A stretch of DNA of 64,000 bases, taken from Chryseobacterium oranimense (GTDB lineage: Bacteria; Bacteroidota; Bacteroidia; Flavobacteriales; Weeksellaceae). Positions 1 to 64,000 of this stretch are shown here, in pieces. A program made the position numbers and the translations under genes. The stretch covers positions 3,658,001 through 3,722,000 of the forward strand of contig NZ_CP104203.1 in assembly GCF_025244725.1 (NCBI RefSeq), given 5' to 3'. Position 1 is the stretch's first letter. Each line of letters starts with the position of its first letter. The notes beneath the pieces are model-generated. The model was given only the letters and a program-made list of their open reading frames with translations, did no database searches and had not been told where the DNA came from.

Positions 1-2
1 AT

Positions 3-1472
3 ATTGCGTTTAACCATGCAACAGGACGTTCACCATTAGCCAGACTCTGGAATATTGATCCGGATGGAGACGGTTATGGAGATATTGCTGCCAATAACCC
101 TTATTTTAATCAGGTTCCGAAGCATTCTTATAACGTATTTAATGACTTTAACCACACCAGCCCGGCCACACAGTACTATGTTGAAAGAAGCCTTCAGCAG
201 TGGATTACGGAATATCATATCGACGGATTCCGTTGGGACCTTACCAAAGGGTTTACCCAAAGCTGCTCTGAAAATGATGAAGCCTGTACCAATGCTTATC
301 AGCAGGACAGGGTAGATATTATGAAGAATTATGCTGACAAGCAGTGGGCTATAGACCCGAACTCCTACATGATTTTTGAACATTTGGGAACAGATGCAGA
401 AGAACAGCAGTGGGCCAATTACAGAATTGCCGAAGGAAAAGGAGTAATGCTCTGGAACAAGCAGACTGATCCTTACAATCAAAATACAATGGGTTACAAA
501 GAAAACAGTAACTATGATAGAATGAATCACACCCTTCATGGCTTCACCAATATGTCTGCGGTGGGTTATGGAGAAAGTCATGATGAAGAAAGATTAATGT
601 TTAAAAACCTTGCATATGGTGCTTCTAATGGTGCTTCTAATGGTGCTTACAATGTAACCAACCTGAACACTGCCCTTGAAAGAATGAAAACTTTCGGAGC
701 TACATTCTTCACGATTCCCGGCCCGAAAATGATCTGGCAGTTTGGAGAACTTGGCTATGAATTCAGTATCAACCGATGTGCAGACGGTACAATCAGCAGC
801 GGATGCAGAACCGATGAAAAACCTGTTGCCTTTACTTTAGGATATGATACCAACGCCAACAGAAAATCAGTGTATGATACCTGGGCCAAAATTATTAATA
901 TCAGAAATACCTATCCTGTTTTCAAATCAAAAACATATAGTGTAGAATCGAATAACCTTGCCAATGATCCAGAAGGCTTAATTACAAGGATTTATGTATA
1001 TGACAATTCAATAGCGGGTGTGAAAAACATTGTTGTTTTGGGCAATTACACCACTTCCGCACAGAATGTAGTTCCTTATTTTCCTTATACAGGGCAATGG
1101 CAGAACCTGATGGATAACTCTGTTTCCAATATTGCTTCTACTACTGCTCCTATTACATTGCAGCCGGGTGAGTTCCGTATTTTTGGAAACTATGCAGGGG
1201 CTCTGGCAACGTCTGATGTGAATGCAGCCAACAAACTGTCGCTTCAGATTGCTAATAACCCAGTAAAGAACGGCTTAGCAAAGCTTATTTACCACAAAGT
1301 CAAAAACGGGGAAATCTCCATTTTTGATATGAGCGGTAAGAAAATGGATTCATTCAAACTCAATAATGAAAGTGGAACCTATGAGCTGAAAGCCAATTAT
1401 CCTCCGGGAACCTATCTGGTTCATCTACGGTCTGAAACAGGCATGGCCAGCCAAAAGATGATTATTAAATAA
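3..1472 (+). CDS. Secreted GH13 alpha-amylase, 5' end outside window
   Basis: The reading frame is open from the window edge, so the signal peptide and first part of the (beta/alpha)8 barrel are missing. Three GH13 signatures are visible: GFRWDLTKGF, whose Asp codon at 237 would be the nucleophile; MIFEHL, whose Glu codon at 378 would be the acid/base; and SHDEER, whose Asp codon at 582 would be the transition-state stabiliser. The protein should hydrolyse alpha-1,4-glucans outside the cell. The last ~80 residues form a T9SS type A sorting domain (SIFDMSGKKM... GTYLVHL... KMIIK), so export through the Por system is expected. Two direct 12-bp repeats (619-642) encode GASN-GASN. A strong terminator follows the stop. 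Confidence 0.9.
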   Translation: MAFNHATGRSPLARLWNIDPDGDGYGDIAANNPYFNQVPKHSYNVFNDFNHTSPATQYYVERSLQQWITEYHIDGFRWDLTKGFTQSCSENDEACTNAYQQDRVDIMKNYADKQWAIDPNSYMIFEHLGTDAEEQQWANYRIAEGKGVMLWNKQTDPYNQNTMGYKENSNYDRMNHTLHGFTNMSAVGYGESHDEERLMFKNLAYGASNGASNGAYNVTNLNTALERMKTFGATFFTIPGPKMIWQFGELGYEFSINRCADGTISSGCRTDEKPVAFTLGYDTNANRKSVYDTWAKIINIRNTYPVFKSKTYSVESNNLANDPEGLITRIYVYDNSIAGVKNIVVLGNYTTSAQNVVPYFPYTGQWQNLMDNSVSNIASTTAPITLQPGEFRIFGNYAGALATSDVNAANKLSLQIANNPVKNGLAKLIYHKVKNGEISIFDMSGKKMDSFKLNNESGTYELKANYPPGTYLVHLRSETGMASQKMIIK

Positions 1473-1475
1473 AGT

Positions 1476-1510
1476 AAAGAGGGATAATGAAATATTATCC
1501 CTCTTTTTTA
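1476..1510 (+). terminator. Rho-independent terminator after the amylase
   Basis: A 13-bp perfect stem (1476-1488 with 1494-1506, loop GAAAT) runs into a T-rich tail, three bases after the amylase stop codon. Confidence 0.9.
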
Positions 1511-1539
1511 TTGACAGCACAGAAAAAATAAACCTGTTT

Positions 1540-1570
1540 TTTGAAAATTAAAAATATTAGTCTACTTTTG
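1540..1570 (+). promoter_or_regulatory. Bacteroidota-type promoter driving the riboswitch transcript
   Basis: TTTG at 1540-1543 and TACTTTTG at 1563-1570 match the Bacteroidota -33 TTTG and -7 TAnnTTTG elements with a 19-bp spacer. The start of transcription should lie near 1575-1579, just before the riboswitch P1 stem. Confidence 0.8.
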
Positions 1571-1577
1571 CAGTAGA

Positions 1578-1687
1578 TTTATCAAGAAAGGTGGAGGGAT
1601 TTGGCCCTATGAAACCTTAGCAACCTGCACGGCTCTAAAAAGTGTAAAGGTGCTAATTCCAACCCGGTATGGGGAAGATGAGAAAAG
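1578..1687 (+). ncRNA. SAM-I (S-box) riboswitch
   Basis: The conserved S-box core is present in order: GGTGGAGGGA (1590-1599), TGGCCCTATGAAACC (1602-1616), GCAACCT (1620-1626) and AAGGTGCTAATTCC (1647-1660). A P1 helix can close between about 1578-1583 and 1682-1687. The aptamer binds S-adenosylmethionine and normally turns expression off when SAM is plentiful. No U-tailed terminator is seen between the aptamer and the ATG at 1782, so the expression platform is unclear. It lies upstream of the TonB receptor and permease genes. Confidence 0.93.
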
Positions 1688-1781
1688 TCAACATTCTGAC
1701 AGTAATTCCATTTCTTGAAGTCTTTTATACCTGCGGATGAGGTCCGTGGAAAATATTTATGATTAATTTACAAGGACAAAG

Positions 1782-4202
1782 ATGAAAAAATTAAGCCTGT
1801 CTGTTATCCTCTTGGGAGCCATTTTGATCAATGCTCAGGAACAGGAAAAAGGAACCCAGATCGAAGATGTAATTATTGTAGGAAACCGGAATGCCAAAAG
1901 AACCAAACTGGAAACACCGGTTCCCGTAGATGTTATCAATATAGAAAAACTGCAGAAATCCGCCCCGCAAACGACGGTTCAGGATCTGTTGAATTATGTC
2001 ATCCCTTCATTCAATTCCGTAAGACAGTCAGCTTCCGACGGAACGGAGCATATTGACCCGGTGACTTTAAGAGGAATGGGGCCTGATCAGGTATTGGTGC
2101 TCATCAATGGGAAAAGAAGACATACCACTTCACTGGTCAATTATCAGAATACAGTAGGGAACGGATCTGTCGGCACAGACCTCAGCACCATTCCGGTAAT
2201 TGCTATTGACAGGATTGAAGTACTAAGAGACGGTGCAGCCGCACAATATGGTTCTGATGCCATTGCAGGAGTTGTCAATATTATCCTTAAAAAAGATATT
2301 GGGGCCTCTGCAACAGCGTCCTACGGAATCAGTGGAAGAAATGACGGAGAAACCTACCAGGCCGGAATCAACTACGGATCTTCCCTCGGAAAGAAGGACA
2401 GCTATGTGAATCTTTCATTACAGTTAAGCCACAGAGGAAAAACCACCAGAACCCAAAACCACGATCTTGATATCTTCGGAAGTAATTTTGCGTATGAATT
2501 TGCAGATGATCCGGAGGCAGCGAGAGCAGAAGATGACAGGATTATAAGGGAAAGGGGACTTACCCGCGATGATTTTAATTTCCAGATCGGGGACGCACAG
2601 ATCAGGCAGGCGCAATTGTTTTTTAACTCCGAATATCCGTTAAGTGAAACCTTTAAACTATATTCCTTCGGAGGTTTCAGCATTAAAGAAGGAAAAGGCT
2701 TCGGTTTCAGGAGGTTGCCGGGAGAAACAGATAATGTAGTGGCTGCTATTTATCCAAGTGGTTTTCAGCCTGTTCTGGGATCGCAGGTGTATGATTTTTC
2801 TTATGCCGTGGGAGCCAAATATAACGTCAACAATTGGTTGCTCGATTTAAGCAATACATTCGGAAGCAATACCTTCAATTATAATGTAGATCATACCAAT
2901 AATGCTTCATTAGGGGTAAAATCTCCTACAAGCTTTTATGCAGGAGCACACAGCTTTCTTCAAAATACAATTAATCTGGATGTTTCTAAGAATATCAATC
3001 AGTTTAATGTAGCCTTTGGAGGAGAGTTCCGTTTTGAGCAGTATCAGATCAAACCAGGGGATGAAGCTTCTTACACCCGGTATGACATCAATGGAAATCC
3101 TGCAGTTCCGGGATCTGAAGTGGAAGGAAACGGAGGTTCACAATCGTTTATTGGCTTTTCACCGGATAATGCACTGAAAAAATCAAGACATTCTGCAGCG
3201 GTTTATGCAGATGTTTCCTATGATTTGGCTAAAAAATTAAATATAGACCTTGCTGGAAGATTTGAAAATTATTCAGATTTTGGAAATACCCTGAATGGGA
3301 AGCTGGCGGTGAGGTATGAATTCATAAAAGACTATGCTATACGGGCGGCTGTGGGAACGGGTTTCAGAGCTCCGTCCCTCCAGCAGCAGTACTTTAATAA
3401 TTCCTATGCGGATATCTCCACTTCCGGGTTAGGAATCGTCACCAAGGGAATTTTCAGGAACGACAGTGATGCGGCCAGAGCTCTGGGATTTGATAAGTTA
3501 AAGCAGGAAACCTCGGTCAATGCCAGTGCAGGATTTACCCTAAAACCGGCAAACCGTTTGTTTATCACGGTAGATGGCTATTGGATCAGGGTAAAAGACA
3601 GAATTGTGATCACCAGTAATATTGAAGATCCAAGGCTGGCCCAGTACAATGTGGAAAGCGGGAGGTTCTTTGCCAATGCTATAGATACGGAAACCAAAGG
3701 GGTAGATGTTGTTGTTACCTACGACTGGAAACTGGGTGGTGGAAATTTAAATATCAGCCTGGCAGGAAATTATACCGAAACCAAGATTACGGATTTTCAT
3801 TTCCCGGAAAACCTGGTTCCTTCACAAGATGAATATTTCGGACCGGATCAGGTGAATATCATTGAAACCCTTTCTCCCAAGACAAAAGCCTCACTTGGCC
3901 TGAATTATGCCGTTGGGAAATTCAATTTCATGGTAAGAAATACGTATTTTGGTCAGGTCATACGGGATGGGTATCCTTTCGGGAAAGTTCAGAGCTTTTC
4001 TCCGAAAGTTGTTACCGATGTAAGTGTAGGCTATGATATTACGAAAAATATAAACCTGACGGTAGGAGCCAATAATGCCTTTGATGTTTTCCCGGATCGT
4101 CAGATTTATGAAAATTCATATTATGGAGTATTTAAATATGCGCCGGTTCAGATGGGAACGCTGGGGAATTATTTCTTCGGAAGGCTTAATTTTAATTTTT
4201 AA
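1782..4202 (+). CDS. TonB-dependent outer-membrane receptor under SAM riboswitch control
   Basis: This 806-residue protein starts with a signal peptide (MKKLSLSVILLGAILINAQ), followed by a TonB-box-like EDVIIVG, a plug domain (about residues 40-165, with the typical VLVLINGKRR and DRIEVLRDGAAAQYGSDAIAGVVNIIL segments) and a beta-barrel ending in an aromatic residue (NFNF). It should import a scarce substrate across the outer membrane with TonB energy. The upstream SAM-I riboswitch and the downstream amino-acid permease, 7 bases away, suggest methionine, a methionine peptide or a related sulfur compound; the substrate is inferred from context only. No SusD partner is present. Confidence 0.92.
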   Translation: MKKLSLSVILLGAILINAQEQEKGTQIEDVIIVGNRNAKRTKLETPVPVDVINIEKLQKSAPQTTVQDLLNYVIPSFNSVRQSASDGTEHIDPVTLRGMGPDQVLVLINGKRRHTTSLVNYQNTVGNGSVGTDLSTIPVIAIDRIEVLRDGAAAQYGSDAIAGVVNIILKKDIGASATASYGISGRNDGETYQAGINYGSSLGKKDSYVNLSLQLSHRGKTTRTQNHDLDIFGSNFAYEFADDPEAARAEDDRIIRERGLTRDDFNFQIGDAQIRQAQLFFNSEYPLSETFKLYSFGGFSIKEGKGFGFRRLPGETDNVVAAIYPSGFQPVLGSQVYDFSYAVGAKYNVNNWLLDLSNTFGSNTFNYNVDHTNNASLGVKSPTSFYAGAHSFLQNTINLDVSKNINQFNVAFGGEFRFEQYQIKPGDEASYTRYDINGNPAVPGSEVEGNGGSQSFIGFSPDNALKKSRHSAAVYADVSYDLAKKLNIDLAGRFENYSDFGNTLNGKLAVRYEFIKDYAIRAAVGTGFRAPSLQQQYFNNSYADISTSGLGIVTKGIFRNDSDAARALGFDKLKQETSVNASAGFTLKPANRLFITVDGYWIRVKDRIVITSNIEDPRLAQYNVESGRFFANAIDTETKGVDVVVTYDWKLGGGNLNISLAGNYTETKITDFHFPENLVPSQDEYFGPDQVNIIETLSPKTKASLGLNYAVGKFNFMVRNTYFGQVIRDGYPFGKVQSFSPKVVTDVSVGYDITKNINLTVGANNAFDVFPDRQIYENSYYGVFKYAPVQMGTLGNYFFGRLNFNF

Positions 4203-4209
4203 CAGTTAA

Positions 4210-5511
4210 ATGAGTACTGCTACACACCAGATCGGCTGGAAGACTGCCGCTGCCATCGTGGTCTCCAATATGATCGGGACGGGGATATTTACTACTTTAG
4301 GCTTTCAGCTGTCTGATATTACCAATACCTACAGTATTTTTCTGCTTTGGATCATCGGCGGGATTCTTGCATTGTTCGGGGCGTTCTGCTATGCTGAGCT
4401 GGGATCTTATTTCAAAGGAAACGGAGGAGATTATATTTACCTGAAGGAAACCTATCATCCCGTATTCGGGTATCTCGTCAGCTGGATTTCCCTGATTATC
4501 GGGTTCTCTGCACCGGTGGCCCTGGCTGCGCTCGCGATGTCAAAATACCTTTCAGCTTTTAATTATACCTTTGGAAACGGCTTTGCCACTGCTGTCATTT
4601 TCATTGTGGCGGCAGCATTGTCATTCAGCCTTAAAGCATCAAGCAGGTTTCATAATTTTTTTACCTTTATCAAGATCGCATTTATTATTGTGCTCGTCAT
4701 TCTGGGGGTAGGACTTTCAGGATCTGATGCAGGAAACAGCCTGGAATTCAGCAGCAGCTGGCAGGACGAGATCATGCTTCCTGCGTTTGCCACCTCACTG
4801 GTTTTTGTTACCTACTCCTATACCGGCTGGAATTCTGCCTCTTACATTGCGGGAGAAATAAAAGATGTCCAGAAAAACCTTCCCAAAGCTCTGATTGTAG
4901 GAACTGTTTTCGTAACAGTAAGTTATCTTTTGGTGAATTTTATCATGCTGAAACATGCTCCTGTAAGCCAGCTGGCAGGAAAAGAAGATGTGATGGGAGA
5001 AGCAGCTCGCAATATGCTGGGCACAAGCTTTGGAAAGATTGTCAACGTTTTCATTGCCCTACAGCTTATTGCCACCATCAGCGGTTATCTGTGGGTAGGT
5101 TCAAGGCTTACACAGGCTTTTGCGAAAGAAAACCATCTATGGAGGCCGCTTGCTGTCAATAACAAGAAAGGAATTCCGGTGAGGGCTATTTTTGCTCATG
5201 CTGTAATTGCAACAGTAATTATTTTAACGGGAAGTTTTAAGGAGATTTTTGTGTATACAGCCTTTATTCTTCAGCTGTTTGCCAGTCTTTCCATTTCCAC
5301 TGTTTTCTTTCTTAAAAAAGGGCAGCGGAAAATATTCAAATCCAATATATTCTATATTTTTCCTGCTGTTTTTCTGCTTTTCAGCATTTATATCCTCTAT
5401 TTTACCCTTATCCATAATCCTAAAGAAAGCATTATAGGGCTTGGAATAGTGGTTTTCGGACTGATTTTATATTGTATTGACAGGAAATTTTTTAAAAAGA
5501 CTGCAGAATAG
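4210..5511 (+). CDS. APC-family amino-acid permease
   Basis: A 433-residue integral membrane protein with about 12 hydrophobic segments. The first helix carries the APC signature VSNMIGTGIF, which forms part of the substrate site in this family. The gene follows the TonB receptor after 7 bases, so it is almost certainly cotranscribed from the riboswitch-controlled promoter. The pair would move one substrate across outer and then inner membrane. Methionine or a close relative is the best guess from the SAM-I riboswitch; other neutral amino acids are possible. Confidence 0.88.
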   Translation: MSTATHQIGWKTAAAIVVSNMIGTGIFTTLGFQLSDITNTYSIFLLWIIGGILALFGAFCYAELGSYFKGNGGDYIYLKETYHPVFGYLVSWISLIIGFSAPVALAALAMSKYLSAFNYTFGNGFATAVIFIVAAALSFSLKASSRFHNFFTFIKIAFIIVLVILGVGLSGSDAGNSLEFSSSWQDEIMLPAFATSLVFVTYSYTGWNSASYIAGEIKDVQKNLPKALIVGTVFVTVSYLLVNFIMLKHAPVSQLAGKEDVMGEAARNMLGTSFGKIVNVFIALQLIATISGYLWVGSRLTQAFAKENHLWRPLAVNNKKGIPVRAIFAHAVIATVIILTGSFKEIFVYTAFILQLFASLSISTVFFLKKGQRKIFKSNIFYIFPAVFLLFSIYILYFTLIHNPKESIIGLGIVVFGLILYCIDRKFFKKTAE

Positions 5512-5609
5512 TTTAAGTCTTGCCTTTCTTAGTCTTTATACATCTTAATGATCAGAAAATTAGTGAATCTTAGGGATCAAAGGAATTTTAATTTGAATTA
5601 ATAAATTCA

Positions 5610-5617
5610 TATCTTTG
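5610..5617 (+). promoter_or_regulatory. -7 promoter element of prfA
   Basis: TATCTTTG matches TAnnTTTG, 19 bases before the prfA start codon. No well-spaced -33 element is obvious. Confidence 0.6.
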
Positions 5618-5636
5618 CACTCTCAAAAATTGCAGA

Positions 5637-6722
5637 ATGTCTAAATCATTAATTCCAAAACTAGAAGCTATTAAACAAAGATATAATGAGGTTGCCGATC
5701 TTATTATACAGCCTGATATTATTTCAGATCAAAAAAAATATTCTTCTCTGAATAAAGAATACAGTGATTTGGGTAAGATTGTGAAAGTTTACGATCAGTA
5801 CAAAGGTGCTCTTGATGCCATTGAAGAATCTGATGAGATTATTGCTGATGGTTCAGACAGGGACCTGGTAGATCTTGCCAAAGAGGAAAAACTGGAAGCT
5901 CAGGCAAAAATTCCAGGGCTGGAAGAAGAATTGAAAGTTTTACTGATTCCTAAAGATCCTGCAGACGACAAAAACATCATCGTGGAATTACGTGCCGGAA
6001 CAGGAGGTGATGAAGCGGCTATTTTTGTGGAAGATATCTACAGAATGTACACCATGTATTTCAAGACAAAAGGATGGAAGCATGAAGTGACAGATTCCAA
6101 TGAAGCGGCAAAAGGCTACAAGGAACTGATTATGAAGGTGGAAGGTGAAGGTGTTTACGGAATTATGAAATTCGAATCCGGGGTTCACCGTGTACAGCGT
6201 GTTCCGGAAACAGAATCTCAGGGAAGAGTTCATACTTCTGCCATTACCATAGCAGTGCTTCCGGAAGCTGAAGAAGTGGATGTGGAAATAAACCCTGCAG
6301 ATATTGAAATGCAGACATCCCGTTCAGGAGGTGCCGGAGGACAGAACGTTAACAAGGTAGAAACTAAAGTACAGCTTACTCACAAGCCTTCAGGTTTGGT
6401 AGTTGTATGTCAGCAGGCCCGTTCTCAGCTGGCTAACCGTGAGCTGGCCATGGAAATGCTTCGTGCCAAATTATATGACATTAAGCTTCAGGAAGTTCAG
6501 GGAGATATTGCTGCGCAGAGAAAGACCATGGTTTCCACAGGAGACCGTTCTGCGAAGATCAAAACATACAACTATCCACAGGGAAGGGTTACAGACCACA
6601 GAATCAACAAGTCTATGTACAATCTGGATGCTTATATGAACGGAGATATTTCTGAAATGATAGATGCTGTGATCATGGCAGAAAATGCAGAAAAAATGAA
6701 GGGAGAAGAAGAAAATTACTAA
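5637..6722 (+). CDS. prfA: Peptide chain release factor 1 (RF1)
   Basis: RF1 ends translation at UAA and UAG. The 361-residue length is normal for the family. The codon-reading PxT motif is P190-E-T192 (within [16 protein letters not shown]) and the catalytic GGQ is at 234-236 ([17 protein letters not shown]). The gene is monocistronic, with its own -7 element and a terminator immediately downstream. A second GGQ protein, PrfH, is encoded at 24877-25575 and lacks the codon-recognition part. Confidence 0.97.
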
Positions 6723-6737
6723 AATAGATCAATCAAT

Positions 6738-6768
6738 AAGCTCTTGGATTTCAGGAGCTTTTTTTTGC
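6738..6768 (+). terminator. Terminator after prfA
   Basis: The stem AAGCTCTTG / CAGGAGCTT (6738-6746 with 6752-6760) is followed by a T run. Confidence 0.85.
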
Positions 6769-6795
6769 TTAAAAATCATTGAATTTAAACGAACC

Positions 6796-7464
6796 ATGAA
6801 AAAACTAGTGAGAATTTTATTGCTGATGACACTGTTTTGTGCTCAGAACTTTTTTGCCCAGACCAAGATATTGCAGCCTGAGCAGGTATTCGCATTGTAC
6901 TTTGATACTTTTGTGAAACAGGATGAGCAGTCACTCAATAAGCTTAATAGCTATCTGCTTCCGTTTCTTGGCACCGAAAATACCTACAGTATGGATCTGA
7001 AGAAGTCTTACCATGAGGAAGTTCAGTATCTTACGACACTATTTCTTGCAGATCTTCCGAAAGAGAAGGCTGATGTTTGTAAACAGGATGCGGAGGCATA
7101 TTATAATGCGCTTTTAAATAATTTGAAAAATACCCGGTACACATTAAAAAGCGTACGGGAAGTAAAAAATGAATTTGCGGAAAACAGCTTTGTCATGGAG
7201 CTCAGCGTAGATCTTATTTTCTCTGTTCCTGAAAACCCTGTCGGATTGAAACCGGTTAATATTAAAAGAATGACGCCCGGTGAGCTGCAGAACTATTTAA
7301 AAAAGCAGGTAAAGGCATTTTCGGAACCGGGAAAGGAAGTTACGGTACATCAGATTTTCAAACTGTATCAGGTAAAAAAAGACGGAAATACCTATTATTG
7401 GAACGGTGGTCCTCAGGAATTGGTATGGAAACTGAACGATTCCTATTTTAAAAGTTTTAACTAG
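6796..7464 (+). CDS. Exported protein of unknown function, paralogue 1
   Basis: A 222-residue protein with a signal peptide (MKKLVRILLLMTLFCAQNFFAQ) cleaved near residue 22 and no lipobox or membrane segment afterwards, so probably periplasmic or secreted. I do not recognise the family. It shares length, domain order and short motifs with the next gene: the FALYFDTFVKQD stretch near the N-terminus and a closing YWNGGPQE segment. The two are a tandem duplication separated by 27 bases and followed by one terminator, so they probably form one operon. Confidence 0.8.
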   Translation: MKKLVRILLLMTLFCAQNFFAQTKILQPEQVFALYFDTFVKQDEQSLNKLNSYLLPFLGTENTYSMDLKKSYHEEVQYLTTLFLADLPKEKADVCKQDAEAYYNALLNNLKNTRYTLKSVREVKNEFAENSFVMELSVDLIFSVPENPVGLKPVNIKRMTPGELQNYLKKQVKAFSEPGKEVTVHQIFKLYQVKKDGNTYYWNGGPQELVWKLNDSYFKSFN

Positions 7465-7491
7465 CACAAAATTAAATTACTCAATATAAAT

Positions 7492-8166
7492 ATGAAAAAT
7501 ATTAAAATCATTGTATTGCTGATGCTGGCATTATTCAGCCAAAACCTGCTGGCACAGACGGAAGTGAAAAAGCCTTCGGAAGTTTTTGAAATGTATTTCG
7601 GAACCTTCGTGAAAAATGATAACGCTGCGCTTTCTAAGCTGAACGATTATCTAAAGCCTACTGTAGAGGGGGAAAATGCTTATCAGGTAGACTTTAAAAC
7701 CGTTTCCCAGGATATGATGAAAGAAAGCACAGATAACTTTTTATCTGCTTTTTCCAAACCCACGGCGGACGCCTGCAGAAAAGAAGCTGAAGAATATTTT
7801 ACGGCCATGATGGAAAATTTTAAAAACGGTAAGCTGGCTGTTAAAGAGATAAAAATTGTCCAGAATGAATATATTGAGGATCAGAAAATTGCAGACGTTA
7901 CATATACCGTAAGCTTCAAAGTTCCTGCAAAGCTTCCGGATGTACCGGCTGGAGATATCCAGAAAGTTAAGCCGGAAGATCTTAAGAAATATCTGGTTCA
8001 GAGTGTACAGGAGTTTAAAAATGCAGATAAAACTGTAGAAACGGAGCAAAAATTCAGATTATACCAGCTTAATGAAAGCGGAAAAATATATTACTGGAAT
8101 GGAAGCCCTGATGAAATTGTTTCAGGCCTGACCGATTTTTATTTTGAAAGCTTCGGATCTAAATAA
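7492..8166 (+). CDS. Exported protein of unknown function, paralogue 2
   Basis: A 224-residue protein with a signal peptide (MKNIKIIVLLMLALFSQNLLAQ). It is the tandem paralogue of the preceding gene: FEMYFGTFVKND corresponds to FALYFDTFVKQD, and YYWNGSPDE to YYWNGGPQE near the C-terminus. The divergence is substantial, so the duplication is not recent. No catalytic motif is evident. It may bind a ligand or partner in the periplasm, but nothing in the context gives the job. Confidence 0.8.
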   Translation: MKNIKIIVLLMLALFSQNLLAQTEVKKPSEVFEMYFGTFVKNDNAALSKLNDYLKPTVEGENAYQVDFKTVSQDMMKESTDNFLSAFSKPTADACRKEAEEYFTAMMENFKNGKLAVKEIKIVQNEYIEDQKIADVTYTVSFKVPAKLPDVPAGDIQKVKPEDLKKYLVQSVQEFKNADKTVETEQKFRLYQLNESGKIYYWNGSPDEIVSGLTDFYFESFGSK

Positions 8167-8180
8167 TAATCTTAAAAAAT

Positions 8181-8212
8181 AAAAAAGGCTCTGGTTTCAG
8201 GGTCTTTTTTTA
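8181..8212 (+). terminator. Terminator after the paired exported proteins
   Basis: AAAAAAGGCTCTG (8181-8193), loop GTTT, then CAGGGTCTTTTTTT (8198-8211), with two G-T pairs. Confidence 0.85.
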
Positions 8213-8228
8213 TTCCATATACTTTGTG

Positions 8229-8236
8229 TATTTTTG
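8229..8236 (+). promoter_or_regulatory. -7 promoter element of the prolyl oligopeptidase gene
   Basis: TATTTTTG matches TAnnTTTG and lies 15 bases before the ATG at 8252. It overlaps the TTG at 8234, which argues against translation starting there. Confidence 0.6.
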
Positions 8237-8251
8237 AGAAAACCCTTGATT

Positions 8252-10360
8252 ATGAATTTTAAGCCTATCTTATTAACCGCTGGAGTCTTGTTTTCAGCAA
8301 CTTTTTATTCTCAAAAAATGAATTATCCTAAAGCCGTAAAAGGAACCCAGACCGATACTTATTTTGGCAATGCTGTGGCAGATCCTTTCAGAGACCTGGA
8401 AAATGATTCCCAGGCTACCAAAAAATGGGTAGATGATGAGGTGGCATTCAGCCAGAACTATCTTTCGAAAATCCCGTTCAGAAGTGCCATTAAAGATCAG
8501 CTGACAGAAATCTGGAATTACGAGAAAATTTCAGCACCATTTAAAGAAGGAGATTATACCTATTATTATAAAAATGATGGTCTTCAGGCACAATCTATTT
8601 TATACAGAACAAACAATAAGACCAAGGCAAAGGAAATATTTTTAGATCCGAATAAATTTTCAGAAAAAGGAACTACCTCACTTTCCAATCTGTCATTCAA
8701 CAAAAAAGGAAATCTTGCCGCATATTCTATTTCTGAAGGCGGAAGCGATTGGAACAAGATCACTATCATTGATGCTATTACCAAAAAACAGATCGATGAA
8801 ACGCTGATCGACGTAAAATTCAGCGGAATTTCGTGGCAGGGGGATGAAGGATTCTATTATTCAAGCTACGATAAGCCGAAAGAAGGAACTGTACTTTCCG
8901 GAATGACCGACAAGCATAAAGTATATTTTCATAAACTGGGAACTAAACAGTCTGAAGACAAACTGATTTTCGGAGGAGATCAGACCCCGAGAAGGTATCT
9001 TGGAGCCGGAGTTTCCGAAGACCAGAGATACCTGATCATTTCTGCTGCCAATGCGACTAATGGAAATGAATTGTATATCAAGGATTTAAAGAAAGGTGGT
9101 GATTTTGTACAGATTAATAAAGGATTTGATATTAATGCCAGCATTGTAGACACCCAGGGCAATGATCTTTTCATTTTTACCGATAAGGATGCTCCGAATA
9201 TGCGCCTTGTAAAAACCAGCATTGCCAATCCTTCACCGGAAACCTGGAAAGACGTTATACCACAAACAGAAAATGTATTGGGAATATCTACAGGAGGCGG
9301 ATATTTCTTTGCCACTTATATGGTTGATGCCATTGATCAGGTAAAACAGTTTGACAGAACAGGAAAACTGATCAGGGAAATTGCTCTTCCGGGAAAAGGA
9401 AATGTAAGCGGTTTTGGAGGAAAAGAAGAGGAAAAAGAACTTTACTTCTCTTTCAGCAACTATATTACACCGGGAACAACATATAAATTTAATGCAGATT
9501 CCGGCAAATCTGAAATTTACCAAAAACCAAAAGTCAAATTCAATCCGGAGGATTACATTTCTGAACAGGTTTTTTACACATCAAAAGACGGAACTAAAAT
9601 TCCTATGATGATCAATTATAAAAAAGGAACAAAGCTGGACGGTAAAAATCCTACGATTCTCTATTCTTATGGAGGGTTCAATATCAGCCTTCAGCCTTCA
9701 TTCTCTGTAGTTAATGCCATCTGGATGGAAAACGGAGGAATCTATGCTGTACCGAACATCCGCGGCGGTGGTGAATACGGTAAAAAATGGCATGATGCCG
9801 GAACCAAAACGCAAAAGAAAAACGTTTTTGAAGACTTCATTGCAGCAGGGGAATATCTGCAAAGCAAAGGCTATACTTCAAAAGAATATATGGCATTATC
9901 CGGAAGATCGAACGGCGGACTGCTTGTAGGAGCCACTATGACCATGCGTCCGGACTTGGCAAGAGTAGCTTTCCCTGGGGTAGGCGTTCTGGATATGCTG
10001 AGATACAATAAATTCACGGCCGGGGCCGGCTGGTCATATGACTACGGAACTGCAGAAGACAGTAAAGAAATGTTTGAATATCTTAAATCCTACTCTCCGG
10101 TGCATAATGTGAAAAAAGGAACTTGCTACCCTTCCACAATGATTATTACAAGTGATCATGACGACAGAGTAGTTCCGGCACACTCTTTCAAGTTCGGAGC
10201 AGAACTTCAGGAAAAGCAGAGCTGTAAAAATCCAATTTTATTGAGAATTGAAAAAAATGCAGGTCACGGAGCCGGAAGAGCAACCGATCAGGTAATCAGT
10301 GAAAATGCAGATCTTATTTCTTTTGCCCTTTATGAAATGGGAATAACGAAATTGAAATAG
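8252..10360 (+). CDS. Prolyl oligopeptidase, family S9A
   Basis: A 702-residue serine peptidase that cleaves short peptides after proline. The N-terminal half should be the seven-bladed propeller and the C-terminal ~250 residues the alpha/beta hydrolase domain. The catalytic triad is visible: Ser553 in GRSNGG, Asp637 in SDHDDRVVP and His672 in NAGHGAGR, close to the positions in pig POP (554, 641, 680). A signal peptide (MNFKPILLTAGVLFSATFYSQ) directs it to the periplasm or beyond; there is no T9SS tail. A longer TTG start at 8234 is rejected because it overlaps the promoter. A strong two-way terminator follows. Confidence 0.93.
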   Translation: MNFKPILLTAGVLFSATFYSQKMNYPKAVKGTQTDTYFGNAVADPFRDLENDSQATKKWVDDEVAFSQNYLSKIPFRSAIKDQLTEIWNYEKISAPFKEGDYTYYYKNDGLQAQSILYRTNNKTKAKEIFLDPNKFSEKGTTSLSNLSFNKKGNLAAYSISEGGSDWNKITIIDAITKKQIDETLIDVKFSGISWQGDEGFYYSSYDKPKEGTVLSGMTDKHKVYFHKLGTKQSEDKLIFGGDQTPRRYLGAGVSEDQRYLIISAANATNGNELYIKDLKKGGDFVQINKGFDINASIVDTQGNDLFIFTDKDAPNMRLVKTSIANPSPETWKDVIPQTENVLGISTGGGYFFATYMVDAIDQVKQFDRTGKLIREIALPGKGNVSGFGGKEEEKELYFSFSNYITPGTTYKFNADSGKSEIYQKPKVKFNPEDYISEQVFYTSKDGTKIPMMINYKKGTKLDGKNPTILYSYGGFNISLQPSFSVVNAIWMENGGIYAVPNIRGGGEYGKKWHDAGTKTQKKNVFEDFIAAGEYLQSKGYTSKEYMALSGRSNGGLLVGATMTMRPDLARVAFPGVGVLDMLRYNKFTAGAGWSYDYGTAEDSKEMFEYLKSYSPVHNVKKGTCYPSTMIITSDHDDRVVPAHSFKFGAELQEKQSCKNPILLRIEKNAGHGAGRATDQVISENADLISFALYEMGITKLK

Positions 10361-10372
10361 TTATTGTAAAAT

Positions 10373-10409
10373 AAAAGTATCGGCCGCTCGAAGAGCGGCC
10401 GATACTTTT
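10373..10409. terminator. Bidirectional terminator between convergent genes
   Basis: A 17-bp perfect GC-rich stem (10373-10389 with 10393-10409, loop GAA) has A-rich and T-rich ends, so it can work on both strands. It separates the oligopeptidase gene from the minus-strand gene ending at 10417. Confidence 0.92.
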
Positions 10410-10416
10410 ATATACT

Positions 10417-11331
10417 TTACTTTGTGCTTTTAGTTTTCTTCTTTTGTATCAGCTTATTTCTAATCTCATTCATTTGTTTTTGTATTTCTTCAATCTGCTT
10501 TTTCTGCTCTGCAATTATTGTGTTGGGATCTGTTAAAGTATTTGTACTTCCGGCAGCTGTTCTTGAAGTATTGGAATAAGTGGTAGGGTTATATGGGTCC
10601 ACCATACAGTCTACATCAGGAGTTGTTCCCAGGACTCCGGCATCGGTTACGGTTATTTTATAGCAATTTCCACCGGGAGATTTTAAGACAATAAGATCTG
10701 CTACATCCCTCCAAACCAAATCATTTGCTATTCCTGCATTTCCTGTTGCAGTTGGTTTGCCGTGGGTTACCAGCACTTGTCCTCTTAGTCCATAATTTCT
10801 TGGAAAACTATACTCACCAGTAAGTGTGCCGGTATCATCCTGGTACCTAAAATTAGGGCTTTGAGTAGTACTATTGGGAATAATGAAAGATGTAAGGCTT
10901 TGTGTTGAGCTGTTTGATGTGCTCATAGTGTAACCACCTGTACCTATATCCATGGTTGAATAAAAATTCCCGTTTACACTGTTAAACTGAGCAGTATTAA
11001 TGCCCAAAGAACTGATTAAAGTAAGCCCTGAAGAACCATTGGAATCGGACTGATTAAAACTGGTAAAGTTTTTAGATTGTCCAATTATACTCCCGGTTCC
11101 GTCTGCAGGATTAAGCACTCCGGAAAAATTATATCCGGGATATGAAATGCTGTTGGTTTCCAGTAAGTATTGTGTATTCGTAGAAGCGTCTGTCTTCTGG
11201 GTACGGAGATCTCCGTTGACGTCCAATGCTTTTTCGGGAGTTTCCGTATTAATTCCTACATTTCCTGTACCTACTTGTGCAGAAATATTAGCCATGAATA
11301 CAATAAGACAGGGCAATAAAAATCTTTTCAT
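10417..11331 (-). CDS. Exported surface-type protein with VGINT repeat motif and C-terminal coiled coil
   Basis: A 304-residue protein with a signal peptide (MKRFLLPCLIVFMANISAQ). The mature N-terminus carries GNVGINTETPEKALDVNGDLR, a motif shared by many flavobacterial surface or tail-fibre-like proteins. The middle is rich in Ser, Thr, Asn and Gly. The last ~40 residues (from IIAEQKKQIEEIQKQ) should form a coiled coil ending in a Lys-rich tail. The start at 11331 is preferred over 11352 because the -7 element at 11350-11357 overlaps the longer version. Function unknown; a cell-surface structural role is likely. Confidence 0.78.
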   Translation of the reverse strand: MKRFLLPCLIVFMANISAQVGTGNVGINTETPEKALDVNGDLRTQKTDASTNTQYLLETNSISYPGYNFSGVLNPADGTGSIIGQSKNFTSFNQSDSNGSSGLTLISSLGINTAQFNSVNGNFYSTMDIGTGGYTMSTSNSSTQSLTSFIIPNSTTQSPNFRYQDDTGTLTGEYSFPRNYGLRGQVLVTHGKPTATGNAGIANDLVWRDVADLIVLKSPGGNCYKITVTDAGVLGTTPDVDCMVDPYNPTTYSNTSRTAAGSTNTLTDPNTIIAEQKKQIEEIQKQMNEIRNKLIQKKKTKSTK

Positions 11332-11349
11332 CTGTTTCTGTTTTTTAGG

Positions 11350-11357
11350 CAAAAGTA
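11350..11357 (-). promoter_or_regulatory. -7 promoter element of the VGINT-motif gene
   Basis: On the minus strand this reads TACTTTTG (TAnnTTTG), 18 bases before the ATG at 11331. Confidence 0.6.
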
Positions 11358-11389
11358 GTCTGCCATTAAACAGTAAAAAAGAGTTTCAT

Positions 11390-11412
11390 CTGTAAAATTC
11401 TGAATTTTACAG
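11390..11412. repeat. Perfect inverted repeat upstream of the VGINT-motif gene
   Basis: CTGTAAAATT (11390-11399) and AATTTTACAG (11403-11412) flank CTG. It lies about 33 bp upstream of the minus-strand -7 element and about 70 bp after the regulator stop. It may be an operator or part of a weak terminator. Confidence 0.5.
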
Positions 11413-11480
11413 TGTGTTTTTTAGATTAAAACAATTGTTTTTCAGTGAGTTGCTTGATTCTACCTTTCTTGATTTATAAA

Positions 11481-13067
11481 TCAGGTTTTATGATCCTTTT
11501 CTACGTTTTCAATAAAAACAGAAGGAGAAATTCCGGTAGTTTTTTTAAAAATTTTGGAAAAATTTTCTCCGGATGAAAATCCTGATAAGGATGCGATTGC
11601 GCTGATCTTATATTTCCGGAATTTAGCATCTTTCAGTATATTTCTGCATATGTAATCTATACGGAGTCCATTAATATAGGTATTGAAATTCTTGCCTTTA
11701 TGACGGCTGATGATCTCCGAAAGATAGCGGGTGTTGGTTTTAAGATCAGATGCTAATGAAGGCAGACTGATATTTGGATTAAGATATTTATCAGAATTTT
11801 CAAATTTATTAAGTTTTGTAATAATTTGTTTTTCAGTCTCTTCTGTTATTTCTATGGAAGGATTGGATTTTTTAATGGTTTTTTCTTCAGCCATTTCAGC
11901 GGGCCGGCTTTTTTCTTCAAGGTTTTTAATAAAATTCTGATAAAACAGTTTTTCTTTTTTTCTCTTTTTCTGAAAATAAAGAACAAAAGAAACGAAGACA
12001 ATAATACACGCTAAAAGGATGGAAAGAAGTATTTTCAGACTGAATTTGTTCTTTTGGGATTCATTACGGTTCTCATTTTCCAGAATTTGCAGGGTCTTGC
12101 TGAGCACTTTATTTTCTTCTTCGGAAAGGGAATCTTTAACGGCAAGGTAAAGATTATTGTACTTTTGATAGTTTTTTAAATCATTTGTGGATTTGTAATT
12201 TTGTGCCAGATAACTATACAGCTGTGCTTTTAACGGAGTCTCATTACCTTTTATCACCCTTTCAGCATTTTTTTAAGTATCGATAGCCCTTTGATACTGT
12301 TTCCTCTGGTGATAAACAAGAGTGAGATTCAGTTTTGCATTTTTTAAAATTTCATCCTTATTTAAAGGAGTGGTATTGGCTACTTCTATTGCTTTAAGTG
12401 AATAATATTCCGAAGAATCGGGGCTTTTCTTCTGAAAATAACTGACAGCCAAATCAGTATAGGCTATATTATAATACATTCTTACCCATTCATCACTTTT
12501 ACTGGCTTTTGAAAGAGGATCCAGTGCCCGGTGAAAATAATAAATGGATGAGTCAAGCTTGTTTTCCTGCCGCATAAATACTCCGTACTGCCATAAGAAT
12601 GCAGACTGTATTGTGCTTTTGGTGCTCTGCTTTGTGTCTTTGGGGAGATCTTTAAGATAAACCAATCCCTCCTTAATTTCCTTCTTAGCCTTTGTAAGGA
12701 TATTGTTATCTCCATACTGATAAGCTAATAAAAGAGAGGATCTGGCTTTAATTTCCTGATTATCCGTAAGCAGAGCGGCCTCTTTTGCTTTTAATGTACA
12801 GGAAAAAGACTGATTTTTTTTACCCAGCAAAGTATAGCATTGAGCCATTTCAATAAAAAGATTAGCCCTTGTTCTTGCATCATTTTTTAAATAGGGAAGA
12901 AGCTTTTGAGCCATGACCAGGGCGGAATCAGGATTGATACCTTCAGCATCCTGTATTGGGCGGAGTTTTAAATGGTTCTTTATACGATCCTCTTCCGAAA
13001 CCTGGGAATAAAGATTGATGTTAAGAAGAAATAGAATGGGAATCAGTATTTTACAGGCATTATTCAT
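11481..13067 (-). pseudogene. TPR/transmembrane/AraC-type regulator interrupted by an in-frame TAA
   Basis: The frame encodes a signal peptide or anchor (MNNACKILIPILFLLNINLYSQ), about 240 residues of TPR-like helices, a TAA stop (12273-12275), further TPR sequence, a coiled stretch, one transmembrane helix (LKILLSILLACIIVFVSFVLYF), and a C-terminal AraC-type helix-turn-helix domain (ISAIASLSGFSSGENFSKIFKKTTGISPS). Such TPR-TM-AraC proteins are common one-component regulators in flavobacteria. Both halves are in the same frame and the residues flanking the stop (RAIDT, then KNAERVIKG) look continuous, so a single substitution explains the break. The -7 element at 13086-13093 supports the start at 13067. 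The membrane and DNA-binding parts would be lost unless the stop is read through. Confidence 0.82.
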
Positions 13068-13085
13068 TAAGTGTATTTTTCTGTA

Positions 13086-13093
13086 CAAAAGTA
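13086..13093 (-). promoter_or_regulatory. -7 promoter element of the TPR/AraC regulator
   Basis: Reads TACTTTTG on the minus strand, 18 bases before the ATG at 13067. Confidence 0.6.
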
Positions 13094-13307
13094 TTAAAAA
13101 GGAAATATTGAAAATAATAATTGTTGAAACCAATACTCACAAAATATACTGCAGGAATTGTTACTGCTTAAAATATCAGTTGAGCAAATAGCTTATATAA
13201 ATGTGAATTTAGCATCATTTTCTTTATATGAAATATCAATAGTCAAATAGATTATTAATGTAAAAAAATAAAAAAAACAGCTGTTTTAATTGAATTTACT
13301 TATTTTT

Positions 13308-13341
13308 TTTGATGGTGTTATGCGTTAAATTGTTATTTTTG
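13308..13341 (+). promoter_or_regulatory. Promoter of the first metzincin protease
   Basis: TTTG at 13308-13311 and TATTTTTG at 13334-13341, 22 bp apart, match the Bacteroidota promoter. The surrounding 13134-13385 region is very AT-rich and holds no other feature that I can see. Confidence 0.6.
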
Positions 13342-13385
13342 TTAAGGATATTTAAAATTTATTAATTCTATTCTTGTAGATCATT

Positions 13386-16300
13386 ATGAAAAAAAGAATT
13401 TTACTAGTTTGTGCATTAGCTGCTGGTGTTGCCAGTTTTAATGCACAGAGATGGGAGCCTGCCTCGCAGAGAACATCCCAAATCAGAAAAGAAGTTGATG
13501 TAAAATACTCTTACCGGGTAGATCTGGCATCGCTTAGAAGCATTTTAAAAGATGCAGTAGAGACAGGTAAGGATGCTAAACCTGTTATTGTTTCTCTTCC
13601 TACAGCAGAAGGAAAAATTGAAAAATTTGCGGTATACAGCAATCCGGTAATGGAAAAGTCTATAGCAGACAGATATCAGTTGGGATCATATGTGGGAGTA
13701 GGTGTTGATGACCCTTCTAAATATTTAAGATTCAGTACATCTCCCACAGAAATGCAGTCTATGATCATCAAGGACGGAGTATTCCAGTTCATTGAGCCGA
13801 TCACTACAGACAAGCAGACTTACGGAGTATTCTATAAGACAAAGAGAACAAGCAGCGAGCAGGGATTCGAATGCGGAACCAACGAAAAGAACAGTAAAGA
13901 CATCCAGTTCCTTAAAGAGAACGGTAAAAAAAAGCTTTCTAATGTAGGAATTACAAGCAGACCTGCAAGTACAAAATACAGAACCTATAGATTGGCTATG
14001 TCCACTACAGGAGAATATACAACTTATTTCGGAGGTGTTCCGCAAGCTGTTGCACAGATAAACACTACCATGACGAGAGTAAACGGAGTCTTCGAAAAAG
14101 ATTTCGGGATTAAGCTTCTTGTTCAGGATTATCAGAACGTTATTTACACCAATGCTGCTACTGACCCTTATTCAAATTCAGATGTGGGTGTAGGTGACGG
14201 CGCATGGAATGCAGAATTGATGAATACTCTTCATAATAACGTAGGAGAAGCCAATTTCGATATCGGACATTTATTTGGTGCCGATGGAGGAGGTGGTAAT
14301 GCCGGATGTATTGGATGTATCTGTAGTGATGATATGACATTGGATCAGGGATCTCCGGTAGCTTACAAAGGTTCTGGCTTTACTTCTCCTGCCAATGGAG
14401 TTCCATCAGGAGATTCATTTGATATCGACTATGTAGCCCACGAATTAGGACACCAGTTAGGAGGAAACCATACCTTTTCAAACAGTACAGAAGGCTCAGG
14501 TGTAAACGTAGAGCCAGGAGGAGGTACTACAATTATGGGGTATGCCGGAATTACATATGATAATGTACAGATGAACTCTGATGCTTATTTCCACTATGCT
14601 TCTGTTAACCAGATTCTTAATAACCTTGATGCCAAGACAACTTGTGGTGTTTCGCAAAACATTACAACCAATACAGCACCTGTTATTTCTCCGCTTACAG
14701 CATACAGCATTCCTAAAGGAACAGCTTATTATTTAGAGGCTACAGCAACAGATGCCGATCCTGTAAAATATACATGGGAAGAGTATGATAGCGTAGATGA
14801 AGATGCTACTATTTCCGGAGATGCAGGATGGGGCTACAATACACAGGGTGCATTAACAAGATCTTATTTTGGTACTACAAGCGGAAGAAGATACTTCCCA
14901 AGTTTACCTTTGGTTATGAACGGAATTTTGACCAATAAAGCAAGTCTTCCAAATAATACAAATCCTAGCTGGGAAACTGTTTCTTATGTTCCAAGATTAT
15001 TGAATTATGCGGTGACTGTAAGAGATGAGAATGCTCAGAGACCAATGCTTTCTTCTTTAGAAACAACAGTGAACGTAGGAAATGACGGACCATTTAAATT
15101 TAACGGCCTTACGGCTTCTACAATTTTATATAACAATGCATCCAACACAATTAAGTGGGCTGTAGCCAATACAAATGCAGCTCCTTATAATGTTGCGAAC
15201 GTAAAAATAGACTATACAGCTGACAACGGGACTACCTGGACAGATTTGGTAGCTTCTACGCCAAACACAGGTACTTATACTGCACAGATGCCGGGAAGCT
15301 TAACAGGTACCGTTAAATTCAGAATATCTGCGATCAACAACATATTCTATGCGGTATCCCCTGCAGTAACAATAGGAGCAGCTCCTACTTCCACTACAGC
15401 AGCACCAACAGGATTATCTACTACAGCAGCAGATGTTCTTAAAAACTCTGCAATTGTATCTTGGAACAGTGTGCCTGGAGCAGCTTCTTATTCTGTAAAT
15501 TATAGAAAAACAGGAACTTCAACATGGTCTAATACAACAAGTACAACTAATTCAGTATTGCTAAGCAGTCTTGAAGACGAAATGGCTTATGAAGTGCAGG
15601 TAGCAGCTGTGGTAAACAGTGTGCCGGGAGCTTTCTCTTCAAACTATGTTTTCAAAACAAAACCATTGGCAACAGGAGTAAACTACTGTATCTTAAATAC
15701 AGGATATAATTCTGTAGGAAATATTGCAAGAGTACAGCTTTCCAATGTTAACCATATCGATACAAATATTAGATCATACAAAGATGTAAGTGAAAATCCG
15801 GCAAAAATAATCAACCTTATCAGAGGAAATTCTTATCCGATATCGATTTTCGGTATTTACAATCAAGCTGTTCCAATGACTTATAATGTGTGGATCGATT
15901 ACAACAGAAACGGAGTGTATGAGACAAGTGAGAAAGTATATACAAGTGCTGCCATAGTTCCAGGTTCAAATGGAGTAGGAAGTGCTACGGGTAACTTCAC
16001 AGTCCCTGCTTCTGCTTCTGTTGGAAACAGAGTAGTGGGAATGAGAGTGGCATCTAATTATTCTTCTGCATTAAATAATGCTTGCGGTACCAATGGAGCT
16101 ATTCCAAGTGGGGCAGGAAGCGTAATGGATTTCTCTGTGAAAATTTTCGGAAGTGCACTTGCAGTAGACGAAACAAAGGCAACCAAATCTGAAGTTGAGA
16201 TTTATCCAAATCCTGCCGATTCTTTTGTAGGCGTTAGAAACCTTAAAGGAAAAGCAGATTACAAAATCTACAGTGCAGACGGAAGATTGGTTCAAAGTGG

Positions 16301-16409
16301 TAATCTTGATGGCGAGATCATTAACGTAGCTGGTTTAACTAAAGGAGTCTATGTGATCACTATTAAAGATGATAATAACACATACAACACTAAGCTTATC
16401 AAAAAATAG
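13386..16409 (+). CDS. T9SS-exported reprolysin-like zinc metalloprotease (first of a tandem pair)
   Basis: A 1007-residue secreted protease. After the signal peptide (MKKRILLVCALAAGVASFNAQ) comes a propeptide-like region, then the M12B-type metzincin domain with HELGHQLGGNH (His352, Glu353, His356, His362) and a Met-turn candidate TIMGYAG. These bind zinc and catalyse peptide-bond hydrolysis. Further on are a reprolysin-associated domain, a fibronectin III domain (about 670-760), a GEVED-type domain (VWIDYNRNGVYETSEKV) and a T9SS type A sorting domain (EIYPNPADSFVGV... TKLIKK). It has its own promoter and terminator, and lies divergent from the broken TPR/AraC regulator gene. The next gene is a close paralogue. 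Confidence 0.93.
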   Translation: MKKRILLVCALAAGVASFNAQRWEPASQRTSQIRKEVDVKYSYRVDLASLRSILKDAVETGKDAKPVIVSLPTAEGKIEKFAVYSNPVMEKSIADRYQLGSYVGVGVDDPSKYLRFSTSPTEMQSMIIKDGVFQFIEPITTDKQTYGVFYKTKRTSSEQGFECGTNEKNSKDIQFLKENGKKKLSNVGITSRPASTKYRTYRLAMSTTGEYTTYFGGVPQAVAQINTTMTRVNGVFEKDFGIKLLVQDYQNVIYTNAATDPYSNSDVGVGDGAWNAELMNTLHNNVGEANFDIGHLFGADGGGGNAGCIGCICSDDMTLDQGSPVAYKGSGFTSPANGVPSGDSFDIDYVAHELGHQLGGNHTFSNSTEGSGVNVEPGGGTTIMGYAGITYDNVQMNSDAYFHYASVNQILNNLDAKTTCGVSQNITTNTAPVISPLTAYSIPKGTAYYLEATATDADPVKYTWEEYDSVDEDATISGDAGWGYNTQGALTRSYFGTTSGRRYFPSLPLVMNGILTNKASLPNNTNPSWETVSYVPRLLNYAVTVRDENAQRPMLSSLETTVNVGNDGPFKFNGLTASTILYNNASNTIKWAVANTNAAPYNVANVKIDYTADNGTTWTDLVASTPNTGTYTAQMPGSLTGTVKFRISAINNIFYAVSPAVTIGAAPTSTTAAPTGLSTTAADVLKNSAIVSWNSVPGAASYSVNYRKTGTSTWSNTTSTTNSVLLSSLEDEMAYEVQVAAVVNSVPGAFSSNYVFKTKPLATGVNYCILNTGYNSVGNIARVQLSNVNHIDTNIRSYKDVSENPAKIINLIRGNSYPISIFGIYNQAVPMTYNVWIDYNRNGVYETSEKVYTSAAIVPGSNGVGSATGNFTVPASASVGNRVVGMRVASNYSSALNNACGTNGAIPSGAGSVMDFSVKIFGSALAVDETKATKSEVEIYPNPADSFVGVRNLKGKADYKIYSADGRLVQSGNLDGEIINVAGLTKGVYVITIKDDNNTYNTKLIKK

Positions 16410-16432
16410 TAGGTAAGTTTATCAATAAAATG

Positions 16433-16460
16433 AGACCGGGCATTTGCCCGGTCTTTTTTA
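16433..16460 (+). terminator. Terminator after the first metzincin protease
   Basis: AGACCGGGC (16433-16441), loop ATTT, GCCCGGTCT (16446-16454), T run. The same stem sequence recurs after the second paralogue. Confidence 0.92.
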
Positions 16461-16577
16461 TTTAATATCCTCCCGTGTGCTCTCCATATTTTAAGAAATA
16501 ATATATTTTTCAGTATTGACTTTAATATTTTAACACCAAATAAACTTTTTTCGTGCTAATATTTGTGTTTTAATTTC

Positions 16578-16585
16578 TATTTTTG
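16578..16585 (+). promoter_or_regulatory. -7 promoter element of the second metzincin protease
   Basis: TATTTTTG matches TAnnTTTG, 37 bases before the ATG at 16623. Confidence 0.55.
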
Positions 16586-16622
16586 TGAAAATGATTAATA
16601 ATTTTTCGAAATCACTGTAATT

Positions 16623-19580
16623 ATGAAAAAGAAACTTTTACTAGTTTGTGCGCTGTCTGCCGGTCTGGCGTCTGTTCATGCACAAAGGTGGGAGCCTGCA
16701 TCCCAGAAAACTTCTCAAATAAGGAAAGAAGTTGAAGTTCAGTACTCTTACAGAGTAGATTTGGCATCACTTAGAAATATTCTAAAAGATGCTGTAGAAA
16801 CAGGTAAAGATGCAAAACCTGTAATTATTTCTCTTCCTACAGCAGAAGGAAAAATTGAAAAATTTGCAGTATACAGCAATCCTGTTGTTGAGAAATCCAT
16901 GGCAGACCGTTATCAGTTAGGATCATATGTAGGGGTAGGGGTAGATGACCCTTCTAAATATGTAAGATTCAGTACTGCACCTACCGAAATACAGTCCATG
17001 ATTATCAAAAACGGAGTATTTCAGTTCATAGAGCCTATCACTACAGACAAACAAACTTATGGAGTTTTCTATAAAACCAAAAGAACAGCAAGTGATAATG
17101 GATTTGAATGTACTACAGAAGAGAAAAATGCTAAAGATATTAAATCATTGGAAATCCATGGAAAAAATAATCTTTCTAACGTAGGGATTACTAGCAGACC
17201 TTCCATTACAAAATACAGAACATATAGACTTGCACTTTCCACTACAGGAGAATACACCAAAAAATTTGATCCCGCAGGAGGAATTACCAACACGGTAATC
17301 CAGATGAATGCCACCATGACCCGTGTGAATGGTGTATTTGAAAAGGAATTCGGTATCAAGGCTATTATTCAGGATATTCCTGCGATCATATACACAGATC
17401 CTACCTCAGATCCTTATACTGGAAACCTGAATCTGAATCTGCAGCAGACCCTGACCTCAGTGGTGGGCAATGCCAATTACGATATGGGACACGTATTTAA
17501 TGCAGCTGGAGGAAACGGAAATGCCGGTTCTATCGGATCTACATGCAAAGATCCTACGAGTTCAACTAATTTGGCAAAAGGATCCGCATTTACACAAAAT
17601 ACAAACCCGGTAGGAGATCTCTTTGATATTGATTATGTAGCGCACGAAATGGGACACCAGCTTGGTGGAAACCATACGTTCTCCCATTCATCGGAAAATT
17701 CCGGAGTAAATATAGAACCCGGAGGAGGAACTACCATCATGGCATATGCAGGAATTACAGGAGATAATGTACAGATGAATTCTGACGCATACTTCCACTA
17801 TTCCTCAATCAATCAGATACTAACCAGTCTTGATGCAAAAACAACCTGCGGAACATCTGCAGACATTACAACCAATACAGCCCCGGTGATTTCACCGCTT
17901 ACATCAAAAAATATCCCGAAAGGAACTGCTTACTATCTGGATGCCTCTGCAACAGATGCACAGGGAGACCCGTTTACCTATACCTGGGAACAATATGATA
18001 GCGTTGGAGCCAATAACACCATTTCAGGAGACAGCGGCTGGGGATATAATACCGAAGGAAGCATAGCAAGATCATATTTTGGTACAGTGGGCGGAAGAAG
18101 ATATTTCCCAAGTTTTGCTGCCGTGATGGACGGAAAGCTTACGGATAAAACAAACTGGGAAACGGTAAGTTATATTCCAAGAACTTTAAAATATGCCGTA
18201 ACATTAAGGGATGCAAACGCGTTAAGACCAATGGTTTCCTCCCTGGAAACTACGGTAGTAGTAGGAAATGACGGTCCGTTTAAATTTAACGGCCTTACCA
18301 CCTCTTCGGTTTTATATAATAATGCATCAAACACGATACAGTGGGATGTAGCCAATACGACGGCAGCACCTTACAATGTGGCTAATGTTAAAATAGATTA
18401 TACAACAGATAACGGAGTTACCTGGACAGACCTTGCAGCTTCAGTGCCAAACAGTGGAAGCTACACAGGCCAGATGCCGGCAAGTTTAACAGGAGCTGTT
18501 AAATTAAGAATATCTGCAATCGGGAATATTTTCTACGCTGTTTCTCCGGCAGTGAATGTAGGGGCAGCACCAACATCTACATCAGCAGCACCAACGGGAG
18601 TTTCCGCAATAGATACGGAAGTGTTCAAAACCACTGCAAGAGTATCCTGGAACAGTGTGCCGGGAGCTGCTACCTATTCTGTAAATTATAGAAAAGTAGG
18701 AGACACAAACTGGTCCAATACAACAAGTACAGTGAATTCTGTCGTTCTGACAGGTTTAGAGGACGAGACCAATTTTGAAGTACAGGTTGCAGCCGTAGTA
18801 AACAGTGTACCGGGAGCTTTCTCAACAAATTATACCTTTAAAACAAAAGGGTTAAAAACAGGAATAGATTATTGCTTGCTGACTACAGGAATCAATCAGT
18901 TAGGAACTATTGCACGTGTTCAGCTTGCCAATGTCAATTATACAGACGGAACTTTCAGATCTTACAAAGACGTAAGTGAAAACCCGGCACAGATCATAAA
19001 CCTTACAAAAGGAACCCAGTATACCGTATCCGTTCTGGCAGGAAGTTCTTCCAGTTATGCTCAATATCCGTTTACCGTAAATGCCTGGATCGATTATAAC
19101 AGAAACGGTGTTTTTGAAGCAACAGAAAAAGTAATGACTTCTGCCTCTGCAACAGGAACAAGAACAGAGACAGCAACATTTACCGTTCCTTCAACAGCTT
19201 TTAGCGGAGATAAACTTTTGAGAATGAGAGTGGCCGGAAACTTTAGCAGTGCGCTAAGCAATGCTTGCGGAAATACCAACCAGGCAGGAAGTGTCATGGA
19301 TCTTTCTGTGAAAATCACAAGCGGATTAGCTGTTAATGATGTAAATACGGTAAAAACATCAGAAATATCAATCTATCCAAATCCTGCAGATACTTTCGTA
19401 GAAGTTAAAAACCTGAAAGGAAAAGCAGATTACAGCATTTACAGTGCAGATGGTAGAATAGTTCAGCAAGGTCAGATTGATGGTCAGAGAATTAATGTGG
19501 CACAGCTTGTAAAAGGAGTGTACGTAATCACAATTAAGGATGATAAAAACACTTACAATACCAAACTTATTAAAAAATAA
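16623..19580 (+). CDS. T9SS-exported reprolysin-like zinc metalloprotease (second of a tandem pair)
   Basis: A 985-residue paralogue of the preceding gene, alike from the signal peptide (MKKKLLLVCALSAGLASVHAQ) to the T9SS tail (SIYPNPADTFVEV... TKLIKK). The zinc motif is HEMGHQLGGNH (His341, Glu342, His345, His351), with a Met-turn candidate TIMAYAG. It has the same fibronectin III and GEVED-type domains. The largest differences are in the catalytic domain just before the zinc motif (about 250-340), where the first copy has a Cys/Gly-rich stretch (GCIGCICSDD) and this one has GSIGSTCKD. That suggests a change in substrate preference after duplication. The gene has its own -7 element and terminator. 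Confidence 0.93.
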   Translation: MKKKLLLVCALSAGLASVHAQRWEPASQKTSQIRKEVEVQYSYRVDLASLRNILKDAVETGKDAKPVIISLPTAEGKIEKFAVYSNPVVEKSMADRYQLGSYVGVGVDDPSKYVRFSTAPTEIQSMIIKNGVFQFIEPITTDKQTYGVFYKTKRTASDNGFECTTEEKNAKDIKSLEIHGKNNLSNVGITSRPSITKYRTYRLALSTTGEYTKKFDPAGGITNTVIQMNATMTRVNGVFEKEFGIKAIIQDIPAIIYTDPTSDPYTGNLNLNLQQTLTSVVGNANYDMGHVFNAAGGNGNAGSIGSTCKDPTSSTNLAKGSAFTQNTNPVGDLFDIDYVAHEMGHQLGGNHTFSHSSENSGVNIEPGGGTTIMAYAGITGDNVQMNSDAYFHYSSINQILTSLDAKTTCGTSADITTNTAPVISPLTSKNIPKGTAYYLDASATDAQGDPFTYTWEQYDSVGANNTISGDSGWGYNTEGSIARSYFGTVGGRRYFPSFAAVMDGKLTDKTNWETVSYIPRTLKYAVTLRDANALRPMVSSLETTVVVGNDGPFKFNGLTTSSVLYNNASNTIQWDVANTTAAPYNVANVKIDYTTDNGVTWTDLAASVPNSGSYTGQMPASLTGAVKLRISAIGNIFYAVSPAVNVGAAPTSTSAAPTGVSAIDTEVFKTTARVSWNSVPGAATYSVNYRKVGDTNWSNTTSTVNSVVLTGLEDETNFEVQVAAVVNSVPGAFSTNYTFKTKGLKTGIDYCLLTTGINQLGTIARVQLANVNYTDGTFRSYKDVSENPAQIINLTKGTQYTVSVLAGSSSSYAQYPFTVNAWIDYNRNGVFEATEKVMTSASATGTRTETATFTVPSTAFSGDKLLRMRVAGNFSSALSNACGNTNQAGSVMDLSVKITSGLAVNDVNTVKTSEISIYPNPADTFVEVKNLKGKADYSIYSADGRIVQQGQIDGQRINVAQLVKGVYVITIKDDKNTYNTKLIKK

Positions 19581-19602
19581 TAAGAAAGTGCATCAATAAC
19601 TG

Positions 19603-19630
19603 AGACCGGGCAATTGTCCGGTCTTTTTTA
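19603..19630 (+). terminator. Terminator after the second metzincin protease
   Basis: AGACCGGGC (19603-19611) pairs with GTCCGGTCT (19616-19624) and is followed by a T run; nearly identical to the terminator at 16433-16460, so it was duplicated with the gene. Confidence 0.92.
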
Positions 19631-19718
19631 TACATTAAAATTCAGAAAAACTGTAAGTTAACATAAGTTTCATGTTTCGCTCAAAAAAATTAACTTTACG
19701 CAGACAAAAATTATTGGA

Positions 19719-21836
19719 ATGCGAAAGACAATTTCTGTGAAAAAACCGGATTTTAATGTAGAGCCTCAGGAAAGAGAGGTCTATAATTTTGAAAAAGACG
19801 GTCTGGAGTTAAAATCATCTTATACCCCCAAGGATGTTAAGAATAAATCCTTAACACAGACTTCCCCGGGAATTGCTCCTTACCTTAGAGGTCCGTATTC
19901 CACCATGTATGTACAAAAACCATGGACTGTAAGACAGTATGCAGGTTTTTCCACAGCAGAAGAATCCAATGCCTTTTACAGAAGAAACCTTGCCGCAGGA
20001 CAGAAAGGACTTTCCGTAGCTTTCGACCTTGCTACCCACCGGGGCTATGATTCCGACCACTCCAGAGTAGTTGGAGACGTGGGTAAAGCAGGGGTAGCCA
20101 TCGATTCTGTGGAAGACATGAAAATTCTTTTCAATGAGATTCCATTAGATCAGATCTCCGTATCTATGACTATGAACGGTGCCGTACTTCCTATTTTGTC
20201 TTTCTACATCGTTGCGGCAGAAGAGCAGGGTGTAAAGCAGGAGCTTCTTTCCGGAACCATTCAGAATGATATTCTGAAAGAATTTATGGTAAGGAATACC
20301 TATATCTATCCGCCGGCTCCTTCCATGAAAATCATTGCAGATATCTTTGAATATACAGCTCAAAATATTCCGAAATTCAACTCAATTTCTATTTCAGGCT
20401 ATCATATGCAGGAAGCAGGAGCCACTCCGGTACTGGAAATGGCTTATACCCTTGCAGACGGTCTGGAATATGTAAGAACAGGAATCAAAGCAGGAATGAA
20501 TGTTGATGATTTTGCCCCAAGACTTTCCTTTTTCTGGGCCATTGGAATGAATCACTTTATGGAAATTGCAAAAATGCGTGCCGCAAGATATATCTGGGCC
20601 ACTCTATTACAACAATTTAATCCCCAGAACCAGAAGTCTTTAGCCTTAAGAACCCATTCCCAAACCTCAGGATGGTCCCTTACAGAGCAGGAACCTTTTA
20701 ACAATATTACAAGAACTGCCATTGAGGCTCTTTCCTCAGCTTTAGGCGGAACACAATCGTTGCATACCAATGCCCTTGATGAGGCTATTGCACTTCCAAC
20801 CGATTATTCAGCAAAAATTGCCAGAAATACCCAGATTATCCTTCAGCAGGAAAGCGGGATTTGCGATGTGGTAGATGCCATGGGCGGAAGTAACCTTGTA
20901 GAAAGCCTTACCCAGCAGATGATCGAAGAGGCAATGAAATACATTGATGAGGTAGAGCAGGAAGGAGGAATGACCAAAGCCATAGAAGCCGGAATTCCAA
21001 AAATGAGGATCGAAGAAGCTGCCGCTAAAAAGCAGGCTAAAATCGACAGTGGGGAAGAATTTATCATCGGAGTAAACTCATTCAGAACAGCTTTGAAACA
21101 GGATGGTATTGAAATCCTGGATATCGATAACACAGAAGTTCGCAGAAAACAGATCGAGAGGCTGGAAAAAATAAAAGCAGAAAGAAATCCTGAAGCTGTT
21201 GCAGAAATTCTGAATAATATCCGAGAAAGTGCAAAAACCGGAAAAGGAAACCTCTTGGCATTATGCATAGAAGCAGCCAGAAGAAGAGTGACCCTTGGCG
21301 AAATGAGCGATGCCATGGAAGAAACCTTCGGAAGGTATAAAGCCAATATTAAAACCATCTCTGGAGTATATGCCATGAACGCAGGGAAAAACGAATATTT
21401 TGAAAAAGCCCTTCACCTGACTCAGAAATTTGAAGAAGAAGAAGGCCGTCGTCCAAGACTTATGGTTGCTAAAATGGGCCAGGACGGGCACGACAGAGGT
21501 GCAAAAGTGGTAGCCACTGCATTTGCAGATATGGGATTTGACGTCGATGTGGCGCCATTATTCCAGACCCCGGAAGAAGTAGCCAAACAGGCTGTAGAAA
21601 ATGATATCCACATCCTTGGAGTATCCTCTCTGGCAGCGGGACACAAAACGCTTGTTCCCCAGGTCGTGGAAGAGCTGAAGAAGCTTGGTGCAGATGATGT
21701 AACTATCGTGGTGGGAGGCGTTATTCCGCAGCAGGATTACGAATTTCTTTACGCCAACGGAGCCGATTTTATCTTCGGTCCGGGAACCAATCTTCCTAAA
21801 TGTGCGGTGGAAATTCTTGAAAAATTTCTAAATTAA
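19719..21836 (+). CDS. scpA: Methylmalonyl-CoA mutase, catalytic (large) subunit
   Basis: A 705-residue adenosylcobalamin enzyme that interconverts methylmalonyl-CoA and succinyl-CoA, for propionate or branched-chain amino-acid use. The N-terminal TIM barrel carries [10 protein letters not shown] (Tyr228, His229). The C-terminal B12-binding domain has the DxHxxG motif Asp589-x-His591-x-x-Gly594, whose His is the lower cobalt ligand. Length and sequence fit the large (MutB-type) subunit. No small subunit gene is adjacent: the upstream neighbour is a protease. The chaperone GTPase MeaB is encoded at 31226-32209. The symbol mutB is equally used for this family. Confidence 0.95.
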
Positions 21837-21893
21837 CATTTTTATAAAGGATAAATTGCATGGCTTTTGTATAGTTTAATGAAAAATTTCATT

Positions 21894-22388
21894 ATGGCTT
21901 ATACAGTAGTTTCAGTATTTCCGGTGACTGTAGATACAGAGGAAATTAAAAAAGATTTAAAAGAAAAAGGATTTGACGAAGCGGATATTATTATCTCAAA
22001 GTCCAGAGTAGAAAGCGGAATATCAACTGATCAGGAAGATGAGCAAACGAAAGGATTTTTCGACTATGTCTTTGCTCACGATGCAGAAATGTTGGAGGCC
22101 TATCGCAAACACAGTGTAGGAAGAAGCAATGTCATTGTGTACACGGATGACCTCGAGCGGGCAAAAGTAGCCAAAGCTGTTTTAAATGAAAACGGTGCAC
22201 TGGAAGCCTATCGGAGACCATCAGAACCCCGCGATACAATTCCTGAAGGGATGACAGAGCAGGAATATAACGGAATCATTGCCAAAGCAAGACATAATAT
22301 TTACTTTCTTGGGTCAGAAAGAGTATATCACTCCAATGAAGTTAAAGGAATGGATGATGAAATGGACAGCTTAGGATCAAAAGATTAA
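21894..22388 (+). CDS. Possible general-stress-type protein
   Basis: A 164-residue soluble acidic protein. The N-terminal ~90 residues (VSVFPVTVDTEEIKKDLKEKG... NVIVYTDDLERAKVAKAVLNENGA) resemble the alpha/beta domain of general stress protein 17M-like proteins, which sense or respond to stress in an unknown way; this assignment is tentative. The C-terminal part has a conserved-looking YNGIIAKARHNIYFLGSERVY segment. The gene lies 57 bases after the mutase and could be cotranscribed with it. The start could also be 21879, adding MKNFI. Confidence 0.65.
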   Translation: MAYTVVSVFPVTVDTEEIKKDLKEKGFDEADIIISKSRVESGISTDQEDEQTKGFFDYVFAHDAEMLEAYRKHSVGRSNVIVYTDDLERAKVAKAVLNENGALEAYRRPSEPRDTIPEGMTEQEYNGIIAKARHNIYFLGSERVYHSNEVKGMDDEMDSLGSKD

Positions 22389-22401
22389 TACTCAAAAATA
22401 T

Positions 22402-22434
22402 AAAGCCCGGATAAAATAATCCGGGCTTTTTTTA
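22402..22434 (+). terminator. Terminator after the possible stress-protein gene
   Basis: AAAGCCCGGAT (22402-22412) and ATCCGGGCTTT (22419-22429) form an 11-bp perfect stem followed by T residues. Confidence 0.92.
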
Positions 22435-22442
22435 TTAAAAAA

Positions 22443-22472
22443 TTTGGATATTCAGAAAAATTAATATATTTG
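22443..22472 (+). promoter_or_regulatory. Strong promoter for the leader transcript upstream of rtcB
   Basis: TTTG at 22443-22446 and TATATTTG at 22465-22472 give perfect -33 and -7 elements with 18 bp between them. Transcription should begin near 22477-22481. No equally good promoter is seen between here and the rtcB start at 22853. Confidence 0.75.
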
Positions 22473-22514
22473 CACCTGAAAATCAAGTTTAACCCATTAA
22501 AAACAACGAAGCAA

Positions 22515-22592
22515 ATGTTCAGATTTAATCAGAATTCTACAGTTGGATTACCGCTTACAGTGGTAAGGCTTTGTGGTTTGGTATACTCTTAG
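22515..22592 (+). CDS. Putative 25-codon leader peptide
   Basis: The short ORF begins about 36 bases after the predicted transcription start and encodes a peptide starting MFRFNQNSTVGLPLTVV and ending CGLVYS. Eight of 25 residues are Val or Leu. A hairpin lies inside it (22548-22555 with 22559-22566). Its last codons (22575-22584) can partly pair with the 5' arm of the terminator at 22615, which starts 22 bases after the stop codon. That is the geometry of a transcription attenuator. Whether the peptide is made is unknown; the alternative is an untranslated small RNA. Confidence 0.4.
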   Translation: MFRFNQNSTVGLPLTVVRLCGLVYS

Positions 22593-22614
22593 AATAATAG
22601 TACAACGAAATATC

Positions 22615-22648
22615 AAAACCCGGAGTCGCAAAGATTTCGGGTTTTTTA
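22615..22648 (+). terminator. Strong terminator, candidate attenuator upstream of rtcB
   Basis: A 13-bp stem with two G-U pairs (22615-22627 with 22633-22645, loop GCAAA) followed by T residues. It lies after the 25-codon ORF and about 200 bases before rtcB. Confidence 0.88.
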
Positions 22649-22652
22649 TTGC

Positions 22653-22852
22653 GCAATATTTCAAACTCAAACAAGTTTCCCCGAAATTTTTTCAATATCA
22701 GAAGAACAAAAACATTGAATCTTTTTAGGATTCAAATGTATTGTTCCTCATTACAAATTTAGTTCAACTAATATTTTAGTTGATAAAAAGAACATACACA
22801 GATCAAAATTGTGAATCCTGTGTCTGGCATCTTATGTCTTAAAAATAAAACA
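22653..22852 (+). promoter_or_regulatory. Untranslated leader of rtcB with two inverted repeats
   Basis: This AT-rich 200-base stretch holds a long imperfect hairpin (22704-22721 with 22729-22746) and an 8-bp perfect inverted repeat TCAACTAA / TTAGTTGA (22764-22783). Neither is followed by a T run, so they are not terminators; the second could be an operator. No TAnnTTTG element is seen here. Confidence 0.45.
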
Positions 22853-24244
22853 ATGGGAAATTTAAAACTAAAAGGAAAAGATATATTAAAACTCGGTTAT
22901 CCGAATAATCAAAGTGTCAATGTGGCTTTGGAGGTTATGAAAAGAAATTTTGCAACGAAGAATATTCATCATGTAAAATCTATTTTAAAAGAAATTCTCC
23001 TGAACCCTGAAGACTTTGAAAAGGACCTGACTTTCGGACAGATTGCAGAATCGCTGCTCTCATCCAGAAAAACAGAAAAAAGAATGCTCAATACCCAGCG
23101 CGCTTCCTTCCGGATCTTTGGAAACAATATTTCTGAAGAAGCAAAAAACCAGCTGTACACCGCTTTAAAGCTGCCGATTTCGATGCAGGGGGCTTTAATG
23201 CCCGACGCCCATAGCGGTTACGGACTTCCGATAGGAGGTGTTCTCGCAGTAGAAAATGCGGTGATCCCTTATGGTGTGGGAATGGATATCGGCTGCAGGA
23301 TGAGCCTCAGTATTCTGGATATACCGGTTTCATATCTTGACGGAGCAAGGGACAAATATGAAAAAGCCCTTGCAGAGCACACCAAATTCGGGATGTACGA
23401 AACCCATAAATCTCATATTGATCATGAAATCTTTGAGAGAGATACCTTCGATATGATCCCGGTTTTGAGAAGATTAAAAGGAAAAGCCATTAAGCAGATG
23501 GGATCTTCCGGAGGCGGAAATCATTTCGTAGAATTCGGAGAGGTGGAAATCACGGAAGAAGATGACCAGATTGGGTTACCGAAAGGAAAATATCTGGGAA
23601 TCCTCTCACACAGCGGTTCTAGGGGATTAGGGGCGGAAATTGCTCAATATTACTCAAGAGTAGCTGCAGATCAGTGTCCGCTGCCAAAAGAAGCTCAGCA
23701 GTTCGCCTGGCTGGATCTCAGTACCCATCTCGGCCTGGAATACTGGACTGCAATGAATCTTGCCGGAGATTACGCCTCTGCCTGTCACGATGACATCCAT
23801 AGAAGACTGGTAAAAGCGGTCGGCGGAAGAGTGAAGGCAAGAATTGAAAACCATCACAATTTTGCATGGAAGGAGATTCATAACGGAAAAGAAGTGATTG
23901 TTCACAGGAAAGGAGCTACTCCGGCTAATGTAAACGAACTGGGAATGATTCCTGGTTCCATGACGGCTAAAGGTTTTATCGTTCGTGGAAAAGGAAATCC
24001 GGATTCATTGAATTCGGCATCACATGGAGCGGGGAGAGCCCACTCAAGAGGAGAATGCAGGAGCCTTTTCACTCAGAATGATATCAAAAAAGAGCTGAAG
24101 CTGAAGAAAGTTACTCTGATGGGAGGGAATACGGAAGAAGCACCGATGGCTTACAAAGACATTCATGAAGTAATGAATGCTCAAAGCGAATTGGTGGATA
24201 TTCTTGGAACATTTCAGCCCAGAATTGTGAGAATGGACAAGTAA
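22853..24244 (+). CDS. rtcB: RtcB-family RNA ligase, PrfH-linked type
   Basis: A 463-residue GTP-dependent ligase that joins RNA 2',3'-cyclic phosphate or 3'-phosphate ends to 5'-OH ends. The metal-binding residues appear in GMDIGCRM (Asp145, Cys148) and in NHHNFAW (His334-335), plus GSSGGGNHFVEFG. The His that carries GMP is His391 in SASHGAGRAHSR. The ATG at 22853 is preferred to the GTG at 22811, which has no support. The gene is the first of four on the plus strand with a nucleotidyltransferase-fold gene, prfH and a TPR gene. RtcB proteins next to PrfH are known to religate rRNA cut in the decoding centre. Confidence 0.94.
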   Translation: MGNLKLKGKDILKLGYPNNQSVNVALEVMKRNFATKNIHHVKSILKEILLNPEDFEKDLTFGQIAESLLSSRKTEKRMLNTQRASFRIFGNNISEEAKNQLYTALKLPISMQGALMPDAHSGYGLPIGGVLAVENAVIPYGVGMDIGCRMSLSILDIPVSYLDGARDKYEKALAEHTKFGMYETHKSHIDHEIFERDTFDMIPVLRRLKGKAIKQMGSSGGGNHFVEFGEVEITEEDDQIGLPKGKYLGILSHSGSRGLGAEIAQYYSRVAADQCPLPKEAQQFAWLDLSTHLGLEYWTAMNLAGDYASACHDDIHRRLVKAVGGRVKARIENHHNFAWKEIHNGKEVIVHRKGATPANVNELGMIPGSMTAKGFIVRGKGNPDSLNSASHGAGRAHSRGECRSLFTQNDIKKELKLKKVTLMGGNTEEAPMAYKDIHEVMNAQSELVDILGTFQPRIVRMDK

Positions 24245-24263
24245 TGAGTCTTAAACTTTACAG

Positions 24264-24290
24264 CCTTATAGGTTTCAAAAACCTATAAGG
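24264..24290. repeat. 12-bp perfect palindromic hairpin inside the rtcB operon
   Basis: CCTTATAGGTTT (24264-24275) and AAACCTATAAGG (24279-24290) flank CAA. It is followed by TTTAATAAAG, not a proper T run, so it is at best a weak terminator. From memory, palindromes of this type recur between flavobacterial genes. Confidence 0.6.
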
Positions 24291-24321
24291 TTTAATAAAG
24301 AATTATTTTAAAATTAAAAAA

Positions 24322-24873
24322 ATGGGAGCACCTCATAACATAAAAAGATACGGAGAAGTCTGGCCGGAATTCAGAATCCTGCACGGACTTGAAATTTTAA
24401 ATAAATTGAAAAAGAAAGTCATTATATCAGGTGGCTGGGCCTGGCATTTTATGTCAGAAGAAGGGCATACGGAATATAAACATGCCCATGACCACAAGGA
24501 TATTGATGTCTTTGTAAGAAAAGAAAACGCAGCAGAAGCTGTGATGATTCTTCAGCAGGAGGGATTTCAGAAAGTATGGACACGGTATGATCATCTGCAG
24601 AGTGACGAAAACTTCCGCAGATACGAGAAAATAATAGAACCCGAAAACGGAAAGCCTCATAGGATTACCATAGATTTTTTTGAAAGAAATGATCTGGAAA
24701 CTATTGAAGTCAACGGTTTTACTGTTGTTAAACCAGAAATTTTGCTGACGTTTTACAGGAATATTCATTCCAGTGACAAATGCTGGGCTGTCATGGCTGC
24801 TAAAGAATTACTACGGAAAGGAATTGATCCCGTAGGACATCCTGCATTAAGCGCAATGCCAAAATTTAATTAA
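24322..24873 (+). CDS. Nucleotidyltransferase-fold protein between rtcB and prfH
   Basis: A 183-residue soluble protein. The motifs fit a minimal nucleotidyltransferase fold: ISGGWAWHF (Gly37-Gly38), then KDIDVFV with Asp60 and Asp62 as the paired metal ligands, and Asp118 in RITIDFFE as the third acidic residue. Such proteins move NMP groups onto RNA, proteins or small molecules. All three acids are present, so it may be active. The gene starts 77 bases after rtcB and ends 3 bases before prfH, so it probably belongs to the same operon. A role in processing rRNA ends before RtcB ligation, or as a toxin/antitoxin-type enzyme, is possible but not shown. Confidence 0.7.
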   Translation: MGAPHNIKRYGEVWPEFRILHGLEILNKLKKKVIISGGWAWHFMSEEGHTEYKHAHDHKDIDVFVRKENAAEAVMILQQEGFQKVWTRYDHLQSDENFRRYEKIIEPENGKPHRITIDFFERNDLETIEVNGFTVVKPEILLTFYRNIHSSDKCWAVMAAKELLRKGIDPVGHPALSAMPKFN

Positions 24874-24876
24874 AAA

Positions 24877-25575
24877 ATGGAAAAACTCATACAAATAACT
24901 TCAGGAAGGGGACCTTTGGAATGCCAGTGGGTGACTGCAAAAGTTCTTAAGGTCTTTCTTGAAGAGATAAAAAATAATAAAATAGATTATGAAATCATTC
25001 ACCGGGAAAACGGTGATTAAAACCTGACCCTTAAATCCGTAACCATTCTTTTAAAAGCAAAAGATCTGACGGAATTTTTAAAAACGTGGCTAGGAAGCAT
25101 ATGCTGGACCGGGAAAAGTACATTCAGGAAGCTGCACAAAAGAAGCAACTGGTTTATCGGTGTTTTCGAACTGGAAGAGCTTGAGCAGATCCATTTCAAC
25201 GAAAAAGATATTCAGTTTCAGACCACAAGAAGTCAGGGAAGCGGAGGCCAGAATGTGAATAAAGTAAATACAGCTGTTCGCGCAGTTCATGTACCCACCG
25301 GGGAAAGCGTATTTGCACAGGATTCACGTTCGCAGCTGGAAAACAAGAAGCTGGCCATGATGCGTCTGAAAGAAAAAGTGACAGGACTTTATATCAGACA
25401 GCTTGAAAAAAGAATGCAGGACACCTGGAACAACCATCTGCAGCTACAGAGAGGGAATCCGGTCCGTACATTTTCCGGAACAGATTTTAAAAAGAACCAT
25501 CAGGATAAATCATTCAAAAAACAAAGGAATATCCTGAAAAAAGAACTCAAAAACAATAGACATGACCTTAACTAA
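24877..25575 (+). pseudogene. prfH: prfH (release factor H) with in-frame TAA at codon 48
   Basis: PrfH is an RF1/RF2 paralogue lacking the codon-recognition domain; with RtcB it rescues ribosomes cut in the decoding centre. The frame starts MEKLIQITSGRGPLECQW and continues to the catalytic GGQ at codons 123-125 ([16 protein letters not shown]), then RGNPVRTFSGTDF, all as in PrfH of other bacteria. One TAA (25018-25020) breaks it after HRENGD; the residues after it (NLTLKSVTILL) continue the homology in the same frame. No good in-frame start lies between the TAA and the GGQ, so the active part would be lost without readthrough. It may be a real mutation, a sequencing error, or programmed. The start is 3 bases after the preceding stop. 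Confidence 0.85.
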
Positions 25576-26071
25576 AAGTAAATATTATTTTGAAGCACTG
25601 GATAATTATCCATACAACCTTCCGGATTGTCTGGAAGCACTGAACTATGCCTTGTCCTACGATCCTGAAGATGCAGACAGCCTCTGCCTGATGGGGAGAA
25701 TTTACAGCGAAATGCTCACCGATTATGAAAAAGCAAAAACCTATTTTGAAGAAGCCATGCAGTGCAATGTAACCAATCTCAATACACCCCAGCATTATAT
25801 AAAATGCCTTTTGGATAATGAAGATCTGGACGAAGCTGAAAAACTAATTAATTATGCATTAAAAATAAAAGGAATAGACAAAGCAAGAATATTGATACAA
25901 AAATCGCTGCTGTATGAAATCAGATTAGAATATAGAAAAGCGCTGGAACCATTAAAAGATGCAAGAAAGTACAGTTATAACCAGGCAATGTTAGATTTTT
26001 TGAAAGGCAGAGTTAAGTTTATAAAGAATAAAATGGAAAAAAAGCCTGGAAAGAAAAATAAGAACAAATAA
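25562..26071 (+). CDS. TPR protein at the end of the rtcB-prfH operon
   Basis: A 169-residue soluble protein with tetratricopeptide-like repeats (DADSLCLMGRIYSEMLTDYEKAKTYFEEAM, then two weaker units) and a very basic tail ending KKPGKKNKNK. The start overlaps the end of prfH by 14 bases, so translation is probably coupled and the gene is in the same operon. TPRs bind protein partners; the basic tail could touch RNA. A scaffold or ribosome-binding role in rRNA repair is an inference from position only. Confidence 0.75.
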   Translation: MTLTKSKYYFEALDNYPYNLPDCLEALNYALSYDPEDADSLCLMGRIYSEMLTDYEKAKTYFEEAMQCNVTNLNTPQHYIKCLLDNEDLDEAEKLINYALKIKGIDKARILIQKSLLYEIRLEYRKALEPLKDARKYSYNQAMLDFLKGRVKFIKNKMEKKPGKKNKNK

Positions 26072-26151
26072 TGTCATTTTTATTAAAAATAAGATAGAAT
26101 ATAGGTGTTATCATAAAAAAATTATAACTTTAATACGGAAAAAACAACTTT

Positions 26152-28746
26152 ATGGATAGAAAATTATTTTTATGGCCGTTGTCGGTGGCCGTATTTTTTG
26201 CTTTTGGCAAAATGAATGCACAAAATTCGGACCGGCTTATTCAGGACTATTATAAGAAAAGTGGGCAATTAGCCCAAAAAAATGGAACCAGCAGTAAAAC
26301 CGGCGTTATTATTCTGAATGAAGACCTATCCAAAAGCTTGGTTGTAAATATTGTAAATGTTCAACAGACCTTCGACGGGCTCAGAGTGTATAATGCTCTG
26401 GGAAAAGTGATGATTAAAGAAGATAAGGTGATCTCTGAAAAAAATGATTTCAAAAAGAATATTTCTGTTGCCAGCCAGGGAAAAGCTAAAGAACGCTTCT
26501 CAGAAGATCTCCTTAAGCAAAAACTGAATCTGGATGAAATTTCCAAAGTAGACTATCTTCCGAATGTATATTTTGAAAAAAACGGAGTCTATATTTTAGC
26601 AAAAGAATTGTTTGTTTCAGATAAGAAATCATCCGATGTATGGCATGTCATTGCTGATGCAGAGACAGGTGAAATTCTTACAAAAGATAATTTAACTTTG
26701 GATTGTAATTTTACTCATGCAGACAGTTTTGACAATGGTTCGGAAGTAAAGGCAGAGCAATATTTGGTATCAGAAGAATCAGTTCTGGCAGGAGCAATGA
26801 ATCAGCCTTTGGCAAGTAATCTTTTGGTGCCCAGCAATGCTTCTTATAATGTTTTTCCGCTTCCTGTAGAAGCCCCTACATTTGGACCCCGCGCAATTAT
26901 TAACAATCCATGGGATATAACAGTATCTCCGCAAGGTTGGCATTCTGACGGGACTAATAATTATACCAATACCAGAGGAAATAACGTATATGCCTATTCG
27001 GATCAGACGAATTCCAATACTGCAGGTTACTCACCAAGTGGCGGAGCTACTTTAAATTTTGACTTTCCTTATGCGGAAGGAAGATACATCAATCCTTTTA
27101 CCTATAGAGATGCTGCCATTACCAATTTGTTCTACATGAATAATAAGATGCATGACATCTTTTATAAATTTGGGTTTACAGAGGCGGCAAGAAACTTTCA
27201 GACCAATAACTTCGGAAACGGAGGATTGGGTAACGATGCTGTAAATGCCGAAGCTTTTGACGGAAGCGGCCTGAATAATGCCAATTTCAGCTCAGGATAT
27301 GAAACGGTAATTTCGGGGACTACTTACCTGCTTGCTCCAAGGATGCAGATGTATCTTTGGGACAGGGCACAAACATCAGCAGATCCTATCTCCAGATATC
27401 AGTACAATTCCCCTGCAACAGCGGTAAGCAGACCAAAAGTAATGACCGGAAGTGCATCTTTCGGACCTCTTTTGTTTGAAGGGCAGACCGTAACAGGTAA
27501 CCTTGCTGTTGCAGTACCTGCGGATGCCTGTACCCCGCCTGCAGCCGGAAGTCTTACCGGTAAAATTGCAGTGATAACAAGTGTAACCTGTGAATATGGA
27601 CTTAAAGTATTAAATGCACAGAATGCAGGAGCAATAGGTGCTATCGTTTACAGACCTTCTACGGATACCCCTGTCAGCATGGGAGCAGGAGCCTCAGGAA
27701 GCCAGGTAAACATTCCTGCCATCAATATCGGAAAAACAGAAGGATTGTATATGGTGACGGAGCTGGGAAATGGAAGCACGATCAATTTGACATTAGGAAA
27801 TGATTTCAATGGATTCAAACATTCCAGTCTTGATAACGGTATCATTGCCCATGAATACGGACACGGTATCTCAAACCGGTTAACAGGGCAGGGATACAGC
27901 TGTCTTTCTACAACCAACAGTGCGGAACAGATGGGTGAAGGATGGTCCGATTTCTTTGCATTAATGCTTACGACAAGACCGGGCGACACTTCAGCTTTGG
28001 CCAGAGGAATGTCAACATATTCGGCAGACCAGCCAACAACTGGAGGCGGGATCAGACTTGCCAAATATTCTCCGGATTTTGGGATCAATAATTATACCTA
28101 CGCAAGAACAAATACAGTTTCAGGACCTCACGCCATAGGATTTATATGGGCGACCATGCTTTGGGATTTAACGTGGAAATACGTAGAAAAATACGGATAT
28201 AACAGTGATGTACTGGCAAGTACCACTTCCGGAAATGCAAAAGTCTTGCAGCTGGTGGTAGACGGTCTTAAGCTACAGGCTTGCAGCCCTACATTCATTG
28301 ATGGAAGAGATGCCATACTTCAGGCAGATGCCGTAGGAAACGGAGGGCTTGACAAATGTATGATCTGGAAAGCATTTGCGAAAAGAGGGCTTGGCGTTAA
28401 TGCTTCAGCAGGAGTTAAGGCAACAGCCAATGATCAGGTAGAAGACTTTACTGTTCCTGCGGAATGTAATGCCGCATTATCTACTCAGGATCTTAAAGCA
28501 GCAGATCATAAATTTATTGTATTCCCTAATCCGACTTATGATGAATTCTTTGTTGGCAATTTAGATCAGTCTTCCCAGGATGTACAGATAAAAATGTTTG
28601 ATATGTCCGGCAAATTAGTCTTTTTAGATGCCAGAGACCCTCAATCCAAAAAAGCGGTTTCTACCAAAGGATTCCAAAAAGGAGTGTATATGGTTCACAT
28701 CAAACAGGGTGAAAAAATTCAGACTGAAAAACTCATTGTAAGATAA
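26152..28746 (+). CDS. T9SS-exported M36 (fungalysin) metallopeptidase
   Basis: An 864-residue secreted zinc protease. Order: signal peptide (to about FGKMNA), FTP-type propeptide (about 45-190), M36 catalytic domain with HEYGH (His567, Glu568, His571) and the third-ligand region GEGWSDFF (Glu596), an inserted PA domain (about 440-550, before the zinc motif), and a T9SS type A sorting domain (FIVFPNPTYDEFFVGN... EKLIVR). It should break down proteins outside the cell, like the two metzincins upstream, but belongs to an unrelated family. The gene stands alone, with a terminator directly after it. Confidence 0.93.
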   Translation: MDRKLFLWPLSVAVFFAFGKMNAQNSDRLIQDYYKKSGQLAQKNGTSSKTGVIILNEDLSKSLVVNIVNVQQTFDGLRVYNALGKVMIKEDKVISEKNDFKKNISVASQGKAKERFSEDLLKQKLNLDEISKVDYLPNVYFEKNGVYILAKELFVSDKKSSDVWHVIADAETGEILTKDNLTLDCNFTHADSFDNGSEVKAEQYLVSEESVLAGAMNQPLASNLLVPSNASYNVFPLPVEAPTFGPRAIINNPWDITVSPQGWHSDGTNNYTNTRGNNVYAYSDQTNSNTAGYSPSGGATLNFDFPYAEGRYINPFTYRDAAITNLFYMNNKMHDIFYKFGFTEAARNFQTNNFGNGGLGNDAVNAEAFDGSGLNNANFSSGYETVISGTTYLLAPRMQMYLWDRAQTSADPISRYQYNSPATAVSRPKVMTGSASFGPLLFEGQTVTGNLAVAVPADACTPPAAGSLTGKIAVITSVTCEYGLKVLNAQNAGAIGAIVYRPSTDTPVSMGAGASGSQVNIPAINIGKTEGLYMVTELGNGSTINLTLGNDFNGFKHSSLDNGIIAHEYGHGISNRLTGQGYSCLSTTNSAEQMGEGWSDFFALMLTTRPGDTSALARGMSTYSADQPTTGGGIRLAKYSPDFGINNYTYARTNTVSGPHAIGFIWATMLWDLTWKYVEKYGYNSDVLASTTSGNAKVLQLVVDGLKLQACSPTFIDGRDAILQADAVGNGGLDKCMIWKAFAKRGLGVNASAGVKATANDQVEDFTVPAECNAALSTQDLKAADHKFIVFPNPTYDEFFVGNLDQSSQDVQIKMFDMSGKLVFLDARDPQSKKAVSTKGFQKGVYMVHIKQGEKIQTEKLIVR

Positions 28747-28769
28747 ATTAATGTTACATAAAATTATGG

Positions 28770-28797
28770 AAGAGACCATTTTTGGTCTCTTTTTTTG
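28770..28797 (+). terminator. Terminator after the M36 peptidase
   Basis: AAGAGACCA (28770-28778), loop TTTT, TGGTCTCTT, then a T run. Confidence 0.9.
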
Positions 28798-28809
28798 TAG
28801 CTTTAACTT

Positions 28810-29415
28810 ATGAAGCCTTATATTATCTTCTTCCTGCTGATCATTATTTCATGCAAAAAAAATGATTCAAAATTAACGGTTATTCCAAAAGATCAAGACC
28901 TGAATTTAAGATATGAAGTTTTAAATCAATTAATTGATAACGATAGTATATCATTTGAAAAGAACTATTACATCCTTGTTAGTACATTAAGAATGGTTTA
29001 TCTTAATAAGGATGAAAATAATGATGAGCCCAGACCGTTGGGATTTGTTCTGGAATATGACTCGGTTTTTTCAAAAAATGATTCTGCCTACTATAAAAAT
29101 CAGGAAAAAATAGTGTCTGATTTTAGACTTGATAAAACTAAAATTCACAAAAAACTGCAGTATGTAACTGATGAAGAACTTCATAAACTAGATGAAAATA
29201 GAAAAAATGATTTTTGGACTGAGTTTAATAAAAAATTTGGAAGTACGTGTATTCGAAGTTTCTCAGTGCCTTTCTTTAATAAAGATAAAACAATGTGTAT
29301 CGTGCAAAGCTCAATTTCATGTGGCTATTTAAATGGAAGCGGATATATAGCAGTTTATAAAAAAATTAATGGAAGATGGGTCGAAATTAAAGCACTTCAG
29401 AATTGGGTTAGCTAG
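28810..29415 (+). CDS. Lipoprotein of unknown function
   Basis: A 201-residue protein with a lipoprotein signal (MKPYIIFFLLIIISCKKN; lipidated Cys15). The mature part is charged, with two further cysteines near the C-terminus (STCIRS... TMCIVQSSISCGY) and a closing YIAVYKKINGRWVEIK segment typical of small exported proteins. I do not recognise a family. The next gene, a dipeptide epimerase, starts 3 bases later, so the two are probably cotranscribed. A link to cell-wall peptide handling is possible from that context only. Confidence 0.75.
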   Translation: MKPYIIFFLLIIISCKKNDSKLTVIPKDQDLNLRYEVLNQLIDNDSISFEKNYYILVSTLRMVYLNKDENNDEPRPLGFVLEYDSVFSKNDSAYYKNQEKIVSDFRLDKTKIHKKLQYVTDEELHKLDENRKNDFWTEFNKKFGSTCIRSFSVPFFNKDKTMCIVQSSISCGYLNGSGYIAVYKKINGRWVEIKALQNWVS

Positions 29416-29418
29416 GAT

Positions 29419-30411
29419 ATGAAAATAAAATATACAATAAAAATACTTCAGTTAAAGGAAACGTTCTCGATCGCTTATGGGAATTATGACAAAAGAGAAG
29501 CTTTGCTGATAGAATTATCTCATTTAAACTGCAAAGGATACGGCGAATGCGTTGCCATAGATTATTATCAGATTGATCTGAAAAGCTTTATCAGCAGATT
29601 AAAAGAAATACAGCCTTTACTTGAAAAACAATCTGTTGTTCATCCGGAAGAATTTTTCCGTTTTCTCTCAGAATTGGATCTGCATCCGTTCTTAGTTTCT
29701 GCCTTAGATTGTGCCTATTGGGATTTATTTGGAAAGCTTGAGAATAAAAATTTTGCTGAACTGAACAGCATTCCCTTGAAAAACACTGCTCAAAGCTCCA
29801 TCACCATATCAGTTGGAAATGTAGACGAACAGATCAAAAAAATTGAAAAGAGCAAATGGAATAAATTTAAAGTGAAATGCAAAGGTTTAAACAAACAGGA
29901 TATCGGCAGTCTTTTGCAGTTAAACAGAAATTTAGCGTTAGACTCCAATGCCAGTTTTACTGAGGAAGACTGTGTCTGGCTTCAGGAGAACAGTGAAGTT
30001 CAGAAATTTTCGTACCTGGAACAGCCGCGGCCGGTTGATCAGTATAAGGTTTTAAAAAAAGAAGGTTTTGCCAACTGGATGGCAGATGAAGACTGTCAGG
30101 ATATAGATTCCCTGGAAGAACTAATCCCTTATTATAAAAGTGTCAATATAAAGCTCATGAAATGCGGCGGACTGACTCCTGCGTTGGCAATGATCAGAAA
30201 AGCAAAAGAATTAAAATATAAAATAATGATAGGCTGTATGACCGAATCTTCCGTTGGAATCTCCGCTGCCTGCCTGCTTGCAGGACTTACAGACTTCGCC
30301 GATCTGGACGGAGCCAATCTGATCTCCAATGACTATGCCTCAGGAAATTTTGTAGAAAACGGAAAAATAATCCTGACCGGGAAACCGGGATTAGGGATTG
30401 TCATAAAATAA
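29419..30411 (+). CDS. Dipeptide epimerase (L-Ala-D/L-Glu type), enolase superfamily
   Basis: A 330-residue enzyme of the muconate-lactonizing group. The KFKVKCKG segment supplies the first catalytic Lys (KxK), metal ligands are at LALDSN (Asp), YLEQPRP (Glu) and MADEDC (Asp), and NIKLMKCGG gives the second catalytic Lys. These features fit epimerases acting on cell-wall dipeptides such as L-Ala-D-Glu, letting the cell recycle murein peptides. The exact dipeptide cannot be read from the sequence. The gene follows the lipoprotein gene after 3 bases. Confidence 0.88.
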   Translation: MKIKYTIKILQLKETFSIAYGNYDKREALLIELSHLNCKGYGECVAIDYYQIDLKSFISRLKEIQPLLEKQSVVHPEEFFRFLSELDLHPFLVSALDCAYWDLFGKLENKNFAELNSIPLKNTAQSSITISVGNVDEQIKKIEKSKWNKFKVKCKGLNKQDIGSLLQLNRNLALDSNASFTEEDCVWLQENSEVQKFSYLEQPRPVDQYKVLKKEGFANWMADEDCQDIDSLEELIPYYKSVNIKLMKCGGLTPALAMIRKAKELKYKIMIGCMTESSVGISAACLLAGLTDFADLDGANLISNDYASGNFVENGKIILTGKPGLGIVIK

Positions 30412-30485
30412 GGCAGAAAAAGTTAGGAGTATAAGCTTTTGCTCACTTACACTCTTAAGCTTTTCTATTTTTTATGCCGAAAACG

Positions 30486-30773
30486 TTACTTCTTATTCAC
30501 AGAAATAAGGTAATCATATACCATCTGGTGCTGATCAGTGCTTAATTTAGCTTTTGGGGCCATTCTGCTTAAAGTTTTAATCCATCCCTGATCATCATGC
30601 TTGGCAGGGTCCGGAAGTTTGTGGCATTTGGCGCATGAATTTTCAAAAATAGTTTTACCCTGAACCAGCTTTTCAGATGAGGTGTACTTTGGTCCCGTTA
30701 CAGCAGTGCTTTTAGGTCCGCAGGATACCATGAATGCCGCACCTGCAATCATACTTAGAATTACTTTTTTCAT
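30486..30773 (-). CDS. Small c-type cytochrome lipoprotein, paralogue 2
   Basis: A 95-residue monohaem cytochrome c. The lipoprotein signal ends in FMVSC (Cys18), the haem site is Cys47-A-K-Cys50-His51 and the likely axial Met lies in RMAPKAKLS. It should sit on a periplasm-facing membrane leaflet and carry electrons. The gene is 21 bases downstream of a close paralogue, forming an operon. The start at 30773 gives a normal lipoprotein signal; 30779 would add two residues. Confidence 0.87.
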   Translation of the reverse strand: MKKVILSMIAGAAFMVSCGPKSTAVTGPKYTSSEKLVQGKTIFENSCAKCHKLPDPAKHDDQGWIKTLSRMAPKAKLSTDQHQMVYDYLISVNKK

Positions 30774-30794
30774 ATCCATATCTTGATTTTTTGG

Positions 30795-31085
30795 TTATTT
30801 TTTCACAGAGACAATATAGTCATATACCCATTGGTGCTGCTCATCCGTAAGTTTTGCCTTCGGTGCCATTGAATTCATAATTCCTACCCATTGCACAGAA
30901 GTATGGGATGTAGGATCCGGAAGTTTATGGCATCTTGCACAGGAGTTTTCAAAGATTGTTTTTCCCTGAGCTATCTGCTCTGCAGTAGATACGGCTGGTC
31001 CTACAGGTCCTGCTGTAGAGGCTTTTGGAGTACAGGAAGCCAGTAAAATGCAGGTAAACAAGGCAGCAGCGGATATTTTTTTCAT
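30795..31085 (-). CDS. Small c-type cytochrome lipoprotein, paralogue 1
   Basis: A 96-residue monohaem cytochrome c with lipobox LLASC (Cys18), haem site Cys49-A-R-Cys52-His53, and likely axial Met in SMAPKAKLT. It is closely related to the next gene downstream (shared QGKTIFENSCA and CHKLPDP), showing tandem duplication. The longer frame to 31226 is rejected because the minus-strand -7 element at 31108-31115 lies inside it and the first 47 residues look non-coding. Confidence 0.87.
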   Translation of the reverse strand: MKKISAAALFTCILLASCTPKASTAGPVGPAVSTAEQIAQGKTIFENSCARCHKLPDPTSHTSVQWVGIMNSMAPKAKLTDEQHQWVYDYIVSVKK

Positions 31086-31107
31086 GTTTCTTAAATTTGA
31101 TTGATAA

Positions 31108-31115
31108 CAAATGTA
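31108..31115 (-). promoter_or_regulatory. -7 promoter element of the cytochrome pair
   Basis: Reads TACATTTG on the minus strand, 22 bases before the ATG at 31085. Confidence 0.6.
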
Positions 31116-31212
31116 GGAATTTCCCTCTCCTGTTGATAAAACCTGCTTTAGTTTTAATTTAGAAGAAATAAAATTAATACCTGTTTGTAGGGGAGTTTGA
31201 AGGTTATTTTTA

Positions 31213-31220
31213 TATTTTTG
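31213..31220 (+). promoter_or_regulatory. -7 promoter element of meaB
   Basis: TATTTTTG ends only 5 bases before the meaB ATG at 31226, so the transcript would be nearly leaderless. Confidence 0.5.
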
Positions 31221-31225
31221 AATCA

Positions 31226-32209
31226 ATGAAATTTTCTACAGAAGAACTCATCGATGGAATACGGTCAGGCAATAAACGCCTGATCGGGAAAGCTATTACA
31301 TTAGTTGAAAGTAAAAAAGCTGAGCACAGGGCCCAGGCAGAAGAGCTTCTGAAGAAAATAATGCCATTTACGGGAAATTCCGTAAGAATAGGAATTACTG
31401 GGGTTCCCGGCGCAGGAAAGTCCACATTTATTGAAAATTTTGGAAGGCTTGCTATTGCTAACGGTAAAAAAGTAGCTGTTCTGGCTATTGATCCAAGCTC
31501 CTCGATCAACAAAGGAAGTATTCTGGGTGATAAAACCAGGATGGAGGAACTTGCCAAAGAAGAAAATGCCTTTATCCGTCCTTCCCCGAGCTCCGGGTTT
31601 CTGGGAGGCGTTGCCAATACCACTTTTGAAACCATGATGATCTGCGAAGCTGCAGGTTACAATTATATCCTGATCGAAACAGTGGGAGTAGGGCAATCCG
31701 AGGTTCTGGTGGCCGATATTACCGATGTATTTTTATTCCTGAAAATTATTGGGGGCGGAGACGAGCTGCAGGGCATCAAACGCGGGATTATGGAAATGGT
31801 AGACCTTATCTTCATCAATAAAGTGGATCAGGACAATCTGCAGAAAGCAAAAAATACAAGACTTGAGCTGAAACGGGCGCTGGATTTTATTCCACCCAAA
31901 GAAAAAGGCTGGAAAATTCCCGTATTATTAGGTTCTGCCCTTCAGAATGAAGGATTGGAAGAAATTTACAGTACAATTGATGAGTTTATAGACCTTAAAA
32001 AGAAGAACGGGCACTTTAATGAAGTGCGTACCCGGCAGGCAGAAAAACGTTTTGAATATTGGGTTCAGGAATATATTCTTGCCATGATGAAAAGAAGTGA
32101 TTCCGTAGAGGCGGCTTACATACAGCATAAAAAAAATGCTTCAGAAATGGTTTCTAATCCCAGCACTGAAGCAAAACTGTTTGTTGAAAAATTTTTATCC
32201 AAAGACTAA
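31226..32209 (+). CDS. meaB: Methylmalonyl-CoA mutase-associated GTPase MeaB (ArgK family)
   Basis: A 327-residue SIMIBI-class GTPase that guards methylmalonyl-CoA mutase and controls cofactor loading. The P-loop is GVPGAGKST (residues 59-67), followed by VLAIDPSSSINKGSILGDKTRM, the switch region ETVGVGQSE and the base-recognition-type FINKVDQDN. The partner mutase is encoded about 9.4 kb upstream (19719-21836). The N-terminus (MKFSTEELIDGIRSGNKR) matches the family, which supports the start despite the very short leader. The stop overlaps that of the convergent lipoprotein gene by 4 bases. Confidence 0.95.
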   Translation: MKFSTEELIDGIRSGNKRLIGKAITLVESKKAEHRAQAEELLKKIMPFTGNSVRIGITGVPGAGKSTFIENFGRLAIANGKKVAVLAIDPSSSINKGSILGDKTRMEELAKEENAFIRPSPSSGFLGGVANTTFETMMICEAAGYNYILIETVGVGQSEVLVADITDVFLFLKIIGGGDELQGIKRGIMEMVDLIFINKVDQDNLQKAKNTRLELKRALDFIPPKEKGWKIPVLLGSALQNEGLEEIYSTIDEFIDLKKKNGHFNEVRTRQAEKRFEYWVQEYILAMMKRSDSVEAAYIQHKKNASEMVSNPSTEAKLFVEKFLSKD

Positions 32210-32757
32210 AGTTTATCCTTTTCTTTTGGAGACTCTTCATTTTTAGAGATATATCCGTCATAGGTAATAGGCTGTCTGTCATTACTTCTCATCGAAACAA
32301 ATGCTTTCCCGCTTTTAAAAACTTCTACAATAATTTCGTCAACGTTTCGTCTATCATTAGGTTTGATCTTTAAAACCCAGTTTCCTTTTTTGTTCTGGGA
32401 TTTGCTGACTGTGAAATCTTTTGAGGTAAAACGGTAGCTGTTATCGGCGGTATTGTATGAAGGATTGAATTGTCTTCCAAAATAGGGAAGTACCACTTCC
32501 ATATTATTTTTTCTAAGCTCTATGGTATAATTTTCACCATCCAGCTGAAGCATTCTTGTTGAAGGTGCATTCTGTATAGATCCCATCACATTAATTACAT
32601 CATAGTTCATAGGATTTGCATGTTGTGCATGAAAAGTAAATTCCTCAGAACTTACCAGTGCATCAACTGTTTTTGGATCTAATGAAGCCTGTGAGGAACA
32701 GCTTTGGAATAAAAAAAGAAATCCAAAAATAAATATAAGTGAAATATACTTTTTCAT
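32206..32757 (-). CDS. DUF4251-like lipoprotein
   Basis: A 183-residue protein with lipoprotein signal FLFQSCSSQ (Cys20). The mature sequence (VSSEEFTFHAQHANPM... GENYTIELRKNNMEVVLPYFGRQF... SKSQNKKGNWVLKI) fits the Bacteroidota DUF4251 family of exported proteins, whose function is unknown. The start at 32757 is chosen because it gives a clean signal peptide and lies downstream of a -7 element. Confidence 0.82.
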   Translation of the reverse strand: MKKYISLIFIFGFLFLFQSCSSQASLDPKTVDALVSSEEFTFHAQHANPMNYDVINVMGSIQNAPSTRMLQLDGENYTIELRKNNMEVVLPYFGRQFNPSYNTADNSYRFTSKDFTVSKSQNKKGNWVLKIKPNDRRNVDEIIVEVFKSGKAFVSMRSNDRQPITYDGYISKNEESPKEKDKL

Positions 32758-32796
32758 AACCGTAATAATTGTTAAATTTAAATAGCAAATTGTATG

Positions 32797-32804
32797 CAAA
32801 TATA
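32797..32804 (-). promoter_or_regulatory. -7 promoter element of the DUF4251-like gene
   Basis: Reads TATATTTG on the minus strand, 39 bases before the ATG at 32757. Confidence 0.55.
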
Positions 32805-32866
32805 TTCCTTCTGAACCATTTTGGAATAAAAATTGTAAATGTTGAATTATTAACACTCAAACAACT

Positions 32867-33673
32867 ATGAAATTTACACATCTATTAGGAATAGGAGCAG
32901 TTGCATTGTCAACTGTAGCTTGTACTACCAACCCAATTACGGGCAGATCTTCATTACAGATTGCCAATAATTCGGAAATCTTGACGATGTCTGCTCAGGA
33001 ATATAAAACGACACTGTCTAAATCTAAGATTATCACAGGAACTGCAGATGCAAAGAGAGTAACGAGTGTAGGAAGCAGAATAAAAAGTGCAGCAGAAAGA
33101 TATTATCAAAGTATAGGAAGGTCTGCAGATCTTGCCAATTACAACTGGGAATTTAATCTTATACAGAGCAGTGAGCTGAATGCCTGGTGTATGCCTGGCG
33201 GGAAAGTAGCTGTTTATACAGGAATTCTTCCGGTTACAAAAAATGATAACGGTCTTGCGGTAGTAATGGGACATGAGGTGTCTCACGCTTTAGCCGGACA
33301 CGGTAATGAAAGAATCTCACAGGCTATGGTAGCACAATATGGAGGTTCTATTTTAGGGGGAACTATTTCCAATTCTCAGTGGGCCGGTATTTTTGAACAG
33401 GTATATCCTATCGGATCACAGGTTGCCCTGTTGAAATATGGAAGAAACCAGGAGTCTGAAGCAGATCAGATGGGGCTGTATCTTATGTCTATGGCAGGAT
33501 ACGATCCAAGAGAAGCCATCCCTTTCTGGAACAGGATGGAAGCGGCTTCATCAGGAGCAAGACAACCTGAATTCCTTTCTACCCACCCGAACCCGGAAAC
33601 AAGGATATCAGATATCAATAAAAACCTTCCGAAAGCTTTGGAATATTATAAAGCAGCAGGAGGAAAGATATAA
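32867..33673 (+). CDS. M48-family metallopeptidase, lipoprotein
   Basis: A 268-residue protein with lipoprotein signal VALSTVACTTN (Cys19). The zinc motif HEVSH (His136, Glu137, His140) is followed by ESEADQMGLYLM, which supplies the third ligand. The PGGKVAVYTGIL segment before it is typical of BepA/LoiP-type M48 proteases, which remove misfolded outer-membrane proteins. It should act in the periplasm, anchored to a membrane. It stands alone; the neighbouring DUF4251-like lipoprotein gene is divergent. Confidence 0.9.
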   Translation: MKFTHLLGIGAVALSTVACTTNPITGRSSLQIANNSEILTMSAQEYKTTLSKSKIITGTADAKRVTSVGSRIKSAAERYYQSIGRSADLANYNWEFNLIQSSELNAWCMPGGKVAVYTGILPVTKNDNGLAVVMGHEVSHALAGHGNERISQAMVAQYGGSILGGTISNSQWAGIFEQVYPIGSQVALLKYGRNQESEADQMGLYLMSMAGYDPREAIPFWNRMEAASSGARQPEFLSTHPNPETRISDINKNLPKALEYYKAAGGKI

Positions 33674-33697
33674 TTATTCAGAAATTTAATCTTGTAT

Positions 33698-33739
33698 AAA
33701 GCCTTATTTAATTTTTCACTAAATTGGGTAAGGCTTTTT
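33698..33739 (+). terminator. Terminator after the M48 peptidase
   Basis: AAAGCCTTA (33698-33706) pairs with TAAGGCTTT (33729-33737), followed by T residues; the 22-base loop makes it only moderately strong. Confidence 0.6.
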
Positions 33740-33766
33740 CAATATCAACCACTAAACACAATATTT

Positions 33767-34075
33767 ATGAAAAGTTTATCAATTACCGGACTTATACTCC
33801 TTGCCGTTTCGGCATTGCTTTTTTATCTGACTACTGACTTTACGGTAGGAGGAATTACCATCTCACATATGATGGGGGTAATGGCCGGAGTGGGAATTGG
33901 TCTTATTATTGGCGGAATGGTAGGGTATGTAAGCAAAGGAAGCGCAATAAAGGCTGAAGAGAAGAAAAAGGAATTCAAGCAATTACAGAAAGAAAAGGAA
34001 GAGCTGGAAAAGCAGGCGGCGGAAATTGCCAGACGCGAAGCAGAACTTCAAAAAAATCAAAACCCTCAAATTTAG
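33767..34075 (+). CDS. Small membrane protein with coiled-coil tail
   Basis: A 102-residue protein with two transmembrane segments (about 5-25 and 32-55; the second, MMGVMAGVGIGLIIGGMVGYV, is Gly-rich) and then a charged coiled coil (about 60-100, EEKKKEFKQLQKEKEELEKQ). I do not recognise a family. The ATG at 33767 is preferred to 33692, which would run through the upstream terminator. The gene ends inside its own terminator stem. Confidence 0.72.
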   Translation: MKSLSITGLILLAVSALLFYLTTDFTVGGITISHMMGVMAGVGIGLIIGGMVGYVSKGSAIKAEEKKKEFKQLQKEKEELEKQAAEIARREAELQKNQNPQI

Positions 34076-34094
34076 AATTTTGAGGGTTTTTTTA
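34060..34094 (+). terminator. Terminator overlapping the stop of the small membrane protein
   Basis: AAACCCTCAAA (34060-34070) pairs with TTTGAGGGTTT (34079-34089), then T residues; the stop codon lies in the loop. Confidence 0.88.
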
Positions 34095-34110
34095 TAGTGT
34101 TATTTTCAAA

Positions 34111-34725
34111 TTATTTAAACTTATAGCCTACACCTACTAAAAACAGGTTAGGTCTGTTGTCATATCTGATTTCGGAACCGGAAACTTTATTGATAAAATT
34201 TCTTTCGTCTTTGCTGAAAGCACCCTCATATCGGGCATTAATGATCAACTTTTTGATTTCCAGCTGAGCACCGAACTGATACCCTACCGTGAAATCGTTT
34301 TTAACATTTTCCTTAAAGTCGTTGTAAGTGTTATCCTTGCTCAGGTTATAGCTGGCAACAGGTCCTACAAAGACACCAAGCATATCTCCCAAAAGATTAT
34401 AGCCTAATAAAACAGGCATATCAAGACGGTTGCTTTTTACATCAAAAGTAGTATTTTCCGTAGTGAATTCATTTTTGAAATGCGTGTAATACAATTCAGG
34501 CATTACATATAATGAACCCGGAAGCCCCACTTTTAGTGAAAGCCCTACATTAAAACCTGCATTATTCTTTCCTGTTCCTTCAATTGCATCATTTACCGTT
34601 CCTTTAATGTTTTTCCAGGAAGGAGAGCCTGTCGGGAATATTAAGTTAGCTTTTCCTGCCAGAGAAATCTGTGCGGAAGCAAACATTGAAAACCCGATTA
34701 ATGCTATACTAAGTACCTTTTTCAT
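34111..34725 (-). CDS. Outer-membrane beta-barrel protein
   Basis: A 204-residue protein with a signal peptide (MKKVLSIALIGFSMFASAQ) and alternating hydrophobic strands ending in VGVGYKFK, as in small OmpA/PorT-like barrels of Bacteroidota. Its start lies 17 bases inside the end of the upstream ATPase gene, so it is the third gene of the mlaE-mlaF operon. It may be an outer-membrane partner of the lipid transporter, but no Mla component of this type is established. Confidence 0.83.
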   Translation of the reverse strand: MKKVLSIALIGFSMFASAQISLAGKANLIFPTGSPSWKNIKGTVNDAIEGTGKNNAGFNVGLSLKVGLPGSLYVMPELYYTHFKNEFTTENTTFDVKSNRLDMPVLLGYNLLGDMLGVFVGPVASYNLSKDNTYNDFKENVKNDFTVGYQFGAQLEIKKLIINARYEGAFSKDERNFINKVSGSEIRYDNRPNLFLVGVGYKFK

Positions 34726-35524
34726 TATCATCTATTTTAGTGATTGTATTTTCAATCGTTTTATTATTTTCAAGTAAATATTCTCTCAGTTCTTTAAACA
34801 GCTCTGAAGAATAAACGAAGTCAATAAGATTTTTATTGCCCGCAGTGATGAGAACGTCCTTGTTTCCTTCCCATTCTTTGATCCCCAATCTCAGGTATAC
34901 AATCTTCTCACCAATGGTCATCACGGAGTTCATATCGTGCGTATTAATGATAGTTGTGGTATTGTATTCTTTGGTGATTTCAAGAAGAAGGTCATCAATA
35001 ACGTTTGAAGTATACGGATCAAGCCCTGAATTGGGCTCATCACAAAACAAATATTTTGGGTGGTTTACGATAGCTCTTGCAATGGCTACACGTTTTTGCA
35101 TCCCTCCGGAAATCTCAGAAGGAAATTTCCTGTTGGCTTTATCAAGATGTACCCTCCCAATTACTTCAAAAACCCTTCTTTTTTTCTCTCTGAAAGTTAG
35201 GTTGGTAAACATATCCAGAGGAAACATTATATTTTCTTCCACCGTTAAAGAGTCAAATAAGGCACTTCCCTGAAATAAAGTTCCTATTTCAGACCGCAAA
35301 TGCTGCTTTTCTTCTCTGTTCATGATATTGATATCCCTTCCGTCAAAAAGAATTTCTCCGGAAGAAGGTGGATAAACATTCAATAAGCTTTTAAGAAAAA
35401 CGGTTTTTCCGGAACCACTTTGCCCGATAATTAAGTTTACTTTTCCTTTATCAAACGTCGTTGAAATTCCCTTAAGTACTTCAACATCATCAAAACTTTT
35501 CTTAAGATCTTTTACCTCAATCAT
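34709..35524 (-). CDS. ABC transporter ATPase, MlaF-like
   Basis: A 271-residue ABC ATPase. Visible motifs: Walker A GQSGSGKT, Q-loop GTLFQGSALFD, signature SGGMQKR, Walker B YLFCDEP followed by NSGLDP, and switch His in INTHDM. The SALFDSLTVEENIMFPL stretch is characteristic of MlaF/Mkl ATPases that power MCE-type lipid transport between inner and outer membrane. Its start codon overlaps the stop of the permease gene by one base (TAATG). The MCE-domain partner is encoded far away at 53919-54869. Confidence 0.92.
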   Translation of the reverse strand: MIEVKDLKKSFDDVEVLKGISTTFDKGKVNLIIGQSGSGKTVFLKSLLNVYPPSSGEILFDGRDINIMNREEKQHLRSEIGTLFQGSALFDSLTVEENIMFPLDMFTNLTFREKKRRVFEVIGRVHLDKANRKFPSEISGGMQKRVAIARAIVNHPKYLFCDEPNSGLDPYTSNVIDDLLLEITKEYNTTTIINTHDMNSVMTIGEKIVYLRLGIKEWEGNKDVLITAGNKNLIDFVYSSELFKELREYLLENNKTIENTITKIDDNEKGT

Positions 35525-36276
35525 TAGCTTAATATTAATTGGGTTAAAATTAATTCCGAAATGATAATAAATACCATGGTCCATACTACCGCCTGTGTAC
35601 TGGCTCTACCCACTTCCAGTGACCCTCCTTTTACATTATATCCGAAATAAGAAGGAACCGTAGCAATAATAAAAGCAAATACTATCGTTTTTACAAATGC
35701 ATAATACACAAATAAATTCGGCATATACATCTGGATACCTACAATATAGTCGTTCTCCGTCCAGTTACCCGTCAGGATACCTGCAAGATATCCGCCGCCG
35801 ATACCGAATACGATACTGATGGCAATAAGCAGGGGATTGAAAATGATGCAGGCAATGATTTTAGGAAATATCAGGAAATTGGGTGAGTTTACCCCCATAA
35901 TGTCCAGTGCGTCGATTTGCTCGGAAACCCTCATAGTTCCTATACTTGATGCAATATATGATCCTACTTTACCTGCCAGGATAAGGCTGATGATGGTTGG
36001 TGAGAATTCCAGAACCAAAACCGCTTTTGTAGCATATCCCACAAAAGAAGGCGGAATAGGAAAAGAGGAAGAATCAAAGTTATTGAACATCTGGATCGCA
36101 ACTACAGCTCCCACAAATATGGAAGTGAAGATCACCAACCCAAAAGAATTGACGCCAAGATCATTGATTTCTCTCATAAACAGCTTCCAAAAAACCCTCA
36201 TTTTCTGGGGCTTCTGCAAGGATTTACCTAGAAGGATAATGTATTCTCCTACTGCTGTGAAAAACTTTTTTAACAT
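35524..36276 (-). CDS. ABC transporter permease, MlaE-like
   Basis: A 250-residue inner-membrane permease of the MlaE family, with about five or six membrane segments and the family hallmark SYIASSIGTMRVSEQIDALDIMG after the VLEFSPTIISLILAGKVG segment. Together with the ATPase just downstream it should drive phospholipid movement for outer-membrane asymmetry. First gene of a three-gene unit (permease, ATPase, outer-membrane barrel). Confidence 0.93.
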   Translation of the reverse strand: MLKKFFTAVGEYIILLGKSLQKPQKMRVFWKLFMREINDLGVNSFGLVIFTSIFVGAVVAIQMFNNFDSSSFPIPPSFVGYATKAVLVLEFSPTIISLILAGKVGSYIASSIGTMRVSEQIDALDIMGVNSPNFLIFPKIIACIIFNPLLIAISIVFGIGGGYLAGILTGNWTENDYIVGIQMYMPNLFVYYAFVKTIVFAFIIATVPSYFGYNVKGGSLEVGRASTQAVVWTMVFIIISELILTQLILS

Positions 36277-36395
36277 GCTGCTAAATTAGACTTTTTTTAT
36301 TTAATTAAGGTTAAGGCTCAGTGGAATGCCTGAGGTTTATTTAACCTTAGAAGCAAATATGATTCCTCAATCATTTTCTTTACCTTCTGTTTGTT

Positions 36396-37766
36396 TTATT
36401 TTGCATTTTTATCGCCACCGATAACCAGGAAAAAGGTTTTTAAAATAATAACCAGATCCAGAACAAAACTCCAGTTTCTTACATAGAATGTATCTGCCAG
36501 GATACGTTTCTTCATTTCTACCTCCACATCCCCATAATCTCCACGAAGTCCACTTACCTGGGCAAGTCCCGTGATTCCTGGTGATACCATGCTTCTTAAA
36601 CTGTACCTTCCTATTTTAGGCTTATAAAAATTGTCGACAGCCAGCATATGCGGCCGGGGACCTACAATAGACATTTCGCCTTTCAGAACATTAATGAATT
36701 GAGGAAGTTCATCGAGGCTGGTTTTTCTTAGGAATTTTCCAACTTTTGTGATCCGGACATCGTTTTCCGCTGTAGTTTTTGTTGCCGATTCATTATTAAC
36801 GATCATTGTTCTGAATTTAAGGCATGAAAATACTTCTTCATGGAAGCCGTACCTCTTTTGGACAAAGAAAACGGGCCCTTTCGACGTTGTTTTTATTAAC
36901 AAAGCAATAAGGGGAAACAGCCACGAACATACTAAAACCAATATGGTGATAGAAAAAGCGATATCAAAACTCCTTTTAACCAGAAAATTGGAGTAATAAT
37001 CCAGAGGGTATTTTGCCTGGCTGAGAACCGGCTGCGTCTGAATGTACCCCAGATCATACAGGAAAAAATCGCTTTGCGTAATGCTGGGAATCAATGAGAC
37101 ATGAACTTTATTGTCTTCGGCAAGACGGAAGATCTCAGTTTCTATACTTTCAGTAAAATGATTCTCTGTAGATAAAAACAGGGTGTGAATCCCGTTTTTC
37201 TTCCAAAAGCCAACCAGCTCATTCGGACTGATCTCGGATTTATCATACTCAAATATTTTGTATCCGTAATCCTTTCTGTCTTTGAATATAGTCTTTAGAA
37301 TCTCTGTAGAGCCTGTTTCTCCCAAAAACATTACATTTCTATAATTGATCCCCAGTGAGCGGAAATATTTTATAGTAAAATAAATGACCGATTTGGAAAG
37401 AAAAATAAAGAAGAAAAGATAAAACGAAAGCCAGTAAATATCCGAATTGAAAAATACATTTTTACTCACTTTCCCAATAAGCAGAACACCGAATATAAAA
37501 GTGAGGAAATGAATAAGGAGCCGTTCAAGAAACAGAGTATAGGTAAGATTTCTCTGAACATTATAAATCTTTGTCCTGCCGCTCAGCAGCATCCAGAACA
37601 AAAACAGCAATATCAGGGAGAAAATATTCTGATACCAGGTTTCTTCATGGTATTTTAAAAGCTCGTTCCGGCTTATAAAAAAGAATATAAAAATAGATGC
37701 AATAACCAAAAGGTCAAGCAAAATAATAATCGATTTCAGGTATCTAGAGTATCGAATTCTCTGCAT
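36396..37766 (-). CDS. Polyprenyl glycosylphosphotransferase (undecaprenyl-phosphate sugar transferase)
   Basis: A 456-residue membrane enzyme that starts surface polysaccharide synthesis by moving a sugar-phosphate onto the lipid carrier. There are four N-terminal transmembrane helices, a central soluble region (NYRNVMFLGETGSTEIL), a fifth membrane segment and the C-terminal catalytic domain (KRSFDIAFSITILVL... CLKFRTM... KTSLDELPQFINVLKGEMSIVGPRP... PGITGLAQVSGLRGDYG). WcaJ-type proteins have the same layout. It is 43 bases after queE on the same strand; a link with the flippase at 58293-59525 is plausible. Confidence 0.93.
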   Translation of the reverse strand: MQRIRYSRYLKSIIILLDLLVIASIFIFFFISRNELLKYHEETWYQNIFSLILLFLFWMLLSGRTKIYNVQRNLTYTLFLERLLIHFLTFIFGVLLIGKVSKNVFFNSDIYWLSFYLFFFIFLSKSVIYFTIKYFRSLGINYRNVMFLGETGSTEILKTIFKDRKDYGYKIFEYDKSEISPNELVGFWKKNGIHTLFLSTENHFTESIETEIFRLAEDNKVHVSLIPSITQSDFFLYDLGYIQTQPVLSQAKYPLDYYSNFLVKRSFDIAFSITILVLVCSWLFPLIALLIKTTSKGPVFFVQKRYGFHEEVFSCLKFRTMIVNNESATKTTAENDVRITKVGKFLRKTSLDELPQFINVLKGEMSIVGPRPHMLAVDNFYKPKIGRYSLRSMVSPGITGLAQVSGLRGDYGDVEVEMKKRILADTFYVRNWSFVLDLVIILKTFFLVIGGDKNAK

Positions 37767-37809
37767 CTATCGTTGTTATAGCGGATACGAAGAGCTAATG
37801 TACGTATTT

Positions 37810-38439
37810 TTACGGTATATTCAGATATTTATGGGTCTGAACCGAAGCCAGCCATTCCGGGTGGGCTAAAATAAAATCGGTAATCTTTGGATACATTTCA
37901 TCTCGCTTGCTCCATTCGCTCTGCATATACAGTTTACAGCTGGCAGAAACTTTTGCCGCCTGCTCCTGTGCGAAGGTAAAATCATGCTGATTGAATATGA
38001 TCACTTTAAGCTCGCTTGCTTTCTGATAGATTTCTTCTTTCGGAAGTCCTGTTTTTTTAGGTGAAAGCGTAATCCAGTCGATCTGTCCGCTCATTGGATA
38101 GGCTCCTGAGGTTTCAATATGGATGGTGCATCCCAGTTCTTTTAATTTCCCTGTCAGGATATCAAGATTCCACATTAATGGTTCTCCTCCTGTTAAAACA
38201 ATCGTCTTACAGTGTTTTGCTGCAGTTTCGGCAATTTCCTCTGCATTCATCAGCGGATGTAAGTTGGGATCCCAGCTTTCTTTTACATCGCACCAGTGGC
38301 ACCCGACATCGCAACCTCCCAATCTGATGAAATAGGATGCTTTTCCGGTGTGCGCCCCTTCTCCCTGTAAAGTATAAAAATGCTCCATCACAGGGAGCAT
38401 TTTACCTTCTTTTAATAAAATATCTTCTTCTTTGTTCAT
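37810..38439 (-). CDS. queE: 7-carboxy-7-deazaguanine synthase (radical SAM)
   Basis: QueE makes 7-carboxy-7-deazaguanine from 6-carboxytetrahydropterin in queuosine/preQ0 synthesis. The radical-SAM cluster motif is CX3CX2C at Cys43, Cys47 and Cys50 (GGCDVGCHWCD), preceded by the substrate-side YTLQGEGAHTG. Later segments LTGGEPLMWN and IHIETSG are typical. The 209-residue length is normal. The gene starts 7 bases after folD and probably shares its transcript. Confidence 0.93.
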   Translation of the reverse strand: MNKEEDILLKEGKMLPVMEHFYTLQGEGAHTGKASYFIRLGGCDVGCHWCDVKESWDPNLHPLMNAEEIAETAAKHCKTIVLTGGEPLMWNLDILTGKLKELGCTIHIETSGAYPMSGQIDWITLSPKKTGLPKEEIYQKASELKVIIFNQHDFTFAQEQAAKVSASCKLYMQSEWSKRDEMYPKITDFILAHPEWLASVQTHKYLNIP

Positions 38440-38446
38440 TTTAAAA

Positions 38447-39331
38447 TTAGTCGTTATAGACCGAAGTTTTGTATGCGATGATGGTGTTTTTCATCAGCAT
38501 GGCTCTGGTCATTGGGCCAACTCCTCCAGGTACCGGTGTTATCCAGCTTGCTTTGGCTGCACAGCTGTCAAAATCCACATCGCCGGCAAGGTAATAGCCT
38601 TTTGGTGAGTCGTCATCTACTCTTGTAATTCCTACATCTACGATTACTGCTCCGTCTTTGATCATATCTCCTTTTAAGAAATGAGGATCACCCAAAGCGG
38701 TAATAACGATATCTGCTTTTTTAGTGTACTCTTCGATATCTTTGGTATAAGAGTGTGTTAAAGTCACGGTAGAGTTCCCCGGGAAATCTTTTCTTCCCAT
38801 AAGGATGCTCATAGGTCTTCCTACGATTTTGCTTCTTCCGATAATCACACAGTCTTTTCCTTTAGTTTCAATATTATACCTTTCTAATAATGTCAAAATT
38901 CCGAAAGGAGTAGCGGGAAGGAAGGTATCCATTTCCAAAGCCATTTTTCCAAAATTTTCAGGATGGAAACCATCCACGTCTTTTCTTGGATCAATAGCCA
39001 GAATGATTTTTTCCTGATCGATCTGATCCGGTAATGGAAGCTGAACGATGAAACCGTCTACTTCTTTGGATTTATTCAGTTCGTCAATTTTCTCCAGCAG
39101 TTCAGATTCGGAAACAGTGCTCGGGAATTTTAAAAGGGAAGAACGGAATCCTACTTCTTCACAGTCTTTTACTTTGCTGTTCACATAAGCTTTGCTTGCT
39201 CCGTTGTTTCCTACAAGAATAGCTACCAGATGCGGTGCTCTTTTCTTGCCTTCAAGGATTTTTTCCACTTCAGCCTTGATCTCTGCTTTTATTTCTTTGG
39301 ACACTTTAAGTCCGTCAAGAATTTCTGCCAT
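38447..39331 (-). CDS. folD: Bifunctional methylenetetrahydrofolate dehydrogenase/cyclohydrolase
   Basis: A 294-residue enzyme of one-carbon metabolism. Visible motifs: YVNSKVKDCEEVGF with the catalytic Lys, GFIVQLPLP, DPRKDVDGFHPENFG, the NADP-binding VIIGRSKIVGRPMS, and PVPGGVGPMTRAMLM at the C-terminus. It follows the methyltransferase gene by 20 bases and precedes queE by 7 bases. Confidence 0.96.
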   Translation of the reverse strand: MAEILDGLKVSKEIKAEIKAEVEKILEGKKRAPHLVAILVGNNGASKAYVNSKVKDCEEVGFRSSLLKFPSTVSESELLEKIDELNKSKEVDGFIVQLPLPDQIDQEKIILAIDPRKDVDGFHPENFGKMALEMDTFLPATPFGILTLLERYNIETKGKDCVIIGRSKIVGRPMSILMGRKDFPGNSTVTLTHSYTKDIEEYTKKADIVITALGDPHFLKGDMIKDGAVIVDVGITRVDDDSPKGYYLAGDVDFDSCAAKASWITPVPGGVGPMTRAMLMKNTIIAYKTSVYND

Positions 39332-39351
39332 TTTTACTTTTTTACTTTTAT

Positions 39352-40176
39352 TTAGATTTTATTGAATACAACAATATCCTGGAATTCATCTGCACCTTCC
39401 TTTTCTACATCGGTTCTCCAGAATCCTCCTTTTATGGTGGTTACTTTTAATCCGGCTTCGGCTGCCATCTGATTCAGCAAAGGAATACTTACGGCAATAT
39501 TGGCTGCAGTCACCTTATCGTCCATCAGCCTGTAGCCTTCATACTGATAGGGAAACGGCATGGTCCCGAATTCCTTCCTGGTTTCATCATACAGAAAAAA
39601 TGTTGCCAGGCACTGGCCGTCACTTTTTAAAACCCTGCTGATTTCGCTAAGGTATCTTTTGATCTCAGGTATCTGCATATGGGTAAACACCGAGAACAGG
39701 AATGCTTTGTCAAATTTTGCATCCTGATAAGGAAATGTAAAATTCTCCGCTTTTTGGCTGAATGTATTGTACAGATCATTATAAATCGGAGTGAATTTAA
39801 ATTTAAAATTCGGGTGCTTGTTACCAATGTGCCTGTTACACCAGTTAATCCCTTTTTCCACCGCATCAAAACCATCATAGGTTCCTTTATCGAGAACTTC
39901 TGTAAGGGCTACTGCCGTTCTTCCGATCCCGCATCCCACGTCCAGAACGTGATCTGTATTTTGCAGTCCGATGTACTTTTTAAGTGCATTTACCTGTCGG
40001 ATACCATGAGGAATGAAATCGCTGCCGCCTACGTAAATATCTCCTTTTTTAGGCTCGTTTTTGGATCTTTTTCCGGTAAGCCCGTCGTAGAGATCTATCG
40101 GGAAATAATAGATTTTTCTCCCCAAAAGCCTCAGGCTGGGAGGAAGTTTATAATAATATGACCTTAATGCGGACAT
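39352..40176 (-). CDS. Class I SAM-dependent methyltransferase
   Basis: A 274-residue soluble protein with the SAM-binding motif I HVLDVGCGIGRTAVAL, an acidic residue after it (TYDGFDAVEKGI) and a later KSDGQCLATFFL strand. The fold is clear; the substrate is not. It lies 3 bases after pgi and 20 before folD, so it is in their operon, which gives no obvious clue to its target. Confidence 0.88.
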   Translation of the reverse strand: MSALRSYYYKLPPSLRLLGRKIYYFPIDLYDGLTGKRSKNEPKKGDIYVGGSDFIPHGIRQVNALKKYIGLQNTDHVLDVGCGIGRTAVALTEVLDKGTYDGFDAVEKGINWCNRHIGNKHPNFKFKFTPIYNDLYNTFSQKAENFTFPYQDAKFDKAFLFSVFTHMQIPEIKRYLSEISRVLKSDGQCLATFFLYDETRKEFGTMPFPYQYEGYRLMDDKVTAANIAVSIPLLNQMAAEAGLKVTTIKGGFWRTDVEKEGADEFQDIVVFNKI

Positions 40177-40179
40177 CTG

Positions 40180-41820
40180 CTATTTATTTCCTTTATAATA
40201 ATTGATCAGTCCGTTCGTAGAGCTGTCGTGAGAACTGATAGTCTCACCGTTTTCAAGTTCCGGAAGGATTTTATTAGCTAAAACTTTTCCCAACTCCACT
40301 CCGAACTGGTCGAAGCTGAAAATATTCCAGATTACTCCCTGAACAAAGATTTTGTGTTCGTACAATGCAATTAACTGTCCTAATGAAAAAGGAGTTAATT
40401 CATTGAATAATATAGAGTTGGTAGGCGTATTCCCGTGAAAGACTTTATAATTTAAAAGCCTGTCGATTTCTTTCTCACTTTTCCCCTCATTTCTTAATTC
40501 CTGCTCTACTTCTTCTTCAGATTTTCCGAAAGCAAGCGCTTCAGTCTGGGCAAAAAAGTTAGCTAAAAGTTTCGGCTGGTGATCAGAAACTGCATTGCTG
40601 CTTTTTGCATAAGCGATAAAATCTGCGGGAATAAGCTCCGTTCCCTGATGGATAAGCTGATAGAAGGCATGCTGCCCGTTTGTTCCCGGCTCACCCCAGA
40701 TGATAGGGCCTGTTTCATATTCCACGAATTCACCGTTTCTGTCAACGCATTTTCCGTTGCTTTCCATGTCACCCTGCTGAAGATAGGCTGCAAATCTGTC
40801 CAGGTATTGTGAATAAGGAAGAATTGCATAGGTGGTTGCAGCGTAAAAATTACGGTACCAGATTCCTAAAAGCCCCATTAAAACCGGGATATTTTCAGAA
40901 AAATCTGCCGTCTGGAAATGTTGGTCGGTGTCGTGCGCTCCTTTTAAAAGCTGTTCGAAATTATCATAACCTACTGCCAGAACGATGCTCAGGCCGATAG
41001 CGCTCCAGAGTGAGTATCTTCCTCCAACCCAGTCCCAGAATTCAAAAATATTTTCTTCTGCAATCCCGAATTGTTTAACTGCTTCAACGTTAGTGGATAA
41101 GGCTACGAAGTGTTTGGCCACATCTTCTTCTTTTCCTGCTTTCAGGAACCAGTCTTTTGCCGAATTGGCATTGGTCATGGTTTCCTGGGTGGTAAAGGTT
41201 TTGGAAGCAATAATGAATAAAGTAGTTTCAGGATTAAGTTTTTTAACAGTTTCAGCAATGTGATTCCCATCTACATTTGAAACGAAATGAACGTTTAATC
41301 TTGTCTTAAAATGCTTTAAAGCCGAAACAACCATCACCGGTCCAAGATCTGAACCTCCGATCCCGATATTGACCACATCGGTAATTTCTTTTCCGCTGAA
41401 GCCTTTATGCTCTCCTGAAATAATTTTTTCAGAGAAAGCTTTCATATGGTCAAGAACTCTTCTGATCTGCGGTTTGATGTTTTCACCGTCCACGATGATC
41501 TCTTTATCTGAAAAATCCCTTAAAGCGGTATGTAAAACTGCTCTTCCTTCTGTTTCGTTGATCTTATCACCGGAAAACATTTTAGAGATAGCGTCTTTCA
41601 GCTGGCATTCGTTGGCCAGATTAAGCAACAGCTCTTTTGTTCTGGAATCGATCAGGTTTTTAGAATAATCAAAAAGGAAATTGTCTTTTTGCAGAGAGAA
41701 TTCATTAAAACGATTCGGATTGTACTGGAAAAGACTTCTCATATCAAAGTCGTTGCCTGCAAAATGTTCGTCAAGAGCTTTCCAGCTGTTGGTATGTATA
41801 GGATTTATTTTTGATAGCAT
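40180..41820 (-). CDS. pgi: Glucose-6-phosphate isomerase
   Basis: A 546-residue glycolytic and gluconeogenic enzyme. Family segments include [42 protein letters not shown] and [13 protein letters not shown] (with the active-site His). It is the first gene of a minus-strand series with a methyltransferase, folD and queE. A -7 element lies at 41900-41907. Confidence 0.97.
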
Positions 41821-41899
41821 ATTTTTAGAATTATATTGATTCAGAAGATGACAGCGGATCAGAAAAATTCAAAATCCATATCATTTTATTTCTGATCTG

Positions 41900-41907
41900 C
41901 AAATTTA
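41900..41907 (-). promoter_or_regulatory. -7 promoter element of pgi
   Basis: Reads TAAATTTG on the minus strand, 79 bases before the ATG. Confidence 0.5.
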
Positions 41908-41960
41908 AGGAAAAATAAAACCTCAGATAAATTTGAGCGTGATAAATAACAATTTTTTAA

Positions 41961-41992
41961 AAAAAGGAAACCCCGGACTTGTTCCGGGGTTT
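41961..41992 (-). terminator. Terminator after the sigma/membrane-protein operon
   Basis: AAACCCCGGA (41968-41977) pairs with TCCGGGGTTT (41983-41992); on the minus strand the stem is followed shortly by a long T run. Confidence 0.85.
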
Positions 41993-42025
41993 ATAGTTAT
42001 AGTTTTGTGAAAGCAGTTGAGAAAA

Positions 42026-42634
42026 TTATTCATCTGTTTCGTTCAGGATATTTTCAAGATGCTTGGCATTTCTTCCGTAAATATATTTTGTCCATAGAAC
42101 AATACCGGCTACCATTGCTACGGTCCCCAAGAGTGTACTTATGATCAATGCCTGCTGAAAAGAATCTGAAATGGTTCCTAAAGATTCACCCTTTTTTCCC
42201 ATTACATTATAGAATTCCAGGCCTAAAGTAATCAGAACATGTGGGATAAGCAGGAATCCGAAGGACTGATATCTTTCCATATTGAGTTTCAGTTCATGGT
42301 AAATCTTCCAAAGACTGTTTTTTGTATTTCCTGAATAGAGTTCGGTCTGCTTATAAAATTGGTAGAAACCATACAGATAGTAAGAAGATATGACCACCAT
42401 CACGGCATAAGAAGTATAATAAATCACATATTGTGACGTAGGAAATCCTAATTGTTGCGGGAAAAATGCGATGAAAATGATGGCAATAATCTGCATCGGG
42501 AATTCTGCTCTCATACTTTTCTGGATCTTTTCGATGGGGTGCTTGCTTTTCTTTAGCTGCTCTATGGTGTTGGGAATATGGACGCTGTTGCCATCCTCAT
42601 TATTCCATTGTTCTTTTAGTTGATCAAAATTCAT
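42026..42634 (-). CDS. Membrane protein paired with an ECF sigma factor
   Basis: A 202-residue protein with a soluble N-terminal ~45 residues and four predicted transmembrane helices, ending in a short charged tail. It starts inside the sigma-factor gene (11-base overlap), the usual arrangement for an anti-sigma factor. The N-terminal NFDQLKEQWNNED opening is common in Bacteroidota sigma-linked membrane proteins. No zinc anti-sigma motif is present, so the anti-sigma role is inferred from position. Confidence 0.75.
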   Translation of the reverse strand: MNFDQLKEQWNNEDGNSVHIPNTIEQLKKSKHPIEKIQKSMRAEFPMQIIAIIFIAFFPQQLGFPTSQYVIYYTSYAVMVVISSYYLYGFYQFYKQTELYSGNTKNSLWKIYHELKLNMERYQSFGFLLIPHVLITLGLEFYNVMGKKGESLGTISDSFQQALIISTLLGTVAMVAGIVLWTKYIYGRNAKHLENILNETDE

Positions 42635-43133
42635 AACCTGATTTTTTTATGATTTGCTGTATTTTTTCTTTGGTTCTGTTCAGTTTTACACGGGCATTTC
42701 CTTCACTCAATCCTAAATGGTCACCAATTTCCTTGTGGGACATTCCTTCCATGAAATAGAAGATAACAGCCTTTTCAAGGGCTTTGAGTTCCTGGACTGC
42801 GCTGTAGAAAATTTCCAGCTGCCTGTCCTTTGAAGGATTGTAGTCTTCATTCTGGATTTCAAAATGTTGGGGTACATCCGTTTGATTGCTTGTCCGTTGT
42901 TTCTCTTTTTTCAGATAAGTAATGGCGGTATTGATGGCAACCCGGTACATCCACGTAGAAAATTCACTGTTGCCCTTGAAGTTCTGGTAGGATTTCCAGA
43001 GCTGGATCAGGATTTCCTGCTGAAGGTCTTCCCGGTCTTCCAGCGAATCCGCATAGATACGGGAGGTCTTATATAAAATACCTTTGTGTTGGTTGACAAG
43101 CTTTAAAAATGCGGTTTCAGTCTGGCTGCTCAC
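42624..43133 (-). CDS. ECF-type RNA polymerase sigma factor
   Basis: A 169-residue sigma-70-family protein. Region 2 is visible (DREDLQQEILIQLWKSYQNF, STWMYRVAINTAITYLKK) and region 4 near the end (ALEKAVIFYFMEGMSHKEIGDHLGLSEGNARVKLNRTKEKI). It should direct RNA polymerase to a stress or envelope regulon. The membrane protein gene that follows overlaps it and the TraB/GumN gene lies 22 bases upstream on the same strand, so all three may be cotranscribed. Confidence 0.92.
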   Translation of the reverse strand: MSSQTETAFLKLVNQHKGILYKTSRIYADSLEDREDLQQEILIQLWKSYQNFKGNSEFSTWMYRVAINTAITYLKKEKQRTSNQTDVPQHFEIQNEDYNPSKDRQLEIFYSAVQELKALEKAVIFYFMEGMSHKEIGDHLGLSEGNARVKLNRTKEKIQQIIKKSGYEF

Positions 43134-43155
43134 AATGATTCATGGTTTGGTTAGT

Positions 43156-44028
43156 TTATAGGCCTGATACCGGTTTTACCGTGTATCCTTTTGATTTCAG
43201 AAGCTGGATCACTCCGTTTTCACCCATAAGATGAGCACCTCCCACGGCAAAGAAAGAGCTTTCCTTTTTCATCATATCAGGCATTTTTTCTGCCCAGTTC
43301 TTATTTCGGTCTGTCAGCATTGCTTTTTCCTGTTCGGCATTCATTATTTTATCATCTTTAAAAAGAGTGTAAACAGATTTTAAATCTTCTTTTTTGAATG
43401 CTGTGATCATTTCTCTGAGTAATTTTTCATATTGTTTTCCCATTTTCAGCTGCCCGATTACCGCTTTCAGATCATATGCTTTACTAATGGATGCCATTTG
43501 GTCCTCTACCTTTTCAAGGCCGTAAACTTTCTTTTTATTTTTTATGGCATTTTGAAGAAGCTCTATTTCATACATTTTTATTTCAGTCTGCGGACATGGG
43601 ATGGCTTTCATTGAGATTAATGCATACAGGCTTTGGGAACTTGAGTTATCCATTTTCTTAAGATCGGTTCCATAACCGGCAATAAGGATATTATCCAGTT
43701 CTTTTGCTTCCTCAGAATTAAGCTGCTCAGAAAGTTTTTTATCAGCCTTGAACATTTTCTGCATAGCGGTCATTTCAGCAGGGTCTGTGTAATTGATTTC
43801 CATCACGAAATTATCAGATTTTTCCAGGGCTTTCATTACTTTGGGCTTTATTTCAAAATCCTGGCTGCACATGATATGGAAGGTTCCTGCAAGATAGGAA
43901 GATTTTGTAAGTCCGTTGCCTGAGATCTCCCAAAGAGTACTGTTTTCTGTAGTTTTACTCTGTGCCTTTACAGTCATCATATTGAATGATAATAATGCTG
44001 CAAATCCCAATTGTACTAAGTTTTTCAT
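43156..44028 (-). CDS. TraB/GumN-family exported protein
   Basis: A 290-residue protein with a signal peptide (MKNLVQLGFAALLSFNMMTVKAQ). The family's conserved pieces are SSYLAGTFHIMC, the acidic VMEINY, KKVYGLEKVEDQ and the C-terminal SSFFAVGGAHLMGENGVIQLL. TraB/GumN proteins are thought to be metal-dependent proteases of the Tiki type, but the bacterial role is unknown. It probably heads the operon with the ECF sigma factor, which points to an envelope-stress link. Confidence 0.87.
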   Translation of the reverse strand: MKNLVQLGFAALLSFNMMTVKAQSKTTENSTLWEISGNGLTKSSYLAGTFHIMCSQDFEIKPKVMKALEKSDNFVMEINYTDPAEMTAMQKMFKADKKLSEQLNSEEAKELDNILIAGYGTDLKKMDNSSSQSLYALISMKAIPCPQTEIKMYEIELLQNAIKNKKKVYGLEKVEDQMASISKAYDLKAVIGQLKMGKQYEKLLREMITAFKKEDLKSVYTLFKDDKIMNAEQEKAMLTDRNKNWAEKMPDMMKKESSFFAVGGAHLMGENGVIQLLKSKGYTVKPVSGL

Positions 44029-44112
44029 ATGATTAAGTTTTTGATTTCTTCTATTCTTTAAACAGTAGGTAAGGCAAGTGCAGTCAACGTTACACTTTTT
44101 TTCAAAAAAATA

Positions 44113-44137
44113 AAAAACCTCCCAAAAAAGGAGGCTT
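44113..44137 (-). terminator. Terminator after the DUF4349-like gene
   Basis: CCTCC (44118-44122) and GGAGG (44130-44134) form the stem; the minus strand continues into a T-rich run. Confidence 0.75.
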
Positions 44138-44180
44138 GTAAAATCTAAAATTATGATGATAACCAGTTGGTTAGGATAGC

Positions 44181-45095
44181 TTATTGCTCAGGAATTTTTG
44201 TATGTGCTGGTTGAGTCGGTTTTCTTTTTCGTAAAAAATACAGGATGGCTATTAAAATTAATATAAGAGGCCATACGGTAATCAGCCCTACGGCAATCTT
44301 TTGGATCAGGTAAAACCCTTCTACAAAACCATTTTTGGCATCATACATAAAATTGAATTTATATTTATTATCAATATTCCGGGTATTGGTTACTGCAATT
44401 TCTGCAATGCGAAGCTTCGGCTCTTTAATGTAAATATCTACAGTACTGTATTTTATATTGTCTGCAGTATCCATGTTGGCAATTTGCTGCAGGTTGCCTT
44501 CTGCCATATTATCATTGTCAAGCTTTACTTTGTCCTTATTGGTTTTCAGCTGGTTGATGTTTTCACCTGTCTTTTTTATTCTTTTGTTTTCCATTTCTGC
44601 ATACCTGATGTTTAAGGTAACATCTTCAGCATTAATATTCCTGAAATTCAGAAAAAGCTTTTTATCATTAATAAGGGTAAGAAGCTCTCCTAATTTTTCT
44701 GTAGGAACTCTTACCTGCATTGCGTTTTCGGTCTGGTATTTTTTGATCAGCATGGCCTCATCACCGGAAGTATTGTAAGTGTCCTCTGAAATGACATTGC
44801 TATGGAGATTGCTGTGGGTTACAAATCCTCCCAAATCCTGAACAGTTTTTTCAATAGAAACCGTTGCTTCGTAAACATCTTTTACTTCCATATTCACATC
44901 AGCTGTTTTAATGAACTGTTTGTCTTTTACGGTCATGCTTGCTGCGGATGATACACTATCTGAAACAGTCACAGCTGCAGAATCTGTAATACCGTAATCT
45001 GCCCGTTCAGTAGTAACAGCCTCGCCTTTTTTACATGAATAGATTCCTAATAAAAGAACTGCTGACAGGGATAATTTAATGTAAGTCGTTTTCAT
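44181..45095 (-). CDS. DUF4349-like membrane lipoprotein
   Basis: A 304-residue protein with lipoprotein signal LLLGIYSC (Cys21), a beta-rich extracytoplasmic domain (IKTADVNMEVKDVYEATVSIE... VRVPTEKLGELLTLI), a coiled-coil hairpin (RYAEMENKRIKKTGENINQL) and one C-terminal transmembrane helix with a basic tail. This order fits DUF4349 proteins, whose role is unknown. The ATG at 45095 is used because upstream residues look non-coding. Confidence 0.83.
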   Translation of the reverse strand: MKTTYIKLSLSAVLLLGIYSCKKGEAVTTERADYGITDSAAVTVSDSVSSAASMTVKDKQFIKTADVNMEVKDVYEATVSIEKTVQDLGGFVTHSNLHSNVISEDTYNTSGDEAMLIKKYQTENAMQVRVPTEKLGELLTLINDKKLFLNFRNINAEDVTLNIRYAEMENKRIKKTGENINQLKTNKDKVKLDNDNMAEGNLQQIANMDTADNIKYSTVDIYIKEPKLRIAEIAVTNTRNIDNKYKFNFMYDAKNGFVEGFYLIQKIAVGLITVWPLILILIAILYFLRKRKPTQPAHTKIPEQ

Positions 45096-45303
45096 AGTGT
45101 TGATTTTTTTGTGGGTTTCTTTAAGCCAAAGTTCCGTCAGGATCTTTTGTAACATTTGAAAATCGGGCGTAAAAAGTTTGTAAAGAAATATTTCTGTTTT
45201 AATGAATTGTAAATGTGTGTTTTGTAAAATAGATGGGTGTGATATGACTTGTTTTCGGAGCAGTTTTTGCTTAACTTTTACAAACCAATCCCAAAACATT
45301 ACT
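45096..45303. promoter_or_regulatory. Divergent intergenic region between the DUF4349-like gene and the acyl-CoA dehydrogenase gene
   Basis: This 208-base stretch must hold promoters for both flanking genes, but I see no perfect TAnnTTTG with a good -33 partner on either strand. Confidence 0.4.
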
Positions 45304-46662
45304 ATGTCAAATACCTTTTCCAAAATCAGAAACGCAATAGAGTTATTCAGATCCATAGATTTTGATCAGTTGAGTGCCATTTCTCAAAAAGTTGATCTGC
45401 CGAAACTGATGCAGAATTTTTCTAAACTGGATGATAAGCAGCTCAACGGAATGATGAAAATGCTTGATCCCAATAAGAAAAAACGGGAGCTTCCTCCTAT
45501 TGATGGTGATTTTTATGATATCTACCATACTTTAACCCCTGAACAGCGGGAAATACAGCTAAAGGTAAGAGCCTTCATGGAAAAAGAAGTAAAACCTTTG
45601 GTGAATCATTACTGGCTCCGAGACGAATTTCCCTTTGAACTGATTCCCAAATTCCAGAAACTGAATATCTGTGGAGTAACTTATGAAGGATATGGATGTC
45701 CCGGAATGCCTTTTCTGATGGAAGGAGTCATTGCTATGGAAATGGCAAGAATTGATGCTTCTATAGCTACATTTTTCGGAGTACAATCCGGGCTTGCCAT
45801 GGGATCTATCTACATTTGCGGATCAGAAGAGCAGAAGCAGAAATGGCTTCCCCAGATGCAGAAATTTGAAAAAATCGGGGCTTTCGGGCTTACAGAACCC
45901 GAAGTAGGTTCAGGAGCAGCAGGCGGGTTAACTGTAACCTGTAAGAAAACACCAGAAGGTTGGATCCTGAACGGACAGAAAAAATGGATCGGGAATGCAA
46001 CATTTGCTGACCTGGTTATTATCTGGGCAAGGGATCTTGATAGTGGCGAAGTAAAAGGATTTATTGTAGAAAAAGATAATCCTGGTTATTCCGTCGAGAA
46101 AATCAAAGGAAAAATGGCATTGAGAATCGTTCAGAACGGGCTGATTACGTTAAAAGACTGTCTGGTGACCGAAGAAAACCGTCTGCAGAACGCCAATTCA
46201 TTTAAAGATACCGGAAAAGTTTTACGAATGACCAGGGCAGGAGTGGCCTGGATGGCGACTGGTTGTGCAAGGGGTGCTTATGAAAGTGCCTTGCAATATA
46301 CCAGAACCAGGGAACAGTTTGGGAAACCTATTGCCTCCTTCCAGATGATTCAGGGGCATCTGGTGGAAATGCTTTCCAACCTTACTGCGATGCAGACTAT
46401 GGTTTTCCGCTTATCCGAGATGCAGGATGAAGGAATTCTGAAAGATGAGCACGCCTCGCTGGCTAAAGTTTTCTGTACTTTGAGAACCAGGGATATCGTG
46501 TCCAGAGCCAGAGAGGTAATGGGCGGTAACGGTATTCTGCTTAAATATGATGTGGCAAGGTTTGTGGCAGATGCCGAAGCCATTTACTCCTATGAAGGCA
46601 CAAAAGAGATCAATTCCCTGATTGTGGGAAGATCTATAACTGGATTCAGTGCGTTTGTATAA
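45304..46662 (+). CDS. Acyl-CoA dehydrogenase, glutaryl-CoA dehydrogenase-like
   Basis: A 452-residue flavoenzyme. FAD-binding segments are FGLTEPEVGSGA and WIGNATFADL; YTRTREQFGKPIASFQ and VMGGNGILLKYDVAR are family hallmarks; SYEGTKEINSLIVGRSITG contains the catalytic-base Glu and closely resembles glutaryl-CoA dehydrogenases. It oxidises an acyl-CoA at the alpha-beta bond, passing electrons to ETF. The substrate could be glutaryl-CoA or another short acyl-CoA. The long 5' extension to 45202 was rejected as it is Cys-rich and unlike the family. Confidence 0.92.
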   Translation: MSNTFSKIRNAIELFRSIDFDQLSAISQKVDLPKLMQNFSKLDDKQLNGMMKMLDPNKKKRELPPIDGDFYDIYHTLTPEQREIQLKVRAFMEKEVKPLVNHYWLRDEFPFELIPKFQKLNICGVTYEGYGCPGMPFLMEGVIAMEMARIDASIATFFGVQSGLAMGSIYICGSEEQKQKWLPQMQKFEKIGAFGLTEPEVGSGAAGGLTVTCKKTPEGWILNGQKKWIGNATFADLVIIWARDLDSGEVKGFIVEKDNPGYSVEKIKGKMALRIVQNGLITLKDCLVTEENRLQNANSFKDTGKVLRMTRAGVAWMATGCARGAYESALQYTRTREQFGKPIASFQMIQGHLVEMLSNLTAMQTMVFRLSEMQDEGILKDEHASLAKVFCTLRTRDIVSRAREVMGGNGILLKYDVARFVADAEAIYSYEGTKEINSLIVGRSITGFSAFV

Positions 46663-46667
46663 TATAA

Positions 46668-46733
46668 AGGTAGCAGGTTGCAGATGGTAGGTATTAGGTT
46701 AATGTGCACTACACTACCTGCCACCTGCTACCT
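46668..46733. repeat. Imperfect inverted repeat between convergent genes
   Basis: AGGTAGCAGGT (46668-46678) and ACCTGCTACCT (46723-46733) are perfect 11-bp arms, and an inner pair GGTAG/CTACC (46686-46690 with 46714-46718) extends the hairpin. The strand would fold into a long cruciform-like stem. It may stop transcription from both sides, although no long T run follows. Confidence 0.7.
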
Positions 46734-46748
46734 ATCATCTAAAAACCT

Positions 46749-47126
46749 TTAACTGATCAAAGCCTTATATTTCTCCCTGTTATCAATAATCATCCAAAGA
46801 TTAATCAGGAACAGAGCTCCTGCGATGGACATTCCCATAGTAGATTTGTCTATTGTAAATACGTGAACCACAATTCCCACCATTACGGGTAAAATGACAA
46901 TAGCTCCTAATGCTCTTGTTTTTGGGAAAATAAATAATAGCCCGCCAATAACTTCTACAATTCCCACCAGAGGCATCAGCCAGTGAATTTCTCCAAATGC
47001 TGCAAAAAGTTTCATTTGCTCAGGCGTTGGCTTTTCCATTGGCATATAATTAAAGAATTTGTTTAATCCGGCATTGATAAACATAAGCCCGAAAAGAAGG
47101 GCAAAGATAAATTTAACGATTTTCAT
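46749..47126 (-). CDS. DoxX-family membrane protein
   Basis: A 125-residue protein with four transmembrane helices. Its FINAGLNKFFNY after the first helix, the LMPLVGIVEVIGGLLFIFP helix and the closing IDNREKYKAL are typical of small DoxX-like proteins. The family has been linked to redox handling at the membrane, but a precise reaction is not known. Confidence 0.82.
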   Translation of the reverse strand: MKIVKFIFALLFGLMFINAGLNKFFNYMPMEKPTPEQMKLFAAFGEIHWLMPLVGIVEVIGGLLFIFPKTRALGAIVILPVMVGIVVHVFTIDKSTMGMSIAGALFLINLWMIIDNREKYKALIS

Positions 47127-47247
47127 AATTGTTGATTTTACATCAAATGTACTATAAAAATGGTATTCGTTGATTTATTTATAAATAATTTTGTTGATTT
47201 TTTCAGTTTTAAGCTATAATTTCATATGTTATTCTATTATGAATTAA

Positions 47248-47255
47248 TATATTTG
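47248..47255 (+). promoter_or_regulatory. -7 promoter element of the GG-leader peptide gene
   Basis: TATATTTG matches TAnnTTTG, 28 bases before the ATG at 47284. Confidence 0.6.
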
Positions 47256-47283
47256 ATATACAAATCAAACTAAACAAAGTATT

Positions 47284-47535
47284 ATGCTGAAAAATCTTCA
47301 AAAATTAGATCGTGAAAATTTGAAAAGAATTAATGGAGGCGGAGGTAAGCCTCCTATCTGCGATATCGGACCTGTAGGTTGTCCTTGCATAATTCCACCG
47401 GGAGACCCTTGTCTGGGAGGTGGAGGTGGCGGCACTAATCCGGGAGATAACCTGGGATACTGTCCAGACAACCAGTCTTATATTCCATGCGACCAGGTAT
47501 GTCCAAGTGGGATGAGCCCATTCTGTGCATTATAA
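47284..47535 (+). CDS. GG-leader, cysteine-rich bacteriocin-like peptide
   Basis: An 83-residue peptide. The N-terminus MLKNLQKLDRENLKRINGGG is a double-glycine leader of the kind removed by C39 peptidase transporters during export. The core has eight cysteines, many prolines and a six-glycine run (CLGGGGGG), so disulfide-rich or modified products are possible. Similar bacteriocin-like peptides are frequent in Chryseobacterium. No modification enzyme, immunity gene or C39 transporter is adjacent. The gene has its own promoter and terminator. Confidence 0.82.
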   Translation: MLKNLQKLDRENLKRINGGGGKPPICDIGPVGCPCIIPPGDPCLGGGGGGTNPGDNLGYCPDNQSYIPCDQVCPSGMSPFCAL

Positions 47536-47540
47536 AATTA

Positions 47541-47576
47541 AAGGCTGCTCTCAATAACTGAGACAGCCTTTTTTAT
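47541..47576 (+). terminator. Terminator after the GG-leader peptide gene
   Basis: AAGGCTG and CTCA (47541-47553) pair with TGAG and CAGCCTT (47559-47570), followed by T residues. Confidence 0.88.
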
Positions 47577-47630
47577 TTTACAAGCTTATATTTTATTACT
47601 AATTATTTATTGCTCATTACCTATAATTAA

Positions 47631-48743
47631 TCAGTCCATTTCCTTAATGGTAATATTCTTGGAAATCTTATAGCTTTTCTTCTTTTTATCAGGCTTTTCC
47701 TCTTCACCAAGCAATTTTCCCCAAGGTTTTAAACCTTCCACTCTTTCAAAAATAATTTTAATGATGGCAATAGCCGGAATACAGAGAAACATTCCTGCAA
47801 TTCCCCAAAGATGCTCTCCTAAAATAATACCGATAAAAGAGAATAAAGCGTTGATCTTTACTTTGGAACCTACAACAAACGGCAGCACAATATTTCCGTC
47901 AATAATATGCACAGCAATATATCCGATAGCTACATAGATGCAGGTGGAAGGTGTACCGGTTGCAAATGCAATAAAGCATGATATTAAAAGAGAAATACAG
48001 ATTCCCAGATAAGGAATCACATTCAGCAAGCCTGTAAGAACGGCTAGAAGTATAGCGTATTTTACCCCAAGAACGGTAAGGAGGATGGAGCAAAGAACGG
48101 ATACAATCAGAACCTGCAGGCAAAGTCCGAAAATATATTTCTTCGTCATCACCCGGATTTCGGTAACCACTTCCTGTACACTTGCCTTATGTTTTTCATT
48201 AAAAACAGTGACAATGAAATTATTGAGAACCCTTCTGTAGTTCAGAATAAAAATAAAAAACAGTGTAAAAAATACAATGAAGCCAAAACCGCTCGAAAAA
48301 ATTCCGAAAGTAAAGCCAAGGATTACCCCCGAAGAAGATAATAATTTATTGAGCCCCTGATTAATATAATCAAGCTGTTCATCTATTTTTACATTGAATG
48401 TTTTGGAAATCCAGTGCTGAAGATCGCTGAAAACAGTAGTCATCTGCACCCTGAGATGCGGAAGGTCTTTGCTGAAATCAGAAAGCTGTGACCCGAAAAA
48501 ATAAATAAGTCCCGATAAAATAGCCAGCATGATAAACACTGAAGTCATTGTAGATATTGATCTTGGAAATCTCAGCCTTCTTTCCATAAAAGTGGCAGCA
48601 GGCAGAAACAGCATTGCCATTAAAAAAGCCAGGAAAAAGGGAGCTAAAATACTTTGTCCGAGTGCCAGAAGATATCCCAGGCCGATAATGGAAATTACTA
48701 CAAGCGTTAGATTAACAAGAAAAGGGAGTCTAAGAAAATTCAT
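47631..48743 (-). CDS. AI-2E/PerM-family transporter
   Basis: A 370-residue membrane protein with about seven to eight transmembrane helices in the family's pattern: two close N-terminal pairs, a large soluble loop (about 85-150), then a helical bundle with GLLNVIPYLGICIS and IDGNIVLPFVVGSKVKINALFSFIGIILGE. Members export small molecules or ions; the cargo here is unknown. The C-terminus is Lys-rich. Confidence 0.88.
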   Translation of the reverse strand: MNFLRLPFLVNLTLVVISIIGLGYLLALGQSILAPFFLAFLMAMLFLPAATFMERRLRFPRSISTMTSVFIMLAILSGLIYFFGSQLSDFSKDLPHLRVQMTTVFSDLQHWISKTFNVKIDEQLDYINQGLNKLLSSSGVILGFTFGIFSSGFGFIVFFTLFFIFILNYRRVLNNFIVTVFNEKHKASVQEVVTEIRVMTKKYIFGLCLQVLIVSVLCSILLTVLGVKYAILLAVLTGLLNVIPYLGICISLLISCFIAFATGTPSTCIYVAIGYIAVHIIDGNIVLPFVVGSKVKINALFSFIGIILGEHLWGIAGMFLCIPAIAIIKIIFERVEGLKPWGKLLGEEEKPDKKKKSYKISKNITIKEMD

Positions 48744-48914
48744 ATTTTTTTCAAATCTGTTGTATAAAAATAAGAAAACCCTTCCATTTGAAAGGTGTTT
48801 TTGGTTTAATTAACATAATTCTTTTAACAAAATAAATGCCGTAATCCGGCAGTGTGGTATGTGTTTGTTAATTATTATGGTTATTGGCAACTTCAACTTT
48901 TTGAATTAATGATA

Positions 48915-48948
48915 AAAAAACGCGTCCCAAAAATCTGAGACGCGTTTC
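48915..48948 (-). terminator. Terminator after lon
   Basis: AAACGCGTC (48918-48926) pairs with GACGCGTTT (48939-48947); the minus strand continues into T residues. Confidence 0.85.
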
Positions 48949-48970
48949 CTTATTGAGAGTTGATATGTTA

Positions 48971-51376
48971 TTATTTTTCGATGGCAAAGTCTATTACCTC
49001 TTCCATTCTGTTGACATAGTGTACCGTCAGGTTTTTCAGGTAATCCTTTTTAATCTCTTCTACATCTTTTCTGTTAGCTTCGCACAGAATTACTTCTTTG
49101 ATTCCTGCTCTGGTTGCAGCAAGAAGTTTTTCTTTGATTCCGCCTACAGGAAGCACTTTTCCTCTTAACGTTATTTCTCCCGTCATCGCAAGATGAGGTT
49201 TTACTTTTTTATTCTTAAAAGATGAAACCATTGAAGTCAGCATCGCAATACCGGCCGATGGTCCGTCTTTTGGTGTTGCACCTTCCGGAACGTGAACGTG
49301 AATATTCTTTTTTTCTATCTCTTCCTGCGGTATTCCCAGTTCATCGTGTTTGGCCTTGATGTATTCCAGAGCGATGGTTGCGGACTCCTTCATGACAGTC
49401 CCTAGGTTTCCGGTCATCGTGAGACTTCCTTTTCCATTGCTCAGGATACTTTCGATATATAAAATATCTCCACCTACACTTGTCCAGGCAAGACCTGTTA
49501 CCACGCCGGGCACTCCGGTAATTTCGGAAAGGCTTTTCGGTCTTGGAACTCCCAGAATTTCGTCTATTTTTTCAACGGTGATCTTCGGATCATATTCTTT
49601 CATTAGAGCAGTCTGAAGAGCAACCCATCTTGCAATGGAGGCAATCCTTTTCTCCAGGGTTCTTACCCCGCTTTCTGAAGTGTGTGCTTCAATAATATGC
49701 TTAAGTTCAGGATTTCCAAGCTTAAACGATTTGGTATCCAAACCGTTTTCTTCCTGTTGTTTTTTAATAAGGTGTCTTTTCGCAATCTCCGTTTTTTCCT
49801 CCATGGTATATCCGGCAATCTGAATGATCTCCGTTCTGTCCAGAAGAGGAGTCTGGATGGTGGAAAGTGAATTGGCAGTGGCAATAAACATTACTTTAGA
49901 CAAGTCATAACCCATTTCCAGGAAATTATCATAAAAAGCTTTATTTTGCTCAGGATCAAGAACTTCTAAAAGAGCGGAGCTTGGGTCGCCATGAAGGCCT
50001 TGCCCGATTTTATCGATCTCATCAAGCACGATCACAGGATTGGAGGTGCCGGATTTCTTAATAGATTGGAGGATCCTCCCAGCCATTGCACCAATATATG
50101 TTTTTCTATGCCCGCGGATCTCACTTTCGTCATGAAGCCCGCCCAGGGATAATCTTACATATTTTCTCCCCAAAGCATCAGCAACAGACTTTCCTAAAGA
50201 TGTTTTTCCTACTCCCGGAGGTCCTACAAGTAATAGAATAGGGGACTTCATGTTGTTTTTTAATTTTAGAACAGCCATGTGTTCCAAAATTCTTTTCTTG
50301 ATGTCTTCAAGTCCGAAATGAGCTTTGTCTAAAATCTTTTCAGCTTTGGCAATATCAAAGACATCTTTTGTATAGGTTTCCCACGGAAGATCCGTAAAGA
50401 AATCAAGATAATTTCTCTGGACATTGTAATCCGGAGCATTGGGATTCTGCCGCTGCAGCCTGTTGATCTCCTTCTGGAAATGGTCTTCGACTTCCTGGCT
50501 CCATTTTTTAGCTTTTGCTTTATTGATGAGATCTTCCACATCACTTTCCGGACCGCCTCCAAGCTCATCCTGGATGGTTCTGATCTGTTGGTTCAGGAAG
50601 TACTCTCTCTGCTGCTTGTCAAGGTCCTTTGATGTTTTCTGATGAATCTGGTTCCTTAATTCCAGTTTTCTGAAATCTTCATGCATCATTTCATAGCACT
50701 TGTTGGCCCTTTCCATAAGACTTTTCTCTTCAAGGAGCTTTTGCTTTGATGGGGAAGGGAAGCTGGCATTGGTACAGATGAAATTCAAAAGATCATCATT
50801 GTTATTGATATTCTTGATAGCAAAATTTGCCGCATTCGGAATATTCGGATCAAGCTCTATGATTTTTAAAGCTAATTCTTTGATATTTTCAAGCAAAGCT
50901 TCATATTCTTCCTTATTTTTCGGCTGGGAATCTTTTAGTTTGCTGATTTCCGCTTTAAAATAGGGCTGGCTTTCTACAATCTTTTTTATTTTGAATCTGT
51001 GGAAACCTTTAGTGATAGCGGTAATATTACCTTCAGGAAGCTTAATGATCTTGATGATCTTGGCAAGCGTACCGGTCTGGTACATATCTTTCTCACCCGG
51101 CTGTTCCAGATCCGAATTTTTCTGGCTTACGATTCCTATGAAATCACCATTTTTCTGTGCTTCTTCAAGAAGCTGTATCGATGTTTTTCTTCCGGCAGTA
51201 ATGGGAATTACCACGTTGGGAAACATGACCATATTTCTTACAGGAAGTATAGGGAATATTCTCTGTTCGGAATTCTTATCGGTTTCCGAAAAGTCTGAAA
51301 GATTGATCTCTTCCGCCACAATGTCAAATCCATCGCCGATCATTTCCTCTAAACTCATATCTTCAAATTCTGTCAT
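48971..51376 (-). CDS. lon: ATP-dependent protease Lon
   Basis: An 801-residue AAA+ protease that degrades damaged and regulatory proteins. The N-terminal LON domain starts near FPILPVRNMVMFPNVVIPI, the Walker A is GPPGVGKTSLG, the Walker B is VIVLDEID, and the protease domain has the catalytic Ser in PKDGPSAGIAM and Lys in RGKVLPVGGIKEKLLAA. The start at 51376 is preferred; the alternative ATG at 51394 falls inside a 21-bp palindrome that is probably an operator. Confidence 0.96.
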   Translation of the reverse strand: MTEFEDMSLEEMIGDGFDIVAEEINLSDFSETDKNSEQRIFPILPVRNMVMFPNVVIPITAGRKTSIQLLEEAQKNGDFIGIVSQKNSDLEQPGEKDMYQTGTLAKIIKIIKLPEGNITAITKGFHRFKIKKIVESQPYFKAEISKLKDSQPKNKEEYEALLENIKELALKIIELDPNIPNAANFAIKNINNNDDLLNFICTNASFPSPSKQKLLEEKSLMERANKCYEMMHEDFRKLELRNQIHQKTSKDLDKQQREYFLNQQIRTIQDELGGGPESDVEDLINKAKAKKWSQEVEDHFQKEINRLQRQNPNAPDYNVQRNYLDFFTDLPWETYTKDVFDIAKAEKILDKAHFGLEDIKKRILEHMAVLKLKNNMKSPILLLVGPPGVGKTSLGKSVADALGRKYVRLSLGGLHDESEIRGHRKTYIGAMAGRILQSIKKSGTSNPVIVLDEIDKIGQGLHGDPSSALLEVLDPEQNKAFYDNFLEMGYDLSKVMFIATANSLSTIQTPLLDRTEIIQIAGYTMEEKTEIAKRHLIKKQQEENGLDTKSFKLGNPELKHIIEAHTSESGVRTLEKRIASIARWVALQTALMKEYDPKITVEKIDEILGVPRPKSLSEITGVPGVVTGLAWTSVGGDILYIESILSNGKGSLTMTGNLGTVMKESATIALEYIKAKHDELGIPQEEIEKKNIHVHVPEGATPKDGPSAGIAMLTSMVSSFKNKKVKPHLAMTGEITLRGKVLPVGGIKEKLLAATRAGIKEVILCEANRKDVEEIKKDYLKNLTVHYVNRMEEVIDFAIEK

Positions 51377-51384
51377 ACTTATAT

Positions 51385-51405
51385 AAAATGACAAATTGTC
51401 ATTTT
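51385..51405. promoter_or_regulatory. Perfect palindrome upstream of lon (putative operator)
   Basis: Two 10-base arms, AAAATGACAA (51385-51394) and TTGTCATTTT (51396-51405), flank one central base. The repeat is 8 bases upstream of the lon start, a good place for a regulator to block transcription or translation. The binding protein is unknown. Confidence 0.55.
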
Positions 51406-51637
51406 CGTTTTAAATCGTTAAAATGAAATCTTACAATATGCGCTGAAAACGTGTGGCATATTATAGTTCTCTAAATTGCACAATACCTATGCCATTTGTT
51501 TTTTGCTAAAAAATATGGCCAAAATTTCCTTTTTTTAATAATCTTTCATTTTAAAAATTAAAATAAAGGACTTCTGCTTCTCTAATTTCTTAAAAATGTG
51601 TATTTTCGCAAACTGATAAAAAACTATAATATATAAA

Positions 51638-53791
51638 ATGGCAATTTTAGGACAGATTAGGAGTAAGCCTTGGCTTTTGATGGGAGTGATTGCATTGGCG
51701 CTTTTAGCGTTTTTGGTAAACCCCGATAGCATCGACAAGGTTTTTGGAAAAAATCCTGATGTTTTAGGAAAAGTAAACGGTGAGAAAATCACCCGCGAAG
51801 AGTTTAATGATCAGCTTTTCGTACTGCAGCAGCAGGCAGAGCAGCAAGGCCGTCCAAAAACGGGACTTGAAGAGCAGGCTTGGCAGTTACTTGTACAATC
51901 TAAACTTATCAAGCAGCAGTTTGAAAAATTAGGCTTTGAAATGACGGATGATTATTTCTGGAGTCAGATCCAGTATGATCAGATGTTTGCCCAGAACAAA
52001 CAGTTCTTTGATGAGAAAGGTAATTTTAAAACTCAAGAGCTTAAAAAAGAAATTGAAACATTAAAGAACACCAACCCTGAAGGGTACAACCAGTGGTTGA
52101 AAACCAGAAAAACTGTGGAGTACAGACTGATGGCAAGACAGGTGTTTACTAATATTTCTGCAGGGATCACTACTGGTAAGAAAGAAGCTGAAGAGCTGAT
52201 GAAGCAGAGAGACCAGTTAGCTGATATCGATTTTGTAAAGATCGACTATGCGGCTTACCTTCAGAAAACAAAGATTAATGTGACAACAGCAGATCTTGAA
52301 AACTATATCAAGCAGCACCCTGTAATGTTCAAAGCTGAACCAAGCAGAAACATCGGAATTGTATATTTCCCTTCTACACCTAGCCCTGCAGATGATGCGG
52401 CAACTCAGAAGGAGATCAATAAACTTTTTTCAGCAGGTACGGATGCAAGCGGAGGTACAGAAAACTTCCAGAATACAAAGAACGACTCGATGTTCGTAAT
52501 GGCAAATTCTGATATGCCGTTTAACAATCAGTATTTATCACCAGCCCAATTGCCTCAGACTATTAAAGGACAGATCACATCTGCAGCTATAGGGCAGACT
52601 TTTGGACCTTATAAAGAGCAGAATCTATATGTGGTTTCAAAACTTTTAGATAAAAAGACTTCAGATTCCACATTATCAAGACATATCCTGATTGCTTTCA
52701 AAGGAAGCCCTGCAGGAGAAGGGGTAACAAGATCTAAGGAACAGGCTAAAAAACTGGCCGATTCTATCGGTGCTATTGTGAAGGCTACCCCTGCTAAGTT
52801 TACAGAATTCCTGAAACTTTCTAACGATCCAAACTCTGCAGCGCAGGGAGGAAGCTTAGGATGGACAACTCCGGAAACACCTTTTGTTCCTGAGTTCCTT
52901 ACTTATCTGGCAAACAACCCTAAAGGAGCTACAGGAGTAGTAGAAACACAATTCGGATACCATATCATCAATATTGAAGATAAAAAAGCCGGAGCAATGA
53001 GCTATAAGGTAGCTAACCTTGTAAAAGAAGTGAAACCTTCAGATGCTACAGAAGCTGAATCTGATAAAAAGGCAAGAAGATTCATCCAGCAGGTACAAGG
53101 GAAATCTTTCAACGATTTCGTGAATATTGCCAAAAAAGGAAATTATCAGTTCTCCAATCCTAAAGCAGCCAAAAGATTTGATGGCCAGCTTCAGGGACTT
53201 GGTACAGATAAAGACGGAGAAATCTTAGCATGGGCTTTCGACAAGAAAAGATCCAAAGGAGATACTGAATTCTTTACCGTAGAAGGAACAGGAGATAAAA
53301 TTGTAGCTTATCTTAACGGAAAACAGGAAGCAGGTCTTGCAGATCCTGAATCTGTAAGAGATCAGATTGAAGTGATCGTTAAAAATAAACTGGCAGCAAA
53401 ACAGATCTCTGATAAAATTGCCGGGGCTAAAGCTTCAAACTTAGACCAGATTGCTAAAATGTTTGCTTCAACAAAACAGGCTGCTCAGGTTAATATGCTT
53501 AACCCTTCAGTAGCAGGTGCTATGGAACCTAAAGTTGCCGGTGCTGCTTTTGGTGTTGCAAAAGGAAAACTTTCTAATCCTATCGAAGGAGGTACTGGAG
53601 TTTACGTTTTGATCAAAAAATCAGAAACGGTAAACAAGCAGCCGGGTGACCTTAAGCAATTTACAGAATCTATTACCCAGAGAGGTGCGCAGATGTTCGG
53701 ACAGGCCTGGATGAAGAGCCTTCAGGACAATGCAGATATCAAAGATTACAGAATCGAGATCTGGAACAAGCTGGGAAATCAGCAACAGTAA
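51638..53791 (+). CDS. PpiD-like periplasmic folding factor with parvulin domain
   Basis: A 717-residue protein anchored by one N-terminal helix (LLMGVIALALLAFLVNP), with a SurA-N/PpiD-type region (GKVNGEKITREEFNDQLFVLQQQ) and a central parvulin peptidyl-prolyl isomerase domain (about 342-460, SRHILIAFKGS... AQGGSLGWTTPETPFVPEF... ETQFGYHIINIEDKK). It should help newly exported proteins fold in the periplasm. It is divergent from lon, another protein-quality gene. Confidence 0.91.
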   Translation: MAILGQIRSKPWLLMGVIALALLAFLVNPDSIDKVFGKNPDVLGKVNGEKITREEFNDQLFVLQQQAEQQGRPKTGLEEQAWQLLVQSKLIKQQFEKLGFEMTDDYFWSQIQYDQMFAQNKQFFDEKGNFKTQELKKEIETLKNTNPEGYNQWLKTRKTVEYRLMARQVFTNISAGITTGKKEAEELMKQRDQLADIDFVKIDYAAYLQKTKINVTTADLENYIKQHPVMFKAEPSRNIGIVYFPSTPSPADDAATQKEINKLFSAGTDASGGTENFQNTKNDSMFVMANSDMPFNNQYLSPAQLPQTIKGQITSAAIGQTFGPYKEQNLYVVSKLLDKKTSDSTLSRHILIAFKGSPAGEGVTRSKEQAKKLADSIGAIVKATPAKFTEFLKLSNDPNSAAQGGSLGWTTPETPFVPEFLTYLANNPKGATGVVETQFGYHIINIEDKKAGAMSYKVANLVKEVKPSDATEAESDKKARRFIQQVQGKSFNDFVNIAKKGNYQFSNPKAAKRFDGQLQGLGTDKDGEILAWAFDKKRSKGDTEFFTVEGTGDKIVAYLNGKQEAGLADPESVRDQIEVIVKNKLAAKQISDKIAGAKASNLDQIAKMFASTKQAAQVNMLNPSVAGAMEPKVAGAAFGVAKGKLSNPIEGGTGVYVLIKKSETVNKQPGDLKQFTESITQRGAQMFGQAWMKSLQDNADIKDYRIEIWNKLGNQQQ

Positions 53792-53811
53792 GAAATTAAT
53801 TTTACAGATAT

Positions 53812-53843
53812 AAAAAGCGGCAGAGAATTCTGCCGCTTTTTTG
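53812..53843 (+). terminator. Terminator after the PpiD-like gene
   Basis: AGCGGCAGA (53816-53824), loop GAAT, TCTGCCGCT (53829-53837), then T residues. Confidence 0.92.
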
Positions 53844-53888
53844 TATTTAACGCAGAACAATAAAGAAAAAGATTAATTTAAAATGTAC

Positions 53889-53896
53889 TATATTTG
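53889..53896 (+). promoter_or_regulatory. -7 promoter element of the MCE gene
   Basis: TATATTTG matches TAnnTTTG, 22 bases before the GTG start at 53919. Confidence 0.6.
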
Positions 53897-53918
53897 CTCA
53901 TTAGAAAAAATTTAGCAA

Positions 53919-54869
53919 GTGAAGTTCAGTAAAGAATTAAAAGCTGGTGTGATTGCACTTTTAGCTATTGTAGGCTTTGTGTTGTTGTTTCAATTCATGA
54001 AAGGCAGAAGTCTTTTTACTACCGACAATATATTTTACGCAAAATATGATAATGTGGAAGGGCTTGCACAGTCATCCGCAGTGTCCATCAATGGTCTGAA
54101 AGTAGGGCAGGTGGATAAGATCATTCCCAAAACAGCAAAAGACGGAAAAATCAGTTTTGTGGTAAAAATTACAGTGGATGATAAATTTGAGTTTTCCAAA
54201 AATTCAACCCTTGAAATCTTTGAACCTGGCCTGATGTCAGGAAAAGAAATGAGAGTAAACCTTATGTATGGAGGTCCTACTGCAAAAGACGGAGATACAT
54301 TACAGGGCGCTTTCAAGCTGGGAACTTTAGGTAGCCTTTCCTCTCAGGTAGGTCCTGTTAAAGATCAGCTGCAAACTGTTTTACACCGTGTAGATTCACT
54401 GATGGCCAATGCCAATCAATTGGTGGACGGGCAAAACAGAGCCGAGATCAAAGCATTGTTAGCCAATCTTAACAAAACAGTAGGTGCTTTACAAACGACA
54501 GCAGGAAGCGTAAACACTCTTGTAGGACATAACGACCCTAAACTTCAGAAAGTACTTGATGACGCCAGTCTTACCATGCAGAGCGGAAAAGTAACATTGG
54601 ATAAATACGGTAACCTTGCAGAAAGCATTGATACTAAAAAACTCAATGCAACAATTGCAAGTTTAGACGCTACGGTAGGAAAACTTAACCAGGTAATAGC
54701 AGGAGTTGACAACGGGCAGGGAAGCTTAGGAAAATTAATGAAGGACGAGCAGCTTTACAATAACCTGAATTCTGCTTCCACCAACCTGAATTCATTAATT
54801 GAAGACATGAAAGCAAACCCTAAGAGATACATCAATTTCTCAGTTTTCGGTAAGAACAATAAAGACTAA
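53919..54869 (+). CDS. MCE-domain protein, MlaD-like (GTG start)
   Basis: A 316-residue protein with one N-terminal membrane helix (AGVIALLAIVGFVLLFQF) and an MCE domain (about 38-115, FYAKYDNVEGLAQSSAVSINGLKVGQVDKI, PGLMSGKEMRVNL), then a helical tail. MCE proteins form the periplasmic lipid channel of Mla-type transporters. The permease and ATPase likely to pair with it are at 34709-36276. The start codon is GTG; the first residues KFSKELKAG fit the family. It is the first gene of a unit with two Fe-S proteins, the next gene being 7 bases away. Confidence 0.92.
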   Translation: MKFSKELKAGVIALLAIVGFVLLFQFMKGRSLFTTDNIFYAKYDNVEGLAQSSAVSINGLKVGQVDKIIPKTAKDGKISFVVKITVDDKFEFSKNSTLEIFEPGLMSGKEMRVNLMYGGPTAKDGDTLQGAFKLGTLGSLSSQVGPVKDQLQTVLHRVDSLMANANQLVDGQNRAEIKALLANLNKTVGALQTTAGSVNTLVGHNDPKLQKVLDDASLTMQSGKVTLDKYGNLAESIDTKKLNATIASLDATVGKLNQVIAGVDNGQGSLGKLMKDEQLYNNLNSASTNLNSLIEDMKANPKRYINFSVFGKNNKD

Positions 54870-54876
54870 TCACCTT

Positions 54877-56220
54877 ATGCAATACATCGATAACATTATT
54901 TTTCTGATCTTATTAATTGCAGGATTCGGGCTGTTTGCAAAAAGCCTGCAAAAGATTTACAGGAATATCAGGTTAGGAAGAGAAATCAACAGAAGCGACA
55001 GGAAAGCTGAGCGCTGGGAAACCATGGCCACAGTGGCAATGGGCCAGAGCAAAATGGGAAAACGTCCTGTAGCAGGTATTCTTCACCTTTTTGTATACGT
55101 AGGTTTTGTTATTATCAATATTGAGCTGATAGAAATTATTGTTGACGGAATCTTCGGAACCCACAGATTCCTGGCTTCCGTTTTCGGAGATACTTTCTAC
55201 AGTTTCTTTACGGCAACGTTGGAAGTACTGGCCCTTTTAGTAATCATTGGAGTTGTTATTTTCTTTATCAGAAGAAATTTCTATGGTGTAAAAAGGCTTA
55301 ATATGAAAGAACTTTTCGGCTGGCCTAAAAACGATGCCAACTGGATTCTGATTATAGAATTCGCGCTGATGGTAGCTTTCTTTAGCATGAATGCTTCAGA
55401 ATCTGTTTTGCAGGCAAGAAATGCAGAAGGTTTTCATCATATAGGTTCTTTCCCAGTAAGTGAAATGCTTTTTGTGCCCTTCCTGAATGTATTCAGTTTT
55501 GATAATGGCTTCCTGATTTTTGTTGAAAGAAGTGCATGGTGGTTCCATTTTGTGGGGATTCTTTTCTTCATGAATTATCTGTATTATTCAAAACACCTTC
55601 ATATCATTTTAGCTTTCCCAAGCACGTGGTTTGCTAATCTTGATAAAAAAGGAAAATTCAATAACCTTGATTCAGTAACAAAGGAAATCAAATTAATGAT
55701 GGATCCTAACGCAGATCCTTATGCCGCTCCGGCTGAAGGTGCTGAAGCTGATGTTCCTTCCAAGTTTGGTGCGGAAGATATTTTTGATCTGAACCAGGTA
55801 CAGTTGCTTAATGCCTACTCATGTACAGAATGCGGAAGATGTACTTCCGTATGTCCTGCCAATATTACAGGTAAAAAGCTTTCTCCAAGACTGATTCTGA
55901 TGAAAACAAGAGACAGACTGGAAGAAGTAGGAAGAAATATCGACAAAAACGGAAAATTCGTAGATGACGGAAAGAAACTTCTGAACGATTATATTACCAA
56001 AGAAGAACTTTGGGCCTGTACTACATGTAACGCATGTACAGAAGCATGTCCGGTATTGCTGGATCCCCTTTCTATCATTTTCGAAATGAGAAGATTCCTT
56101 GTGATGGAACAGTCTGCTGCTCCTCAGGAACTGAATCTGATGATGACGAATGTGGAAAATAATGCTGCCCCTTGGCAGTATAACCAGGCAGACCGTCTGA
56201 ATTGGGCCAATGAAAATTAG
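54877..56220 (+). CDS. Membrane Fe-S oxidoreductase (4Fe-4S dicluster, HdrC-like)
   Basis: A 447-residue protein with about five to six transmembrane helices in the first 260 residues and two [4Fe-4S] ferredoxin motifs near the C-terminus: Cys316, 319, 322, 326 (CTECGRCTSVCP) and Cys381, 384, 387, 391 (CTTCNACTEACP). It should move electrons between a membrane carrier such as quinol and a soluble partner. The next gene encodes a CCG-domain protein, the usual HdrB/GlcF-type partner. The electron donor and acceptor are unknown. Confidence 0.9.
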   Translation: MQYIDNIIFLILLIAGFGLFAKSLQKIYRNIRLGREINRSDRKAERWETMATVAMGQSKMGKRPVAGILHLFVYVGFVIINIELIEIIVDGIFGTHRFLASVFGDTFYSFFTATLEVLALLVIIGVVIFFIRRNFYGVKRLNMKELFGWPKNDANWILIIEFALMVAFFSMNASESVLQARNAEGFHHIGSFPVSEMLFVPFLNVFSFDNGFLIFVERSAWWFHFVGILFFMNYLYYSKHLHIILAFPSTWFANLDKKGKFNNLDSVTKEIKLMMDPNADPYAAPAEGAEADVPSKFGAEDIFDLNQVQLLNAYSCTECGRCTSVCPANITGKKLSPRLILMKTRDRLEEVGRNIDKNGKFVDDGKKLLNDYITKEELWACTTCNACTEACPVLLDPLSIIFEMRRFLVMEQSAAPQELNLMMTNVENNAAPWQYNQADRLNWANEN

Positions 56221-56229
56221 ATAATTAAT

Positions 56230-56300
56230 CAATTTGAGAATTTGAAAATTTATACTTTTAATTCATTTTCAAATTTCCAAATTCTCACATTTTCAAATTG
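56230..56300. repeat. Imperfect inverted repeat between the two Fe-S genes
   Basis: CAATTTGA and GAATTTGAAAAT at the 5' side are mirrored by ATTTTCAAAT and CAAATTCTCACATTTTCAAATTG-like sequence at the 3' side, so the mRNA can fold into a long AT-rich stem just before the next start codon. Confidence 0.6.
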
Positions 56301-56306
56301 AAAAGA

Positions 56307-57092
56307 ATGGATTTCAGTATAAAAACAATGGCAGAATACGCTGCCGAAGGAAAAGCCCCGGAAGTTTTATTTTGGGTTGGATGTGCCGGAAGTTTTGACG
56401 ACCGCGCCAAAAAAATTACAAAAGCATTTTGCAAGATATTAAACAAAATAGGGGTTGAATTTGCTGTTCTGGGACAGGAAGAAAGCTGTACCGGAGATCC
56501 TGCAAAAAGAGCCGGGAACGAATTTGTTTTCCAGATGATGGCCCTTACCAATATTGAGGTCCTGAATGCTTATGAAGTGAAAAAAATCGTCACTGCCTGC
56601 CCTCACTGTTTCAATACCCTGAAAAATGAGTATCCAAGCCTTGGAGGTCACTTTGAAGTAGTTCACCATACCCAGTTCCTTAAAACTTTGATGGAAGAAG
56701 GAAGGCTGAAAATAGAAGGTGGTGCATTCAGAGGAAAAAAGATCACTTTCCATGATCCTTGCTACCTTGGAAGAGCCAACGACGAATATGAAGCTCCGAG
56801 AATGCTTCTTGAAAAGCTGGATGCAGAACTTGTAGAAATGAAGCGTTGCAAGACCAACGGGTTATGTTGTGGAGCAGGAGGTGCACAGATGTTTAAAGAA
56901 CCGGAAAAAGGGAATAAAGACATCAATATCGAAAGAACAGAAGAAGCATTATCTTTTGAACCTAAAGTGATCGCTACAGGATGTCCTTTCTGTAATACGA
57001 TGATGACGGATGGTGTAAAGCATTTTAACAAAAATACGGAAGTAGCCGTAAAAGATATTGTAGAACTGCTTGCAGAAGCTGAAGATTTGTAA
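56307..57092 (+). CDS. CCG-domain Fe-S protein (HdrB/LutA-like)
   Basis: A 261-residue soluble protein with two cysteine-rich CCG-type regions: the first includes WVGCAGSFDDR, ESCTGDPAKR and TACPHCFNTL; the second HDPCYLGR, GLCCGAGGAQMF and TGCPFCNTMM. Such proteins hold a special Fe-S cluster and act with ferredoxin-type partners; here the partner is the membrane protein encoded just upstream. The ATG at 56307 is used; a TTG at 56298 lies inside the preceding inverted repeat. Confidence 0.9.
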   Translation: MDFSIKTMAEYAAEGKAPEVLFWVGCAGSFDDRAKKITKAFCKILNKIGVEFAVLGQEESCTGDPAKRAGNEFVFQMMALTNIEVLNAYEVKKIVTACPHCFNTLKNEYPSLGGHFEVVHHTQFLKTLMEEGRLKIEGGAFRGKKITFHDPCYLGRANDEYEAPRMLLEKLDAELVEMKRCKTNGLCCGAGGAQMFKEPEKGNKDINIERTEEALSFEPKVIATGCPFCNTMMTDGVKHFNKNTEVAVKDIVELLAEAEDL

Positions 57093-57114
57093 GAATTAAT
57101 TAAAAAATTAAAGG

Positions 57115-57163
57115 ATTAAGAGATTGAGTAATTTTACGAAAAATAATTTCTGAATCTCTTAAT
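57115..57163. repeat. Inverted repeat between the CCG protein and the next gene
   Basis: ATTAAGAGATT (57115-57125) and AATCTCTTAAT (57153-57163) are perfect 11-bp arms 27 bases apart. It resembles the AT-rich hairpin at 56230-56300 in style and setting. Confidence 0.65.
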
Positions 57164-57187
57164 TTCAAAATCTCTAAATTCTATCCA

Positions 57188-57676
57188 ATGAAAATTGAAG
57201 AATCCAGTATAGTAGAAACCAACGACTACAGAGTTATTATATACCCCGCATCCAGACCTTTCGAAACCAAAGAGGCCAAAGCCATCACCGAGAAGTTATT
57301 CGATTTCCTGGCGACATGGGCAGCCCACGGGAAACCGCTTGCTTCATCTTTTAAGATTGAAAAAAATCAGTTTATCGTGGTATGTGTAGATGAAGAGAAG
57401 GAAATGGCTTCCGGATGCAGCATTGATGCTTTAGGGAAGGTTATGCGTGAAATTGATCAAGAATACCAGCTTGGACTTTTCGACAGGATGAAGGCCAGTT
57501 TTGTACAGGACGGACAGATAAAAACCCTGAAACTGCAGGATTTTAAATCCCAGTTAAGAAACGGTGAACTGCCAAAAGATATCCAGGTTTTTGATTTCTC
57601 TAAAAATACATACCTGGACTTTTTAAGCCATTTTCTGCTGCCATTGGAAAAAAGCTGGGCTGCAGGCATTGCTTAA
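57188..57676 (+). CDS. Conserved flavobacterial protein, function unknown
   Basis: A 162-residue soluble protein. From memory, relatives are sometimes labelled ABC transporter ATPase, but no Walker A or signature motif is present, so that label is not supported. The sequence has a strand-rich N-terminal half (YRVIIYPASRPFETKEAKAI, FIVVCVDEEKEMASGCSID) and a helical C-terminal half (IDQEYQLGLFDRMKASFV). It follows the Fe-S genes on the same strand after 95 bases that include a hairpin. Confidence 0.75.
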   Translation: MKIEESSIVETNDYRVIIYPASRPFETKEAKAITEKLFDFLATWAAHGKPLASSFKIEKNQFIVVCVDEEKEMASGCSIDALGKVMREIDQEYQLGLFDRMKASFVQDGQIKTLKLQDFKSQLRNGELPKDIQVFDFSKNTYLDFLSHFLLPLEKSWAAGIA

Positions 57677-57697
57677 ATAACTATAAAAAACAATCAA

Positions 57698-58306
57698 TCA
57701 GAACTTTAGATTGAAGCCTTCAGGTAGTTTTCGGTTGAAAACAGTTTTGGTAAAGTCTTCAATATAAGGTTCTTTTTGTTTGATGACCTTACACGGATTT
57801 CCTACTGCAATTGAGTTGGACGGAATATCTTTAGCCACTATAGAGCCTGCTCCAATAACCACATTGTCACCTATCTTTACTCCCGGAAGGATCACCGAAT
57901 TGGTTCCTACAAAAACATTATTTCCAATAACGATCGGGCCGCATTCATCATGAATACTGTGATCATTGTGATTATGGTTGGCAGAGATCAGGGAAGATCC
58001 AGCTCCGAAACCTACATTACTTCCGATAATAATACCGTTATTGGCCTGAATATAAATATTCGGATTATCTCCCGGATCGCACAGAATTCCTTTCTTAATA
58101 TTCTCATATCCTCTGATTTCTGAAGTAAAATGTACCGGCCAGGGAACTTTTCCATTAATTCTTAATATTTTCTGTGGAATCAAATAAGTGAAGAAAAGTA
58201 CATGAGGAAGCAGATAATCATACTTCTGACGGTAATATTCGGGATAGAAAAAATTATTAATTCTATGGAAAATCTGGTATTCAATAAATTTTTTAATCGG
58301 ATTCAT
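57698..58306 (-). CDS. Hexapeptide-repeat acetyltransferase
   Basis: A 202-residue acyltransferase with a left-handed beta-helix of hexapeptide repeats (about 90-165, including IIIGSNVGFGAGSSLIS, GPIVIGNNVFVGTNSVILPG and VVIGAGSIVAKDIPSNSIAVGNPCKVI). The likely catalytic His is in SANHNHNDHSIHD. It should acetylate a sugar or similar acceptor on surface polysaccharide. Its start overlaps the end of the flippase gene by 14 bases, so the two are cotranscribed. Confidence 0.9.
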   Translation of the reverse strand: MNPIKKFIEYQIFHRINNFFYPEYYRQKYDYLLPHVLFFTYLIPQKILRINGKVPWPVHFTSEIRGYENIKKGILCDPGDNPNIYIQANNGIIIGSNVGFGAGSSLISANHNHNDHSIHDECGPIVIGNNVFVGTNSVILPGVKIGDNVVIGAGSIVAKDIPSNSIAVGNPCKVIKQKEPYIEDFTKTVFNRKLPEGFNLKF

Positions 58307-59525
58307 TTTTCTTCAGAATAAACATGATGTAAAAATACAAAAATCCATAGCCGATAAACAAGAAACCGGAAAAAATCCCCACCAGATAGCTGATTCCCAT
58401 TTCTTTTCCAATGAAAATCGCGGCAATATTAGCCAGGAAAAGATAAATATTGAAAACCAGGGCTACATTATTACGTTTCAGGATCGTCAGAATATCTGAA
58501 ATAGGGTTGATAAGGCTTCTGGTAAGATATCCGAAAGACATCAGAAAAATAAAAAGCCCCAGATGTTCCCAGTTTTTGTTGAAGAACATTTTCAGAACAG
58601 GAATCCCGGCCACATTAATAAGTACATAAAGTGCGAAAATGATATAGAAATTCATCAGGCTCATTTTCTTTGTGTAGGCAAACAGTTCATCTCTGCTCCT
58701 GCCTTTGTTATTGATCTCTGCTGCTTTCGGATAATAAACCGTTGCAATGGATGACGAGATCAGAAGTAAAGGAACAGACATTATTTTTACGGCTAAAGAA
58801 TATTCTCCCAAAAGAGAAGATGCAAAATAAAGCGAGATCAGAATCGGCATAATATTATTGCCTAAAGCATTGATCAGTGTAGAAGGATAAGAATATTTAA
58901 AAAGTTCGGGACGCTTTTTCGCATTGGCAATATATCTTTTGAAATCCGGTCTTACCATATATTTCCTGGAATAATAAAGCGCAGCAAGAAAAGCTGCAAT
59001 ATATCCTATCAGACTACCGATAACAAGCCCGTTTTCTATCTTGATAAACACAAATAACACCTGAAACAGAAAACTTACCACAGAATCTATAATGGTTAAT
59101 ACCGATACCAGCTTGAATAATTTTTTCTTAGCCAGCAGAAACTTCGCATTATTTGTAAATAAATAGATAAAGCCTGTAAATATCCCCAGAAATAAAATAT
59201 TCTTCGGAATATCAAAAGGAATAAAAACCAGCAGGAAAGCCAGGAGCATTACGGTTGCTGAAATAATTCCGGCAGCACTGAAATTATTATTCACGTCATT
59301 CTCATTACCTTCCAGCATAATCATATGTTCCTGGGCTAGGCTCAATACCACCGTAAATATGCTCATAATGCTCAGATAAATGCTGAAAATGCCATATTCC
59401 GAAGATCCGTAATATTTTGCAAGCAAAAGCCCTCCGATTACCAAAACGAACTTGGAAATAAAGTTTCCCTTAAAGATCGTGGTAATGTGGCTGCTGTTTA
59501 ATTTTTTGAGTTTGTTTAAAAACAT
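58293..59525 (-). CDS. Polysaccharide flippase (Wzx/MATE-like)
   Basis: A 410-residue membrane protein with about 12 helices, typical of oligosaccharide flippases (KGNFISKFVLVIGGLLLAKYYGSSEYGIFSIYLSIMS opening; ANAKKRPELFKYSYPSTLINALGNNIMPILISLYF in the middle). It would flip a lipid-linked saccharide to the periplasmic side. It shares an operon with the acetyltransferase. A -7 element is at 59544-59551. Confidence 0.9.
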   Translation of the reverse strand: MFLNKLKKLNSSHITTIFKGNFISKFVLVIGGLLLAKYYGSSEYGIFSIYLSIMSIFTVVLSLAQEHMIMLEGNENDVNNNFSAAGIISATVMLLAFLLVFIPFDIPKNILFLGIFTGFIYLFTNNAKFLLAKKKLFKLVSVLTIIDSVVSFLFQVLFVFIKIENGLVIGSLIGYIAAFLAALYYSRKYMVRPDFKRYIANAKKRPELFKYSYPSTLINALGNNIMPILISLYFASSLLGEYSLAVKIMSVPLLLISSSIATVYYPKAAEINNKGRSRDELFAYTKKMSLMNFYIIFALYVLINVAGIPVLKMFFNKNWEHLGLFIFLMSFGYLTRSLINPISDILTILKRNNVALVFNIYLFLANIAAIFIGKEMGISYLVGIFSGFLFIGYGFLYFYIMFILKKNESD

Positions 59526-59543
59526 GGTAAAATATTACGGGAA

Positions 59544-59551
59544 CAAATATA
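59544..59551 (-). promoter_or_regulatory. -7 promoter element of the flippase operon
   Basis: Reads TATATTTG on the minus strand, 18 bases before the ATG; only 6 bases from the plus-strand element at 59558-59565. Confidence 0.6.
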
Positions 59552-59557
59552 TAATTA

Positions 59558-59565
59558 TACATTTG
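59558..59565 (+). promoter_or_regulatory. -7 promoter element of the lipoprotein gene at 59597
   Basis: TACATTTG matches TAnnTTTG, 31 bases before the ATG at 59597. Confidence 0.6.
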
Positions 59566-59596
59566 CATAAAAAAGATTATTGAAAATTAACGGAAG

Positions 59597-60121
59597 ATGA
59601 AATTCAAGCTCAATCATATTTTACTATTTCAATTTATAGCGATCCTGTTTTCAGCGGTTTCATGTGGAAGCGATGAGGATTCTTTACAGAGAATCGACCA
59701 GATCATGAATATTTATATAAAAAACAGTGCGGGACAGGACCTCCTGAATGCCAAGAAAAACGGTTCCTATTCTTCCTATGCAGTAAACGATGCTTTTGGG
59801 ACCACAGATGTATCCCCGGTATCTGTACCGCTTAAAATGACCACCGATTCCTTATATTACTTTGAATATATAAGAGGAGCAAAAAGAATGACAATGGATT
59901 CGCTGGGGCCTGATAACAGAACCTATCATTCCAAAATGGCATTTGCATTGAGAAGAACAGTCAATAATGCCGTTGAAACCACGATTGACTCTATGGAGAT
60001 CAGATACCGCTGGACACCCACTGTATTCCAGGTTTCTGAGGTTCTTTACAATAATCAGGTAGTATTTACCAAGGCAGCGGATGCACCTAATGCTATAAAT
60101 ACCATTACTATCATAAAATAA
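59597..60121 (+). CDS. Lipoprotein of unknown function
   Basis: A 174-residue protein with lipoprotein signal ILFSAVSCGSDED (Cys23). The mature part is beta-rich (DSLYYFEYIRGAKRMTMDS, EIRYRWTPTVFQVSEVLYNNQ), and I do not recognise a family. It is divergent from the flippase operon and upstream of serS, which has its own promoter. Location would be an outer or inner membrane surface. Confidence 0.78.
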   Translation: MKFKLNHILLFQFIAILFSAVSCGSDEDSLQRIDQIMNIYIKNSAGQDLLNAKKNGSYSSYAVNDAFGTTDVSPVSVPLKMTTDSLYYFEYIRGAKRMTMDSLGPDNRTYHSKMAFALRRTVNNAVETTIDSMEIRYRWTPTVFQVSEVLYNNQVVFTKAADAPNAINTITIIK

Positions 60122-60124
60122 TTT

Positions 60125-60132
60125 TAAATTTG
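60125..60132 (+). promoter_or_regulatory. -7 promoter element of serS
   Basis: TAAATTTG matches TAnnTTTG, 56 bases before the ATG at 60189. Confidence 0.5.
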
Positions 60133-60188
60133 CAAAACTGTTAGCTTAGTATTTAAGTTTAACATCTAATATTTAACATCTCAATAAA

Positions 60189-61457
60189 ATGTTACAAGTC
60201 AATTTTTTGCGCGACAATAAAGAACGCGTTTTAGAAGGTCTTCAAAAAAGACAATTCAAGAATCTTGGGTTGGTAGACGATGCTATTGCTACTGACGATG
60301 AAAGAAAAAGAATCCAGTTTGAATTAGATTCCCAGCTTTCCGAGATCAACAAAATTTCCAAAGAAATCGGACTTTTGATGAAAGAAGGAAAGAAAGAAGA
60401 GGCGGAGTCTGCAAAATCTAAAACAGCACAATTTAAAGAATCGAGTAAAGAATTACAGTCCCAGTTGGATGTAACGGAGAAGGCTTTGCTGGATATTTTA
60501 TACCAGATTCCAAACATTCCGTATGAAGCGGTAAAAAGCGGAGCTTCTGCGGAAGATAATGAAAATATTTACCAGTCTCATGATGTGGAAGGCCTTGGAG
60601 AAGGAGCTATTCCTCACTGGGAACTGGCCAAAAAATACAACCTGATCGATTTTGAACTTGGGGTAAAGATCGCAGGAGCCGGTTTCCCTGTTTATTTAGG
60701 AAAAGGAGCAAGGCTTCAGAGAGCTTTGGTTCAGTATTTCCTGGATAAAAATGTTGAAAAAGGGTATATGGAGGTGAATCCTCCTCACGTGGTCAATGAG
60801 GCCTCAGGATACGGAACAGGACAGCTTCCTGACAAAGAAGGGCAGATGTACCACATTGGTTTGGATGATCTTTATCTGATTCCAACGGCAGAAGTTCCTG
60901 TAACGAACCTTTACCGTGATGTTTTGCTTGAAGAAAAAGATCTTCCGATCAAAAATACAGCTTTCTCTCAGTGCTACAGAAGAGAAGCCGGAAGTTACGG
61001 AGCTCACGTAAGAGGGCTGAACCGTCTTCACCAGTTCGAAAAAGTAGAGATTGTAAGACTTGAAAAGCCTGAAAACTCTTATGCTGCTTTGGAAGAAATG
61101 GTTGAGCATATCAAAGAAATCCTTACTGACCTTGAGCTTCCGTTCAGAGTGTTAAGACTTTGTGGTGGTGATATGGGATTCACATCAGCAATGACGTACG
61201 ATTTTGAGGTATGGAGTGCAGCCCAGGAAATGTGGCTGGAAGTAAGCTCTGTATCTAATTTTGAAACTTTCCAGGCGAACCGTCTGAAATGCCGTTTCAA
61301 AACAGAAGGAAAATCTCAGTTGGTTCATACGCTGAACGGTTCTGCGATGGCCCTTCCAAGAATTATGGCTGCATTGCTTGAAAACAACCAGACTGCTGAG
61401 GGAATCAGAATTCCTAAGAAAATTGCAGAATATGCGAGATTCGATCTGATTAACTAA
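60189..61457 (+). CDS. serS: Seryl-tRNA synthetase
   Basis: A 422-residue class II synthetase that charges tRNA-Ser. The N-terminal ~110 residues form the long coiled-coil arm that grips the tRNA (LDSQLSEINKISKEIGLLM). Catalytic motifs include motif 2 (FSQCYRREAGSYG with VRGLNRLHQFEKVE) and motif 3 (HTLNGSAMALPRIMAALLENNQ). The length is normal. Confidence 0.97.
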   Translation: MLQVNFLRDNKERVLEGLQKRQFKNLGLVDDAIATDDERKRIQFELDSQLSEINKISKEIGLLMKEGKKEEAESAKSKTAQFKESSKELQSQLDVTEKALLDILYQIPNIPYEAVKSGASAEDNENIYQSHDVEGLGEGAIPHWELAKKYNLIDFELGVKIAGAGFPVYLGKGARLQRALVQYFLDKNVEKGYMEVNPPHVVNEASGYGTGQLPDKEGQMYHIGLDDLYLIPTAEVPVTNLYRDVLLEEKDLPIKNTAFSQCYRREAGSYGAHVRGLNRLHQFEKVEIVRLEKPENSYAALEEMVEHIKEILTDLELPFRVLRLCGGDMGFTSAMTYDFEVWSAAQEMWLEVSSVSNFETFQANRLKCRFKTEGKSQLVHTLNGSAMALPRIMAALLENNQTAEGIRIPKKIAEYARFDLIN

Positions 61458-61478
61458 ATAGATAACACTATCAAATAA

Positions 61479-61514
61479 AGAATCCCCTTTCAATTTTGGA
61501 AGGGGATTTTTTTA
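61479..61514. terminator. Terminator after serS, possibly bidirectional
   Basis: AATCCCCTTTC (61481-61491) pairs with GGAAGGGGATT (61498-61508), followed by T residues. On the minus strand the T run is short, so use by the convergent gene is less certain. Confidence 0.88.
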
Positions 61515-61531
61515 TCTTTAAAGTATTGTAA

Positions 61532-62308
61532 TTATTCCGTTGTAATAACTACTTTCTTATCCTTATTGACAAGGTTTTTGCCATCTACAAGGTCATTGGA
61601 TCTTACAACAATTTCAACCGTTTTATTATCGATCTGTTTTACGAAATCGTGCTTACCTTCAATACTTTTGATGGGTTTCTGAAATTTGAGCCTGTTGGAA
61701 AATGTAAGATTGAACATTCTCAGCATTCCAGCCATTCCGGAGGCCATCTGTTTGCCATAGGCCTCAATAGAATCACTTTTGGTTTTAGGAACTGTTTTTT
61801 CTTCCGTTTCCTTTTCTTCCAGCATTTTAAGAATACCATCGGAATTAAACTTATCAGTATTAATCGTCAGTGAATTGCCATCCCAGACGGCAACATCCTG
61901 CAAAGGGATTTTTTTCAGACGTTTGTCGCTGGCCAGAAGCTGGGTAATTTCTGCGGGCATAAGTTTATCATATTTCAGAGAAAGCCCGACGATCTCGTTC
62001 TTATCTTTATCCACTTTCATGTAGACTTTTTTCAGCACCTTCACCGAATCCTCATTAAGAGTTATTTTTCCGTGCTTCTGAACGTTATAAAGGCTTGTCC
62101 AGTCAGTAGGCAGTTTATCAAGGTCGCTCAGTTTCTTCGGATCAGAACCCATCATGCTCATCATTCCCATTACACTTTTATCCATCAGGATATTCGACTG
62201 CATGCTGGTTGCAGAATCTTTGTAATAGGTAGTTTCTGTATTGATAGAGCAGGACTGGAGAACTATCACAAGAATGGCAGCCCATAAAAAATTTATCTGT
62301 TTAATCAT
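61532..62308 (-). CDS. Lipoprotein of unknown function, paralogue 2
   Basis: A 258-residue lipoprotein (lipobox VIVLQSC, Cys20). It has an IGLSLKYDKL-like strand pattern and ends in DKKVVITTE. It is a paralogue of the next gene upstream: both have a QSCxINxE start, a DKLPTxWTS segment, a SIEGKHDFVKQ/SITGKHDWVKQ motif and a similar tail. Met-rich stretch near residue 48 (GMMSMMGS) is its own. No known family is recognised. Confidence 0.8.
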   Translation of the reverse strand: MIKQINFLWAAILVIVLQSCSINTETTYYKDSATSMQSNILMDKSVMGMMSMMGSDPKKLSDLDKLPTDWTSLYNVQKHGKITLNEDSVKVLKKVYMKVDKDKNEIVGLSLKYDKLMPAEITQLLASDKRLKKIPLQDVAVWDGNSLTINTDKFNSDGILKMLEEKETEEKTVPKTKSDSIEAYGKQMASGMAGMLRMFNLTFSNRLKFQKPIKSIEGKHDFVKQIDNKTVEIVVRSNDLVDGKNLVNKDKKVVITTE

Positions 62309-62357
62309 TACTGAAATTTTTAGTGTTATCTTATGTATTACAAAACAGATACCAACC

Positions 62358-62391
62358 AAAAAACGGACTGAATTTCAGCCCGTTTTTTTAT
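62358..62391 (-). terminator. Terminator between the paralogous lipoprotein genes
   Basis: A hairpin with ACGG/CCGT outer and CTGA/TCAG inner pairs (about 62363-62383) with A- and T-rich flanks; it overlaps the stop of the upstream gene. Confidence 0.7.
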
Positions 62392-63128
62392 TCTGTAACG
62401 ATAATAATTTTTTTATCGGCATTCCTGAATTTTGCCTCCTTATCATACATTGCCTTGATATCGTAATCAATTTTAACTGTATAATTATCGGTTTGTTTTA
62501 CCCAATCGTGTTTTCCGGTTATGGATTTTATTTTGTTTTCAAATTTCAGGGTTGTTTCTATACTTTTAAAGAACATGGTAACCATTCCTTCCACTTTTTC
62601 AGCCTCATCTTTGGAAGCTTTGCTTTTAAGGGTTTCTTCAATGTTTTTAAGATTGAAATTCTCTGTACTGATCGTTAAGGTTTGTCCGTCCCAGTTATTG
62701 AAAATATTCTGATCCAATGGAAGCTTTTCCTTCTTGTTATAGCTTTTAAGCATCTGATAGTCTGCTTGGGTAAAGTGATCCATTTTTAAGGAAAGGCCGG
62801 CCGGTTCATTATTTTCTTTGTTCATTTTCATGAAGATCTTTTTCATGAGCCTGATTGAATCGGGATCTGTTGTCTGCGGTTTGCCACTCTGCTTCTGAAC
62901 ATCCATAAAACTTGTCCAAACCGTTGGTAACTTGTCCATTTCTCCGAATTCTTTCTGCTGTTTCAGAGAGTCGGGAGTCATAGCTTTCATTTCGGAAATA
63001 AACTGTCTCATATCGATGTCTGTGACAGAAGTTGATGCGGCATCTTTGTGGTAGACAATTTCAGAGTTAATGGTACACGATTGCAGAACAAAAAGTCCTG
63101 CAATGAATAATAGAAAGGTATTTTTCAT
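62388..63128 (-). CDS. Lipoprotein of unknown function, paralogue 1
   Basis: A 246-residue lipoprotein (lipobox LFVLQSC, Cys18), paralogous to the following gene. Shared pieces: DKLPTVWTSFMDVQK, AGLSLKMDHF and ITGKHDWVKQTDNYTVKI; the tail is DKKIIIVTE. The pair probably arose by tandem duplication. The gene starts 16 bases after the TauE/SafE-type gene and may be cotranscribed with it. Confidence 0.8.
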   Translation of the reverse strand: MKNTFLLFIAGLFVLQSCTINSEIVYHKDAASTSVTDIDMRQFISEMKAMTPDSLKQQKEFGEMDKLPTVWTSFMDVQKQSGKPQTTDPDSIRLMKKIFMKMNKENNEPAGLSLKMDHFTQADYQMLKSYNKKEKLPLDQNIFNNWDGQTLTISTENFNLKNIEETLKSKASKDEAEKVEGMVTMFFKSIETTLKFENKIKSITGKHDWVKQTDNYTVKIDYDIKAMYDKEAKFRNADKKIIIVTE

Positions 63129-63144
63129 GGAATTAGTTAACTGT

Positions 63145-63903
63145 TTAATGACAGTTGCTTGAACTGTGATCATGCCCTTCAATATGGCAATTGGCACCAT
63201 TATGATCTTTGGAGATCGTCATGGCTTCTGCTCTAGGTGAGATATAAGGAATTCCCAGTTCAAGGCCTCTCAAAATAAATAATCCTCCCAGAATAATCAT
63301 AATAACCGGAACTGCTTTTAAAATTCTGATTCTGAAAGCCTGATTCATGAGATTTCCGGCCAGAACTACCGCAAACATGAACGGAAGGGTTCCAAGACCA
63401 AATAAGGCCATATATGAAGCTCCCTGCCATATTCCTCCGGCTGCCAGGCTGGCTGTAAGTGCCATGTAAACCATTCCGCAAGGAAGAAAGCCATTAAGAA
63501 GCCCGGTTGTAAATCTTGATCGGTAATCTGCTTTCTGAAGTAATCTCCCTAAATTTGATTTTACTGAAAACAGAAATTTCGAAAGAAAAGGAATTTTGGA
63601 AGCGAAATCTTTTCCGCCAAACGAAAACAAAGCCATGATAATCAGGAGGATTCCCGCAATGATCGTAAGGTACTGCTGAAAGCCTGCCATCTCAAAGCCT
63701 TCTCCTACGATCCCCAGAATAGCCCCCAACAGGGAATAGGTAACTATCCTGCCGAATTGGTAAGTTAAATTCTGAAGATAAAAATTCGTAGCCTGTTTTT
63801 TAGTCAATCCCATCGATAAAGCAATAGGTCCGCACATTCCGATACAGTGAAAACCGGAAGCAAAGCCCAATGCAATAGCCGATAAAATAAGTCCTATTTC
63901 CAT
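63145..63903 (-). CDS. TauE/SafE-type membrane protein, probable cytochrome cbb3 assembly neighbour
   Basis: A 252-residue protein with about six transmembrane helices, the sequence GFHCIGMCGPIAL after the first helix and FLPCGMVYMAL in the middle; both have paired-looking Cys residues suited to copper or redox handling. The C-terminus is His-rich (CHIEGHDHSSSNCH), which suggests metal binding. In flavobacteria such genes commonly sit at the end of the cbb3 oxidase cluster. The start overlaps the end of a FixH-like gene by 10 bases. Confidence 0.83.
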   Translation of the reverse strand: MEIGLILSAIALGFASGFHCIGMCGPIALSMGLTKKQATNFYLQNLTYQFGRIVTYSLLGAILGIVGEGFEMAGFQQYLTIIAGILLIIMALFSFGGKDFASKIPFLSKFLFSVKSNLGRLLQKADYRSRFTTGLLNGFLPCGMVYMALTASLAAGGIWQGASYMALFGLGTLPFMFAVVLAGNLMNQAFRIRILKAVPVIMIILGGLFILRGLELGIPYISPRAEAMTISKDHNGANCHIEGHDHSSSNCH

Positions 63904-64000
63904 ATCACATCATAATCCATTCTGTAGTCTGTCTTGTCTTTTGTCCACATCAGTCTTAAAGTATAGTTCCCTACTTTTAATACCTGTCCCGGTACTGTAA
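63894..64000 (-). CDS. FixH-like protein, C-terminal end only
   Basis: The minus strand from the window edge is open and encodes a C-terminal segment (LKVGNYTLRLMWTKDKTDYR... VIWK) typical of FixH family proteins, which help assemble cytochrome cbb3 oxidase. The N-terminus lies outside the window. The stop at 63894-63896 overlaps the following gene's start, indicating one operon. Confidence 0.7.
   Translation of the reverse strand, partial: TVPGQVLKVGNYTLRLMWTKDKTDYRMDYDVIWK

Follow-up and report, generated by a model that had tools for sequence, protein, structure and literature searches.

A probable recent nonsense mutation in prfH within an otherwise intact rtcB–prfH cluster of Chryseobacterium

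We analyzed a stretch of 64,000 nucleotides (the window) from a single-contig 4.37 Mb Chryseobacterium chromosome (complete genome, 99.85% complete) and found that its prfH gene is interrupted by an in-frame stop codon. The best explanation, to which we assign a probability of about 0.87, is that a recent G>T nonsense mutation turned prfH into a loss-of-function allele and left the rest of its gene cluster intact. In the shared region, the window is ~93% identical at the nucleotide level to its nearest relative, C. oranimense DSM 19055; strain BLS98 follows with ~92%. The cluster runs in the order rtcB, nucleotidyltransferase-like gene, prfH, and TPR-repeat gene, with the following features:

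22853 to 24244, plus strand: rtcB-family RNA ligase gene (RtcB2-like PrfH partner), intact, 463 amino acids from the ATG at 22853; PF01139, 270 bits
24322 to 24873, plus strand: small nucleotidyltransferase-like gene in the interval between rtcB and prfH, intact, 183 amino acids; weak PF10706 match
24877 to 25575, plus strand: prfH, 233 codons including the end stop, interrupted at codon 48
25018 to 25020, plus strand: in-frame TAA, codon 48 of prfH; GAA in the sister species
25562 to 26071, plus strand: TPR-repeat gene, open, 169 amino acids, overlapping the last 14 bases of prfH

The rtcB frame contains no stops and shares 99% identity with the sister species. The nucleotidyltransferase-like gene scores 22.2 bits against PF10706, a weak match given the cut-off of 21, and has an ungapped counterpart in all eight relatives compared.

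The prfH frame opens with the ATG at 24877-24879 and resumes past the TAA to the end stop, also TAA, at 25573-25575. When read through, it encodes 232 residues with the GSGGQ motif intact downstream of the stop, and residues 4-204 match NCBIfam TIGR03072 (peptide chain release factor H) with 207.3 bits, above the equivalog cut-off of 166.65 bits. An earlier, sequence-only reading of this DNA had placed an in-frame TAA at codon 48 of prfH, had seen PrfH sequence on both sides of it in one frame, and had noted no good start between the stop and the GGQ motif. The coordinates and the frame were confirmed, the TIGR03072 match agrees with the second of these observations, and a scan for in-frame starts bears out the last: the first ATG, GTG, or TTG past the stop is a GTG at codon 127 (25255), whereas GGQ begins at codon 123. 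Therefore, no usual start gives a fragment that carries GGQ. With respect to PrfH membership, the TIGR03072 match when read through, the GGQ motif, and an rtcB-family partner one small gene upstream are all present, but an uninterrupted frame for the whole protein is missing, and we regard the prfH of the window as a pseudogene candidate rather than a working member. There is no second prfH copy in the genome, the other PF00472 matches being prfA, prfB, and an ArfB-like frame.

The origin of the stop is indicated by the comparison of codon 48 across related prfH genes that the sequence-only reading had called for. Both sister species read GAA at this codon, as do all six outgroups. Among 112 aligned loci, it encodes Glu in 89 and is a stop in the window alone; a search of 173 genus genomes found a stop at this position in none of the other 172. 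G128 and G135 were discounted as genomes of low quality or completeness. From this alignment, the TAA is read as the product of one G>T change in the Glu codon GAA. The sense codon in relatives, together with the independent prfH breaks seen across the genus, favors what had been offered as the simplest reading, namely that an operon still intact in its other parts has recently acquired a nonsense mutation. It had also been stated that a sense codon elsewhere and a solid TAA here would indicate a simple pseudogene: the first part holds, and the TAA is that of the assembly.

The stop appears to be young. In the part of prfH that follows it, the window branch carries 8 synonymous and 2 nonsynonymous changes, where ~30 nonsynonymous changes would be expected if the branch had been neutral throughout. 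Based on parsimony counts, Poisson limits, and simple assumptions, at most ~20% of the branch was unconstrained. Such strong past constraint downstream of the stop implies that the stop arose late on the window branch. The frame beyond the stop is free of decay, as it also would be if the gene were still functioning. Indeed, the constraint seen in these sequences is compatible with a null allele of very recent origin as well as with continued function, and dN/dS alone is too little to settle the case of a young singleton stop. A young null allele is nevertheless far likelier than continued function, because the stop is private and unconserved and because the gene has been broken repeatedly elsewhere. 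Many in-frame stops in bacteria are short-lived (Belinky et al., PMC7918605).

Across the genus, prfH is uninterrupted in ~160 of 173 genomes (count by row). Nonsense codons interrupt it in three other Chryseobacterium species, at codons 37, 143, and 220, and the allele with the stop at codon 37 additionally carries GNGGQ in place of GSGGQ. Together with that of the window, these make four nonsense alleles, each of which arose separately and at a tip of the gene tree. Further damage consists of one frameshift and two deletion remnants; prfH is absent with rtcB kept in one genome, and both genes are absent in three. The apparent break in the prfH of G032 was rejected, as it is merely a contig end with an exact 99-base overlap. 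The rtcB gene is intact in ~163 genus genomes, with scattered breaks in a few: a TGA at codon 8 in L198 (G060), a TGA at codon 141 in L199 (G031), and frame breaks near codon 128 in L200 (G123) and near codon 21 in L131 (G097). In L198, L199, and L200, an uninterrupted prfH lies beside the broken rtcB. The rtcB-containing locus of G035 has, at the expected place of prfH (L196:6117-7916), a tandem array of ~226-base units, which contain diverged copies of the last ~54 rtcB codons and a palindrome.

It is unlikely that the TAA results from a base-calling or assembly error and that the strain has a sense codon 48 and an intact prfH. Such an error would account for a single substitution in a gene otherwise free of decay, and the base is known from the assembly sequence. 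However, the genome is a complete single contig, and the change is a substitution, unlike the homopolymer indel that is the typical long-read error. In addition, of the 52 ORFs in the counterpart region of C. oranimense that have a match in the window, prfH alone is disrupted, which points neither to an error-rich assembly nor to general decay of the region; the latter was rejected on this count. Even less credible, to the point of being hardly worth entertaining, is that reinitiation or an internal start gives a working C-terminal PrfH fragment. A CTG does lie two codons past the stop (25024), at a codon that is ATG in C. oranimense, but CTG is a poor start and the fragment made from it would be without the start of the codon-recognition domain; the scan of in-frame ATG, GTG, and TTG codons found no internal start between the stop and GGQ.

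The sequence-only reading had also raised another possibility, in which ribosomes with damaged decoding centers would pass the TAA and PrfH would be produced when needed, similar to the control of RF2 by an in-frame stop. We consider such a switch, which would be particular to this one species, very improbable. As in the RF2 gene (prfB), an early in-frame stop is found in a release-factor gene, but RF2 control relies on a +1 shift of frame at a slippery site with a strongly conserved TGA motif (PMC12421855), whereas the prfH stop of the window is an unconserved TAA. The prfH frame is unchanged across it, which excludes an RF2-type frameshift. The conserved stop expected for RF2-like recoding is absent, as the TAA occurs in 1 of 173 genus genomes and the other prfH nonsense codons stand at different positions. 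The prfB of the window genome itself (L001, genome G000, 2047397-2047726 and flanks) is a single open frame of ~370 codons that lacks the frameshift stop of RF2. In bacteria, TAA is the stop that leaks least, and ribosomes cut by colicin E3 reportedly decode poorly rather than read through. Among the tRNAs read, no ochre suppressor turned up: the 81 tRNA matches carry 31 anticodon types, none of which reads a stop, UAA included, although 150 of 313 first-look candidates were scored and an unusual tRNA could be missed.

The intact downstream frame, constrained over most of the branch, speaks for read-through, and some bacterial in-frame stops have been argued to be read through (Belinky et al., PMC7918605). 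The RNA 3′ of the stop is ordinary, with no unusual stimulatory structure (z −0.76 vs shuffles). The hairpin immediately 5′ of the stop does exceed shuffles somewhat in strength (z −2.16), but it was rejected as a stimulator: it lies on the wrong side for typical read-through and is weaker or differently folded in most relatives compared, all of which lack the stop. Synonymous variation near codon 48 is average, with no dip there and with low values confined to the two ends of the gene. If a read-through switch did operate here, it would represent a novel type of regulation, but the data argue against it.

In the favored reading, translation ends after 47 residues, and the product loses most of the codon-recognition domain along with the whole GGQ domain. 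Such a product should leave the cell with no working PrfH, while the genes for the RtcB ligase, the nucleotidyltransferase-like protein, and the TPR protein remain open. Published work assigns to PrfH and RtcB2 a role in rescuing and repairing ribosomes whose decoding center was cut by colicin E3 (PMC9223846). The window has the same gene pair as the rtcB2-prfH module of E. coli ATCC25922 described in that work and, when whole, presumably acted in the same way, releasing and repairing ribosomes after a cut in the decoding center. It differs from that module by an extra nucleotidyltransferase-like gene between rtcB and prfH and by the cut at codon 48, with only the ligase half expected. As plasmid rtcB2 alone protected E. 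coli and deletion of just prfH led to a low growth defect (PMC9223846), the loss of prfH with rtcB kept is plausible; by extension to Chryseobacterium, its effect is probably mild. The loss may be tolerated because ribotoxins threaten the cell intermittently or because RtcB, tmRNA, and an ArfB-like factor make up for part of the missing activity. The window genome also has tmRNA and an additional frame of 148 codons with an RF-1 domain, judged ArfB-like by its size.

The allele is ordinary in kind, since prfH pseudogenes formed by nonsense, frameshift, and deletion, among them the rtcB-prfH operon truncated in E. coli K-12 strains, were already published in 2006 (Baranov et al., PMC1586002). 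Similar to these, the window has a prfH near an rtcB-family gene with an obvious inactivating mutation. In K-12, however, a deletion of ~1,000 bases runs through both genes, whereas the window has one private nonsense codon and both neighbors are intact. On its own, the finding matters little. It does provide a clean, datable case in a genus where prfH, and sometimes rtcB, has been repeatedly lost in single species while the pair was kept genus-wide, a pattern as expected for an accessory defense against intermittent ribotoxin attack.

Finally, two other features of the window were observed. A second in-frame TAA, at 12275-12273, lies in a minus-strand gene at 11487-13133, of which the C. oranimense region yielded no counterpart; this gene is 82% identical to an intact 530-residue gene of BLS98 (TPR and AraC-type regulator by eye) and is cut at residue 265 of the latter. 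Between rtcB and the nucleotidyltransferase-like gene, positions 24262-24300 form a palindromic repeat with AAACCTATAAGGTTT, which is present as a single copy in the window when up to one mismatch is allowed.
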